Under the pieces are notes generated by a model. The model saw only the letters and a list, made by a program, of their open reading frames with translations. It did not search any database and had not been told where the DNA came from. A stretch of 53,141 nt of DNA from Ignavibacteria bacterium. Its GTDB lineage: Bacteria > Bacteroidota > Ignavibacteria > UBA10030 > SZUA-254. The stretch spans positions 1-53,141 of the forward strand of contig JACOSX010000092.1 in NCBI GenBank assembly GCA_016178625.1, read 5' to 3'. The translations under genes and the position numbers were made by a program. This document shows, piece by piece, positions 1 to 53,141 of this stretch. How positions within the stretch are numbered: position 1 is the stretch's first letter; every line of letters begins with the position of its first letter.

Positions 1-2
1 TG

Positions 3-215
3 TTCGTTGGCGCGAAAGTTTCTCAACTTGCACTGTTGCCTCAGGGTCATGCAGAACGCAAGCAGCGGGTTGAGCGTATGGTAGCGCAAATGGATGAGGA
101 AGGATTCGGAAACTGCTCAAATACCTACGCCTGCGAAGCGGAGTGCCCAAAGGAAATTTCTGTCAGTCACATCGCGCGGTTGAATCGGGAGTTCATTCGA
201 GCGAAGGCGCTATAG
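3..215 (+). CDS. sdhB: Succinate dehydrogenase/fumarate reductase iron-sulfur subunit, C-terminal end (partial)
   Basis: Only the last 70 codons are in the window; the frame is open from the left edge and stops at TAG. The fragment carries the cysteine-rich end typical of the Bacteroidota-type SdhB/FrdB subunit: [18 protein letters not shown] holds the three cysteines expected for ligands of the distal Fe-S clusters, followed by the helix [14 protein letters not shown]. In this family the subunit passes electrons from the FAD subunit through 2Fe-2S, 4Fe-4S and 3Fe-4S clusters to the membrane anchor. The flavoprotein and anchor genes should lie upstream, outside the window. A strong hairpin follows 11 bases after the stop. 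Family assignment is confident; whether it works as dehydrogenase or fumarate reductase cannot be told from this piece. Confidence 0.9.
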
Positions 216-225
216 CGAATGGGTT

Positions 226-265
226 ACAACACAAGGGCGAGACGTCTGTCTCGCCCTTGTGTTGT
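226..265. terminator. Perfect 18-bp hairpin between convergent genes
   Basis: Bases 226-243 and 248-265 are perfect reverse complements with a 4-base loop (GTCT). The structure sits between the end of the sdhB-like gene (plus) and the end of the next gene (minus), the usual place for a bidirectional terminator. No clear T-tract follows on either strand, so it is a strong hairpin rather than a textbook intrinsic terminator. Confidence 0.6.
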
Positions 266-279
266 CGGTGGCTCTGACG

Positions 280-1029
280 TTAAACGTCTAAAGACTGCTT
301 CAGGCTTTCATCATCAAGCGTTGAGATCTGCCGTTGAATCTGCTCGAAGGAATGCTTGTTGTGGCTGAGGTGTAAATAAGAATCGGTGAAAATGTTAATT
401 GCAGATCGGATTTCCACGAAGCGTTCAGCAAGCGTGTTAAGCACAGGTGCGGCGTGGAGATCGTAGGTAGAAGAATCTCCTGCCGCGGTCTCATATTGCG
501 TACGACCGACGCTCTCATAATATTCGAGCGAAGGAGCGCCCTTCTTCTTACTGCGCTGGAAAATAAAGTCCGGAAAAAAGCCGGTCAGGAATAACGAGAG
601 GTTCCCAATGTATCGTCGTAAGAAGTACTGCTGGTGCCGATCCAACGTGACCATCAAATTAAGAAGATCAACGAGGTAGATTGTCTTTCCTTCCGTGGTC
701 GACGCGAGTTGCCATAGTACCTCGTGAGAACGGAACTCCACACAAATGCCAGCTACATAATCCACAACATCGTCGTCAGCGATGTGCTTCTGGTCGAGCG
801 CGCGATAGACAAAGATATAAAAGAATAAATGAGGTGAGATAGAAAGAAACAATGGTGGTGTTGTCATCGAGCGTTCAAACAACTGGCGGTGATGGAGCAA
901 GTCAGTCACGATGTGAGGGTCGCTTGTCAATTGCAGGATTGCAGCCTGTTCCTGTGTCGTGTGACCAAGAGTGTGTGCAATGAACTCGTAATCAGTTTGT
1001 GTTAATTGTGCTCTCGTTTGTGAATACAT
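280..1029 (-). CDS. Conserved-looking hypothetical protein, 249 aa
   Basis: Not recognised. The 249-residue product starts at an ATG (1027-1029) and has no signal peptide. It is rich in His, Leu and aromatic residues in its first half (for example FLSISPHLFFYIFVYRALD around residues 61-80) and has a helical, probably soluble fold. A basic stretch RSKKKG lies around residue 160, and the C-terminus is acidic. It is transcribed towards sdhB and diverges from the DUF421 gene. On the minus strand a perfect TATAAT lies about 30 bases upstream of the start (1058-1063), but there is no convincing -35 box. That this is a real gene rests on its length, the matching gene boundaries and the hairpin placed exactly between it and sdhB. 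No function is proposed. Confidence 0.7.
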   Translation of the reverse strand: MYSQTRAQLTQTDYEFIAHTLGHTTQEQAAILQLTSDPHIVTDLLHHRQLFERSMTTPPLFLSISPHLFFYIFVYRALDQKHIADDDVVDYVAGICVEFRSHEVLWQLASTTEGKTIYLVDLLNLMVTLDRHQQYFLRRYIGNLSLFLTGFFPDFIFQRSKKKGAPSLEYYESVGRTQYETAAGDSSTYDLHAAPVLNTLAERFVEIRSAINIFTDSYLHLSHNKHSFEQIQRQISTLDDESLKQSLDV

Positions 1030-1279
1030 TTAGTTGATCTACTCGAATGATGGCCACATTATATGCATTAAGGTCTCACAAAAAATATACCACTCCTAGG
1101 ATATGATGTCAAGTGAGATGTGTCATCTGGGGATTCCCGAAAAGGGATAAAATTCGACAAAGGGGATCGGAATCACAGCAAGGTAAGGAAAGAAGGTAAA
1201 ATTCGTAGGTAGATTTTACCTCATGTCCTGAAGAAGTTACAGGTTGACTCTTTGCAGGGAAAGAGTAAATTATGGGTGC

Positions 1280-1795
1280 ATGACATCTGCTATTCTCGAT
1301 ATCGTTCTTCGATCGGCGATTGTGTATATTGTCGTCCTTGTCGGATTACGCCTCGGCGGCAAACGTCATCTCGCTCAACTCTCTGTTGTGGACCTCGTTC
1401 TGATTTTATTGATCAGTAATGCCGTTCAGAACGCCATGGTTGGAAATGATTCTTCACTTGTCGGTGGCATCGTTGCCGCCGTAACGTTGTTTATAGTCAA
1501 TTATGGGGTGAGTTTCCTCTTCTACCGTTTTCAGAAATTTGACAGAATTTTTGAAGGCTCGCCAACGCTGCTTGTCCACGATGGCAAAGTGGTTCCCGAG
1601 CATCTCAGTCGTGAGAGGATCACTGATGAAGAGCTCGAGCGCGCGATCCGCGAACACGGCATTGGGCGAATAGAGGATGTGAAGAATGCTGTCATGGAAC
1701 TGGATGGAACGATTAGCGTGATCCCGCGGGAGGGTGAAGAAAAACACATTGGGACATTCAAGCACCGCAGAATAAAATATCAACGTCGGGGATAG
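1280..1795 (+). CDS. DUF421 (YetF-like) membrane protein
   Basis: The product (171 aa from ATG 1280) begins with two to three hydrophobic helices (IVYIVVLVGLRLGGKR, then DLVLILLISNAVQNAM, then a third around residues 65-85). It continues into a soluble C-terminal domain with the family-typical phrases GSPTLLVHDGKVV and ERITDEELERAIREHGI. This is the architecture of the YetF/YkjA/YrbG family, whose biochemical role is poorly defined. A TTG 36 bases upstream is in frame, but ATG 1280 starts just before the first helix and is preferred. TTGACT (1244-1249) and TAAATT (1266-1271), spaced 16, could be a promoter, which would leave almost no 5' leader. That reading is speculative. The gene converges on the response-regulator gene. 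Confidence 0.85.
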   Translation: MTSAILDIVLRSAIVYIVVLVGLRLGGKRHLAQLSVVDLVLILLISNAVQNAMVGNDSSLVGGIVAAVTLFIVNYGVSFLFYRFQKFDRIFEGSPTLLVHDGKVVPEHLSRERITDEELERAIREHGIGRIEDVKNAVMELDGTISVIPREGEEKHIGTFKHRRIKYQRRG

Positions 1796-1857
1796 TTAAG
1801 GCGCTTTCCCTGGGATACCTGCAAGCTTTTCAGCTACTCTCCTGTTATAAACGAGTG

Positions 1858-3033
1858 TTACCTCTTTCTCAGAGACTTCGTGTGCTCGGTTTGGGGAAGT
1901 AATTTGCCATCGATGGTTGCGAACAGTAATTCGTAATCAATCGGCTTTGTTATGAATTCATCTACGCCAAGCCTTTTACCGATCAGCTGGGTTGTCCGGT
2001 CGAGTGAAGATGTCATAAAAATAAAGGGGATATGCGTTGTCGCTGGCGTAGTACGGACAAATTCGTAGAGGTCGAAGCCTGCCGTCATGCCATCCAGCAT
2101 AACTTCAGATATCACGACATCAGTGGTCACAGTCTTCAGGATCGAGAGCGCTTCGTCGAACGATTGGGCTGCGATGACCGCGTAAAAGTGTGAGCGGAAT
2201 TTTGCAGCCATTTCCAACAGGGCATTTTCATCTTCCTCCACCAAAAGGATTGTGCCCCTGATTTTGTTCTTCCGGACCTCCCGCAGGAGGGACATCTCAA
2301 TGAAAGAATGGTCCATCCGAGAGATCTTATATTTTGCGCGCAGATGGTCGATGGCTTCGGCAGTGAACGCGGAAAGTCCGCCAGTGTTCCAGATCTCGTA
2401 GAGTGCCTCTTTGTACAAGGAATTCTTTACCTCGCGTTCGAGTGCTAAGCGCCGCGCATCCTGGACCTTGAGTGCTCCTTGTATCTTCGTTAGTACGCTG
2501 AGTTGCGCTTCCGAAGGTTTGCCGTTACGCCATGATTCTTTAAGGACGGAGGAGAACTTGAATTCTTGCTCACTATCAATGTCTGCAGTTCCCGCCCTGT
2601 GTTGCAGGTCGGTCAATCGCTGGAGGAGAGCTTTCGCATACATATTCTGTGAATCAAGGGACAGCACGCGGTTCGCTTGCTCGGACGCCTTCTTGAAGTG
2701 ACCATCTTCGAGCATCTTCTGCGCAGCGACGAGGATGGAGCTGATCTGAGTATTCTTCCGTTGAAGGTAAATATCTTTATATTTCCGGATCTCGGTCTGG
2801 ATGTCTCGACTCAAACCAACCCGCTGAGAGAGTTGTTTAACCAGGAACTGTATTCGATCCTGATACGATAGCGCGACGCCGTGCTCAGGATGAATGGCAA
2901 AAACCTTCTGTAACATTTCATCAGCGGCGAGATAACGACCTTCGCGGATGAATTTGTCAGCCTGACGAAGCCAATCATCTATCTGAGCTTTCTGGATACC
3001 GTCGAACGATGGTGTTGTCTTTGTCCCTTCGAT
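1858..3033 (-). CDS. Helical-repeat protein with a C-terminal receiver domain lacking the phosphoacceptor Asp
   Basis: The N-terminal half is helical, TPR-like repeats (ADKFIREGRYLAADEMLQKV, then AQKMLEDGHFKKASEQANRV). The C-terminal ~130 residues form a CheY-like receiver (TILLVEEDENALLEM ... FIFMTSS ... DEFITKPIDYE). Counting from the first ATG (2914-2916), the acidic pair is E227/E228, the switch Thr T302 and the lysine K324. The phosphoacceptor position in VVISEVMLDG is E271, not Asp. The first repeat begins upstream of that ATG: the open frame reaches back to an in-frame TAG at 3037-3039. No ATG, GTG or TTG lies between them; an ATC at 3031-3033 follows an AAGGA-type ribosome site by about 8 bases. 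I annotate from that ATC, with low confidence in the exact start. The DNA-binding or output role is unknown. Confidence 0.7.
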   Translation of the reverse strand: MEGTKTTPSFDGIQKAQIDDWLRQADKFIREGRYLAADEMLQKVFAIHPEHGVALSYQDRIQFLVKQLSQRVGLSRDIQTEIRKYKDIYLQRKNTQISSILVAAQKMLEDGHFKKASEQANRVLSLDSQNMYAKALLQRLTDLQHRAGTADIDSEQEFKFSSVLKESWRNGKPSEAQLSVLTKIQGALKVQDARRLALEREVKNSLYKEALYEIWNTGGLSAFTAEAIDHLRAKYKISRMDHSFIEMSLLREVRKNKIRGTILLVEEDENALLEMAAKFRSHFYAVIAAQSFDEALSILKTVTTDVVISEVMLDGMTAGFDLYEFVRTTPATTHIPFIFMTSSLDRTTQLIGKRLGVDEFITKPIDYELLFATIDGKLLPQTEHTKSLRKR

Positions 3034-3126
3034 GAGCTATTTCCTTCGAGTTGAAAATGATCGCATCTGTTGAGCCGATCTGTTGTGATTTGCAAAATTA
3101 AAAATTACAGACCTGACTGTGAAATG

Positions 3127-3543
3127 TTAGTTATTCTTTGCGCCTTGGGCGATCCATTTCTTGAGTATTGATAACGTGTCTTCAGGGAACGGTGTCTTGC
3201 GCTTGTATGGCATCGGGTCGCCGAATGGTGGCTCCGAGCCAAGCTTTTTCACCATAAAACTCGAATCGGGTTGTCCCGGTGCGATCGGACAACCGTGTTT
3301 ACCGCCTTTCATCATGTCGTCATAGTTGTCGAGGTACAATTGGCTTGGGTTCATCTGATCTTCCGTGTGGCACGGCAGACAATATTTCTTGAAAATCGGA
3401 TAGACATCTTTCTTATACGAGAATGTTGCTGTGTGAGATTTGGTCTTCTCCTTGGGGTCTTTCTTCCCTTTCTGTTGCTGGAATGCAGTGACCAGAACGA
3501 GGAGGCAGAGGAGAAGCACGAGATTGATTATAGATTTTGCCAT
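3127..3543 (-). CDS. Small secreted c-type cytochrome (planctomycete-cytochrome-like)
   Basis: This is a 138-aa protein with an N-terminal signal peptide (INLVLLLCLLVLVTA, residues ~5-20) followed by a charged linker. A single heme-binding motif CLPCH lies around residue 55. The downstream sequence (LYLDNYDDMMKGG, IAPGQPDSSFMVKKL, FGDPMPYKR, LKKWIAQGAKNN) follows the pattern of the PSCyt1-like monoheme domain: CxxCH, an APGxPDSS loop, a distal Met in DPMP and a closing W-I-x-x-GA helix. ATG 3541-3543 is chosen because it starts the signal peptide; longer in-frame starts would overlap the neighbouring gene. It is the last gene of a minus-strand group with two lipoproteins and a heme-bearing barrel, suggesting a shared envelope electron-transfer role (inference). 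Confidence 0.8.
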   Translation of the reverse strand: MAKSIINLVLLLCLLVLVTAFQQQKGKKDPKEKTKSHTATFSYKKDVYPIFKKYCLPCHTEDQMNPSQLYLDNYDDMMKGGKHGCPIAPGQPDSSFMVKKLGSEPPFGDPMPYKRKTPFPEDTLSILKKWIAQGAKNN

Positions 3544-3562
3544 AGGAAATTGTTGGAAATTA

Positions 3563-3913
3563 TTATGGATGAATGAATGATACTGTGACAACGATTGAAA
3601 CTGTGGCTGTATTTTGTGGCGTCGCATTGTCGCCCATCGTAACACTCGAACCGCCTGCTCCATTGCCGTGGATTGTCACAGTACTGCCATCGAGCGAGGC
3701 TGTTGCAACATTGACTTTTGGTTCGTGGACGATGATGTAGGTAGGTACACCGCCACTCAGAGATACTGTCGTATCCGTTCCTGCGACCATCGTGACGGCA
3801 TTAGGTGTGGCAAAGAGGTAGTTTGCAACGACAACCGGCGGATCGTCCTTCTTACAACTCACAAGTGTAACTGTAACGAAGCCAATCAGTGTAAAAAATG
3901 ATTTCAGTCCCAT
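3563..3913 (-). CDS. Ig-like lipoprotein (paralogue B)
   Basis: This 116-aa product has a lipoprotein signal ending TVTLVSC followed by KKDDPP. One beta-rich Ig/BIG2-like domain follows (FATPNAVTMVAGTDTTVSLSGG ... VATASLDGSTVTIHGNGAGG ... VTMGDNATPQNTATVSIVVTV). It is clearly homologous to the product of 5171-5542 across the whole domain. The start at ATG 3911-3913 puts the signal peptide at the N-terminus; a longer frame would run into the barrel gene. Only 4 bases separate the barrel stop from this start, so the two are probably cotranscribed. It likely sits on the periplasmic or outer face as a lipid-anchored accessory. No enzymatic residues are visible. Confidence 0.75.
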   Translation of the reverse strand: MGLKSFFTLIGFVTVTLVSCKKDDPPVVVANYLFATPNAVTMVAGTDTTVSLSGGVPTYIIVHEPKVNVATASLDGSTVTIHGNGAGGSSVTMGDNATPQNTATVSIVVTVSFIHP

Positions 3914-3917
3914 AACC

Positions 3918-5081
3918 TCAAAACCACAGATGCATTTGAACCAAGCCTTGGTCATTACTGATGCTCGGTGTTTCGATGTTGATGCGATATTGCGGTCGGA
4001 CCTCTACAAACGAGTAGGGGAAAACCTCAAACCCGAGCGTTACACGTTTGATGCTGTTTGTATTAGGGAACCCATCAGAGACAACCCAACTATTTCCGCG
4101 TCCCTGCAGTGGATCGAACATATCAAACTTTCCGATGAGCCATAAACCTTGCACCGCGCGATAATCGAGTTCGGCATAGGCTGCCATCGTATAGCCACAT
4201 GGACCTAGCGTTGGGACAAGGTGATTGTAATTCTTCGTCCAATCGATTTCACCGAGGAGTGTCAGATCATCAATGCCTATTCCGGCTGTGAATCCCCCCA
4301 TCGTAAATCCGTTAAAGCCATATCCTGAAGCACCGACTCGGTAATTGACAGAAGAAACTGTTCCCATGTATTCAACCCGAGCGACATACGCTTTCTGGTC
4401 TGAGAGATCAATCTTCTTGATATTGCCTGTTCCGTTGAAGAGTCCCGCTGTGATAAAAAGCCCACCGATATAACCACCCAGCTCCATGCCGACGTCTTTG
4501 TAGTTTGGCGTAAAGATCAAGCCCGGATTATAGCCCAAGCTTGGAATGAAACTGAGATCCCCTCCTCGTGTATAACCGGTATGGTCGTCGAGGCGCCAAC
4601 CGTAATTTGGCAAGAAGTCTCCCCCTTTGATATACCATCCACCTGGAAATACTTTGGCGATTGCAAACACCTCCGGTCCGCTGAAATAACCGTAGACGTT
4701 ATTGATGATGTCTTGTTTGAAGTAAAATGAAAACTTCTTGTTGAGAATGATCGAACCATAGATTGTGGTTGTCATCGCGTGGAATGATGTTGTCTTCGAG
4801 CCGTTGTCGAAGAGGAATTGCGAGCGGTAGTCTCCTCCGATCGAGATGTTCTCAGAAAGTTTTGGATCGAACGTGAGGTCGCTGTCTTTCAGCGCTTCGA
4901 GAGGAACTTTGTCGATGCTATAGCCAACGCCATACTCATTCCGCATCTGACCGCCGGTCGGATTGATATGGCACGAAGCACAACGCGTGCCTGACATGAG
5001 TGCAAATCTCGGGAGTGCATGCAAAACGGGTGTGACTAGAACCATGATCGTGCAGAGTACAACCAGTACGGATCCTCTCAT
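3918..5081 (-). CDS. Outer-membrane beta-barrel with N-terminal CxxCH heme motif
   Basis: The product is 387 aa. Residues 1-22 are a signal peptide, followed at once by FALMSGTRCASCHINPTGGQMRNEYG, given here only as landmarks: CASCH is a c-type heme site around residues 34-38. The remainder is a chain of alternating amphipathic strands rich in Gly, Tyr and Phe (GGDYRSQFLF, FYFKQDIINNVYGYF, VGASGYGFNGF) that ends in MHLWF, with a terminal Phe as in outer-membrane barrels. I infer a porin-like protein carrying one heme near the periplasmic mouth. ATG 5079-5081 follows the ribosome site AAAGGA at good spacing. It lies between two paralogous lipoprotein genes and near a monoheme cytochrome gene, so an electron-conduit or redox-sensing barrel is plausible but unproven. 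It lacks the multiheme partners of MtrCAB-type systems. Confidence 0.75.
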   Translation of the reverse strand: MRGSVLVVLCTIMVLVTPVLHALPRFALMSGTRCASCHINPTGGQMRNEYGVGYSIDKVPLEALKDSDLTFDPKLSENISIGGDYRSQFLFDNGSKTTSFHAMTTTIYGSIILNKKFSFYFKQDIINNVYGYFSGPEVFAIAKVFPGGWYIKGGDFLPNYGWRLDDHTGYTRGGDLSFIPSLGYNPGLIFTPNYKDVGMELGGYIGGLFITAGLFNGTGNIKKIDLSDQKAYVARVEYMGTVSSVNYRVGASGYGFNGFTMGGFTAGIGIDDLTLLGEIDWTKNYNHLVPTLGPCGYTMAAYAELDYRAVQGLWLIGKFDMFDPLQGRGNSWVVSDGFPNTNSIKRVTLGFEVFPYSFVEVRPQYRINIETPSISNDQGLVQMHLWF

Positions 5082-5170
5082 ATCCAGTCCTTTCAACAGT
5101 TCGATGGTGTGTGTTCCAGTAAGGCTGATTGTGATTTGATGAATGTAACGAATCAAGAGATTTTTTGCAA

Positions 5171-5542
5171 CTATGGTTGAGTGAATAGGATCGCGACCGC
5201 CGACGTTGCGACGGTGATTCCTATGGTGACAGTCTTCTGTGGAGTGCTGCTGTCGCCGACGCGAACGGAGGTCGAGCCTACGTTCACACCATGGATCGAG
5301 ACGCTCGTATCGTTGAGCGATGCCGTAGCGATCGATGAGGTAGGTTGGGCGATGATGGACTCAGGGCGTGTTCCGCCACTGATGGAAACTGTGGCGTTCT
5401 GTCCAGGCAGCATCCGAACATTGGCGGGAGTTGCTGTCAGACCTCCGGACGAGGAAGTCGAGGGTTCTTCGGTGCCTTGCTTACAACCTGCCAGCAGAAA
5501 GATGGGAAGAAGAACAAGTGCAGCCATTTGGTTTGTGCTCAT
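5171..5542 (-). CDS. Ig-like lipoprotein (paralogue A)
   Basis: This 123-aa lipoprotein has the lipobox LLAGC around residue 20, then a Ser/Thr-rich linker. One Ig-like domain follows (LTATPANVRMLPGQNATVSISGG, split here: ATPANVRMLPGQ and TVSISGG; then IATASLNDTSVSIHGVNVG; RVGDSSTPQKTVTIGITV). The same order of phrases appears in the lipoprotein at 3563-3913, so the two are paralogues bracketing the barrel gene. ATG 5540-5542 is preceded by AAAGGTGA at a suitable distance. It is 89 bases upstream of the barrel start in the same direction. Role unknown; a barrel-associated surface or periplasmic lipoprotein is the simplest guess. Confidence 0.75.
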   Translation of the reverse strand: MSTNQMAALVLLPIFLLAGCKQGTEEPSTSSSGGLTATPANVRMLPGQNATVSISGGTRPESIIAQPTSSIATASLNDTSVSIHGVNVGSTSVRVGDSSTPQKTVTIGITVATSAVAILFTQP

Positions 5543-5572
5543 GGGTCACCTTTCAAAGAATGTTTGTCATTA

Positions 5573-7084
5573 TCATTTGATGAGGAGAATTTTCTTCGTT
5601 GCCGTGGTTTGGCGAGTCATCAATCGAACAACGTAACTGCCGCTGCCGCGCGATGCTGCATCGAACAGAACTGCATGATTTCCCGCTTGTTGTTGCCATG
5701 AGACGAGAGTTTGCACTCGTTGTCCGAGGAAATCATAAACATCCAGATGAACATCCGCTTCAGATGAGAGATCGTATGAGATAACCGTTATCGAATTGAA
5801 CGGATTCGGATAATTCTGAAGGAGCAGCGACGTGCTGGGGATGTTTTCTTGACCGGCGCTCTTATCGCTGAATCGTTCTCCGTACTTATGAAGCGTGGAG
5901 CAAACAGAGTTGTTGTCTGGACATGAAAACGCGTAGCCGTCGTTGTTCGGACGCCCATCATAGACGAGTTGCCAGGCGAGGGCTCCGGTAGTATTCGAAA
6001 AGTATGATTCGTTGAAGAGTGCCTCGAAGAAGAGATGAGCATTTCTTCTCATTCCGCATTCGCCGACGACCAAGGGCTTCCTATTCCGAGTTGCAAGATA
6101 TTGATGATCGCGTAACCATATCACGCCCTGGCTTGGGGTCAGTCCCCATTGATCGGGGTAGCAATGGATCGAGGCGAGATCTACATGTGGCAGGGAGAGA
6201 TGTTGTCCAAAAGAAACCCCTCCGCTACCGTCGAATAACCAATGTTGCCCGTTGTAGGAATCGATTGAGCTGTACGACGCAGGTGAGATATCCAATCCTT
6301 CTTCTCCAGAAGACACGAGGTGGTTTTTATCAATCGATTTTATGAACGTCGACATTTCGTCCATCCATTTCACGACGATTTGCCCGGTAGGATCAGATGA
6401 TCGCGGTTCATTCGCCATCTCCCACGCGAGAATGGCAGGTTCATCCTTGTACTGAATGCCAGTTAATGGGTTGGTCCGCTGCACGATAGTTGAGACATAC
6501 TGTTTGTACCACTGTTTGATAGTATCTCGAACATAAAAATCGTCGTGCGTTAATGTATTGGTGACGTACAATTTGTATTGTCTTCCATTCACGCCAGTGA
6601 TGATTCTTTGGGGAGTATAGGCTCCTGCTTTAGATGGAACGTGACTGGAATACCATGCGACGTATTGATTCATTCCTCCGTAATCCTCCCAATTGTTAAC
6701 GAGGGAAATGATGAGCCGGATACCATAGGCTCGCGCTCTTTCAACAACGAGATCTAATGCTAACAAGCCACTCTGCTGAAAGACGCCGGGGGAGAGCTGG
6801 ATAACGGCAGGGTTTGTGGTGTTGGGGGAATCGAAGAAGCCCCACGTTCTGATTGTCGTAAGCCCAAGAGCTGATGCTTCCCGAAATATTTCATCGATAT
6901 GTGTCGTATCTCCAAAGGCTGCGATGTTCTGGAGGTAATAACTGTTAACCCCGATCGCATAAAATGGTTTGCCGGCAAAGAAGAGAGTATCTGAGGAACG
7001 CGAGACGAAGACAGGACTCTGCGCATACATGGCAGCGCGAATCAGAATGACTAATGCGAAAAGGAACTGGACTTTAGGTGCCAC
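5573..7084 (-). CDS. GH5 endo-beta-mannanase-like glycoside hydrolase with T9SS sorting domain
   Basis: This is a 503-aa secreted enzyme. Residues 1-21 are a signal peptide ending AMYAQ. Residues ~25-400 form a TIM-barrel of the GH5 mannanase type, with the acid/base Glu in AWEMANEPR (E226) and the nucleophile Glu in VVGECG (E342). HCYPDQW around 307-313 is typical of the family's active-site strand. Residues ~415-503 are a T9SS type A sorting domain (LLLQNYPNPFNSITVISYDL ... VYDFLGQRV ... KKILLIK), so the enzyme should be exported and held at the cell surface. The start is GTG (7082-7084) after AAGGGCGA. GH5 enzymes of this kind cut beta-1,4-mannan or related glucans; the exact substrate is not readable. 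It is upstream of the lipoprotein/barrel genes on the same strand, but a functional link is uncertain. Confidence 0.88.
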   Translation of the reverse strand: MAPKVQFLFALVILIRAAMYAQSPVFVSRSSDTLFFAGKPFYAIGVNSYYLQNIAAFGDTTHIDEIFREASALGLTTIRTWGFFDSPNTTNPAVIQLSPGVFQQSGLLALDLVVERARAYGIRLIISLVNNWEDYGGMNQYVAWYSSHVPSKAGAYTPQRIITGVNGRQYKLYVTNTLTHDDFYVRDTIKQWYKQYVSTIVQRTNPLTGIQYKDEPAILAWEMANEPRSSDPTGQIVVKWMDEMSTFIKSIDKNHLVSSGEEGLDISPASYSSIDSYNGQHWLFDGSGGVSFGQHLSLPHVDLASIHCYPDQWGLTPSQGVIWLRDHQYLATRNRKPLVVGECGMRRNAHLFFEALFNESYFSNTTGALAWQLVYDGRPNNDGYAFSCPDNNSVCSTLHKYGERFSDKSAGQENIPSTSLLLQNYPNPFNSITVISYDLSSEADVHLDVYDFLGQRVQTLVSWQQQAGNHAVLFDAASRGSGSYVVRLMTRQTTATKKILLIK

Positions 7085-7140
7085 TGCTCGCCCTTGCTAA
7101 TCATGACATCGGTCTCGAGATCCACATGAGCTACACCAAT

Positions 7141-7173
7141 AAAAAAGGTGCGCCCATGCTCTGAACGCACCTT
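7141..7173 (-). terminator. Intrinsic terminator of the 1,115-aa T9SS protein gene
   Basis: Bases 7145-7152 and 7166-7173 are complementary (AAGGTGCG/CGCACCTT) around a 13-base loop. Read on the minus strand, the stem runs into six T residues (7146-7141). It lies about 24 bases past the stop of the gene ending at 7197, a good match to a Rho-independent terminator. Confidence 0.85.
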
Positions 7174-7196
7174 AACATGACAATGGTGCTGTTCTC

Positions 7197-10100
7197 CTAT
7201 CTGATCAGCATCATCTTCTTTACACTTACGAATTCGTTTGCCTGCAGTTTGTAGAAATACACCCCTGTGCCCAGAGCCGACGCGTCGAATGAAATTGCGT
7301 GTGCACCTGCATCGAGCGTGATGGCATTCAACAACGTGGTCACCTCTTGTCCAAGGATGTTATACACCCTCAACGTTACGATTGACGCCTTCGGCAGATC
7401 GAACGAAATATTGGTTGATGGATTGAAGGGATTTGGGAAGTTTTGATGCAATGCAAACTCCTTCGGGAGTTCCTTGGGTTGCGCCTGGAGCGATAATCGC
7501 GTTACGCCCGAGGCATTGAGCTGCAAGGAACCCTTACCGGTCATATAACTCGGTGTAAACGATTTGCCATTTGCATCGGTGATCTTGTAGCCGGCCGTGT
7601 TATCATTAATGATCCACCTGATTGTCAGGGGCTCGCGGGCCGACTGAACTGTGATCGGGAATTCCATCATTGTCTTCATCGACGAGGGATGCATCTCAAT
7701 AAGTTGATGCGAAGCAAAGCGCACATCGAACGCGTCCGCCGGCGGCGATGGTGGCAATTGGTAGAGTGTGCGGTTGATGGAGTTGGTATTACTGCCAAAG
7801 TATAGCGTCTGGCTATTGCCGGATCGGTCCTTGATTGTAAGAGAATTCAACCCCTCAAGATCAGCAATTATACTCCCACCTGATTTGGGTGTCGAGGCTC
7901 CGGTGTTCATTGTCAGAGTGCCCGCTGAGGATGATTTCACCCAATATCCTTTCCCCGGCTCAAGAGAACTTGCAAGAGTGTAGCCGCCATTGTAACCGAA
8001 GAACTTTGAGGCGATAATGCCGGGCGGAGTGGATGTTATGGCAGTTGTTGCGATCGAGGATGAAAGGGAGCCAATGAGATTCCAATCCGCGCTCACGGTG
8101 ATTGATTGATTCGTCCGCGCCGTTCCACTGATGCTGAATGCCTGTGCTGCTGGAAACTTCACCCAGTACCCCGCACCATAGTCGAGGATCGAACTTGTTT
8201 GGTAACCACTGCCCGGAACATAGCGGAATGCAGCGGAGATCGCCATTGGGAAGACTGACGATTTACTCGCATCGGTAACTGTGACCGGGAGTGAGACGAG
8301 GTTCCAACTTGCGTGAACGTTCATCGTGCCGAGCGGTCCACTTCCAGACGCGTCACTCAATTGGGCGTTTACAGTCGTCATTGTTGGTGTATTGTTGACG
8401 TAGGTGACCGAGACGGGGGTACTCGCTGTCGTCTTTCCCGGTTTTTGGAATACAACCGTATACGTTCCTGGGGCAAGCCCGGGTGCGAGATAACTTCCAT
8501 CTTCAAGACTCACAGCGGTACCGACGACTTGATTCGAGCTGTTCTTAATTGCCACGAGAGCACCTGCCACTGGAGTAGCAAGGGTGGGTATACGCTCCAT
8601 TTGTGATGAACTCGACTGGATCTGCCCCGCAATACTGTTGAGGCCCTCAGCAGAATCCGGTTGAACATAAATATCGATGCCGGTGACTGCACTGCCGCTC
8701 ACATCTACGGCCGTCGCGCTGTCCAGAAATGGCGTTCCGCCTGACGTGTTGTAGAATGTTGGAACAAAATCATGTTCTGCTTTCGCCAAAACGATGAAGG
8801 AACCATTTGGCAGGTGTTCGAGGGTGTACGCGCCTGTCGAATCCGTACGGGCAAACGCGACAAAACCTGTGAAGTGTCCTGTTGTGTCTTTCATAAAGCC
8901 CAAGACGTGACTCTCAAGCGCTGTGCTATCCTGCGCATTTCGAACCACACCGGTAATAGAACCAGTACCCTGTAGTCGCGGTTCCAAGTTGAAATCTATG
9001 CCAGAAGTATTTTCCGTTAGGGGGATTCGGTTTGCCTCGAGCGGAGAATGTTTGTGGTCCCAGAATTGAGGGAGGAATCCTTCAGCCATTGCTCCGACGA
9101 TATATGTTCCACGATGCAAAACAAATTGATAGTGACCATTGCTGTCAGTGTGAGTAACCCGTACAGGGTCATGGTCGCATTCATCGTGGTGATCGTCGAA
9201 CATATCGTCGGACAGGCTATCGTGTTCGACGCGGAAGACCATTACTCTTGCCTCACCGATTGGGGTTGATCCTGTATCCATCACCGTTCCAGAAAGAGTA
9301 AACCGATCTTCGACCGTGTCTCGTGGCAGCAGAGTAAAATTAGCAGTCACCGACTCACTGTCGTGTACAACCACTGGTGTGGCATCTTCAATGTGCGTCG
9401 CACCATCAAACCATTGGGGAGCATACACTTCGTTCTCAGGTTTTGCCCGGACGAAGTAGGTTGTGGGATTAACAAAAGGGAAGCTGTAGTAGCCTGAGCT
9501 GTCGGTTCTGGTGCGCATGACAAATTCACCATGAGCGACGTCAAACAATTTGATCTTGACATTTCTAATTCCCTCTCCACCTGTATTGCGAACCATACCA
9601 GAAACGCTTCCGGGGGAACCGGAGAGTACGAAAAGGTGGAACTCTTGTTCTGCTTCACCTTCGCGCCCGTCACATGGTTGGGCTTTGATTTCAATCTCGA
9701 AAATTCCCGGCACTGACGGCGTCCATTCCACAAGTCCGGTTACTGCGTCAATGGTCATTCCGTCGGGCCCGTGTTCGAGCCTGAAGCACACCGATACGCC
9801 TGGAGGCATTGTGGCGACGTCAGCATCATACTGATACAGTTGATTGACAAGTGCAAAATGTCTGGGCTCGGTGGTGAAATGAATTGCGACATGGGTAGAA
9901 TCGTGCACAGTATCTTCGCCAGTAAAAACTTGGATCAGGTTGGAGGGCATGCTTTCCATCGTGTCATTGTAGACAGCAGTTACAACGTAGCCATACATTG
10001 TCCTCAGCACGACTGTGGAATCGTTGTACGCAGTATCGGGTGTCGTTGCAATGACCACTGGAGGGTGCACCGTCTCGGAACCACGGTACACCTTGTAGAA

Positions 10101-10544
10101 TGAGGGGTTATCATGCGATTCGGGGTGATGCCAGTGCAATGAAACAATCTGATCGTGAAACTCGCCTTCAAGTTCTCGTGGGGGTGGAGGGAATGGATTA
10201 TCTGCAGGTGTATGCACCTCGACAATATTCGACGGATCACTCTCTACCTCACCGAACATTGCCGTTACTTTGTAATGATAGAGTGTGTTCGGCGTGATGA
10301 AGGTATCGAAAAATTCTGTACCGGTCACCGGCGCAAGTTTATGCCATAGGGTCTCATCATTAACACGTCGATAAACATTGTATGAATTTGGATTGGCTTC
10401 ACCTTCGGGATGATTCCACGAAAGTTGTATGGCGCCCTCATGGAACTCGCCCTGTAAATTGCGAGGTGGTCCCTGTGCCAGTGAAATTACAGAGGTGATC
10501 AAACCGAGACATATTAGAAATGACAATTTAGGTATGATACGCAT
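7197..10544 (-). CDS. Large multidomain surface protein (FnIII, Ig, carboxypeptidase-regulatory repeats) with T9SS domain
   Basis: The product is about 1,115 aa. After the signal peptide (LSFLICLGLITSVISLAQ) come two fibronectin type III domains (about 27-115 and 122-210, each with SYNVYRR/FYKVYRG and W-H-HPE phrases). A putative Ig domain follows (~220-310, ITFTTEP-like start and EWTPSVPGIFEIEI). Next are four carboxypeptidase-regulatory-like beta domains (SVSGMVRNTGG, TLSGTVMDTGS, SITGVVRNAQD, SIAGQIQSSSS). Two WNLVSLP/WNLIGSL plus GYWVK units come next, and a T9SS type A domain ends the protein (LHQNFPNPFNPSTNISFDLP ... KKMMLIR). The second ATG (10542-10544) is preferred because AGGAG lies 9 bases ahead; the first ATG (10548-10550) is only 3 bases from it. 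A clear terminator follows. It is probably a cell-surface adhesin or binding protein; no catalytic site is seen. Confidence 0.85.
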   Translation of the reverse strand: MRIIPKLSFLICLGLITSVISLAQGPPRNLQGEFHEGAIQLSWNHPEGEANPNSYNVYRRVNDETLWHKLAPVTGTEFFDTFITPNTLYHYKVTAMFGEVESDPSNIVEVHTPADNPFPPPPRELEGEFHDQIVSLHWHHPESHDNPSFYKVYRGSETVHPPVVIATTPDTAYNDSTVVLRTMYGYVVTAVYNDTMESMPSNLIQVFTGEDTVHDSTHVAIHFTTEPRHFALVNQLYQYDADVATMPPGVSVCFRLEHGPDGMTIDAVTGLVEWTPSVPGIFEIEIKAQPCDGREGEAEQEFHLFVLSGSPGSVSGMVRNTGGEGIRNVKIKLFDVAHGEFVMRTRTDSSGYYSFPFVNPTTYFVRAKPENEVYAPQWFDGATHIEDATPVVVHDSESVTANFTLLPRDTVEDRFTLSGTVMDTGSTPIGEARVMVFRVEHDSLSDDMFDDHHDECDHDPVRVTHTDSNGHYQFVLHRGTYIVGAMAEGFLPQFWDHKHSPLEANRIPLTENTSGIDFNLEPRLQGTGSITGVVRNAQDSTALESHVLGFMKDTTGHFTGFVAFARTDSTGAYTLEHLPNGSFIVLAKAEHDFVPTFYNTSGGTPFLDSATAVDVSGSAVTGIDIYVQPDSAEGLNSIAGQIQSSSSQMERIPTLATPVAGALVAIKNSSNQVVGTAVSLEDGSYLAPGLAPGTYTVVFQKPGKTTASTPVSVTYVNNTPTMTTVNAQLSDASGSGPLGTMNVHASWNLVSLPVTVTDASKSSVFPMAISAAFRYVPGSGYQTSSILDYGAGYWVKFPAAQAFSISGTARTNQSITVSADWNLIGSLSSSIATTAITSTPPGIIASKFFGYNGGYTLASSLEPGKGYWVKSSSAGTLTMNTGASTPKSGGSIIADLEGLNSLTIKDRSGNSQTLYFGSNTNSINRTLYQLPPSPPADAFDVRFASHQLIEMHPSSMKTMMEFPITVQSAREPLTIRWIINDNTAGYKITDANGKSFTPSYMTGKGSLQLNASGVTRLSLQAQPKELPKEFALHQNFPNPFNPSTNISFDLPKASIVTLRVYNILGQEVTTLLNAITLDAGAHAISFDASALGTGVYFYKLQANEFVSVKKMMLIR

Positions 10545-10550
10545 GATCAT

Positions 10551-10931
10551 TCTCTCCTATGGTTTGAGGAAAACTCGTGGATGGAATCGTTTTAAATTTG
10601 CACAATTTAAAAACAATTGTCAAGAAGTTTTTTTAAAGTTGAACTTCCCCAAATCCGAAGTACATGATATGGCGATAGTCCCGTAGTTGCCTTTTGTGGT
10701 GGTGAATTCTGGCGCTGGCTCAGTTTCACAGGTGTCACGGTCCACACCGTGACACAAGCACAGAATTCGGTCACGGAATGGTCCGTGACCGTGTAATTTC
10801 TCAAAGTGAGCCAGCACCTGAATTCTTCATTATTTGACTTTCTCCTCTTTCTCGCCTATCTTGCAACCGTTTCTCGGATTGAGCGTAGGTAGCCTTGAAT
10901 TGTTTATTAAACAGAAATTTCCTGTATTGAA
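10551..10931. other. 381-base gene-free gap between divergent genes
   Basis: No convincing coding frame. The left part is AT-rich. On the minus strand it contains TTGACA (complement of 10608-10613), which could be the -35 of the large T9SS gene, though no good -10 follows at 17 bases. The middle holds the paired palindromes described separately (10704-10825). The right part, up to the kinase start, shows no recognisable ribosome site. Confidence 0.6.
10704..10825. repeat. Two adjacent perfect palindromes inside an imperfect 19-bp inverted repeat
   Basis: The outer arms 10704-10722 and 10807-10825 are inverted copies with 2 mismatches in 19. Inside are two perfect hairpins with 10-bp stems and 4-base loops: 10732-10741/10746-10755 and 10768-10777/10782-10791. 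All four inner arms contain GTCACGG or its complement, and the hairpin centres are 36 bases apart. The whole could be a small non-autonomous element (MITE or REP-like) or a double operator for the divergent genes on either side. No flanking target duplication is obvious. Confidence 0.75.
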
Positions 10932-12419
10932 TTGACAACGTCACCTCGTAAATTACGTCCCCGCTTTCCTCTCTTCACAAAAGTTGTCGCTGGTTTCGCC
11001 ATCATCATCCTTCTAATGGTTGGTATGAGTATTACTATTCTCTTACAACTCAAACCAGTTTTCACAACGGATCAACCGGAGTTCAGAATCATCCCCCTGT
11101 CTCAGTATCTTGAAAAATTATTGGAGACGGAGACAGAGTCTGTGCATAAGTATTTTAACGCAAAGGATCAGCTCAATCAGCAGCGACTGACACTAACCAC
11201 TAACCAATTCCGAACCTCTGCCGATTCGCTGTTGCAAATGATGGAACGGAACGACACCAGATCTCTGGTTGAGGCGCTGATTGCGATGCACCATCGCTAT
11301 GAAGACTACATCAAGCAACAGACTCATCGAATACAGAGTGACCGTACGTATGATCCTCTCCCGACGATAGGCTCGCAGGTAGGACTGACTGACTCCATCC
11401 GACAGCGACTGCATGTTTTGAATGAAGCGTATCTCCCGACCCTAAGCAAAGCCCTCAAACGGTTAAATCAGCAAACAAGCGATGCGATCAGCGGAGGCTA
11501 TTATATTCTTCTCCTCGCTCTTGCGATTGGAAGCGTGCTCGCCTTATTGATTGCTCGCAATGTTACCAAGCCCATCCAAGCCTTGAAAGCAGGGACGGAA
11601 AGGGTTGGTGAGGGACATTATGAAACTGTCGCAGTCACCACCTATGACGAGATCGCGGATCTTACGAACGCGTTCAATCTTATGAGTGAGAAGCTCAAAC
11701 AACTTGATGAGATGCGAGCACAGCTCATGTCAGAGATCTCCCATGAGATGCGAACCCCGCTGCAAGTGATCAAGGCTGGATGTTATTCCATCGTTCATAC
11801 CAAGGATGGAACGCCCCTGACACAGCGCCAGCGGGACGCAGTCGGGATGATCCATCAGGCGACGAACCGGATCAACCAATTTGTGAACTCCTTCCTCGAC
11901 GTCGCCAAGATGGAAGCTGGCTTAATGAAGTTCAAGTTTGAAAGTGCAAACCTTTTTGAAGTGTTGAATCCGCTGATTCAGGAAGCACAATTAATTGCAC
12001 AGACACGACAGATTGATGTCGAGTTTCTGTCTGATCAGATTCCCTCGTTGATAATCGATAAGGAACGAATCGGTCAGGTCTTTTCTAACCTCCTCTCGAA
12101 TGCATTAAAATACACGCCTGACGACGGATTGATCACCATTCGGATGAAGAAGAGTAACGATTGCGGCGACGTAACCAAAAATGGGCACGGATGCGTTGTC
12201 ATTGATGTACAAGATTCGGGCGTTGGAATCCCTGAGACAGATCTCCCGAAATTATTTCAGAAGTTTTATCAGGCGAAGAACGTACCGCTTGTCAATGAAA
12301 AAGGATCGGGCTTAGGCCTTGCACTCGTTAAACATGTCGCCGAAGCTCACGGCGGGCGCGTTAGTGTGAAGAGTCAGGTCGGGGCTGGTTCGACTTTCAC
12401 CATTACCCTGCCGGCGTAA
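10932..12419 (+). CDS. Membrane sensor histidine kinase (two TM, HAMP)
   Basis: This 495-aa kinase has TM1 at ~17-40, an extracytoplasmic helical sensor at ~41-189 and TM2 at ~190-210. A HAMP domain (~210-262) leads to the HisKA domain with phospho-acceptor H271 in SEISHEMRTPLQV. The ATPase domain shows the N-box around N390 (NLLSNALKY), G1 DSGVGI (428-433) and G2 GSGLGL (458-463). It should autophosphorylate in response to an unidentified envelope signal. No dedicated response regulator lies next to it; the nearest receiver proteins are at 1858-3033 and inside the hybrid kinase at 25538. The start is taken as TTG 10932, since the first ATG falls inside TM1. No clear ribosome site is visible, so the start is uncertain. 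Downstream comes a small helical protein 18 bases away. Confidence 0.9.
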   Translation: MTTSPRKLRPRFPLFTKVVAGFAIIILLMVGMSITILLQLKPVFTTDQPEFRIIPLSQYLEKLLETETESVHKYFNAKDQLNQQRLTLTTNQFRTSADSLLQMMERNDTRSLVEALIAMHHRYEDYIKQQTHRIQSDRTYDPLPTIGSQVGLTDSIRQRLHVLNEAYLPTLSKALKRLNQQTSDAISGGYYILLLALAIGSVLALLIARNVTKPIQALKAGTERVGEGHYETVAVTTYDEIADLTNAFNLMSEKLKQLDEMRAQLMSEISHEMRTPLQVIKAGCYSIVHTKDGTPLTQRQRDAVGMIHQATNRINQFVNSFLDVAKMEAGLMKFKFESANLFEVLNPLIQEAQLIAQTRQIDVEFLSDQIPSLIIDKERIGQVFSNLLSNALKYTPDDGLITIRMKKSNDCGDVTKNGHGCVVIDVQDSGVGIPETDLPKLFQKFYQAKNVPLVNEKGSGLGLALVKHVAEAHGGRVSVKSQVGAGSTFTITLPA

Positions 12420-12437
12420 TTCAGTGTTCGTCAAAGG

Positions 12438-12860
12438 ATGACGACGATACGACCTGAGACAAACTCGCTCCTCGATGCCGTTGAACAATTCGCTCACCGC
12501 AAGTTTCATTATCGTGAGGAGATGGCGGTCCTCATAGAACTCGCGCAATCAACAGGAGGGGGGCAAATCCTTGACCAAATCACCTTTCATGCCAAGTTCA
12601 TCTCTCACGCGGTCACTATCATGAAACGAGTTGGCACTGACACGGATGAAACAGCAAAACTCTCAGCCGAGTTCACAAGAAACCTTGAAACGACTTCAGA
12701 ACTTCTGCACACCTTAATCGACAATGCACCTGAAGAAATTCAGAATCGATTTTCGACGACGTTCCTCTCCGTCTCGCATGAAAGCATGAACAGTCTTCTT
12801 GATTTCTTGCATGACCTGTCCTGGTTAAAGAATTATTCCCTCGACCGCGGTACGGCGTGA
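12438..12860 (+). CDS. Small helical protein next to the histidine kinase, 140 aa
   Basis: Not recognised. It is 140 aa, soluble, almost entirely alpha-helical by composition, with no Cys. It contains a central Gly run (STGGGQILDQITFHAKF) and acidic helices (TDETAKLSAEFTRNLETTSELL). ATG 12438 is 18 bases after the kinase stop and AAAGG lies very close upstream, so cotranscription is likely. The pattern (short helical protein, conserved-looking His/Phe positions, no membrane segment) would suit a kinase accessory or a phosphotransfer-like partner, but no HPt signature is visible, so this is only a positional suggestion. Confidence 0.65.
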   Translation: MTTIRPETNSLLDAVEQFAHRKFHYREEMAVLIELAQSTGGGQILDQITFHAKFISHAVTIMKRVGTDTDETAKLSAEFTRNLETTSELLHTLIDNAPEEIQNRFSTTFLSVSHESMNSLLDFLHDLSWLKNYSLDRGTA

Positions 12861-12963
12861 GTGGTCAGCGGTTCTCAGCAGCGGACAGCATTGAGTGCTC
12901 AATGAAGCGATAGAACTCCTTTTTGCAAGTCTCCAAAAAATCAAGTAAGTTATTGCCGCCTGT

Positions 12964-13497
12964 ATGGAGTCCCGGACTGCAAAAATCGCCTTGATTGTTC
13001 TTCTGATCTCCTCAGTCTGCTGGCTCGGCGGTATCAACATCCGCGCAATGATCGGATTCGATCTCCTTCAACCGGGGACACTGGATTTTAAGCCCAACAT
13101 TCATCCCTTTGTTGAACGTGCGGTGTTTGCATTGATTGCCCAGAGCTCTGTCATTGTCAATCTTGCTTACGTGATCGCATGGTGTGCGGGGATCCTGTAT
13201 TTGAGGACCGCCGAGTTGAAGCTCAAGCAGCACGGTTGGTTACTGATGTGTGCGATCTTGTTTTATCTCTTCACACCGGTCGAGATCTACACGATGGTGC
13301 TCGATGTCCGCATATGGTATCTGGATTATATCGGCTCAAATGATCTCGTTGAGTTTCGCAAGCTCTTCATCCATCGTCTCGCTGCACTCTCGGGTGTGCC
13401 GATGATCGCCCTCTTATGTTATTATACGATCCTTGTCCTTACGATTGTTCGACCGCTACAGAGGAAGCCGGGACTAAGTTCAACGACGTCCGGATAA
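12964..13497 (+). CDS. Four-TM integral membrane protein, unknown
   Basis: This 177-aa protein has four hydrophobic segments: ALIVLLISSVCWLGGINI near the N-terminus, SSVIVNLAYVIAWCAGILYL, GWLLMCAILFYLFTPVEIY, and PMIALLCYYTILVLTIV near the C-terminus. Between segments 1 and 2 is a polar loop with PGTLDFKPNIHPFVERAVF. I do not recognise the family. It ends at TAA 13495-13497, and the next gene's open frame is in the same reading frame immediately afterwards. The pairing with the downstream glycosyltransferase hints at an envelope role, but nothing more can be said. Confidence 0.7.
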   Translation: MESRTAKIALIVLLISSVCWLGGINIRAMIGFDLLQPGTLDFKPNIHPFVERAVFALIAQSSVIVNLAYVIAWCAGILYLRTAELKLKQHGWLLMCAILFYLFTPVEIYTMVLDVRIWYLDYIGSNDLVEFRKLFIHRLAALSGVPMIALLCYYTILVLTIVRPLQRKPGLSSTTSG

Positions 13498-13551
13498 CCT
13501 ATCATCGTAACCGATCCACATCATCCATTTCTGACAGAAAACGCGTGGCTT

Positions 13552-16014
13552 GTGTTGCTATGCTCGCTCTTTCTTTCCGCAGGGTTCTTTCGCCTGAACG
13601 ATCTATCGCTTTACACACCCGATAGCACACGGTACTTCATTTGGGGTAATTCTGTTGCCCATGGTCATGGCTTTATGGATTCAACAGAACCCGACGTTGA
13701 TCGCTATGTCGTTCACGCACCACTTTATTCCGTCCTCATTGCACCAGTCGAGTATCTGATCTCGGGGTCCATCTCTGCGGTAAAAATCTGGACTCTTTTC
13801 TGGGGAACAAGTGCCTTGATACTATTTTCTTACTTCATCAAGATAACTCTTGGAAGGTCGAGTGCCTTCCTCGGAACTATTTTCTTCGCCAGCAGTCCCT
13901 TGCTTCTCATCTACTCAACGGAAGTGCTTTCGGAAATCCCGTTTATTGTCTTCCTGATTCTCATCCTCATCGTCTGTGAGCGACTGGCATCTACGGAATT
14001 TACGCAAAAGGGTCTCTTCCTTGTGTTGACGGTGTGTGCCTCGTTCATACCTTTGGTTCGCGAGGCTGGATTTGCCGTGTTGTTAGCGCTTCTTGCATAC
14101 CTTCTGATGATGAAACAACCACTTAAAGCCGGGATACTCTTCCTTGCCGCGGCCACGGTCAGCACGCTGTGGTACATTCGGAATAACATGGTGTATGCCC
14201 CACCGATTGAATCACAGACCAGCAACGTCTCGCTCATTCTTCAACATTTTGTTACGGCGGAGAGCTCTCCCCTCGCCAACGAAATTGCACTGCGTTTGTG
14301 GACTAATGTGAAAGCGTATTGGTTCGATCTCGGTGGAATGATCTTCTACCCACTCTTCAATACCAAACAGCTCCAGCTCGTGGTAAGTCCATCGTATGCC
14401 TTCCAATCTTTTCAGAAGTTGATGCTCGTAGGAAAATATGGTATTGTGATAGTCAGCGTTCCATTGATGATTGTCGGTACCTTCATTGACCTTCGTCGGT
14501 CCCGAACTGCACTCTTAAGAATGTTTATCACCCTATTCTATCTTGGGGTGATTCTTCTCTATCCGGTGCATGATATCCGGTTTCTATTTCCGCTGTTACC
14601 TCTGATGACGTATGTAGTAGTTGTTGGCATTGAATGGATCATCCGCGAGACGACACTTTTCCCACATCTCAAGAGACGGAGGTGGATGCTCGGAACACTC
14701 ATCGCGTTCATCCTACCTAATCTTGTAGGCATCTATGAGATCACGAAAACCAATGTGATGTACCGACACTCTCCCGAGTCATTGTACGAACGTCTTCGGG
14801 TGCTTCCATCGTATCCGCTCATGTTCACTAAGCCTTGGTCACTGATGGGGCAATGGATCTCCGAGCATGTTCCTGAACGGACAGTCATTGCAACTCCTGC
14901 GAAAGAGATAGCGATTGTTGTTGGTAATCGAAAAGTACTCGAACTCGATCATGGCGTCCCCCTCCCGATGTTCGAGACAGAACTTCGTGACAACAAGGTG
15001 GAATATCTTCTTGCGCCGACTCGCTTCCAGAATTTTCTCGCCTACGAATTCTTGATGGCAGAGTCACGACGATTTTGGTTCGAACCTCTATATGTTGTTG
15101 CAAATCTGCACTTGATGAGAGTACATTCGAGATTACGCGAGGCGGGACCCGGAACACCCAGCGATCGTGTCATTGATGATTCGTTGTCTGTGACCAACTA
15201 CTTAATGGCTGGCAGAAAAGCCGTGAGAGCAGGACTCTATCCGGAGGCGAAGAGTATGTTCACAGCCGCCTTCGCTGCGGATTCGTCTCACCCGGAAGTG
15301 ATTTATCAGACCATGTTGTCTTGTGTCTTCGTCGGGGACACAACTGCGGCATTGAAATATTACCAAAGATTATTCACACTGCCGCAGGCGTTGAGTTATA
15401 CATATACGGCGCGTAACCATATCCAAACTATGCGCCGGTTAGCTTCTGCGAAAGCTTCGCGTATCCCGGAGAGCAAAGCCGTTGAATTATACAAAGTCGC
15501 ACGCGACTACTGGCAGCTCGGCTACGGGCGGCGTGCACAGGAGATCATCAACGCTATGCTCAAGTCCGATTCTTCATTCTTTGTCGGATTACTTTGGGGT
15601 TTTCATTTCAACCTCCAAATGGGCGACACGATAATGGCGCGACGGTATCTTGGAATCCTCGAAAACATTGATCACTCCAATCCGGTCGTCAATGCATTTG
15701 ACCAGATCATCGCCCTTCAGGATTCTCTCCGCACGACGAGCTCCTCGCTGGAGAACAGCAAGTTTCACATCGCCATCGGGCGACTCTACAAGAAAATTGA
15801 GCTGAACGAAGAGGCGATCGATGAAGCTGAACTTGCCCTCCGAGCGAATCCAGCCAGCGTGGACGCGCCCATGCTGATGGGTGAGATGTTCGAGATCAAA
15901 AGGCGGTTAAGGATGGCAGCAGATACCTATGAACAAATCTTAAAACACGATCCTCAGAATCACATCGCCAGCGCACGACGAGATTCAGTGATAAAGAGAC
16001 TTGTTCTTCAGTAG
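13552..16014 (+). CDS. ArnT/PMT-like membrane glycosyltransferase with C-terminal TPR domain
   Basis: The product is 820 aa from GTG 13552. About ten hydrophobic helices occupy residues 1-400, with a first loop RLNDLSLYTPDSTRYFIWG. Its Asp after the first helix matches the catalytic acidic site of GT-C enzymes (ArnT, Pmt, GT39/GT83 type), which move sugars from polyprenyl-phosphate carriers on the outer face of the inner membrane. A periplasmic domain follows. Residues ~550-810 are TPR-like helices (MAGRKAVRAGLYPEAKSMFTA landmark; EAIDEAELALRANPASVDA). The GTG falls inside what should be the first TM helix. The frame is open back to the previous gene's stop and encodes IIVTDPHHPFLTENAWLVLL before it, with no ATG or other common start, so the true N-terminus is probably longer. 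The acceptor is unknown. Confidence 0.8.
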   Translation: MLLCSLFLSAGFFRLNDLSLYTPDSTRYFIWGNSVAHGHGFMDSTEPDVDRYVVHAPLYSVLIAPVEYLISGSISAVKIWTLFWGTSALILFSYFIKITLGRSSAFLGTIFFASSPLLLIYSTEVLSEIPFIVFLILILIVCERLASTEFTQKGLFLVLTVCASFIPLVREAGFAVLLALLAYLLMMKQPLKAGILFLAAATVSTLWYIRNNMVYAPPIESQTSNVSLILQHFVTAESSPLANEIALRLWTNVKAYWFDLGGMIFYPLFNTKQLQLVVSPSYAFQSFQKLMLVGKYGIVIVSVPLMIVGTFIDLRRSRTALLRMFITLFYLGVILLYPVHDIRFLFPLLPLMTYVVVVGIEWIIRETTLFPHLKRRRWMLGTLIAFILPNLVGIYEITKTNVMYRHSPESLYERLRVLPSYPLMFTKPWSLMGQWISEHVPERTVIATPAKEIAIVVGNRKVLELDHGVPLPMFETELRDNKVEYLLAPTRFQNFLAYEFLMAESRRFWFEPLYVVANLHLMRVHSRLREAGPGTPSDRVIDDSLSVTNYLMAGRKAVRAGLYPEAKSMFTAAFAADSSHPEVIYQTMLSCVFVGDTTAALKYYQRLFTLPQALSYTYTARNHIQTMRRLASAKASRIPESKAVELYKVARDYWQLGYGRRAQEIINAMLKSDSSFFVGLLWGFHFNLQMGDTIMARRYLGILENIDHSNPVVNAFDQIIALQDSLRTTSSSLENSKFHIAIGRLYKKIELNEEAIDEAELALRANPASVDAPMLMGEMFEIKRRLRMAADTYEQILKHDPQNHIASARRDSVIKRLVLQ

Positions 16015-16096
16015 AATCAGTTGATTTTAAAGTCAGAAATGGTTATTCTTACTTCATCATTCAGGCACATGTTCCACCTTTCTGCACAATACATTG

Positions 16097-16384
16097 ATGA
16101 ACCACGTTCAGTTAATTCACGAACTTGAAGAGTTGACTCGGCAGCTAAACATTCAAGTCAGGTATGAAAAGGGAGATTTTGACGGGGGGTACTGTATCCT
16201 CAAAGATCATAAAGTGCTGGTGATCAACAAAAAGCTTACAGACGCCAAGCGGGCGTCCACACTCGCTCAAGCAATAGCGGAGTACGGCATTGAAACGACG
16301 TTCATCAAGCCGACACTGCGCGCGTACATCGAAGACGAAGTTACGAAAACGGCTAAGGCAGCCAAAACAAACCCTGTACGATGA
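16097..16384 (+). CDS. Small conserved-type protein, 95 aa, upstream of HAD hydrolase
   Basis: The product (ATG 16097; a TTG directly before it is also in frame) is a small soluble alpha/beta protein. The phrases NIQVRYEKGDFDGGYCILKD and KVLVINKKLTDAKRASTLAQ, followed by a Lys/Ala-rich tail, look like a compact conserved domain. I do not know its function. It overlaps the next gene by 4 bases (ATGA), so the two are almost certainly translated from one message. This supports it being real despite its length. Confidence 0.7.
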   Translation: MNHVQLIHELEELTRQLNIQVRYEKGDFDGGYCILKDHKVLVINKKLTDAKRASTLAQAIAEYGIETTFIKPTLRAYIEDEVTKTAKAAKTNPVR

Positions 16385-17082
16385 TTAAGTCGGTTATATT
16401 CGACTTGGATAACACGCTCGTTGATTTCATGGCGATGAAGCGACAGGCGATCAATGCCGCCGTCCATGCTATGATCGATGCTGGTCTGAAACTATCACCG
16501 GATGAAGTGAAGACGCGCATCGATGCAATCTACAAAGAGCGGGGGATTGAATTCCAAAATGTGTTCGATCAGCTCTTGTATGATGTATTCAACAAAGTCA
16601 ATTACAAGATTTTATCTGCCGGGATCATCTCCTACCGACGGGCTCGTGAAGCGGCGCTCGTTCCTTATCCGCATGTTTACATGACCCTCATGGAACTACT
16701 GAAGCGCGGCCTGCGTCTCGCCGTTGTCTCCGATGCTCCTGCTCGTGAGGCATGGTTGCGATTATGTTACTTGAACTTCCATCATATCTTTCATGCAGTT
16801 GTGACGTTCGACGACACGGGAGAACGAAAACCAAACCCCGGACCGTTCCGGAAAGCACTCGAGCTTCTCGAAGTAAAGCCCGAAGAAGCCCTCATGGTCG
16901 GCGATTGGGCGGAACGAGATATGGTCGGAGCGGGGAACATCGGCATGAAGACGGTCTTCGCGCGGTATGGAGATACGTTCGGAACAATTGAGACCCATGC
17001 AGACTACGAAATTAGCGATGTGAAAGATCTTATCGGGATCGTCGAGAAAGAAAATGCGGGAGCGCTCATCTCGCATGATTGA
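16381..17082 (+). CDS. HAD-superfamily hydrolase
   Basis: This 233-aa protein has the HAD signature motifs. Motif I is FDLDNTLVDF at the N-terminus (nucleophile Asp in DLDNT). Motif II is VVSDAPA around residue 120, a conserved Lys lies in GERKPNPGPF, and motif IV is GDWAERDMVGA. The helical cap lies between motif I and II. Such enzymes are phosphatases or dehalogenase-like hydrolases acting on small phosphorylated metabolites; the substrate is not readable. The start ATG overlaps the stop of the small upstream gene (ATGA), and the stop overlaps the acpS start by 8 bases, giving a tight three-gene operon. Confidence 0.9.
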   Translation: MIKSVIFDLDNTLVDFMAMKRQAINAAVHAMIDAGLKLSPDEVKTRIDAIYKERGIEFQNVFDQLLYDVFNKVNYKILSAGIISYRRAREAALVPYPHVYMTLMELLKRGLRLAVVSDAPAREAWLRLCYLNFHHIFHAVVTFDDTGERKPNPGPFRKALELLEVKPEEALMVGDWAERDMVGAGNIGMKTVFARYGDTFGTIETHADYEISDVKDLIGIVEKENAGALISHD

Positions 17083-17443
17083 AGGCATCGGCGTTGATGT
17101 GGTGGAAATCCAGCGGCTTCAGCGTGCAATTGACGCGTGGGGGGATATCTTTCTTCACAAGATTTTCACCGACCGCGAGCTCACGTATGCACACTCGAAG
17201 AAAAATCCGACCCACCACATTGCAGCGCGGTTTGCCGTCAAGGAGGCAGTAGCAAAAGCGCTTACGACGGGATGGAGCGGTGGGTTCCGGTGGAAAGATG
17301 TCGAAGTAGAAAACGATTCGTCCGGAAAACCATCAGTGGTCCTCTACGGACACGTGAGAGAGCTGCTGAAAGGAAGCAAGATATTGGTATCCATTTCTCA
17401 CTCAGAAAATGTCGTTGTGGCGGTTGCGGTGATCGAGCGGTGA
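17075..17443 (+). CDS. acpS: Holo-[acyl-carrier-protein] synthase
   Basis: This 122-aa protein transfers 4'-phosphopantetheine from CoA to the serine of acyl carrier protein, activating fatty-acid synthesis. It begins MIEGIGVDVVEIQRL with the metal-binding Asp of GVDVVEI, followed by IFTDRELTYA. The second signature ARFAVKEAVAKAL holds the catalytic Glu/Lys. The C-terminus ILVSISHSENVVVAVAV is the family's closing motif. ATG 17075 is preferred over an upstream in-frame ATG (17054) because it matches the normal AcpS N-terminus. It overlaps the HAD gene. Confidence 0.93.
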   Translation: MIEGIGVDVVEIQRLQRAIDAWGDIFLHKIFTDRELTYAHSKKNPTHHIAARFAVKEAVAKALTTGWSGGFRWKDVEVENDSSGKPSVVLYGHVRELLKGSKILVSISHSENVVVAVAVIER

Positions 17444-17479
17444 AGAGAAACATTTCTAAAAGATTTTATAATTTTTTAC

Positions 17480-17508
17480 TTGACAATAATTTCTTTTTCT
17501 TGTACCGT
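17480..17508 (+). promoter_or_regulatory. Possible sigma70-type promoter ahead of the secreted trio
   Basis: TTGACA (17480-17485) and TACCGT (17503-17508) are separated by 17 bases in an AT-rich stretch, about 105 bases upstream of the gene starting at 17615. The -35 is perfect and the -10 is weak. The group's own consensus (TAnnTTTG) is not present here. Confidence 0.35.
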
Positions 17509-17614
17509 GACATAAGAACATCCCCTTCTCGCAAAGAGGAGAAAACTTGATGAGGCGTATGGATCTCCGCTAACCAACCATGGAGGAACCTGAACCTGCG
17601 GAAATCAGATCACA

Positions 17615-18403
17615 ATGGTAATGAATAATCTCAAATATCGATTTAGAAGATACCTGGATCTAACGATCGCATTTGTTTTTCTTTCTATCGGCACGTATGG
17701 CTCGTGCGGCAAGGATGAGCCACAGAAAATGCCCGACAAACCTTTGAACGCAACGATTGCGGCTAAGGCATACGCCTATATAAGCGGAGGACCTTCCTGG
17801 TTCATTGCACCAGGGCCCGGTACCGGTGGGACAACGCAGAACACATCTGGTGCGGTTGCATGGTCAGGTACTGGCTGGCTTAATGGAGGCAACGTGCATG
17901 AAACATTGGAATCATTTAGGAAAAAGCTTGGTCATTCCACCCCACCGATGCAGAACAATTGGAATCAGTATATATGTGTCGGGGATACGCCGCCTTATGG
18001 ATTTCCTCTTGGTCACTTGCTTGGCAATGGGTGTAACGATGCGGGCATGGTATGTTATGTTCTAGTTGCGCAAGCAATGTTAGACGCTGGGTTTACAATC
18101 GACGCAGGCTCAGTAGTTAGCTGCGACAATTTTAAGAGCTATACTCAAGATACCGGTGTTGTTAAACCTGGTGATATAGTTTTGTATGACTGGGATTTGA
18201 ATGGCGTGTATGATCACTCAGGGATAGTAACTGGGCACACTGATTATGCAGATAGCAAATACTACACCGTGGTCAGCTGCCAAAATCTTATTCGTTATTT
18301 TAATGACGGGGCAATGGAACATAGGTTAGGAATTTTTGATGACATTCCCGCCTCAGAAGGCGGACCTGGATCTAACTACAACTTCATTTTCGTGAGGCCT
18401 TAA
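17615..18403 (+). CDS. Secreted amidase/NlpC-P60-like cysteine hydrolase
   Basis: This 262-aa exported protein has a hydrophobic N-terminal segment (LDLTIAFVFLSIGTYG) followed by SCGKDEP, a possible but imperfect lipobox. A hydrolase-like region has a Cys-containing helix (GNGCNDAGMVCYVLVAQAML, near residues 135-155). Further on come GDIVLYDWDLNGVYDHSGIVTG, split here as GDIVLYDWD and DHSGIVTG, and a strand YYTVVSCQNL. Cys ... D-H-S-G-I-V-T-G is the layout of papain-like amidase and NlpC/P60 folds that cut peptidoglycan peptides or amides, but the usual CSGFV-type helix is altered. The substrate is unknown. It overlaps the next gene (TAATG), so cotranslation is likely. The following gene is AT-rich relative to the window. 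Confidence 0.65.
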   Translation: MVMNNLKYRFRRYLDLTIAFVFLSIGTYGSCGKDEPQKMPDKPLNATIAAKAYAYISGGPSWFIAPGPGTGGTTQNTSGAVAWSGTGWLNGGNVHETLESFRKKLGHSTPPMQNNWNQYICVGDTPPYGFPLGHLLGNGCNDAGMVCYVLVAQAMLDAGFTIDAGSVVSCDNFKSYTQDTGVVKPGDIVLYDWDLNGVYDHSGIVTGHTDYADSKYYTVVSCQNLIRYFNDGAMEHRLGIFDDIPASEGGPGSNYNFIFVRP

Positions 18404-19509
18404 TGAATACTACGATTAGAAAGAAGACGGATTTAACTCAAAGGGCACGAATATTACTGCAGATTCCTTTACTTGTTTTCTTTTTTCACAGCTTGCTGCC
18501 CCAGTCCAAATTCAGCTATGACATTGTTATAGATGATTCGCAAATCAGAATTGATCCGGGGTTGAAAGGGGAGAAGTTAAGTAGATTAACTGATTCTAGA
18601 TATAAGATCAGCTTTTCCGCAGATGATGACTTGGTCGTCGATCGAAGCAACAACATATTTCTAACCCATTCGAAGAATAATCGAATAGAAAAGTTTAATG
18701 AAGTGGGAGATTGGGTCGATGAGATAATCCTTCCAGACGAAAGGTATTTTGGCCAAGATGTTATCAGTCCAGCTGTCAGTCTGAAACTTGGGCTTGATGG
18801 GCAAGATAATCTTTACGTCAACGTGTTGTTCTTTGAGTACGAGGTAGCTCTTTACAAATATGATCGTTCTGGAAAGCTGTTGATGAAATTCCCATTTCGC
18901 AAGCAGAAACCAGTAGAGGGATCGGACCGAGTAATTAATTTTTTTGTTAGTTCAAGAGGAAATGTGTATATCAGAACATTTCCTGCTGGACTTATGCGAG
19001 CATCGGACACTCCTGTTTATGCATATGATCAGAGGGGGAATTTCTTAGGGATGGTTGATTACGATCTCGAGGACTCAAATGGAGATATCTACAGATTCGA
19101 TAGAACGCGACCTGATATTTCTTCGTTCCAAAAGATGCAACACGACGCAGGAGGAAACTTGACACCCTCGCATGATTTGAAAAAATTGGCAACCGTTGCT
19201 TTTTCAGAAGTAGTTGGTTGGTTAAAGAAAAAATACGGAAACACATGGACAGTTGTTGGTTTTGATCGTAACGACAATTTATCTTTGACAAATGGAATTA
19301 TCACAAAAACCCTCGACGACCACCTTCGAGAGATTAGAAGTATTCAGACCCCCCTCGAAATGCTTGAACAACAAAATATTTCTGTCACTCAACGTAACAT
19401 TAGAATTAGCCCCAACGGCGGTCTATATCTGAGTGGCATGAAAAGATCAGATGATCAAAGTGGAAAAACGTCCTTTATTTTGTTGAAAGTGAGAGACAAC
19501 AATAAATAA
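18403..19509 (+). CDS. Secreted beta-propeller (NHL/6-bladed-like) protein
   Basis: This 368-aa protein has a signal or anchor helix near residues 18-34 (ILLQIPLLVFFFHSLLPQ). A propeller follows with repeated strand phrases such as DDLVVDRSNNIFLTHSKNN, IEKFNEVGDWVDEI, LGLDGQDNLYVN, LYKYDRSGKLLMKF, SSRGNVYIRTF and VYAYDQRGNFLGM. These D-x-x-G-N-x-Y/F loops are typical of NHL-type blades. ATG 18403 overlaps the TAA of the upstream hydrolase. Base composition is more AT-rich than the flanking metabolic genes. No sorting domain is present. Binding function only is inferred; ligand unknown. Confidence 0.65.
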   Translation: MNTTIRKKTDLTQRARILLQIPLLVFFFHSLLPQSKFSYDIVIDDSQIRIDPGLKGEKLSRLTDSRYKISFSADDDLVVDRSNNIFLTHSKNNRIEKFNEVGDWVDEIILPDERYFGQDVISPAVSLKLGLDGQDNLYVNVLFFEYEVALYKYDRSGKLLMKFPFRKQKPVEGSDRVINFFVSSRGNVYIRTFPAGLMRASDTPVYAYDQRGNFLGMVDYDLEDSNGDIYRFDRTRPDISSFQKMQHDAGGNLTPSHDLKKLATVAFSEVVGWLKKKYGNTWTVVGFDRNDNLSLTNGIITKTLDDHLREIRSIQTPLEMLEQQNISVTQRNIRISPNGGLYLSGMKRSDDQSGKTSFILLKVRDNNK

Positions 19510-19548
19510 CGTAGTAGTAAGAATACCTTTGTTGAGAGCAAATAGCTC

Positions 19549-22500
19549 ATGAAGAAGATTATTTTTTATACTACCCTTATTCTGTGCTTCTTACGACTTG
19601 GGAGCGTTTGTGCTCAGTTACAACAGGCAACACCCCCTATTTCGATGCTCAGCAATGAGCTTAGAATAAAATTAATCTTGAATGACCTGATGTTTGCTGT
19701 TCGGAGGGGTGATGCTCAAACCGTGAATGCCATACTTTCACCAGAGCCGAGTACAGTGAATCAATTGAAAACGTCAGAGACTTCGTCATTGAAGAAAGGT
19801 AAAAGCGCATTCGAGAATTTTGCACTCAAGGATCTGAGCGTGATGGTCACGGGAAATCTGGCAAATGCGATGTGCGATATAAGTGGGGGAAGTACCCCAT
19901 CACTGAGAGAACTCGTGATTTCGCTAGAGAAGAATAATGGAACCTGGAAAATTATTGAAGCACCTCAACTGATACGAGCTCTAACGGGATTCAAACAGCA
20001 GAAGGGACTCATGAGCACAATGACTTCTCCCACCATTGTTATGAGTGATCGTTCCTTGATCGGTGTTCGAGAACCCTATACTCCGGTAGTGGATAATTGC
20101 TATGTTCTTAGCGCCAATTATACCTTCGGGAAAATTCAGCGGAGGATATTTTCAGATAATGCCAGACTCGGTCTAGGTGGCCTTTTCTTGGGTACCGATT
20201 TGAATAATTTTGTTTCTTTTTATCTTGATCCCGTTTGGGATCGGATTGTTTCCGCTCAATACTCGGGCAATTGGATTAGGTCGTATGGCGACAATTCCGG
20301 AGATTACACTTTTCTAAATGCAGGGGGTATGGCAGTGGATAATCTTGATACTGTTTACGTCGCAGATACGGATCATAATAAAATTGTCAAACTCTATTTT
20401 ACCGGAGGCCTTCTACATTTCGTATCGAGTATTTCTTTGCCAGGTGTTACGCATCCATGTGATATTTCCATCGCACTCGATGGCGAGCCCTGTTGTCCTG
20501 ATTCAGATAAGATTTGGATTGCGGATGATGATAAGGGAAGGCTTGTTCAGATAAATCGATCTGGCATGATTCAAAAAATAGTAGAATATTACAGTATTGG
20601 TGGACAAACTTACCGCCTTAATAACCCATCAAAGGTGTTCGCACCGGAAGTCTGGACTAATTCTCCGTTCAACACCCAATACATTGCATTCATTGATCCA
20701 ACAAGAAATGCATTCGTTTTAGCTGATCCCACCTCCGTAACTGGTACTACGATTCAAGCATTCAAGTCAAATGAGTTCACACAAACAGGTTCGAAGCTCA
20801 CGTCCATCGGAAGAGACGGAACTTTTGAATGGTGGGTCAGCGACGCCGGCTTGGGCAAGCTCCATCATTTCTCCAAGACGGGCGATTACATCGCCTCTAT
20901 CGATTTTATTGCCAATGTCAATCAAAAATTATTTACCGCGCCGTACTCTTTGAGCAGATCACCTTGGTTCTTAGACGCTCAGCATACTCTTGGCATCTTA
21001 AATCTCCATGTGTCGGATAAATGGGGGAACACAGCTGGGATGAGTAATTTCCTCCCCGGGGCGGATGTCCTATGGATGACCGCTACTCCCACGATGACAG
21101 GCACACAATGTTCTTTTACCACAACAAACCTGAGCACCATCAATGCAACCATTGTCAGAGCTTCGGATAATTCTCTTGTTACGACGCTGTTCAACGGCGC
21201 TGGAGATTCTCAACAGTATCTCTTCACCACCTCGCTGCCGTGTGGAAGCTATAAGTTGCACGTTGAGGTGACGCCGTATTACAATGGGAGTTACGGTGCA
21301 GATGCAGTTCAACCTTTGGTTAAAGAAATATCTTTCTCTGCACCGATTCCCTCAATACCGCAATTAAGTAACCCAAGTCCTAATGCCAGATGTGTTTCTA
21401 CATCTCCTACCATGAGTTGGGCGGCGGTTAGCTGTGCTACCTCCTATCGTGTTCAAGTTTCCTCGACCAGTGGTTTTACTGATTTAGTTTATAATAATGA
21501 TGTCGGAGGCACTTCTGTTCAGCTCGCACCTCTTACCGAAGGGACAACATATTTCTGGAGAGTAAAAGCAAATAATGGTAGCGTGTCAGGTGGCTGGTCT
21601 TATTCCTACCAATTTACGACGATCGGTCCTTCCCAACCGCTGATTACAAGTTTCACAGTCGATGTTAACCCCCTCTACTGGTATGAGACCGCGACCATTC
21701 GCTGCATTGTCAGCGACTGCTACCCTCACACTTTCTCTTGGTCTGTGAGTGGAGATCATACCGGCTACACCTTGACTGCGGGTGGAGCGGAAGCATCGAA
21801 CGAAGCCTACCTCTACAACAACAACGTTTCACAGTCAAAGACCGTTAATGTCACCGTTACCTGCTCAAACCGTTACGGCAATTCAGCACAAACCATAGCG
21901 ATCTCACTTGTGAATAGCGTACGACCATGTGGCTGCGGCGGGAGTGGCTGTCCGTTTGTGTATGCGTGGGATGGAATCAGATTTCGGGAAGATAATAATA
22001 TCTTGCAAGCGTCTGAATATCCCGGAAACCGGGGTCAAGACGTAACAGACTATTACAAGCTCTCGAAACCGCAAACAACATTTCAAGGTGACGAGTATGT
22101 CGTGCTCATAAAAGAAGTCGAGCACGAGCGTTCATTCTTCGATCAAGTTAAACTCCTCACTATCGATCATTCTCCAAACTCACATATCGCGGTTCTTCAA
22201 ACAGGCGAAATCATCGAATATGCAACACCATACAGGCTCCGACGTGCGAGGCTCCAGGGAGTTGATATCACCAACACACTTGCTTCATCTGACACCGCGA
22301 ATGTCCATGTTTCAAAAGATGATTCTCTTTCGTTCACTTTTTCACTACCCATCATTAAAGCTGGTGGCATTGGTTCCACTGTGGATGGCGGGGCTCTTAT
22401 CGAAGGCGCATCAACACCTCAACCTATAAAAAAACAAACGATGGGGGTTATTACAGCAACTCATTCTTCGGCTTCCTTTACTTTCCGACGTCGGCCGACG

Positions 22501-23130
22501 CTCGCTTACATTCCAATTGATTCGCTTGATCCCTCAAGTATGGCAGTAACATTCCACGAAGATGCCGAACTCAATTATGCCAATCTTGCAAGAAAAATAT
22601 CTGACCCATATCAGGTAACAGAAGTGCCTCTCAATGGCGCCAGGAACTCTACAGCGGGTGATGTAACAGTCAAACTTCAGGACATTGACGGTGCTTATAC
22701 CACGGTAGAACCGGGTGAAGTACTTGAATTGCGCTTCGCCGCCAATCCAATTCCAGCGGGACAGAAAAGAAGTTTTATCTTGGTTGCACGAGGTCGGTAT
22801 GAACATCTCTCAGATTCATCGTTCAACAGAAAAAAACCTAACGGGATTGACAAGTTCCAGTTAACTCCCAATTATCCAAATCCATTCAACCCTCTTACAG
22901 TCATCAGTTTCCAGCTTCCGGTTGATGGTCACGTAACGCTGGCGGTGTTTGATGTTCTAGGGCGCGAGATAGTAAACCTCGTCGATGAATCCAAGAATGC
23001 GGGCAATTACAGCGTGAGTTGGGATGCGAGTGCCGTTGCGAGCGGAATGTACTTTACGAGGTTTACTGTGACAAAACCTACAGGAAAAATTATTTACAGT
23101 GAGATGCGAAAAATGCTTCTCATGCGTTAA
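19549..23130 (+). CDS. Large NHL-propeller/FnIII T9SS surface protein, 1,193 aa
   Basis: After the signal peptide (residues 1-24) comes a ~110-residue alpha/beta region. It is followed by an NHL-type propeller (~170-490, blades such as GGMAVDNLDTVYVADTDHNK and SKIWIADDDKGRLVQINRSG-like phrases). An FnIII-like domain (SYRVQVSSTSGF ... YFWRVKANNG) and an Ig/PKD-like domain follow. Next is a distinct module starting at C794 (CGCGGSGCPFVYAWDG ... EDNNILQASE ... DVTDYYKL). A T9SS type A domain closes the protein (TPNYPNPFNPLTVISFQLP ... EMRKMLLMR). It is likely exported and surface-bound. It follows the hydrolase and propeller genes on the same strand, 39 bases after the latter, and probably belongs to that operon. 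Confidence 0.82.
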   Translation: MKKIIFYTTLILCFLRLGSVCAQLQQATPPISMLSNELRIKLILNDLMFAVRRGDAQTVNAILSPEPSTVNQLKTSETSSLKKGKSAFENFALKDLSVMVTGNLANAMCDISGGSTPSLRELVISLEKNNGTWKIIEAPQLIRALTGFKQQKGLMSTMTSPTIVMSDRSLIGVREPYTPVVDNCYVLSANYTFGKIQRRIFSDNARLGLGGLFLGTDLNNFVSFYLDPVWDRIVSAQYSGNWIRSYGDNSGDYTFLNAGGMAVDNLDTVYVADTDHNKIVKLYFTGGLLHFVSSISLPGVTHPCDISIALDGEPCCPDSDKIWIADDDKGRLVQINRSGMIQKIVEYYSIGGQTYRLNNPSKVFAPEVWTNSPFNTQYIAFIDPTRNAFVLADPTSVTGTTIQAFKSNEFTQTGSKLTSIGRDGTFEWWVSDAGLGKLHHFSKTGDYIASIDFIANVNQKLFTAPYSLSRSPWFLDAQHTLGILNLHVSDKWGNTAGMSNFLPGADVLWMTATPTMTGTQCSFTTTNLSTINATIVRASDNSLVTTLFNGAGDSQQYLFTTSLPCGSYKLHVEVTPYYNGSYGADAVQPLVKEISFSAPIPSIPQLSNPSPNARCVSTSPTMSWAAVSCATSYRVQVSSTSGFTDLVYNNDVGGTSVQLAPLTEGTTYFWRVKANNGSVSGGWSYSYQFTTIGPSQPLITSFTVDVNPLYWYETATIRCIVSDCYPHTFSWSVSGDHTGYTLTAGGAEASNEAYLYNNNVSQSKTVNVTVTCSNRYGNSAQTIAISLVNSVRPCGCGGSGCPFVYAWDGIRFREDNNILQASEYPGNRGQDVTDYYKLSKPQTTFQGDEYVVLIKEVEHERSFFDQVKLLTIDHSPNSHIAVLQTGEIIEYATPYRLRRARLQGVDITNTLASSDTANVHVSKDDSLSFTFSLPIIKAGGIGSTVDGGALIEGASTPQPIKKQTMGVITATHSSASFTFRRRPTLAYIPIDSLDPSSMAVTFHEDAELNYANLARKISDPYQVTEVPLNGARNSTAGDVTVKLQDIDGAYTTVEPGEVLELRFAANPIPAGQKRSFILVARGRYEHLSDSSFNRKKPNGIDKFQLTPNYPNPFNPLTVISFQLPVDGHVTLAVFDVLGREIVNLVDESKNAGNYSVSWDASAVASGMYFTRFTVTKPTGKIIYSEMRKMLLMR

Positions 23131-23195
23131 CTGGATTACTGTCGTATGCAATGATGAGTCTCTTTTTAACGAGGGGCTTTGTTGTTGGTGTCGTG

Positions 23196-23226
23196 TTGCC
23201 TTTCGACGAGAATTTCCTTATGTTTC
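23196..23226 (+). promoter_or_regulatory. Possible Bacteroidota-type promoter ahead of the MerR gene
   Basis: TTG (23196-23198) is followed after 20 bases by TATGTTTC (23219-23226), one base off the TAnnTTTG -7 consensus. It sits about 40 bases upstream of the MerR start, which has AAGGA 10 bases ahead of its ATG. Confidence 0.3.
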
Positions 23227-23266
23227 AAAGGCTTACTCAACCAACAACCGTTAAGGAATTGGTGCA

Positions 23267-23677
23267 ATGAAACAAATCGGTATTAAGAAATTGTACTACT
23301 CCATCAGCGAAGTCAGTAAAATCACTGACCTTGAACAGTACGTTCTACGGTACTGGGAATCGGAATTCGAACAGCTCAATCCCGCGAAGAACCGCGCCGG
23401 CAACAGCATCTACACGAACAAAGAAATCAAGCTCATCTTGTATATCAAGAAACTTCTTCGTGAAGAGCGATATACAATCGAAGGAGCAAAGCAAGTACTC
23501 TTGTCGTATATGCCCGATACCGATTCCGGTGAACAGCTCGAGCTCATTGCGGAACCTGCCTCTTCACCAACTGCGCAAGGACAACCACAAGCCGCTAAAG
23601 TACCTGAGAACCGTTTGCGTGGCGACATGATTGAAATCAAAAAATTTCTGGAAGAGTTATTGGTGAGGTTGACATAA
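23267..23677 (+). CDS. MerR-family transcriptional regulator
   Basis: This 136-aa regulator has a winged-helix MerR domain at residues ~8-75: KKLYYSISEVSKITDLEQY (helix-turn-helix), VLRYWESEFEQLNP (wing) and IYTNKEIKLILYIKKLLREE. A short variable linker and a C-terminal helix IEIKKFLEELLVRL follow. This one-domain version with a short tail is common and widespread in Bacteroidota/Chlorobi genomes. There is no Cys-rich metal site, so it is not a metal-sensing MerR. Targets are unknown. It stands alone, followed by a tRNA gene. Confidence 0.88.
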   Translation: MKQIGIKKLYYSISEVSKITDLEQYVLRYWESEFEQLNPAKNRAGNSIYTNKEIKLILYIKKLLREERYTIEGAKQVLLSYMPDTDSGEQLELIAEPASSPTAQGQPQAAKVPENRLRGDMIEIKKFLEELLVRLT

Positions 23678-23798
23678 ACTGACTGGAATGTGGGGGTGAT
23701 GGAGTAGTGAAGTAATGAAGTAAAAAGTAAAAAATAAAAAACACATTCACCAGACATTGTACGCATTTTAACTTTCATTTTGAATTTTGACTTGGTTT

Positions 23799-23873
23799 CG
23801 GAACGTGGCGCAGCCCGGCTAGCGCACTTGCTTGGGGTGCAAGGGGTCGCGGGTTCAAATCCCGCCGTTCCGA
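23799..23873 (+). tRNA. tRNA-Pro (anticodon GGG)
   Basis: This is a 75-base cloverleaf. The acceptor stem is CGGAACG/CGTTCCG with discriminator A. The D arm is GCGC...GCGC-like, and the anticodon stem CTTGC/GCAAG encloses the loop TTGGGGT (anticodon GGG, reading CCC/CCU). The T arm GCGGG/CCCGC carries the loop TTCAAAT. The 3' CCA is not encoded. Confidence 0.95.
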
Positions 23874-23943
23874 CTCTCGTTTGTTTCCAATTCACTTGAG
23901 GCGCTTTCCTGCCCCGTTCTTCAAAAAATGGGAAGTATATTTT

Positions 23944-25305
23944 ATGAAAAAGTCTTTACTGCATTTTTTGGGAATCCTGTTGTTGCTTGGGCTCTCTCTC
24001 GCCGCCCGACAAACATCATTCGCGCAAGATGAAGAATCACCTCCACCGACCGGTCTCGTCGATGAGAGCCTGAATGATCTTGATCATCCCGATGATGTAC
24101 AATCAGGGACATCGGTTTCAGTCCATGTTCTTGCTGATGGATCATCAGTTGAAGAAATCCTGTTTCAGCGATGGGACAATGGTGATTGGGTAAACGCTAA
24201 TAGATCACTCTACACGTATTCGACAGGGAAACAAGCGATTGAGATTGTATCACAAACGTGGCTGAGTGGTGTCTGGGTGAATGCCTCGAAAATATTATCG
24301 ACGTACAGTTCAACTGGGAAGGTGACCGAGTCTTCGTTGCAATATTGGGATAATCAGAATTGGGTGAACCTCGCGAAATTTATTTATTCCTATGATCCCA
24401 ATGACAATCTAATAACGAGGCTCGGTCAAACCTGGAGGGATACACTGTGGGTCAACGCGCAACTGTATTTGTTCACAGTCGATGGGGCAGGGAATCGCAT
24501 TGAGGAAATCCTCCAGAAGCGAAGAGGTAATGAATGGGCGAATTCCCAAAGAAGGATGTACGCCTACGATTCGTTCCACCATCAAACGGAATATATCCGT
24601 CAACGGTGGCGAGATAGTGTCTGGCTGAACAATGATAGGTACAACTATGCGTATGATCTTGCTGGGAACAGGATCCTTTTCGAACGTTGGCGATGGTTTA
24701 CCAACATGTGGGTTCTCCGATCAAGGATTGCCTACGCTTATTCCTCGCGCGGAAACAAGGATGAAGTACTCTCGCTTCGCTGGCATGATAGCCTCTGGGT
24801 AAATTTATCGAGAAGGGTTGATAAGAATTATTCACATGGCAAAAAAGAAGAATCGACGCTGCAGGCCTGGCAAGGCGGAGATTGGCTGGATCTCAGTAGG
24901 AATCACTCCAGTTACGACAAGGCTGGTAATTTGTTAGAGACCGTTGAGCAGGTATGGAATGTTTATCAGTGGGAGAATTCTTATAGATACACTTACAAAT
25001 ATAATCTCCTAACGGACATTGGTGAAGCGGCTACTATTCCAACATCTTTTAGCGTGTCAAGCAATTACCCCAATCCATTTAATCCCGCCACACGAATACA
25101 GTTCTCCATTCCTAATGCTACGTTTGTCTCGCTTAAAGTCTATGATGTGATGGGACAAGAAATCGCAACACTCCTCAACGAGGAAAAACAACCCGGAGAG
25201 TATTCTGTTGTATGGAATGCTGAAAGAGTCCCAAGCGGTGTGTATTTTTATCACATAGCCGTCGGGGATCTCTCAGAAACACGGAAGATGATCTTACTAA
25301 AATAG
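23944..25305 (+). CDS. T9SS surface protein made of ten 29-residue W-rich repeats
   Basis: The product is 453 aa from ATG 23944 (GGAAG about 8 bases upstream). A signal peptide ends SFAQDEE near residue 28. From about residue 70 to 355 the sequence is ten near-regular 29-residue repeats. The repeat pattern is (I/T)E-x3-Q-x-W-x4-W-x-N-x5-Y-x-Y-D/S-x2-G-N/K; examples are TESSLQYWDNQNWVNLAKF and TEYIRQRWRDSVWLNNDRY. The C-terminal ~85 residues are a T9SS type A domain (NYPNPFNPATRIQFSIP ... VYDVMGQEI ... KMILLK). The repeats recall YD/RHS-like or WxxW beta units. It probably forms an extended or barrel-like surface structure; ligand unknown. Confidence 0.8.
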   Translation: MKKSLLHFLGILLLLGLSLAARQTSFAQDEESPPPTGLVDESLNDLDHPDDVQSGTSVSVHVLADGSSVEEILFQRWDNGDWVNANRSLYTYSTGKQAIEIVSQTWLSGVWVNASKILSTYSSTGKVTESSLQYWDNQNWVNLAKFIYSYDPNDNLITRLGQTWRDTLWVNAQLYLFTVDGAGNRIEEILQKRRGNEWANSQRRMYAYDSFHHQTEYIRQRWRDSVWLNNDRYNYAYDLAGNRILFERWRWFTNMWVLRSRIAYAYSSRGNKDEVLSLRWHDSLWVNLSRRVDKNYSHGKKEESTLQAWQGGDWLDLSRNHSSYDKAGNLLETVEQVWNVYQWENSYRYTYKYNLLTDIGEAATIPTSFSVSSNYPNPFNPATRIQFSIPNATFVSLKVYDVMGQEIATLLNEEKQPGEYSVVWNAERVPSGVYFYHIAVGDLSETRKMILLK

Positions 25306-25537
25306 GTAACGCCCCTGTCCTCGCATATGTGGGATGCCCTGTCTATGATCTGGGCAAAGGGGGATCTCGGTGATCGGATGCTTCCAGCTCCAAACCCTTG
25401 CAACGGGTCTTGATGTCGTGATACTATCCATCTCGATGATTTTCTGATAAGGTCGGCTATTGCCGGTGTCACGAGTTCGATCTCCCGAAATTGATACTCA
25501 ATCCATTTCTTCTTACCTTCCTACCAGAGATTGAAGC

Positions 25538-27793
25538 ATGCTGAAGAACTTCATCACTGGCATCCGGACATTTTTCAAGACGATGGGGCTGGTTGAGCAG
25601 TCGCAGGTCGTTGCCTCCACAGCAGTTGTGGTCGCGATGATTACGATTATTGTCACTCACATCGTCCTCGGGGAAAGTCTTACATCACTCGACTTCATCA
25701 GCGTCGTGACGGTCGGTGTATTTGGATATGTGACCGTATATTTCTCCCTCAAGTACGGCCGCATGCTCGAAGCGCAGCGACGGGAGCTGCACGAATTGAA
25801 CGCTATTACAGAGGCGGTGAATCGTTCCGTTGAGCTCACAACAGTCCTTCAGTCCGCCCTCATTAGAGTGATGCAGTTGATGCACGCAGATTCTGGATGG
25901 ATTTATCTTCATGACCATGGCGTCTTTGTTCTGAAGCATCGGTACGGTACCAATGCAGCACTCTTCCCTCCCGATTGTGAAGTTAACGACGAGGCGTTTT
26001 TCTGGGTTCACATTCCCAGTGTGATGCGCACCGACGATCCGAACATTCTATATAACACAACAGGTGAATTTAAGGAGGAGGGTGTGAAGAGCCTTGTCTC
26101 CATTCCACTTATTCGCCAAATGAACTTCGCCGGAGCGCTCATCATCGGCACCAAAGAACTAAGAAAGTTCGAAGCTAAAAAGATCGACGTGATCCAGGCA
26201 TTCGGTAATCAAATCAGCGTCGCGTTGAATAATGCATCGTTATTCGAACAGGTGAGGAGGTCTGAGCAACTCTATGCCGATTTGTATGAGCATTCTCCCG
26301 ATATGTATCATAGTGTGGATCGAAATGGAATAGTTACCAGTTGTAATCTCACCGAAAGTCAGCTATTGGGTCTGGCGAAAGAAGAAATTATTGGTAAACC
26401 GCTACTCCAACTCTACCCGCCGTCTGAACGCAAACATGTGGAGATGAATCTGAAGCGAATCTTTGAGTTGGGGCAAGAACTAAAAGGAATCGAAGGACAG
26501 ATCCGACGGCGCGATGGAACGACGATTGATGTGAGCGTCAATACGTCGTTAATTCGGGATGCAGATGGGAAACCCATGATTGTTCGAATGGTACTACGGG
26601 ATATCACCGAGAAGAAGAAGATGGAAGCGAAGATCCTCCAGGCACAAAAGATCGATAGTATCGGAAATTTAGCAGGAGGGATTGCACACGACTTCAATAA
26701 CATTCTGACATCTATCTTAGGCTCTGCATCCATCATGCGGCGGCACATCAAGGACGATCGGTGGAAGAAATATGTTGACTTGATCGAAACGACATCTCGA
26801 CGCGGTGCTGCCGTCACTCGACAACTGCTGACGTTTGCCCGTAAGAATAATCCCCACGTCAGTCGGATTAATGTCATGACGGTTATCGAACAGACAATCA
26901 GGCTCTTTGAAGTGAGTGCACCCAAGTCGATCAACATCAAATGCGTTTTTTCATCCGAACCACTGATTGTCGAGGCAGACGATACACAATTACAGCAGGC
27001 TATTCTCAATCTCTTCCTGAATGCCCGCGATGCAATGCCCGAGGGCGGAGTTCTGGTCATTACCTGTCAGGGAATATCTTTCGATGAAGGGCATGCACAA
27101 CAACTGACCGATGGAAAAGCGGGCTCGTATGTCATGATCACGATCGCGGATTCGGGAGAGGGCATTCCCCCCGATCTTCTTCACCGTATCTTTGAGCCGT
27201 TCTTCACAACGAAAGAGCAAGGGAAGGGAACAGGACTTGGATTATCGGTGGTCTATGGTGTCGTGAAGAGTCATAACGGGCATATCAGTGTCCGCAGTGA
27301 AATCAACAGTGGTACTGAATTCACTATCTATCTGCCACGCATTCTCAATGGTGAATTGAATACAACGATTGAGCGTGATTCATCGGAGCTTGTGGGAGGG
27401 ACGGAGCGCATTCTGATTATCGAAGATGAAATGCCAGTGGCGGAAATTGGTGCGGACATTCTGCGGAATCTGGGATACCAAGTCGAAGTCTCTCAAAATG
27501 GCCGAGAGGCCATCGATCGGCTGATTGCTGATACACAACCGTTTCATCTCATCATTCTCGATATGAACATGCCTCGTATGGGAGGTCGCGCGACCTTCGA
27601 TCAAATTAAGAAACTCTTCCCTTCAATGAAGGTGCTGGTCTGTAGTGGTTATAGTGCGACGATGCTTGACGATGGTAAGTTTGCAGAGGCAATTGATGGC
27701 TTCATACAGAAACCATATGAACTGGCTGATTTTGCACAGAAGGTTCGAACAATTCTGGACGAGCGTGTTAGCGCCTCGTCGCTCCATCCGTAG
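25538..27793 (+). CDS. Hybrid sensor histidine kinase (2 TM, GAF, PAS, HisKA, ATPase, receiver)
   Basis: This 751-aa kinase has two TM helices (~24-44 and ~53-72), a GAF domain (~95-230) and a PAS domain (~245-365, ending in DITEKKKMEAKILQAQK). The HisKA domain has H384 in GGIAHDFNNILTSI, the ATPase domain shows NLFLNARDAMPEGG, ADSGEGIP and GKGTGLGLSV, and the C-terminal receiver (~625-745) has phospho-Asp D675 in LIILDMNMPRMGG and Lys in FIQKPYE. The HDFNN form of the H-box is typical of hybrid kinases that pass phosphate to their own receiver. It probably senses a cytoplasmic ligand through GAF/PAS; no partner gene is adjacent. It is separated from the upstream gene by a 232-base gap with nothing recognisable. 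Confidence 0.92.
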   Translation: MLKNFITGIRTFFKTMGLVEQSQVVASTAVVVAMITIIVTHIVLGESLTSLDFISVVTVGVFGYVTVYFSLKYGRMLEAQRRELHELNAITEAVNRSVELTTVLQSALIRVMQLMHADSGWIYLHDHGVFVLKHRYGTNAALFPPDCEVNDEAFFWVHIPSVMRTDDPNILYNTTGEFKEEGVKSLVSIPLIRQMNFAGALIIGTKELRKFEAKKIDVIQAFGNQISVALNNASLFEQVRRSEQLYADLYEHSPDMYHSVDRNGIVTSCNLTESQLLGLAKEEIIGKPLLQLYPPSERKHVEMNLKRIFELGQELKGIEGQIRRRDGTTIDVSVNTSLIRDADGKPMIVRMVLRDITEKKKMEAKILQAQKIDSIGNLAGGIAHDFNNILTSILGSASIMRRHIKDDRWKKYVDLIETTSRRGAAVTRQLLTFARKNNPHVSRINVMTVIEQTIRLFEVSAPKSINIKCVFSSEPLIVEADDTQLQQAILNLFLNARDAMPEGGVLVITCQGISFDEGHAQQLTDGKAGSYVMITIADSGEGIPPDLLHRIFEPFFTTKEQGKGTGLGLSVVYGVVKSHNGHISVRSEINSGTEFTIYLPRILNGELNTTIERDSSELVGGTERILIIEDEMPVAEIGADILRNLGYQVEVSQNGREAIDRLIADTQPFHLIILDMNMPRMGGRATFDQIKKLFPSMKVLVCSGYSATMLDDGKFAEAIDGFIQKPYELADFAQKVRTILDERVSASSLHP

Positions 27794-27794
27794 C

Positions 27795-27825
27795 TTGCAA
27801 TTCAGAACGGTTCTTGCTACTTTTG
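27795..27825 (+). promoter_or_regulatory. Bacteroidota-type promoter ahead of rodZ-ligA
   Basis: TTG (27795-27797), a 20-base spacer, then TACTTTTG (27818-27825) fits the TTG-N19/20-TAnnTTTG form of the housekeeping promoter in Bacteroidota. It lies just past the hybrid kinase stop and about 70 bases before the rodZ-like start. Confidence 0.5.
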
Positions 27826-27896
27826 AATAGACTCACGATGTTCCTGAAAAGTCCTGATGAGACCCAATGCTCCATTCCGTGTAATTCGAAAACTCA

Positions 27897-30756
<2,860 letters not shown>

Positions 30757-30760
30757 TACC

Positions 30761-31300
30761 ATGTTTGAAGGAGCGTTGGCGTATCTCGGTTTCCAATTTG
30801 CAAAGTTCCAGTTTCGGAGCGAGGTCGATCAGGTACAGCCGTTCTCGGAATTCCTCCAGCGAGCGCGCAATGTTCTGATCATGATGCCGACGGGATACGA
30901 GGAAGCGATCCTCGCTGGCGATGCACTTCGCGCATTTCGTGATCAATTGAACCACTTGCAGATCACAATCGTCCATAATAGCACTCGAGCAACGTCGCTG
31001 GCTGAGTTTCAACACTCCGAAGTAATCCGGCTGGATCCGAGCGACCTGAATAAATTCTCCCTCCCGACCCGAGTACTCTTGCAGCGTGTTTTTCATCGAG
31101 AGTACGATGTTGCTATGGATCTCAATCTTGACTTCGTCCTGCATACTGCGTATATTTGCAGAGCATCACACGCGAAGGTACGGGTCGGATTTGCACATCC
31201 CGCGTCAGAGATGTTTTTCAACGTTCAGGTAAATGTCGACAGGAAAGCGACGCCCCAGGCAATATACAAACGATTCGCAACCTGTCTTGCAATGTTCTAA
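30761..31300 (+). CDS. Small GT9/heptosyltransferase-fold-like protein, 179 aa
   Basis: The phrases RARNVLIMMPTGYEEAILAGD, LQITIVHNSTRATSL, YDVAMDLNLDFVLHTAYICR and AKVRVGFAHPASEMFFN follow the N-terminal Rossmann half of ADP-heptose/LPS glycosyltransferases of family GT9. The protein is only 179 aa, about half the family length. It ends naturally with a stop, followed 20 bases later by the STAS gene, with no leftover C-terminal half. It may be a single-domain variant; the absence of the nucleotide-sugar-binding C-terminal half makes catalysis doubtful. It is tightly linked to ligA and the STAS gene, so it may serve a different, perhaps regulatory, task. Confidence 0.6.
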   Translation: MFEGALAYLGFQFAKFQFRSEVDQVQPFSEFLQRARNVLIMMPTGYEEAILAGDALRAFRDQLNHLQITIVHNSTRATSLAEFQHSEVIRLDPSDLNKFSLPTRVLLQRVFHREYDVAMDLNLDFVLHTAYICRASHAKVRVGFAHPASEMFFNVQVNVDRKATPQAIYKRFATCLAMF

Positions 31301-31320
31301 GTTGATGAGGTGGAGATTCC

Positions 31321-31659
31321 ATGAAGTTCGAGGTGATAAAAAACGGGAAGTCAATAATTTTGAAACTCCATGGGCGGAAGCTTGACGCAACGGTATGTCC
31401 CGAGCTGAAAGCAGAGTTTCTGGTTCTGTGCAAGCCAAAGGTCACCCAGAAGTTGATCGTTGATATGGCTGAGGTACAGTTTTGTGACAGCAGTGGGTTG
31501 AGCGCATTGCTCATTGCCGATCGCACAATGCGCGAGCACGGAGGCAATGTGCACCTCGTCCACGTGCACAAAAAAGTCCTCGACCTGATGAAGATCTCTC
31601 AACTCGACCGTGTCTTCACAATCAACGATAAGGTTGACGACGCAGTTAAAGCGAAATAG
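31321..31659 (+). CDS. STAS-domain anti-sigma factor antagonist
   Basis: This 112-aa single-domain protein follows the SpoIIAA/RsbV pattern. It starts with a strand FEVIKNGKSIILKLHGRKLD and has the core VDMAEVQFCDSSGLSALL, where S57 directly after D56 is the usual site phosphorylated by an anti-sigma kinase. It ends in a helix LDLMKISQLDRVF. When unphosphorylated, such proteins bind the kinase and free a sigma factor. No kinase partner is encoded nearby. ATG 31321 has GGTGGAG upstream. Confidence 0.92.
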   Translation: MKFEVIKNGKSIILKLHGRKLDATVCPELKAEFLVLCKPKVTQKLIVDMAEVQFCDSSGLSALLIADRTMREHGGNVHLVHVHKKVLDLMKISQLDRVFTINDKVDDAVKAK

Positions 31660-31704
31660 CCCTCTCAACCTCCCAGAGTTTCTCGCACGTCCACAGAGAC
31701 CCTG

Positions 31705-33189
31705 ATGGGCTTCAGTACCCTCGACTACGTTATTGTTGTTGCCTATCTCCTTGGTGTGACGGTCTCGGGTACACTCATTTCCGGTAAACAAAAAAGCTCT
31801 CGCGATTATTTCCTCGGGGGCAAAACCATGGCATGGTGGTCAGTCGGATTCTCCATTGTTGCCAGCGAAACCAGCACACTGACGTTCATCAGCATTCCCG
31901 GGCTTGCATATAAGAACGATATGCATTTCTTGCAAGTCGCCATCGGATATTTTATCGGAAGGTTATTGGTCAGCGTCATCTTTATCCCGGCGTATTATAA
32001 GGGTGACCTGGAGACAGCGTATGATTTTCTCGGCAGGCGGTTCGGGACGCCGCTTAGAAAATTCACTTCGTCCGTGTTCATTGTTACTCGCGTTCTCGCC
32101 TCGGGGGTTCGATTGTTTGCGACGGCGATTCCCGTCCACATCATCACTGGCTTTGACTATACGACAAGTATTCTCATCATCGGCGTTTTCACGTTGGGCT
32201 ATACATATGTGGGCGGATTGAAAGCTGTTGTCGCGATGGATGTAGTACAGTTATTCATTTATTTGAGCGGTGCCGCCGCATCGATGGTCATTATAGTACA
32301 TCATCTTCCAAATGGTTGGAACGATGTCGTGAGCTTTGCCACAGCCAATGGCACGAACAAATTCGAGGTCTTCAATCTCCGTTGGGGTGAGAGCGTCATC
32401 GGTTTCTTATCATCGCCCTACACATTGGTCGGCGGGTTTTTGGGTGGAACGTTTCTCACGATGGCGTCACACGGGACGGATCAGCTCCTCGTTCAGCGAC
32501 TCCTCGGCTGCAAATCTCGTTGGGACAGCCAGCGCGCGCTGATGCTCGATGCCACGTTTATCGTTATCCAGTTTGCATTTTTCCTGTTGCTTGGTCTCTG
32601 CCTCTTCGCATTTTATCGCGGTGCGGCATGGCAGCAACTCGGGCTTTCCTCGCCCGATGAAATTTTCCCAAAATTTATTGTTGAAAATTTGCCGATGGGA
32701 ATTGCCGGACTGCTGATCTCGGGCGTTATCGCTTCAGCGATGGGAAGTCTTTCCTCGTCCATTAGCTCGCTCGCGTCATCGACGTATCTCGATCTCTTCA
32801 AAATGACTGCGAAAGGGAAGACAATTGATCAGAAGAAGGAAATGGTCTGGTCAAGGCTCTTCACGCTCCTGTGGGGGATCGTGTTAATCGGCGGGGCTAT
32901 GCTTTTTGCTGACACAAAGAATCCCGTGGTTGAACTTGGCTTGAAAATAGCGTCGTTCACCTACGGCGGCTTACTTGGGACATTTTTCCTGGGGCTCCTC
33001 TTCACGCGAACGACGCAACGGGATGCATTCATCGGGTTCATCGCCGGATTACTCACCATGATTGTCGTGTTGAAATATACGACCATAGACTGGACATGGC
33101 ATACCATGATTGGAACTTCTGCAACGATTCTCGTTGGTGGAGCCTCTTTCCTGATGAACAGAGTTAAGCCCGAACCCATACAAGCATGA
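31705..33189 (+). CDS. Sodium:solute symporter (SSS family)
   Basis: This 494-aa transporter has about 13 TM helices. SSS signatures are visible: an N-terminal SSRDYFLGGKTMAWWSVG with the DYFLGG motif, then IVASETSTLTFISIPG (helix 2), and a long helical series with GYTYVGGLKAVV and SGVIASAMGSLSSSISSLAS (the conserved small-residue stretch near the sodium site). The family takes up sugars, inositol, sialic acid or amino acids with sodium; the substrate is unknown. Following genes are unrelated. Confidence 0.9.
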   Translation: MGFSTLDYVIVVAYLLGVTVSGTLISGKQKSSRDYFLGGKTMAWWSVGFSIVASETSTLTFISIPGLAYKNDMHFLQVAIGYFIGRLLVSVIFIPAYYKGDLETAYDFLGRRFGTPLRKFTSSVFIVTRVLASGVRLFATAIPVHIITGFDYTTSILIIGVFTLGYTYVGGLKAVVAMDVVQLFIYLSGAAASMVIIVHHLPNGWNDVVSFATANGTNKFEVFNLRWGESVIGFLSSPYTLVGGFLGGTFLTMASHGTDQLLVQRLLGCKSRWDSQRALMLDATFIVIQFAFFLLLGLCLFAFYRGAAWQQLGLSSPDEIFPKFIVENLPMGIAGLLISGVIASAMGSLSSSISSLASSTYLDLFKMTAKGKTIDQKKEMVWSRLFTLLWGIVLIGGAMLFADTKNPVVELGLKIASFTYGGLLGTFFLGLLFTRTTQRDAFIGFIAGLLTMIVVLKYTTIDWTWHTMIGTSATILVGGASFLMNRVKPEPIQA

Positions 33190-33217
33190 CGGTAACATCC
33201 AACAAGGGGTCGAAGAC

Positions 33218-34105
33218 GTGAAAACGATGTTCGTAGTCCTCATGGGATTTCATGTAATTTTCACAATGTTGCTCTGTGCTCAAGTACCCAGCAAGTACGC
33301 CGTCGACATCCATTCGAAAAATGAAAGATATGTTTTACATATGGAAGGAAAATACTACGAAGGGTATATCGGCTTGCAGGAACTGACATTGCGCTCATCC
33401 AAAAAAATATTGTGGAAGAAGAACGTTGAGATCTCCACCGCGCCGGTCGTTTCAAATCTGGGAGATGTTGCGTTGATCGGAAAGGGTGAGGGCTTGTACG
33501 ACACAACAGGGCAACGTCTCGGTGTTCTCACAGTGTCGGATTCACTCAAGAGTTTCTACGCACCGCCACCCGACGGAAACCCGATTCACAGTTACTCAGT
33601 TGATGGCAAGCTGTATTTTACGTTTCTGAATTCTCGGAACGATAGCTTGGCGCTCGTTGCTGCAGATAGGACCGGCAAAGAGCGCTGGCGCGTCATCGTG
33701 GGAAAAACCGGACAGTTATCGCCAACCGATATCCAATCGTTCGATAGCGGTGTCGTCATTCACAATTATTCTCAGGCAGTAAAGAACCTCGTTAACGTAT
33801 GTTACTTGATCGATGAAAGTGGAAGAGTTGTTGGGCGTTATTCGGCCTATCTCTTCGACATTCTTCCCTCTTCGCTTGAGGATGCCAAAAAAGAATTGCA
33901 CCTTTCCGGTAGCACAAAGCTCGACGATCAGAAAATGGTGGCGATGTATAGAGCCTACATCATTCGAACTATTCCCCCGACGATCGACAGCGAGAAGAGA
34001 GAACTCCATCTCCTTGACACAACGTGTGTAAACATCTATGACCTTCACAGCGGTCGGTTGAAGAAGTCCGTCCCCTTTACCAACTCTCTGGAGCCATCGA
34101 GGTGA
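33218..34105 (+). CDS. Secreted beta-propeller (PQQ-like) protein
   Basis: This is a 295-aa protein with a signal peptide (FVVLMGFHVIFTMLLCAQ). Blade-like repeats follow (YEGYIGLQELTLRSSKK, APVVSNLGDVALIGKG, GKERWRVIVGKTGQ), with W-x-V strands as in PQQ/WD-type propellers. The start is taken as GTG 33218; ATG 33227 is also in frame and would keep the signal peptide. No enzymatic motif. It sits 28 bases after the symporter on the same strand, so it may be cotranscribed. Function unknown. Confidence 0.65.
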   Translation: MKTMFVVLMGFHVIFTMLLCAQVPSKYAVDIHSKNERYVLHMEGKYYEGYIGLQELTLRSSKKILWKKNVEISTAPVVSNLGDVALIGKGEGLYDTTGQRLGVLTVSDSLKSFYAPPPDGNPIHSYSVDGKLYFTFLNSRNDSLALVAADRTGKERWRVIVGKTGQLSPTDIQSFDSGVVIHNYSQAVKNLVNVCYLIDESGRVVGRYSAYLFDILPSSLEDAKKELHLSGSTKLDDQKMVAMYRAYIIRTIPPTIDSEKRELHLLDTTCVNIYDLHSGRLKKSVPFTNSLEPSR

Positions 34106-34205
34106 AAATAAAAATTATTCACGCAGCTTCACAGCGGAAGAAGCCGATATGAGAAACACCCGGTGAGAAAATATATGCCGATGTCTTGGGGCAATTCGTA
34201 GAGGG

Positions 34206-35333
34206 CTATCTCCATCTGCACTTCCCGGCGCTGCCCGCCGCGTAGATCGAGTAAAGTTCAGCGGCCGAAAGCGCGCGTTTGTACAACGTCACTTCATCCA
34301 TAGCGCCGGAGAAATGACCAACCGCATGAGGTCCGCTTGGCGGTCGAACGCCAAAGAAGAGGGGAATGTTCATTCGCGGAAGAAAGATACCAAGATCTTC
34401 TTGAGCTACAATCTTTCCGTCGTGGTAAAGCCGAGTGACACCACTGGTATGATCATACGTGAGTGCTGCGTGATTCCAAGAATTACCCCTAAGCACATTC
34501 GCATCACTCACGATCCAATGATCCTTATTTTCAGTGTCTCGAAGATTTGCGAACAAGCATCCCGGGCCAGTACCCGAAAATCGGATGGGTTGACTGTGCC
34601 AGAAGTGCACTCCTAAGCTTACCTCAGTGTTGGACTCATCATTAAATTCAAAGATTGGAATTGAATGGTAATTGTCATCCGGGAACGGAGTAGCCGGGAG
34701 GATCCATGCTTCAATGGTGAAGCTTGAGAAATCGGTAATCGTGTCAGCTTGAACTCTCAAGTAACCATCCGCGCTGTCGAAGGAGAACGCCATCCTAACA
34801 CGTCCTGTTTGAAAACCCATACCGCCGTGTAAGCCCGCATCATATCCGCTCAAGATGTCGGTAGGGTTGCCATCGGCGGGCCACCAGCTCACGATGTCTT
34901 GAGGAGTAGGTGTGCAGGTTGTTCCCCAGGTGACGTGGATTAGTATGCTGCTATTCGCTGGCAGCAATTGGAGTTCCACGGTAGAAGTTTGATCTGGTAG
35001 AACCTCCACGTCTGTTTCGCCGGTGAAACGAACACCTCCTGAATCATCTAGCGCATCAACTTTCAAATGCCATATACCGATACTGACATCAGAAAATAAT
35101 CCGCTTGCACTTTGACCAGAATCCGAGATCGTCAGTTCCAAGGTTCTAGCCTCAAAGCCATCACGGGTCAACTTTGCAACAATTCGCGTGATGCCAGCGG
35201 GCGCGCTCGCAAAGGACATTGCAATTTTACCGAGCTGATTCGACTGTGTAGGTGTAATAATCGTAACGTTATCTTTACAACTGAATCCGATAAGAACGAG
35301 AACAATGATTGAGAGAATGCGGAACTGTTTCAT
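34206..35333 (-). CDS. Lipoprotein with LamG/concanavalin-like domain
   Basis: This 375-aa lipoprotein has a signal with lipobox VLIGFSC around residue 19, then an Ig-like beta region (~35-125; IAMSFASAPAGITRIVAKLT, GIWHLKVDALDDSGG). From about residue 145 comes a LamG-3/concanavalin-A-like jellyroll: DIVSWWPADGNPTD, GRVRMAFSFDSADGYLRV, DFSSFTIEAWILPATP, SWNHAALTYDHTSGVTRLYHDG, GAMDEVTLYKRALSAAELYSIY. These phrases are classic for the sugar- or surface-binding LamG-3 family. It is probably outer-membrane anchored and outward-facing. Isolated gene. Confidence 0.85.
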   Translation of the reverse strand: MKQFRILSIIVLVLIGFSCKDNVTIITPTQSNQLGKIAMSFASAPAGITRIVAKLTRDGFEARTLELTISDSGQSASGLFSDVSIGIWHLKVDALDDSGGVRFTGETDVEVLPDQTSTVELQLLPANSSILIHVTWGTTCTPTPQDIVSWWPADGNPTDILSGYDAGLHGGMGFQTGRVRMAFSFDSADGYLRVQADTITDFSSFTIEAWILPATPFPDDNYHSIPIFEFNDESNTEVSLGVHFWHSQPIRFSGTGPGCLFANLRDTENKDHWIVSDANVLRGNSWNHAALTYDHTSGVTRLYHDGKIVAQEDLGIFLPRMNIPLFFGVRPPSGPHAVGHFSGAMDEVTLYKRALSAAELYSIYAAGSAGKCRWR

Positions 35334-35439
35334 AGTTACTCCTGTAAGAAAAAGAGTGTATGCTAAAAGGTAAGATGAAGATTTAAGTTAAGTATAAGGA
35401 AGAAGTTTGGCATTGTCAAACCTTAGACGAATGCAGATA

Positions 35440-36420
35440 TTAAGAATGCTCCAACACCCGATGTGGCGCGTACAGCTCCTCCAAGAACTTTCTCTCGTCA
35501 CCATCAAGCTTTACCTCCAGAGCACCGATCGCATCATCAAGATGTTCCATCTTCGATGCGCCGATGATGGGTGCAGTGACACCGTCCTGATGCAGGAGCC
35601 ATGCAAGTGCAACCTGCGCGGGCTTGACGCCTTTCTTCTTCGCAAGTTCCACCACACGATCGACGATTTGGTAATCGGATTCCTGGTAGTAAAGTTCTTT
35701 TGCATATTGGTCTGACTGGTCTCGGGGAGTCGCATCCTGAGTGCCTCGCTTACGTGACCCGGTGAGAAAGCCCCGCGCAAGTGGACTCCACGTAAGGATC
35801 GCAATGCCTTCTTCCTTGCACAAGGGAGTCATCTCCCTTTCCTCTTCACGATAGACTAAATTATAATGGTTCTGCATTGAGACAAACCTTGCCCAGCCAT
35901 TCATCTCCGAGATGTGCAATGCTTTCGCAAATTGGTAGGCGAACATACTCGACGCGCCAATGTAGCGCACCTTTCCCGCCCGGACAAGATCGTCGAGTGC
36001 GTCGAGAGTTTCTTCGATCGGTGTGTGATAGTCCCACCGATGAATCTGATAGAGATCAATGTAATCAGTGCCAAGCCGTTTGAGAGACGCATCGATGGCG
36101 TCAATGATATGCTTCCGAGAGAGACCTTGATCGTTCGGACCGGGTCCCATCCTGAAAAAGACCTTCGTAGCAACGATTACTTGATCTCTCCCCGCAAAAT
36201 CTTTGATCGCTCTACCAAGAATTTCCTCGCTCTTTCCAAGCGAGTACATATCCGCCGTATCGAAGAAGTTTATCCCTTTCTCCAGCGCGTGTTTAATGAA
36301 CGGTCTGCCTTGCTCTTCAGTCAATATCCACGGTCGCCACTCGGGTGAGCCATACGTCATCACGCCAAGACACAAGCGGGAGACTTTCAGGCCGGAGTTG
36401 CCGAGACTAACATATTGCAT
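35440..36420 (-). CDS. Aldo/keto reductase
   Basis: This 326-aa NADPH-dependent oxidoreductase of the aldo/keto reductase superfamily has the catalytic tetrad in usual order: Asp and Tyr in FFDTADMYSLGKSEE, Lys in VIVATKVFF, and His in IDLYQIHRWD. Cofactor-loop phrases follow late in the protein (WSPLARGFLTG, PAQVALAWLLHQDGV, APIIGASKMEHLDD). The pattern matches the YajO/YghZ-like AKR subgroup. ATG 36418-36420 is preferred; an in-frame GTG lies 9 bases upstream. It probably reduces small aldehydes or ketones; the substrate is not readable. Confidence 0.92.
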   Translation of the reverse strand: MQYVSLGNSGLKVSRLCLGVMTYGSPEWRPWILTEEQGRPFIKHALEKGINFFDTADMYSLGKSEEILGRAIKDFAGRDQVIVATKVFFRMGPGPNDQGLSRKHIIDAIDASLKRLGTDYIDLYQIHRWDYHTPIEETLDALDDLVRAGKVRYIGASSMFAYQFAKALHISEMNGWARFVSMQNHYNLVYREEEREMTPLCKEEGIAILTWSPLARGFLTGSRKRGTQDATPRDQSDQYAKELYYQESDYQIVDRVVELAKKKGVKPAQVALAWLLHQDGVTAPIIGASKMEHLDDAIGALEVKLDGDERKFLEELYAPHRVLEHS

Positions 36421-36441
36421 AATTATCACCGAAGAATATTT

Positions 36442-37386
36442 TTATTCGTCGATATGTTTATGCGAATCATGTTCTCCGTCTCTCTCGTGGTGGTGAACCT
36501 CTCCGGCCATTATTTCACCAACCATCTCATTTACTTCCTCGGCTGTAGGTCGATCTCCGGTGATCAAATAATGCGCTGGGAACTCAGTGACTCTTAGTCT
36601 CGCTCGTTGTGCCTTTCTATCTATTTCTTTCAAAGTAATGGCAAAACGATGACCGTCCGGGAGAATTGTGTAGTCTGTAAAGGGTGTATTAAAATAGTTC
36701 ACACCAAAACTATCTGGGACGTCAACCAAATCTTTTCCAAAGTCAACATGGACCTCGACAGCTTCATCATGGATTCTCAATAATTTTATTGAGACAAGAT
36801 GGGTATCCGGATGGGCGGGATCTATCGGTAAGAGAGTGTCCGTTTTCCTCCCACCTTCATTGATCCATATTGTCTTGCGCTCTTGACCGGTACTTGCCTG
36901 GACAAGAGATTCCTCGTTCTTTGAGATTTCAATGGCAAGGGATTTGAGTTGGTCAATCGACAGAGTGTCCTTCTTTTCTCTTGCTTCTTGATCCAAGACA
37001 TCGAAAAACACCCGCGGGTTGAATCTATCAGGGAAGTTGTGGTAGAAAAGATGTAAGATTGCAATCCGCTCGCCCACTTTGACATTTGGGTTCGTAACTT
37101 TACTCAAGAGCATCTCGAAATGGCTTGCTCTAAAATCCATCTCATATTTTTCTCGCTCGCTTATCAGTTTGTATGCTTCAGCCCGTCGCTGAATACGTGT
37201 CTCCTGATCCCGCTTACTATTTTCCTCGAGATGATAAATGAACGGAATAATTAAGCCAAGCAGTGTTAGAGCCGCCCCACTGATGACTTTCGTCTTCTCC
37301 CACCAGTCCTTGCTTTTCCGTGGCGGTTCACCCTCGGGGGCATCCTCCATTGGATCACTTTGTGTAGAATCAAAAAATGCGGCCAT
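36442..37386 (-). CDS. Single-TM membrane protein with His/Asp-rich C-terminus, unknown
   Basis: This 314-aa protein has an acidic cytoplasmic N-terminus (DPMEDAPEGEPPRKSKDWWE), one TM helix at ~33-53, and a coiled-coil-like region (EENSKRDQETRIQRRAEAYKLI). A soluble domain follows, and the tail HHHERDGEHDSHKHIDE could bind metal. ATG 37384-37386 follows GGAGGAC. I do not recognise the family. It lies 21 bases upstream of the aldo/keto reductase on the same strand, a possible pair. Role unknown. Confidence 0.65.
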   Translation of the reverse strand: MAAFFDSTQSDPMEDAPEGEPPRKSKDWWEKTKVISGAALTLLGLIIPFIYHLEENSKRDQETRIQRRAEAYKLISEREKYEMDFRASHFEMLLSKVTNPNVKVGERIAILHLFYHNFPDRFNPRVFFDVLDQEAREKKDTLSIDQLKSLAIEISKNEESLVQASTGQERKTIWINEGGRKTDTLLPIDPAHPDTHLVSIKLLRIHDEAVEVHVDFGKDLVDVPDSFGVNYFNTPFTDYTILPDGHRFAITLKEIDRKAQRARLRVTEFPAHYLITGDRPTAEEVNEMVGEIMAGEVHHHERDGEHDSHKHIDE

Positions 37387-37450
37387 GATTGTCCTCCACT
37401 TAAGAAATTTGTCAAGATGTTAAATGAATTTATTGATTAATTACACGTGA

Positions 37451-37458
37451 TACTTTTG
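37451..37458 (+). promoter_or_regulatory. TACTTTTG octamer, possible -7 element upstream of pgpH
   Basis: A perfect TAnnTTTG match, 164 bases before the pgpH start, in an AT-rich gap. No TTG at the expected 19-20 base distance is present (one is 15 bases away), so the call is weak. Confidence 0.3.
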
Positions 37459-37621
37459 GTGTGTTCTTGTTAGTTCCATTGTACTAACCAAGTGATCCCC
37501 CAGGATCAGGCGAATGGAATATAGATGTCTCCTTATCAATTGTCAACCTCGTTCAAGACGCCCATCATTTCTCCTCTACTCCTTGCTTCTCTCTCAACTT
37601 CTTCTGATATTTGTTGTGAAC

Positions 37622-40084
37622 ATGAACGCGAAGGGGAATATATCGGGCCGCATCAGCAGTATCTTCGGAGGTGAGATTAGAGACAATCGTATCGTCAAAA
37701 TTCTTATAGCGATTGTTCTGGTCATCATCACAACGATGATGTTTCCGCATCCTGAGTCGATCGATTATAGCTACAATATCGGTGCAGTGTGGGCGGATAA
37801 AGATCTCATCGCTCCATTTTCATTCCCGGTGTATAAAGATCTCCGGCAGTACGAAAAAGAACAGCTCGCAGCGGTTCGCAATGTTTATCCGGTGTTTGAG
37901 CGACGTGATGTGATCGCCCAGCAAAGGCTTGATAGCGCAAGAATGATTATTCAATCGCTTCGGCTGGCGGCGAATAAGCGTCTTCTGTGGAAGAAGCGTC
38001 ATGACTCACAGGATTCTCTCGCGTTTGCCGAAATTACCCACAGTTTGCCTTTCAGTTTGAGCCCTGACGAATGGATGTTCCTTATACAATCATCGAGCCG
38101 CGGGGCCATTAGTGGAAAAACCGATACGGTTCTGGGAGAAATTCCAACATCATTAAGCGACATTTATCATGTAGGCATTCTTGATCAGGCTGATTTGAAA
38201 CAACCTCACTCGTACTTCGCGCTCCGGAAAGGAATGATGGAAGAAATTATTCCATTTGAAAAAGTGTATACCCTCGAAGATGCCGTGGGTGTTCTCTCTT
38301 CTCGATTTTCTGTGGCAAATGGAAATCCACCAGAACATGCAATTGCACTTAAGATTATCCGAGCAGTGTTAGCGCCGAACTTTGTCTATAATCAAGTTGA
38401 GATGAATCGCGCAATACAGCTCGCCGAGGAAAATGTCCCCCGGACTCTGGGATTCGTGTTGGAAAAGGAGCACGTCATCAGTAAGGACGACCGCATCACG
38501 GAAGAAGTTAAACTTAAGCTTGATTCGTTTCGTAAGGCAAAAGCTGAACGTGGCTCGGAGTACATCGAGTGGAGACACTGGACCGGCATCTTCTTGCATG
38601 TTACCCTGATCATGAGCTTGTTCGGACTTTATGTATTTCTTTTCCGCAAGAAGATCTTTCACGATAATGGTAAACTCACCCTCATCGCGTTGCTCATCTT
38701 GATGGAGATCGGGTTTGCGTATCTATCCCTCACCCTTAATCTCACTGTTCCTACACAATATTTAATTTTTGTTCCTGCTGCGTCAATGTTGTTCGCGATC
38801 ATTTTTGATTCGAGGGTGGCATTTTACGGGACGGTAACGATTGCGTTTCTTATCGCCGGTATTCGTGGGAACGATTACGTGATAGCGCTTACCTCGTTAG
38901 TCCCCGGCGCGCTTGGTGCCTATTCCGTGAGAGACATCCGGAACCGCACACAGATTTTCCGATCACTGATCTTTATCTTCCTTGGTTATGCCGTTGCAAT
39001 TGTCGCTCTTTCCCTCGAAGAATTTGAGAGCTTTAGCGCCATCTCTACCCAACTCACGTTCGCGCTTGCCAATGCCGTCATCTCTCCGGTACTCACGTAC
39101 GGTTTGCTGATCTTTTTCGAACATGTCTTCAACGTGACGACCGATTTGACGCTGCTAGAACTCTCCGACTTTAACCAACCGCTCTTGCGGCAACTCTCTG
39201 AAAAGGCGCCCGGTACGTTCCACCATAGTATGACGATTGGAAATCTCGCCGAAGCGGCAGCCGAAGCGATTGCGGCGAACTCGATTCTTGCACGCGTAGG
39301 CGGATACTACCATGACATCGGAAAGATGGGCAAGCCAGAGTATTTCGTCGAGAACCAAACGGGAGTACATAGTCGCCACAATCGGCTCAAACCTCGGATG
39401 AGCGCGCTGATCATCCAATCACACGTGAAAGATGGAATCGAGCTTGCACGCGAGCACGAGCTGCCGGAAAAGATCATTGACTTTATCCCTCAACATCACG
39501 GAACGACACTCATTTCCTTTTTTTACGACAAGGCGCTGAAGCAAGCAGCAAAACGGCCCGACAAGGCAAACGTTCAGGAAGAGGACTTCAGGTATCCTGG
39601 ACCGAAGCCGCAGACGAAAGAGACCGGGATCGTTATGCTCGCCGACTCCGTTGAAGCTTCGACACGAGCAATCACCGAGATGACACCTCAGAAGCTTGAG
39701 CAATCCATCGATAGCATGATCAAGCAGCGCTTCTCGGAAGGTCAACTTGATGAATGCGATCTTACGCTCCGTGATTTGACCAAGATTAAGGAGGCGTTTG
39801 AGAAGATCCTCCTTGGCATCCATCATCACCGTATCACCTATCCCGAGCAGGCTGTCGAGGCTCCAACAGTTCAGCCAACGAACGCTTTAGAGACACCGAG
39901 CACAGGAGTTGTTTCCGCAGAGCAGGTCAAGCAAGCCCGCCATGGCGGGCAAGTTGAGACGATGGAGACGCCACCTGTTCCGCCACCGGAGCCTCAGCCG
40001 GAAATCGTCGACAATCCGACTTCCAATACCGTGGAGAGTGAAGGCGGTGAACAGGATCCACCACAAGCGGACGGAGTTGTGTGA
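37622..40084 (+). CDS. pgpH: 7TM-HD phosphodiesterase (PgpH-like)
   Basis: The product is ~820 aa. An N-terminal TM is followed by a large extracytoplasmic 7TMR-HDED region (~45-310), then a bundle of six or seven TM helices (~325-500). The HD phosphohydrolase domain has H534 in HHSMTIGNLAEAAAE and the HD pair H564/D565 in YYHDIGKMGKPEYF, followed by FIPQHHGTT. PgpH proteins hydrolyse cyclic di-AMP; the fit is by domain order, and no cyclic-di-AMP synthase lies nearby. An acidic, proline-rich tail of ~75 residues follows the HD domain. The longer frame from 37514 would put extra residues before the usual first TM; ATG 37622 is preferred. It overlaps the xerD-like start by 4 bases (GTGA). Confidence 0.88.
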   Translation: MNAKGNISGRISSIFGGEIRDNRIVKILIAIVLVIITTMMFPHPESIDYSYNIGAVWADKDLIAPFSFPVYKDLRQYEKEQLAAVRNVYPVFERRDVIAQQRLDSARMIIQSLRLAANKRLLWKKRHDSQDSLAFAEITHSLPFSLSPDEWMFLIQSSSRGAISGKTDTVLGEIPTSLSDIYHVGILDQADLKQPHSYFALRKGMMEEIIPFEKVYTLEDAVGVLSSRFSVANGNPPEHAIALKIIRAVLAPNFVYNQVEMNRAIQLAEENVPRTLGFVLEKEHVISKDDRITEEVKLKLDSFRKAKAERGSEYIEWRHWTGIFLHVTLIMSLFGLYVFLFRKKIFHDNGKLTLIALLILMEIGFAYLSLTLNLTVPTQYLIFVPAASMLFAIIFDSRVAFYGTVTIAFLIAGIRGNDYVIALTSLVPGALGAYSVRDIRNRTQIFRSLIFIFLGYAVAIVALSLEEFESFSAISTQLTFALANAVISPVLTYGLLIFFEHVFNVTTDLTLLELSDFNQPLLRQLSEKAPGTFHHSMTIGNLAEAAAEAIAANSILARVGGYYHDIGKMGKPEYFVENQTGVHSRHNRLKPRMSALIIQSHVKDGIELAREHELPEKIIDFIPQHHGTTLISFFYDKALKQAAKRPDKANVQEEDFRYPGPKPQTKETGIVMLADSVEASTRAITEMTPQKLEQSIDSMIKQRFSEGQLDECDLTLRDLTKIKEAFEKILLGIHHHRITYPEQAVEAPTVQPTNALETPSTGVVSAEQVKQARHGGQVETMETPPVPPPEPQPEIVDNPTSNTVESEGGEQDPPQADGVV

Positions 40085-40971
40085 CCGAGCATCTCCGGTC
40101 TTATATTCATTTCCTTCAGTTGGAGAAGAACGCATCTGCAAATACCATTTCGTCCTACAAGATTGATATTACCCGATATCTCGGTTATCTTGAGGCGAAG
40201 GGAATCAGCTCGCTTAAGAAGATCGAGGAGAAACAGGTAGTCGGTTTTCTGAGCTTGTTGCGCGAGCTTGGCTTGTCGGCGCGAAGTATCTCGAGAAATC
40301 TGTCAGCGATCAAGATGTTCCATAAATTTTTGGTGGGAGAAGGATCGGCAACGCGTAATCCGGCGGAAAATATCGACACCCCTAAACTGTCGAAGGTTCT
40401 CCCTGATGTTCTCAACCAGGATGAGATCGAAGCGATATTGCAACAGCCAAATACTGTGGAGCCTTTGGGCATTCGTGACAAGGCGATTCTCGAGACGATG
40501 TACGCGACGGGGATGCGTGTCTCGGAGATCATCACGTTGAAGCAATCGAACCTGTATGAAGAAGAGGGAATCGTGAGAGTGTTTGGTAAAGGATCGAAAG
40601 AGCGACTCGTGCCAATAGGACGTTCGGCATTACAATGGATTCGTACGTATGTGCGAGACGTGCGACCGACGCTTTCTAAAAAGGGAAGTGGGCACGATGT
40701 GTTATTCCTCAACGCTCGCGGCAAGCCGATGTCGCGCATGGCGATCTGGAACATTGTTCGGACCTATACCCTGAAATCGGGTATTAAGAAAGAAGTGCAC
40801 CCGCACACGATCCGACATTCCTTCGCGACGCATCTCCTCGAAGGCGGCGCCGATTTGCGCGCGGTACAGGAGATGCTCGGGCATTCTGATATTGCAACAA
40901 CACAAATTTACACCCACATTGATAGAGAATACTTGAAAGAAGTTCATCGAACGTTTCATCCGAGAGGATAA
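40081..40971 (+). CDS. xerD: Tyrosine recombinase XerD/XerC-like
   Basis: This 296-aa site-specific recombinase has an N-terminal SAM-like DNA-binding domain (residues 1-95: TEHLRSYIHFLQLEKNASAN). The catalytic domain shows the full set: R146 (ATGMRVSEI), a Lys in FGKGSKERLVP, H242/R245 (HPHTIRHSF), H268 (LGHSDIATTQIY) and nucleophile Y277. The length fits a chromosomal XerC/D that resolves chromosome dimers at dif; whether C or D cannot be fixed. The start GTG overlaps the pgpH stop. Its last 62 bases plus a few beyond are duplicated at 42474-42535. Confidence 0.92.
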   Translation: MTEHLRSYIHFLQLEKNASANTISSYKIDITRYLGYLEAKGISSLKKIEEKQVVGFLSLLRELGLSARSISRNLSAIKMFHKFLVGEGSATRNPAENIDTPKLSKVLPDVLNQDEIEAILQQPNTVEPLGIRDKAILETMYATGMRVSEIITLKQSNLYEEEGIVRVFGKGSKERLVPIGRSALQWIRTYVRDVRPTLSKKGSGHDVLFLNARGKPMSRMAIWNIVRTYTLKSGIKKEVHPHTIRHSFATHLLEGGADLRAVQEMLGHSDIATTQIYTHIDREYLKEVHRTFHPRG

Positions 40972-40982
40972 TTTTGGATACT
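40921..40982 (+). repeat. 62-base direct repeat, copy 1: end of xerD gene
   Basis: Covers the last 17 codons and 11 bases beyond the xerD stop. Recurs at 42474-42535 with one mismatch (T at 40947, C at 42500). Sequence diverges completely after both copies. See the duplication finding. Confidence 0.95.
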
Positions 40983-41058
40983 ATATTGACTACCATAGAT
41001 TATGTCCAGATGAATATCAAGAAGTTAGATAACGAAAAGTGCTGGATAAAATTCAGAG

Positions 41059-42435
41059 ATGGAGCTTCTTCGTCGTGAAAAGATTGTTTCTTTGTTTTGG
41101 GTTACTGTCATCTATACAGTGCAAATATGTGCGCAAGGGTGGTCGTTTTTTGGACCAGATTCCGAACAGTGGAGAGATGTTGAACAAATTGATGGTTCTT
41201 TTCATCAAGACAAGTTACCAAGGATAGCGGCTGCAACCTCTGCAGGAATTGTGGCGTGGACTCACGATAAGTGGAATTATGTTTTGCCGAATCAACCATT
41301 CGTTTTTCCTGTGTCTCTTACATACTTCCAAGTGTATTTTTCCCCGTGGAACGATTCTGTTGGCTTCATTAAGGCAGACAGATTTGTCGAAAAATATCCT
41401 AACTGTTACTTTGCAACAATCCAAAATACCTTTGTGGATACTGGATGGTCCGGGCGGTACGCCGTAGCATGTGGTTATTATACGTATTATGGAATTATCG
41501 CATTTCCTTTCCATGATACAAGTCGCGTCTCTATTCTAGCGTTCTTTGGGATGTCAACGAGCACGGATAATGGAAGGACCTGGATCGATATCATGGGTTT
41601 GCCGAAGAGGATTTTCGAACCATGTTTTCTTTCTTACGATCTCACCAGTGATTCAGTGCTCTATTATGGGGGGCAGAACTATTACGAAGACAGTTCGGGT
41701 ACATCCAGAAGCAGTCTTGGCATATTCAGAAGCACGTCGGAGGGGAGCCGTTGGGATAGCATTGCTCCTTTGCCTGCGCAATTTTCGACGGCGCAGATGC
41801 AGGCAAGAGGGAATACATTCATTCTTGCTGGAGCGAATGCGTCCGCCGGGATCGGGAGTTCCGGCATCTATCGCAGCACAGATCAAGGTGCGACATGGAA
41901 GCAAGAGCTTTCTTCGGTTAATGTGAATGCATTGATTCGCGATAAGCTCCATCCGCAGCGTCTGTATGCTGCAACGTCAAGCGGGATTTATATGAGTCAT
42001 GACGAAGGCAAAACATGGCAAATATATAATAACACATTACCGACAAAGAACCTGAGAGATATGGTGAAGGATCCTTACTCCGATACCTTCTACGTTGCAA
42101 CCGACCTTGGCGTGTTCCAAGTGTTTGACAAAGTTGTGTCGGGCGTTGAAGATAGTAGAAATCAAGTTCCCGCATCGTTTGCTCTTTACCAAAACTATCC
42201 TAACCCCTTCAACCCCAGCACAAGCATTGAGTATCAACTGCCGACAGTGGAGTACGTGAGAATCGGAATCTACAATGTGCTTGGTGAGGAAGTTACCATG
42301 CTGGTCAACGAAAAGGAATCGCCCGGCTCATATGTGACGCACTGGGATGGAAGCAAATACCCTTCGGGTCTCTACTTCTACAAGATGAAGGCGGGGAGTT
42401 TCAGTGAGACAAAGAAGCTTTTGCTGCTTAAATGA
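41059..42435 (+). CDS. T9SS protein with Asp-box/BNR-like repeats (cargo 1)
   Basis: This 458-aa secreted protein starts at ATG 41059, with a signal peptide (IVSLFWVTVIYTVQICAQG). The cargo has Asp-box (BNR/sortilin-like) blades: MSTSTDNGRTW, FRSTSEGSRW, IYRSTDQGATW, IYMSHDEGKTW. These occur in sialidase and VPS10-type propellers; no sialidase catalytic residues are evident. The last ~85 residues are a T9SS type A domain (LYQNYPNPFNPSTSIEYQLP ... GIYNVLGEEV ... ETKKLLLLK), about four fifths identical by eye to that of the next gene. It lies right after xerD. Surface or extracellular, ligand unknown. Confidence 0.82.
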   Translation: MELLRREKIVSLFWVTVIYTVQICAQGWSFFGPDSEQWRDVEQIDGSFHQDKLPRIAAATSAGIVAWTHDKWNYVLPNQPFVFPVSLTYFQVYFSPWNDSVGFIKADRFVEKYPNCYFATIQNTFVDTGWSGRYAVACGYYTYYGIIAFPFHDTSRVSILAFFGMSTSTDNGRTWIDIMGLPKRIFEPCFLSYDLTSDSVLYYGGQNYYEDSSGTSRSSLGIFRSTSEGSRWDSIAPLPAQFSTAQMQARGNTFILAGANASAGIGSSGIYRSTDQGATWKQELSSVNVNALIRDKLHPQRLYAATSSGIYMSHDEGKTWQIYNNTLPTKNLRDMVKDPYSDTFYVATDLGVFQVFDKVVSGVEDSRNQVPASFALYQNYPNPFNPSTSIEYQLPTVEYVRIGIYNVLGEEVTMLVNEKESPGSYVTHWDGSKYPSGLYFYKMKAGSFSETKKLLLLK

Positions 42436-42475
42436 AAATCCATAGGAAGATCCGATGAACTCAAACGACGGAAGA
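42432..42475 (+). repeat. Copy of the region around the PLP-enzyme start, stranded between the T9SS genes
   Basis: The bases following the first T9SS gene repeat the spacer and first codons of the PLP-enzyme gene (43517-43560), including ATGAACTCAAACGACGGAAG at 42455. There are two mismatches in about 42 bases. At 42474-42475 it joins directly onto the xerD-end copy with a 2-base overlap (GA). It encodes no functional protein here. Confidence 0.92.
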
Positions 42476-42535
42476 TAGAGAATACTTGAAAGAAGTTCAC
42501 CGAACGTTTCATCCGAGAGGATAATTTTGGATACT
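42474..42535 (+). repeat. 62-base direct repeat, copy 2: orphan xerD 3' end
   Basis: A non-functional copy of 40921-40982, one mismatch. It abuts the copied PLP-enzyme start, making a chimeric junction that no ordinary gene order explains. Confidence 0.95.
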
Positions 42536-42602
42536 GTCTCCGAGATGATCGATTGGAAGAGATAAAGAAAATGTCATTGATACGATAAGTATGGACAGCT
42601 CC

Positions 42603-43520
42603 ATGAGGAGAAATATCATTATTACAATACTAACCGCGTTCGTTTCAATTACAAATGCGCAACAACAGGACTCATTGGTCGACGTCTTCCCGCTCTCCGT
42701 TGGAAACAAGTGGGTGTATCATTATTCTTATGATTTTTACTGGTACAAACCACCCACTTGGATAGACGATTCTGGTAAAGTTGAAATGGAGGTTGTGGAG
42801 AAGAATGCCATCCACGATACATTGGTCTGGAAAATCCGACAACGCTGGATCGTACGGCATCACTTTCGTACCTATGGAGACGGAGATATAGACACAACGT
42901 ATGACATTGACACTGCTGTTACGACAAACCTCCACGAGTTACAATCCGAACAACATGCATTATTCACTGACTGTAATTTCGATTGCTACTGTAGATTCAA
43001 TCCGTACTCATGCGTATTCTTTTTCCGATGTCTTGATACGGGCAAGGTGTACCGTTATCAATATGTTAATAAAGATGGAAATGTCACCGTCATAGGTGAT
43101 TATTATCCGGTAGCCTCTCACCATTTGACCTTTCGACATAATGAAGGATTATTGTCCGATTCATTGTCCACTGTTGGCGGAACCACCACTCAGAGGATCG
43201 TGAATCTTCTGTCCTCAACAATAGTTCCCGTTAAAGAATCAGAAAAAGTCCTGCCGCAAGTAATGCGGTTGTTTCAAAACTATCCCAATCCCTTTAATCC
43301 CAACACAAGCATTGAGTATCAACTGCCGACAGCGGTGTACGTGAGAATCGGAATCTACAATGTGCTTGGTGAAGAAATTGCCACGTTGGTCAACGAAAAG
43401 GAATCGCCCGGCTCGTATACCGTGCAATGGGATGGAGGCAAATGCCCTTCCGGTATCTACTTCTACAAGATGAACGCAGGGAGTTTCAGTGAGACAAAGA
43501 AGTTTTTGTTGCTTAAATGA
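42603..43520 (+). CDS. T9SS protein with unrelated cargo (cargo 2)
   Basis: The product is 305 aa from ATG 42603 (an ATG at 42591 is also in frame). A signal peptide (IIITILTAFVSITNAQQ) precedes a ~200-residue cargo beginning DVFPLSVGNKWVYHYSYDFY. This is a beta-rich domain with Cys-containing segment DCNFDCYCRFNPYSCVFFF, unlike cargo 1. The PLSVGNKWVY start recurs in secreted Bacteroidota proteins of unknown function. The C-terminal ~85 residues are the same T9SS domain type as the previous gene (LFQNYPNPFNPNTSIEYQLP ... KKFLLLK). It ends 19 bases before the PLP-enzyme gene. Role unknown. Confidence 0.78.
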   Translation: MRRNIIITILTAFVSITNAQQQDSLVDVFPLSVGNKWVYHYSYDFYWYKPPTWIDDSGKVEMEVVEKNAIHDTLVWKIRQRWIVRHHFRTYGDGDIDTTYDIDTAVTTNLHELQSEQHALFTDCNFDCYCRFNPYSCVFFFRCLDTGKVYRYQYVNKDGNVTVIGDYYPVASHHLTFRHNEGLLSDSLSTVGGTTTQRIVNLLSSTIVPVKESEKVLPQVMRLFQNYPNPFNPNTSIEYQLPTAVYVRIGIYNVLGEEIATLVNEKESPGSYTVQWDGGKCPSGIYFYKMNAGSFSETKKFLLLK

Positions 43521-43539
43521 AAATCTATAGGAAGATCCG

Positions 43540-44985
43540 ATGAACTCAAACGATGGAAGAAAGATTAAGCTCGCCGATCTTCGCAATCAGGTCGTCGGCA
43601 TCGACACGACTATTCCCCTCCTTGATGGTTCTAAGAGGCGGTATGTGTTTCTCGATAATGCCGCCAGCACGCCAACGTTTCGGAGCGTGCTGAAGTGCAT
43701 CGAGGAATTTTTGCCGTGGTATTCGGGCGTCCACCGCGGGATGGGATTTAAGGCAGTTGTTGCTACAAATGTGTACGATCAGACCCACCGCATTGCGGGA
43801 GAGTTTGTTGGGGCTGATCTACAACGAAATGTCGTACTGTTTGGCAAGAACACCACGGAGTCGGTTAATCTCCTTGCCCGTCGTTTCAACTTTGCGACGG
43901 ATGACGTCGTCATCTCTACGATGATGGAGCATCACTCCAACGATCTTCCCTGGAGAAAATATTGTAAGGTGATCCATGTGGGAATTATGGAAGACGGCGG
44001 CGTTGATTTATCTGTGCTTAAGAGTGAATTGCAAAAGCATAAGGGGAAGGTGAAGCTTGTTGCGGTAAGCGGCGCATCAAATGTTACCGGCATTTGTAAT
44101 CCGATTCATGAGATAGCGGAATGGGCACATGAAGTAGGCGCGAAGATCTTCGTGGATGCCGCGCAACTTGCTCCACACCGCCCGATCGACGTCCTTTCAA
44201 ATGACGATCCTCGCCACATCGACTTCCTTGCCTACTCAGCGCACAAGATCTATGCACCGTTTGGCATCGGCGTTCTGGTGGGACCCATAGAATTCTTTGC
44301 CAAAGGCGATCCGGATTTTGTTGGTGGTGGAACGGTATCTTATGTTGGACTCGACGACGTCGAGTGGGCAAGCCCTCCCCAAAAGGATGAAGCGGGCAGT
44401 CCGAACGTTGTTGGAGCAGTGGCGCTCGCAGAAGCGCTAACCATTCTGAATGCCGTGGGGATGGAAACGATCACCGAACATGAGACTCAACTTCTTGAAT
44501 ACGCCATCAGTCGGATGAAGAACCTTCCGGGCATTCGGATCTATGGACCCACGGAAAACCTCGGCAGAAAAGTGGGGGTCATCCCATTTACCGTCGGTGG
44601 AATGGATCATGCGCTCGTTGCGACGATTTTGAGCATGGAAGGAGGGATCGGCGTCCGCAACGGAAACTTCTGTGCTCAGGTATATATGCGGAAGCTCCTC
44701 AACGTCTCTCCCGAAGAAGAGAAGATGAAACGAGCGGCGCGCTGCGATAACCCGATCCTCCCTGGAATGGTGAGGGCAAGTTTCGGGTGCTATAACAATG
44801 AGGAGGATGTGGACATGTTCATCGAGATGCTCGATCGTATTGTCCGCAAACAATTTCGGGGGACCTATGCGATCGATCCGATAACGGGCATGTACAGTAT
44901 GAATGGGTATACCGTTGATGCGTCGGCACATTTCCGTTTCTTTGATCCACACAAACCAACAACGACAGGGGAGGAAGTTGCGTAA
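43540..44985 (+). CDS. PLP-dependent aminotransferase class V / cysteine desulfurase-like
   Basis: This 481-aa enzyme belongs to the class V fold. PLP Schiff-base Lys K236 lies in AYSAHKIYAPFGIG. Supporting motifs are VFLDNAASTPTF at the N-terminus, EHHSNDLPWR (cofactor-stacking His region), VSGASNVTGI, and VDAAQLAPHRPID with the Asp that contacts the pyridine N. The family includes SufS/Csd cysteine desulfurases and isopenicillin-epimerase-like enzymes. A catalytic Cys is expected in a C-terminal loop for SufS; here FGCYNNEED is a possible but unproven site. No suf genes lie nearby. Its 5' end was copied upstream (42432-42475). Longer than typical SufS (about 410 aa). Confidence 0.82.
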   Translation: MNSNDGRKIKLADLRNQVVGIDTTIPLLDGSKRRYVFLDNAASTPTFRSVLKCIEEFLPWYSGVHRGMGFKAVVATNVYDQTHRIAGEFVGADLQRNVVLFGKNTTESVNLLARRFNFATDDVVISTMMEHHSNDLPWRKYCKVIHVGIMEDGGVDLSVLKSELQKHKGKVKLVAVSGASNVTGICNPIHEIAEWAHEVGAKIFVDAAQLAPHRPIDVLSNDDPRHIDFLAYSAHKIYAPFGIGVLVGPIEFFAKGDPDFVGGGTVSYVGLDDVEWASPPQKDEAGSPNVVGAVALAEALTILNAVGMETITEHETQLLEYAISRMKNLPGIRIYGPTENLGRKVGVIPFTVGGMDHALVATILSMEGGIGVRNGNFCAQVYMRKLLNVSPEEEKMKRAARCDNPILPGMVRASFGCYNNEEDVDMFIEMLDRIVRKQFRGTYAIDPITGMYSMNGYTVDASAHFRFFDPHKPTTTGEEVA

Positions 44986-45060
44986 AGACAATAAAGCACC
45001 AGAAGTTGATTGTCTCTTCAATCCCCCATTGGCAATCCGAAATCCGCAATCATAACAATT

Positions 45061-45726
45061 GTGCCTGAGCAGCTATACATTCTCCCGATACTATTATTTT
45101 CTGTTGTCATCCATGAAATTTCACATGGCTGGATGGCGCTACGGCTTGGCGATACTACTGCGCGCGACTTAGGCAGGTTGACGTTGAATCCAGTTCCCCA
45201 TATCGACCTCGTGGGCTCGATCCTTGTTCCACTGTTCTCACTTGCCGTCGCCGGCAGAGTGTTTATCGCGTGGGCGAAGCCAGTGCCAGTCAATCCGCTG
45301 AACTTCACCCATTATCGGCGCGATGATATTTTGGTTTCCATCGTCGGACCGCTTTCAAACATTGTCCTCGCATGGATATGCACGGGAATATTTATTGTAT
45401 TGTTGAAGGTCGACTCCACGGTGGCTTACGGTCATGGTCTTGCAGAACAGGCAATCCATTTTCTCATGAGCATGTTCTACGGCGGAATAACACTGAACAT
45501 CGTGCTGGCAGTCTTTAATATGATTCCTGTCCCTCCGCTTGATGGCTCACATGTCGTTGCCTCATTGCTCCCTCACGGACTGAGCCAAAGATATCGCAGT
45601 CTCGGATTTTTCGGAATTTTTATTATCTTGATGCTCATGCGCTGGCAGCCCTTCGCGGTTTTCTTCGGCACTGTTATTGAGGTGCTGGAGTTTCCATTTC
45701 AGATGGTGATCCACGCATTTGTTTGA
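45061..45726 (+). CDS. Site-2 protease family metallopeptidase (M50)
   Basis: This small (~221 aa) integral membrane protease has the zinc motif HEISHG (H18, E19, H22 counted from GTG 45061) in VVIHEISHGWMALRLGD. The second conserved motif NMIPVPPLDGSHV supplies the third zinc ligand, its Asp. About five or six TM helices are visible. Such proteins cut substrates within the membrane, often regulators. The upstream gap repeats short words (CAATCCGAAATCCGCAATC). GTG 45061 is preferred over longer frames because it puts the protein's first helix at the N-terminus; no strong ribosome site is visible. Confidence 0.87.
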   Translation: MPEQLYILPILLFSVVIHEISHGWMALRLGDTTARDLGRLTLNPVPHIDLVGSILVPLFSLAVAGRVFIAWAKPVPVNPLNFTHYRRDDILVSIVGPLSNIVLAWICTGIFIVLLKVDSTVAYGHGLAEQAIHFLMSMFYGGITLNIVLAVFNMIPVPPLDGSHVVASLLPHGLSQRYRSLGFFGIFIILMLMRWQPFAVFFGTVIEVLEFPFQMVIHAFV

Positions 45727-45739
45727 CCGAAAGCCCCTC

Positions 45740-46780
45740 ATGTCGCGCCGTATTGTTATCCTCGCAGAAGGACAATTCAGTCCGCTCGAATCGAAGACCG
45801 CTAATCAAGCGATCCGGTATATCCCAGACGAGGTTGTGGGTGTGATCGATTCTCGGCAAGCGGGGCGAACAGCACAGCAGGTGCTCGGGTTTGGCGGTGC
45901 GGTTCCGGTTTTCTCCGACCTTCGATCGTCCTTGTTGCAGAAACCGGATACTCTTCTTATCGGAATTGCACCGACCGGTGGGAGATTACCTGATTCTTGG
46001 CGTGCCGTTATCAACGAAGCCATCGATGCGAAATTGACAATTATCAGTGGACTACATACACTCCTTTCTGAGGATGAAGAATTTGCGCGCCGAGCCAAGG
46101 TCAATCACGTTTCACTCATCGACCTGAGGAAAATTCCCCCAGACTATGAGATCATCGCACGCGGATGTTGGAAGGAACGTAAAGCTAAGACGATTCTGAC
46201 CGTCGGCACCGACTGTAATGTCGGAAAGATGACCGCTTCTCTGGAGTTGCATCGAGAGTTTGTCCGACGAGGCTTGAGTTCTGATTTTGTTGCCACTGGT
46301 CAAACCGGTATCCTTCTTTCGGGAACAGGAATTGCCGTCGATTCCATCATCAGCGATTATGTTGCAGGAGCTATCGAGCTGGAAGTTGAGAAATCAATTG
46401 CGCGTGGGAAGGGGTTCATCCATATCGAAGGACAAGGGTCGTTGACTCATCAGGGATACTCTGGCGTGACACTTGGACTCATGCATGGCGTCATGCCAGA
46501 CGCGATGATCCTTGTGCATCACCCTGCCCGGCATGTCGATGACTATGGTTTCCCGCTCGATGATATCAAGGGACTTATCAGACTGCATGAGACGGTTCTG
46601 GCACCATTCAAGACGTCGAAAGTTGTTGGCATCGCGATCAACACAGCGATGGTGACGACACAGCAGGTGGACGCGGCAACCCGAGAGTTGGAGAAGCAGA
46701 CAGGATTACCCGTTGCAAACGTCCTCACACCGGCGGTTAACCTGCTCGCCGATGCGCTTCTGGATTATCTTACGAGATGA
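45740..46780 (+). CDS. DUF1611 (DgcN-like) P-loop protein
   Basis: The product is 346 aa from ATG 45740 (a TTG 21 bases earlier overlaps the upstream gene). The N-terminal domain is Rossmann-like (RRIVILAEGQFSPL, VVGVIDSRQAGR); the C-terminal domain is DUF1611 with the P-loop TVGTDCNVGKMTAS. Further conserved phrases are FVATGQTGILLSG and HIEGQGSLTHQGYSG. Relatives are linked to D-glutamate or dipeptide epimerase genes, and one has been described as an N-acetyl-D-glutamate synthase; such a role is possible but no epimerase is present here. It ends 4 bases before lysC, suggesting cotranscription with the lysine genes. Confidence 0.75.
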   Translation: MSRRIVILAEGQFSPLESKTANQAIRYIPDEVVGVIDSRQAGRTAQQVLGFGGAVPVFSDLRSSLLQKPDTLLIGIAPTGGRLPDSWRAVINEAIDAKLTIISGLHTLLSEDEEFARRAKVNHVSLIDLRKIPPDYEIIARGCWKERKAKTILTVGTDCNVGKMTASLELHREFVRRGLSSDFVATGQTGILLSGTGIAVDSIISDYVAGAIELEVEKSIARGKGFIHIEGQGSLTHQGYSGVTLGLMHGVMPDAMILVHHPARHVDDYGFPLDDIKGLIRLHETVLAPFKTSKVVGIAINTAMVTTQQVDAATRELEKQTGLPVANVLTPAVNLLADALLDYLTR

Positions 46781-46784
46781 CACC

Positions 46785-48179
46785 ATGATCGTAATGAAAT
46801 TTGGTGGCACGTCGGTTGAGGATGCCACTGCAATTCGAAGAGTGATTGATATTGTGCGTCGTGAACGCTACCGCCGACCCCTTGTCGTCGTTTCGGCGTG
46901 CGCCGGAGTGACCAATAGTCTCATCAAGATTGCCCATGCTGTTCGCGATGGCGACCAACGACTTTCTCTGGAAGTGTTAGAGACGCTTCGTAGTCGTCAC
47001 TGCCAAACAGCGAGTGATCTTCTTGCCGGATCGGGACGCGACCGTGTTGTCAACCTGTTGGAAGGGATGTTCCAGGAGGTCAGGAATCTGGTTCGCGGAG
47101 TACAACTGCTCGGTGAGCTTACGAATCGGTCGCTCGACACGTTTTCAAGCTATGGTGAGCGGCTATCTTCTCTTATCATCCACGCTGCAATGGTGGAGCA
47201 AAATCTACCTTCACAATTGGTTGATGCGCGGGAAGTCATGGTAACGGACAGAAGTTATTCTGCTGCACAACCGATCATTGGAAAGATTGCGGAACGAGCC
47301 ACAAAGGTGTTTGCCCCGGTTATCAATGCTGAAATCATTCCCGTAACGCAAGGGTTCATTGGTGCAGTGGATGATGGGTCAACGACGACAATCGGCAGAG
47401 GCGGCTCTGACTTGAGCGCGGCAATCTTCGGATCGGTTCTCGGAGCGGAAGAAATTCAAATCTGGACTGATGTCGACGGAATGATGTCTGCTGATCCTCA
47501 CATCATCCCTGAGGCGAAGCTGATCAATATTATGAGCTTCGATGAGGCGTCTGAGCTTGCATACTTCGGCGCGAAAGTACTCCATCCAAGAACGATTTTG
47601 CCCGCCATCGAAAAGAAAATTCCGGTGCGAGTGCTGAACTCTCGACGACCCAAACTCAATGGAACGCTTATCGTTCACACTCTTGCTGAATCAGCTTCAC
47701 CCAACTTAAAGGGTGAGGTTATCAAATCCATCGCTTTCAAGAAGGGAATTACAGTTATCAATATCAGTTCGTCACGGATGTTGATGGCGCACGGCTTTCT
47801 GGCGAAGCTATTTTCGATTTTTGCAGATCATGAGAAGAGTGTTGACGTTGTTGCCACGTCTGAAGTCAGCGTTTCTCTAACCATCGATAATGAAGAGAAT
47901 CTCTCCGATATCATTCGGGACATGGAGAAGATCGGCGAGACACGCGTGCAGCAGGGCAAAGCTATTGTGTGTGTGGTTGGTGAAGGAATGAAGCACACTC
48001 CCGGTATCGGTGCCAGAATATTTAGCGCGCTGGGGAAAGCTCACGTCAATATCGAAATGGTATCGGAAGGTGCTTCGGAGATCAACCTCACGCTTGTCAT
48101 CGATGAACAGGTTGTGCATAATGCCGTGAAAGCATTGCATGATGAGTTTTTTAATTCTAACCAAACCCACCAAGATTGA
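46785..48179 (+). CDS. lysC: Aspartate kinase
   Basis: This 464-aa enzyme performs the first step of the aspartate pathway, phosphorylating L-aspartate with ATP. The N-terminus IVMKFGGTSVEDATA is the kinase signature. TTTIGRGGSDLSAAIFG and IWTDVDGMMSADP form the nucleotide and aspartate site. Two C-terminal ACT domains (~310-460: KGITVINISSSRMLM, GIGARIFSALGKAHVNIEMV) are expected to bind lysine or threonine for feedback control. ATG 46785 is preferred: the longer frame adds residues not seen in the family. First of three aspartate-pathway genes in order lysC-lysA-asd. Confidence 0.95.
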   Translation: MIVMKFGGTSVEDATAIRRVIDIVRRERYRRPLVVVSACAGVTNSLIKIAHAVRDGDQRLSLEVLETLRSRHCQTASDLLAGSGRDRVVNLLEGMFQEVRNLVRGVQLLGELTNRSLDTFSSYGERLSSLIIHAAMVEQNLPSQLVDAREVMVTDRSYSAAQPIIGKIAERATKVFAPVINAEIIPVTQGFIGAVDDGSTTTIGRGGSDLSAAIFGSVLGAEEIQIWTDVDGMMSADPHIIPEAKLINIMSFDEASELAYFGAKVLHPRTILPAIEKKIPVRVLNSRRPKLNGTLIVHTLAESASPNLKGEVIKSIAFKKGITVINISSSRMLMAHGFLAKLFSIFADHEKSVDVVATSEVSVSLTIDNEENLSDIIRDMEKIGETRVQQGKAIVCVVGEGMKHTPGIGARIFSALGKAHVNIEMVSEGASEINLTLVIDEQVVHNAVKALHDEFFNSNQTHQD

Positions 48180-48188
48180 ACTGGTCAA

Positions 48189-49460
48189 TTGTCTTTGGAA
48201 CAGTATAGATTCATACAGAATGAGTTGAAGTGCGAAGGTGTGAACCTTCGAGATATTGCCGCAAGCTGTGGAACGCCGGCGTATGTGTACAGCAAGCAAT
48301 CGGTCATTGACCACTGCCGCTGGATTGAGAACGTTTTCGAAGGAATAGATCACCTCTCGTGTTACGCCGTCAAAGCAAACTCTAACAAGGATATCCTCCG
48401 GCTCCTTGCTCATCAGGGCATCGGAGCGGATGTTGGCTCTATGGGAGAGATGCATCGTGCCCTGGAAGCTGGATTTTCATCAGAAAAGATTACGTTTAGT
48501 GGAGTCGGCAAGCGCGATGACGAAATCGAGTTCGCTCTTCGGAACAACATCATGTCGTTGAATGTTGAGTCTGAAGAGGAGATCACAGTGATCGGCGAGA
48601 TCGCTCGAGGGTTAAAAACAAGGGCGCGCATCCTCTTACGGGTCAACTTTGATATTGCCTCCGAAACACATCCGTACATTACAACCGGCACGAGGAAGAA
48701 TAAATTTGGTGTCAGCCAGGCGTTGGCGAAAGATATTCTTCTTCGAGCTGTTCGGCAGCCTTACATTGATATCCTTGGCATTCACAGTCATATCGGTTCG
48801 CAGATTACACAACCATCGACGTTTGTTGCGGCAGCACAGGCAATCGTTCAACTCGTGCATGAGCTCCGATCAGCGGCGATTCCCATCAGCCAGGTGAATT
48901 TTGGAGGTGGATTCGGTGTACAATACCGCGATTACGTCAGGCATTCGTTGTTACCTGTTGAGCCTGAGAATTCTGAAGCCAACGTGACAACGGTGAATCT
49001 TCTGAGTGCTGTTCTCCCAACCCTCCGGCAAGCAAACTGTAAGCTATTGATCCAGCCGGGGCGATCAATCGTTGCTCATGCTGGAATTTTATTGACAAAA
49101 GTGTTATATAGAAAGAAAGGTGAAGGAAAGACGTTCATTATTGTCGATGCTGGAATGAACGATCTGATCCGACCAAGTTTATATCAGTCGTACCACCAGG
49201 TCGTCCCGTTGTTTCTTCGAAACGTACCTCACGAGATGGTCGATGTCGTCGGACCGCTCTGTGAGACCGGAGATTTCTTTGCGCTGGATCGATCGATGCC
49301 AAAAGTCGAGCGCGGAGATTATCTCGCCGTGATGTGTGCGGGCGCCTACGGATACGTTTTATCATCGAACTACAATGGAAGACCTCGTCCTGCAGAGGTT
49401 ATGGTGGATGGCAATCAGTTTCAGATTATAACTGAACGAGAATCGATCCAAGAATTATGA
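48189..49460 (+). CDS. lysA: Diaminopimelate decarboxylase
   Basis: This 423-aa PLP enzyme converts meso-diaminopimelate to L-lysine. PLP Lys K62 lies in CYAVKANSNKDILR. GADVGSMGEMHRAL, HSHIGSQI, VNFGGGFGVQY and IQPGRSIVAHAG build the barrel active site. VGPLCETGDFFALDR, with Cys from the partner subunit, and GAYGYVLSSNYNGRPRPAEV close the protein. The start is TTG 48189, 9 bases after the lysC stop; the N-terminal residues before the first conserved strand are poorly fixed. It sits between lysC and asd. Confidence 0.94.
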   Translation: MSLEQYRFIQNELKCEGVNLRDIAASCGTPAYVYSKQSVIDHCRWIENVFEGIDHLSCYAVKANSNKDILRLLAHQGIGADVGSMGEMHRALEAGFSSEKITFSGVGKRDDEIEFALRNNIMSLNVESEEEITVIGEIARGLKTRARILLRVNFDIASETHPYITTGTRKNKFGVSQALAKDILLRAVRQPYIDILGIHSHIGSQITQPSTFVAAAQAIVQLVHELRSAAIPISQVNFGGGFGVQYRDYVRHSLLPVEPENSEANVTTVNLLSAVLPTLRQANCKLLIQPGRSIVAHAGILLTKVLYRKKGEGKTFIIVDAGMNDLIRPSLYQSYHQVVPLFLRNVPHEMVDVVGPLCETGDFFALDRSMPKVERGDYLAVMCAGAYGYVLSSNYNGRPRPAEVMVDGNQFQIITERESIQEL

Positions 49461-49467
49461 TGAGGAC

Positions 49468-50472
49468 ATGAAGTTGACGAAGCAATTTAATGTTGCTGTT
49501 GTCGGTGCAACGGGACTTGTCGGTCGAAAAATGCTCCAGGTGCTCGAGGAGCGAAAATTTCCCGTAGGTGATCTCCGCTTGCTTGCCTCTGCAAGGTCTG
49601 TCGGAAAGAAACTGCGCTTCAACGGTCGAGACTATTGCGTTGAAGAACTGACGCCGCAGAGTTTTGGAGGCATCCAGATAGCGTTGTTTTCTGCAGGAGC
49701 CTCCATCAGCAAAGAGTATGGACCGATTGCAGCTAAAGCAGGCGCTCTCGTTATCGATAACAGCAGCGCCTTCCGAATGGATGACGATGTTCCACTTGTT
49801 GTCCCTGAAGTCAATCCACATGATATTTTCAAACACAAAGGAATCATCGCAAACCCTAACTGCTCGACGATCCAGATGGTGGTCGCGTTGAAGCCCCTGC
49901 ACGACAGGTGGAAGATCAAGCGAATTGTTGTCTCGACCTACCAGTCTGTCACAGGTGCAGGCAAACCTGCGGTCAGCCAACTCGAGGCAGAGCTTGCAAA
50001 CGAAACAAATCCTGCCCGGAAATTTCCACACCAGATTGCCCACAATGTGTTACCCCAGGTGGATATCTTTTTTGACGATGGCTATTCAAAGGAAGAATGG
50101 AAGATGGTCAACGAGACAAAGAAGATCTTGGGGGATGCGTCGGTACAAGTGACCGCAACATGTGTTCGCGTTCCTGTCGTGGGTGGACACAGCGAAGCTG
50201 TCAACCTCGAATTTGAAAAGCCTTATGTGCTTGACGAGATTTTTAATGTACTCCGCAACGCGCCGGGAGTTTGTCTTCAAGACGATATCAAACAGAACGT
50301 CTATCCGATGCCCATCTGGTCGCATGATAAAGATGAAGTGTTTGTCGGTCGCATCCGCCGCGACGAGACGATACCGAACGGCTTGAACCTGTGGATTGTC
50401 TCCGACAACCTGCGCAAGGGAGCCGCAACCAATGCTGTTCAAATCGCTGAAACGTGGATACGAGATCAATGA
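49468..50472 (+). CDS. asd: Aspartate-semialdehyde dehydrogenase
   Basis: This 334-aa NADP-dependent enzyme makes aspartate semialdehyde for lysine/diaminopimelate and threonine/methionine. The N-terminal NADP fold is VAVVGATGLVGRKML. The catalytic Cys is C132 in ANPNCSTIQM; the second half has SVTGAGKPAVSQLEAE and RVPVVGGHSEAVN with the catalytic His. Length and motif order are standard. It starts 7 bases after lysA. With lysC and lysA it forms a three-gene block that gives the shared first two steps and the last lysine step. Confidence 0.96.
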   Translation: MKLTKQFNVAVVGATGLVGRKMLQVLEERKFPVGDLRLLASARSVGKKLRFNGRDYCVEELTPQSFGGIQIALFSAGASISKEYGPIAAKAGALVIDNSSAFRMDDDVPLVVPEVNPHDIFKHKGIIANPNCSTIQMVVALKPLHDRWKIKRIVVSTYQSVTGAGKPAVSQLEAELANETNPARKFPHQIAHNVLPQVDIFFDDGYSKEEWKMVNETKKILGDASVQVTATCVRVPVVGGHSEAVNLEFEKPYVLDEIFNVLRNAPGVCLQDDIKQNVYPMPIWSHDKDEVFVGRIRRDETIPNGLNLWIVSDNLRKGAATNAVQIAETWIRDQ

Positions 50473-50525
50473 AAAATTCAAAATCATTAAGTGCAGTTCA
50501 TAACATTAATCACTAAGGAGCTCTT

Positions 50526-51007
50526 ATGAAATACCTGCTTGTTCTTTTGTTTATGTTTGCTTTGCCGATGTTGGCGGGCGATCTGTCCAGCCTTGAGATC
50601 GGCAAGGATGTTCCTTCCTTCACGCTCAAGAAGAGAGGATGGAGAAACTGTACGAAACATTCAGCAAGAAAGGTGTCGCCGTCGTCGGAATCAATGCGAA
50701 CAAAGCCGAAGACGTGACAATGATCGCCGCACATTGCAAAGAACATGGGTTCAAATTTCCGGTCTTGAAGGATCGGGAAAATAAAATTGCCGACCTGTAT
50801 GGCGCGCTTGTCACACCGGAGACATTTGTCATTAATCCTGCCGGCAAGTTGGTGTATCATGGACGCATCGACGATAGCCGCAATATCAAGAAAGTCACGT
50901 CCAACGATCTCACCGATGCTCTTGAGAAGCTGCTTTCCGGTAAAGCGTTAACACAGGCGGAGGCGCGGGCGTTCGGCTGCTCGATCAAGCGAATGTCGGG
51001 TGACTGA
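50526..51007 (+). pseudogene. Redoxin (AhpC/TSA-type) gene with internal deletion removing the active site
   Basis: ATG 50526 (AAGGAG upstream) opens a signal peptide and the N-terminal strand of a redoxin (LLVLLFMFALPMLAGDLSS, IGKDVPSFTLKK). The frame then turns into unrelated sequence and stops at 50717. From 50639 a second frame carries the rest of the same protein (MEKLYETFSKKGVAVVGINA, EDVTMIAAHCKEHGFKFP, YGALVTPETFVINPAGKLVY, HGRIDDSRN). In intact relatives about 35 residues join FTLK to MEKLYE and include the CxxC/CPxS redox site. Those residues are missing and the frame shifts. An internal start at 50639, with GAGAGG ahead of it, could still make a fragment lacking the cysteine centre. 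Deletion or assembly error. Confidence 0.8.
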
Positions 51008-51548
51008 GATTCGGTTCGGCAGGCTGGTGCCCCTTGTCCTCGTGTTGAGCTGGGCACTGGCCTGCACTGGCGCTTCTGCGCAATCATCTCGTACAGACTC
51101 AGTTGAGGTTATTCCGATCGATCATCGGCAGCTTCTGGACATCATCAAGCACGATTCCGGAAACGTTGTGCTGGTGAACGCTTGGGCGACGTGGTGCAAG
51201 CCATGCAAGGAGGAGATGCCTGCGCTTTTGAAACTAAAGAGGGACTTTGAGAAAAAAGGACTGAGACTCATTCTCCTCTCTGCTGATGATATCGACGTGC
51301 TTGATACGTCCGTGCGTCCGATGCTAAAGCAGTTCGGAGTTACGTTTCCCACGTACATCATGGCTGATTCCAGCGAAGAAGTCTTTCTCACATCCATGAA
51401 TCCCAAGTGGACCGGTGCGTTTGCGCTGCCAACGTCGTTCATCTTCGATCGAAAGGGAAAGCTTGCCGAGACGATGGTGGGAGGGAAGAAGTACGAAACA
51501 TTCAAAAACATCCTGGAGAAAACGATGAGGTGGGGGGTCGGTCCGTAA
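51000..51548 (+). CDS. TlpA-like thioredoxin-fold protein
   Basis: This 182-aa protein has an N-terminal signal or anchor (LVPLVLVLSWALACTGASAQ). A thioredoxin fold follows, with redox centre WCKPC in LVNAWATWCKPCKEEMPAL, then LRLILLSADD, VTFPTYIMAD, and a cis-Pro region LPTSFIFDRKGKL. Such proteins reduce disulfides in the periplasm, for example for cytochrome c maturation or oxidative repair. Start GTG 51000 overlaps the end of the broken redoxin frame by 8 bases, implying they were a coupled pair before the deletion. Its own active site is intact. Confidence 0.88.
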   Translation: MTEIRFGRLVPLVLVLSWALACTGASAQSSRTDSVEVIPIDHRQLLDIIKHDSGNVVLVNAWATWCKPCKEEMPALLKLKRDFEKKGLRLILLSADDIDVLDTSVRPMLKQFGVTFPTYIMADSSEEVFLTSMNPKWTGAFALPTSFIFDRKGKLAETMVGGKKYETFKNILEKTMRWGVGP

Positions 51549-51685
51549 CGACCGACGTTAACAGAACTGATTGTCCTGACGAAGAGGTTGGCGGTGTGAG
51601 GCCACTTGTGAATATTGAAAGTGATGGCATTTTTGCTTAGATTAGACCGCCAATTTGTGACAAGCTTTCTCATTCTATTACCCTC

Positions 51686-52741
51686 ATGATAGGAATTGAT
51701 CTCTTCGCGGGCGCGGGGGGGATGTCTCTTGGCGCGTCCATGGCTGGCATAGACGTCAGGATCGCCGTCGAGATGGATCCGTACGCGGCAATGACGTACG
51801 TTCACAACCATAAAGGTGTTCGGTTGTACAACGGCGACATCCGCAATTTCCGGAAGATTGAACTCCATTCTGGACGTGAACCAACGGTTGTCTTCGGAGG
51901 CCCTCCATGCCAGGGATTTTCGACATCGAATCAACGAACACGGAGCGCTGAGAATGAAAACAATTGGTTGTTCAAGGAATACGTTCGTGTTGTGCGGATG
52001 TACTCGCCTGACTGGGTGGTGTTCGAGAATGTGAAGGGGATACTTGAGACTGAAGATGGGATGTTTGTGGACCGGATCATCAAGCAGCTTGAACATTTGG
52101 GCTATAAGCTAACGCACAGCGTGTTGAACGCAATGGATTTTGGTGTGCCTCAGAATCGTTCTCGGTTCTTTATTGTGGGATCAAGGCATGGAGTTCGCGT
52201 GAGCTTACATCAAAAGAGAAAGAAAGCAGTACCAATCACAATTAGAGAGGCCTTCATTGATCTCCCCGAATTGGCAAATGGCTGGAACCAGGACCTGATG
52301 TCATACGCAAGCAAGCCAAAGTCCTCTTACGCGAAGGAAATGAGACAGGGTCTCGTTCACTCTCACAACCACTTAGTTACTCGAAACACACCAGTCATTG
52401 TCGAGCGGTACAAACACGTTCCGCAGGGGGGGAATTGGGAAGATATTCCGAGTCGTCTTATGAGAAACTATTCAGATCGAACTAGGTGCCACACAGGAAT
52501 CTACTACAGACTAGAACCAGACAGGCCTTCTGTGGTCGTAGGAAACTATCGGAAGAACATGCTTATTCACCCGGAGGAAGACCGAGGTCTTTCCGTCCGT
52601 GAGGCGGCGCGCCTACAGTCTTTCCCCGATTCTTTTCAGTTTAAAGGGTCAATAGGGTTTCAACAACAACAAGTCGGCAATGCTGTTCCACCATTGTTGG
52701 CAAAAGCAGTGTTCTCAAAAATTATTGAATTAACTTTTTAA
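51686..52741 (+). CDS. C5 cytosine-specific DNA methyltransferase
   Basis: This 351-aa DNA methyltransferase adds a methyl group to cytosine C5. The ordered motifs are present: I IGIDLFAGAGGMSLG (AdoMet binding), IV GGPPCQGFS with catalytic C75, VI VVFENVKG, VIII GVPQNRSRFF, IX/X region LSVREAARLQSFPD and VGNAVPPLLAKA. The target-recognition region lies between VIII and IX (~185-290); the site is not readable. Relatives are restriction-modification partners or solitary enzymes. Directly downstream is an IS-interrupted HD-like gene, and no restriction endonuclease is visible. Confidence 0.94.
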   Translation: MIGIDLFAGAGGMSLGASMAGIDVRIAVEMDPYAAMTYVHNHKGVRLYNGDIRNFRKIELHSGREPTVVFGGPPCQGFSTSNQRTRSAENENNWLFKEYVRVVRMYSPDWVVFENVKGILETEDGMFVDRIIKQLEHLGYKLTHSVLNAMDFGVPQNRSRFFIVGSRHGVRVSLHQKRKKAVPITIREAFIDLPELANGWNQDLMSYASKPKSSYAKEMRQGLVHSHNHLVTRNTPVIVERYKHVPQGGNWEDIPSRLMRNYSDRTRCHTGIYYRLEPDRPSVVVGNYRKNMLIHPEEDRGLSVREAARLQSFPDSFQFKGSIGFQQQQVGNAVPPLLAKAVFSKIIELTF

Positions 52742-52744
52742 AAT

Positions 52745-53050
52745 ATGGCTTGGAATAAGCAAAAAATTGAAACCAAACTACATGAAAAACTCAAATTAGA
52801 TTTTGAGGAGTCTCCTGCTGAAGCAGATAAATATTTTGGCTACTATACTTCTGCAAGAGATATTTTGATTGCTGAAAATATTTTCAATGATATTAAAGTA
52901 ATTCAGAAAGGACTGTCTGACCACGGTGAGAATCACATCATGGATGTATTGTCAAATGCTCATAAATTATTAGGCAATAAGATTGATGAGTTAGATGCAA
53001 TTTGGAGTGACCCCATTAAACCGGACAGGCAGTTAGGCTGCTCTGTGTGA
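52745..53050 (+). pseudogene. HD-domain-like gene truncated by an IS insertion
   Basis: ATG 52745 starts 4 bases after the methyltransferase stop. The first ~86 residues are helical (KQKIETKLHEKLKLDFEESP, KYFGYYTSARDILIAENIF) and lead into GLSDHGENHIMDVLSNAHKL. An H-x-x-H pattern in a helix like this is typical of the start of HD-type hydrolase domains. From about 53003 the reading runs into the IS end and stops at 53048-53050 with 15 IS-derived residues, so the rest of the gene is separated or lost. The base composition is AT-rich compared with neighbours. Linkage to the methyltransferase suggests a modification or defence partner, unproven. Confidence 0.7.
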
Positions 53051-53141
53051 ATGAAATTTATCTTCGAACTCAACCGGTGAGCAGTAGCCCAGCGATGAGT
53101 GAAGACGTTTTTTGTTGTAGATTGTTTCAATGAACTGTCCG
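53003..53141. mobile_element. IS3-family insertion sequence, one end (runs off the window)
   Basis: The likely terminal repeat starts at 53003 (TGGAGTGACCCC then ATTAAACCGGACAG), followed by the C-terminus of an IS3-type transposase on the minus strand. The other end and any target-site duplication are outside the window, so the precise boundary is inferred from the terminal pattern. Confidence 0.85.
53033..53141 (-). CDS. IS3-family transposase OrfB, C-terminal fragment (partial)
   Basis: The minus-strand frame reads in from the right edge and ends at TAA (53033-53035). Visible residues include FIETIYNKKRLHSSLGYCSP and VEFEDKFHSHRAA, the end of the DDE integrase core seen in IS3-family OrfB. 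The catalytic DDE residues lie mostly outside the window. It overlaps the truncated HD gene's stop. Confidence 0.85.
   Translation of the reverse strand, partial: GQFIETIYNKKRLHSSLGYCSPVEFEDKFHSHRAA

Follow-up and report, generated by a model that had tools for sequence, protein, structure and literature searches.

A Cyc2-like fused cytochrome-porin of Ignavibacteria, probably representing a distinct branch of the haem-porins

In a 53,141-nucleotide stretch of Ignavibacteria DNA (hereafter, the window) we found a gene predicted to encode a single c-type haem motif fused to an outer-membrane barrel. By architecture and descent, sequence comparisons indicate that this protein is Cyc2-like, and it lies outside the published Cyc2 definition, so that we do not file it as Cyc2. 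Because the barrel represents a branch of the Cyc2 haem-porin family, it probably passes electrons between the cell exterior and the respiratory chain. We put at roughly 0.68 the probability that, within the Cyc2-like superfamily, it belongs to a distinct branch centred on Ignavibacteria and has this role in electron exchange.

Gene cluster, haem motif and barrel

An earlier note on this DNA had described a barrel, two lipoproteins and a CLPCH cytochrome at 3127-5542. All four genes are there, on the minus strand, preceded by a fifth:

7084-5573, minus strand: GH5-like protein with a type IX secretion tail, 5' of lipoprotein 1
5171..5542, minus strand: Ig-like lipoprotein 1, lipobox LLAGC, paralogue of lipoprotein 2
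3918..5081, minus strand: predicted fused monohaem cytochrome-porin (Cyc2-like, NPTGG type), 387 aa, with signal peptide, ALPRFALMSGTRCASCHINPTGGQMR and a barrel of the Porin_O_P kind
4968..5018, minus strand: predicted haem-binding segment of the barrel protein, residues 22-38, ALPRFALMSGTRCASCH, directly after the signal peptide, with invariant columns
3563..3913, minus strand: Ig-like lipoprotein 2, lipobox LVSC followed by KKDD (AlphaFold and Foldseek)
3127..3543, minus strand: exported monohaem c-type cytochrome (KKYCLPCH), 138 aa, PSCyt1 (Pfam PF07635)

The open reading frame of the barrel spans 412 aa from position 5156, and the refined start at 5081 gives 387 aa; the signal peptide was judged by eye, and the coordinates of the haem segment were converted from residues to bases by hand. 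The genes are transcribed in the order GH5-like, lipoprotein 1, barrel, lipoprotein 2 and cytochrome, with intergenic gaps of 30, 89, about 4-5 and 19 bases. A terminator-like hairpin, a type of match that is weak evidence, is present at 7173-7145, 5' of the GH5-like gene, and none was found on the same strand inside the run from this gene to the cytochrome. Given the short gaps and the hairpin only upstream, it is plausible that the five genes form a single transcription unit. The window also carries a TPR/response-regulator gene (1858-2916, minus strand) that adjoins the cluster in relatives too. Its frame stays open past the listed ATG to about 3037 with no ATG, GTG or TTG there, and therefore has either an unusual start or damage to the gene.

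The CASCH motif stands right behind the signal peptide of the barrel protein, as first noted, and CXXCH, with its cysteines at C34 and C37, is invariant across 31 aligned relatives, which argues that the motif is not there by chance. P24, P41, G43, R47 and G51 likewise never vary in these 31 members, and in every one of them the haem motif is followed by a segment of the NP[TSA]G type. Viral contigs yielded no further barrel relatives. The CXXCH would carry a covalently bound haem, and the genome encodes cytochrome c maturation (Cytochrom_C_asm three times). M103, H167 and H384, each conserved in 30 of the 31 members, are candidate distal ligands judging from this conservation; provided that F387 points to the lipid, H384 on the last strand would be directed into the lumen, close to the periplasmic end.

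Assignment to an outer-membrane barrel is by homology rather than from a structure model. One relative (L058) scores above the Pfam cut-off for Porin_4 and just below that for Porin_O_P, and the family profile picks up haem-less proteins elsewhere in the phylum, all three of those scanned being clear Porin_O_P. The phosphate-selective porins O and P are thus relatives of the window barrel that, unlike it, have no haem motif. About 16 amphipathic strand-like segments (a rough count) and a C-terminal aromatic residue give the protein a porin-like appearance, and its column-averaged hydrophobicity has a lag-2 autocorrelation of 0.12, against -0.007 +/- 0.055 in shuffles. An AlphaFold model built from three sequences only reached a pLDDT of 27. 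A profile search of solved structures returned no porin for the barrel family, which is uninformative because Cyc2 gives the same blank.

The two lipoproteins had been called paralogous and Ig-like. The paralogy stood, with phmmer relating them at 8e-19, and lipoprotein 2 is Ig-like: Foldseek matches its AlphaFold model, in which pLDDT exceeds 90 for most of the domain, to Ig-like domains of phage tail proteins and to a Big_2 domain. Lipoprotein 2 occupies the same place in three relatives of the family, and lipoprotein 1 was not found upstream of the barrel in any relative inspected. These lipoproteins are therefore optional and outside the conserved core: of the neighbourhood that the earlier note had grouped with the barrel, relatives that keep the barrel mostly keep the cytochrome but largely not the twin lipoproteins. 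In one locus (L041:8084-8878, the same as L033) an Ig lipoprotein runs in frame into the cytochrome, through either a gene fusion or a lost stop codon; a signal-peptide-like stretch lies inside, and we rejected this case as evidence.

Relation to Cyc2

The barrel had been thought to fit no known system, which proved wrong, since Cyc2 has exactly such a build: a monohaem cytochrome and a 16-stranded porin of the OprO/OprP type form one protein, with the signature AXPXFAR[Q/K][T/Y] before CXXCH and PXL after it (PMC8406198). The window barrel and Cyc2 (PMC8406198, PMC7029218) have in common a signal peptide, an N-terminal CXXCH with AXPXFA shortly before it, a fused porin-type barrel (predicted for the window protein), a length over 365 aa and, often, an adjacent small c-type cytochrome. 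Of the Cyc2 criteria, the window protein has the single CXXCH behind the signal peptide and, with 387 aa, exceeds the required minimum of 365 aa. Its pattern, AXPXFA...CXXCHxNPTGGxxR, departs from the rest: AXPXFA is there, but R[QK][TY] is missing, so that the full AXPXFAR[QK][TY] occurs in 0 of 31 members, as does PXL downstream of CXXCH, and NPTGGxxR stands behind the haem instead. The window type further differs from Cyc2 in forming a separate clade and in having two Ig-like lipoproteins close by. Because none of the 31 members has the exact motif or PXL, iron oxidation is not transferable from Cyc2 to this family.

Descent from a common ancestor is indicated by profile comparisons at two distances. 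As a distant yardstick we used Cyc2-like proteins from plasmids, found with a short probe built on the published motif. The N-terminal profile of the barrel family, minus the signal peptide, matched Cyc2 of proteobacterial plasmids with 97% probability (E 2e-10) and generic cytochromes weakly; a direct profile comparison of the barrel part with the proteobacterial Cyc2 barrels gave no detectable similarity, and no match to the window barrel was found on plasmids. On these plasmids, too, a small c-type cytochrome is mostly adjacent to the Cyc2 gene. Closer at hand, 25 proteins of the same class, most bearing the full Cyc2 motif, aligned with the barrel family in hhalign at 99.5% probability (E 7e-23, 351 columns); restricted to the barrel parts, the comparison gave E 4e-12 and 3e-7. 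Maximum-likelihood analysis of 62 sequences placed the window type on a long branch as a single clade (100/100 support), and the Cyc2-motif proteins of the class fall into two groups, both outside it.

The same genome also encodes a protein with the exact Cyc2 motif (ALPAFARKY...CSACH...PRL, 425 aa, with Tyr-Asn and no Gly after the [T/Y] position) on another contig (C73, L127:9789-11066). BLASTP aligns it with the window barrel over 385 columns at 23% identity (E 3e-7). It belongs to a minus-strand operon (L127:7187-11066) in which cyc2 is followed by genes for a monohaem cytochrome, a Rieske protein and the separate N- and C-parts of cytochrome b, the C-part bearing two CXXCH, and we regard this operon as a compact candidate for iron oxidation or electron uptake. 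Both proteins are of the haem-porin superfamily with a monohaem cytochrome downstream, and the C73 protein differs in ALPAFARKY, PRL, the Rieske/cytochrome b operon and its haem-motif class. Two reports mention Cyc2 hits or iron-oxidation genes in MAGs of Ignavibacteriaceae and Ignavibacteriales (PMC6344600, PMC8478452); these hits may be canonical proteins or members of the NPTGG clade. A limited literature search found no description of this clade or its partners.

Distribution and redox neighbours

The barrel family is common in Ignavibacteria. Of 198 related genomes, 136 have a relative of the barrel; a wider sample, counted by hand, gave 56 of 73 genomes within the class and 9 of 223 beyond it. 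In eight of these nine outside genomes the match covers the barrel part only, and a few of the 56 within the class are partial too.

The cytochrome of the window scores 31.4 bits against PF07635 (PSCyt1; cut-off 22) and has one CLPCH. A cytochrome of this kind lies on the same strand, at most 1.4 kb downstream of the barrel, in 52 of the 72 barrel-bearing genomes of the order; in the other 20, none of the window kind was found beside it. Within the window's own family it is downstream in nine of ten barrel genomes and missing in all five genomes that have no barrel. Counted over 41 loci, an exported CXXCH protein is encoded by 22 of 123 near genes and by 1 of 180 far genes, a contrast whose p-value is not to be taken literally because the loci are related by kinship.

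In deeper relatives the partner takes other forms. Beside the barrel stands a dihaem cytochrome that has a reaction-centre-cytochrome domain in family f12, a Temptin-like haem protein in f14, and a Rieske lipoprotein in f7, f8, f11, f18 and f19 as well as in one genome outside the class; among the barrel neighbours of f10, f15, f16 and f17 we found no redox gene. YceI-domain proteins lie near the haem-porin in two loci (L065:6248-6901 and L069:8495-9232), in one case also with a Rieske lipoprotein.

Exported Temptin_C-family proteins with CXXCHxNPxGG and a type IX tail stand beside the haem-porin at L046:8203-8871, L049:8269-8931 and L045:8464-10374. The exported monohaem proteins of this kind in L046 and L049 carry a CXXCHxNPxGGxxRNxFG segment; they share the haem segment with the barrel and are its 5' neighbour in one clade, but they are not barrels and have a calcium-binding-type repeat and a type IX secretion tail. 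The Temptin_C Pfam family takes its name from an animal pheromone protein, and a literature search for haem in temptins returned nothing relevant.

The earlier note had stated that no multihaem partner is in reach, which holds for the window, where the cluster has a monohaem neighbour only and no multihaem cytochrome is encoded with the barrel, but not for the genome. Another contig (C16, L074:1288-7067, plus strand) encodes adjacent cytochromes with 23 and 31 CXXCH motifs, together with a possible barrel protein of 528 aa and, upstream, a membrane protein. MtrCAB, MtoAB and Pcc (OmbB-OmaB-OmcB) likewise combine an outer-membrane barrel with c-type haem for electron transfer, but in separate multihaem cytochromes, whereas in the window one haem is fused to the barrel; in Mtr and Mto the cytochrome sits inside a larger, 26-stranded barrel, unlike the window type.

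Proposed function and alternatives

We propose that the single c-type haem would sit in an N-terminal plug which, by analogy, would lie at the periplasmic mouth of the approximately 16-stranded barrel. The pore would admit, from outside, a soluble redox partner of small size (Fe(II)/Fe(III) chelates, or reduced humics or quinones), and single electrons would pass via the barrel haem between this partner and the monohaem cytochrome of the periplasm, whose gene lies shortly downstream; this cytochrome in turn would join the barrel to the respiratory chain and its haem-copper oxidase (COX1 is encoded in this genome). The most likely function is the transfer of single electrons between the periplasm and a soluble redox partner outside the cell; that electrons cross the pore, and with which substrate and in which direction, is our inference. 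By analogy with Cyc2, the barrel would somewhat more probably oxidise an external donor than reduce an external acceptor. Among three earlier ideas, that of a minimal electron conduit is the best supported, by the homology to Cyc2-motif proteins and the exported one-electron carriers, and the idea of a haem-dependent sensor found nothing in its favour; the results weigh neither for nor against a redox-gated porin.

It is possible, though rather unlikely, that the barrel is a divergent Cyc2 iron oxidase, a narrower version of our proposal in which it would oxidise dissolved Fe(II) for energy and the electron would reach the oxidase by way of the cytochrome. The full-length homology to Cyc2-motif porins would fit, as would a genome that holds both a canonical-motif Cyc2 operon and an oxidase, and the Cyc2 hits reported for MAGs of Ignavibacteriales and Ignavibacteriaceae (PMC8478452, PMC6344600). 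The canonical Cyc2 already present nevertheless weighs on the other side, along with the missing defining motif and PXL and the presence of the barrel in 136 of 198 relatives, which suggests a general function. We also found no RuBisCO in this genome, and iron lithoautotrophy is therefore not indicated; with the wide presence in the class, this argues against iron lithoautotrophy as the sole purpose of the barrel.

A reversed flow, from the periplasmic cytochrome through the barrel haem to soluble extracellular humics or Fe(III) chelates, appears to us just as doubtful. Ignavibacteria have a record of multihaem cytochromes, porin-cytochrome complexes and extracellular reduction (PMC7399161), and very large multihaem cytochromes are encoded in this genome; yet the multihaem cluster on the other contig could already fill such a role, and the known proteins of the Cyc2 architecture are oxidases (PMC8406198). 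Still less probable is a structural, gating or sensing role for the haem in an ordinary Porin_O_P-type solute porin, or a CXXCH that binds no haem. Such a role would accord with the kinship of the barrel to haem-less porins and with the downstream half of the motif, NPxGGxxRN, being common to Temptin_C proteins, but the CXXCH is invariant, the maturation genes are present, and exported cytochromes or Rieske proteins adjoin the barrel in most clades.

Returning to the reading that we prefer, electron exchange by a Cyc2-like branch, we tentatively suggest one extension: the NPTGG haem-porins might be a separate, Ignavibacteria-wide class of one-haem electron gates that are not tuned to iron, whose partner has been exchanged repeatedly (cytochrome, dihaem cytochrome, Temptin-like haem protein, Rieske lipoprotein) and which work alongside canonical Cyc2 within one cell. 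Cyc2 serves as a genomic marker for iron oxidation, and a broad sister clade with the Cyc2 build and without its motif shows that the marker motif understates how common fused haem-porins are. A relaxed Cyc2 search could therefore score Ignavibacteria with NPTGG proteins as iron oxidisers without proof. With both types of haem-porin in one genome, the purpose of the motif becomes directly comparable.
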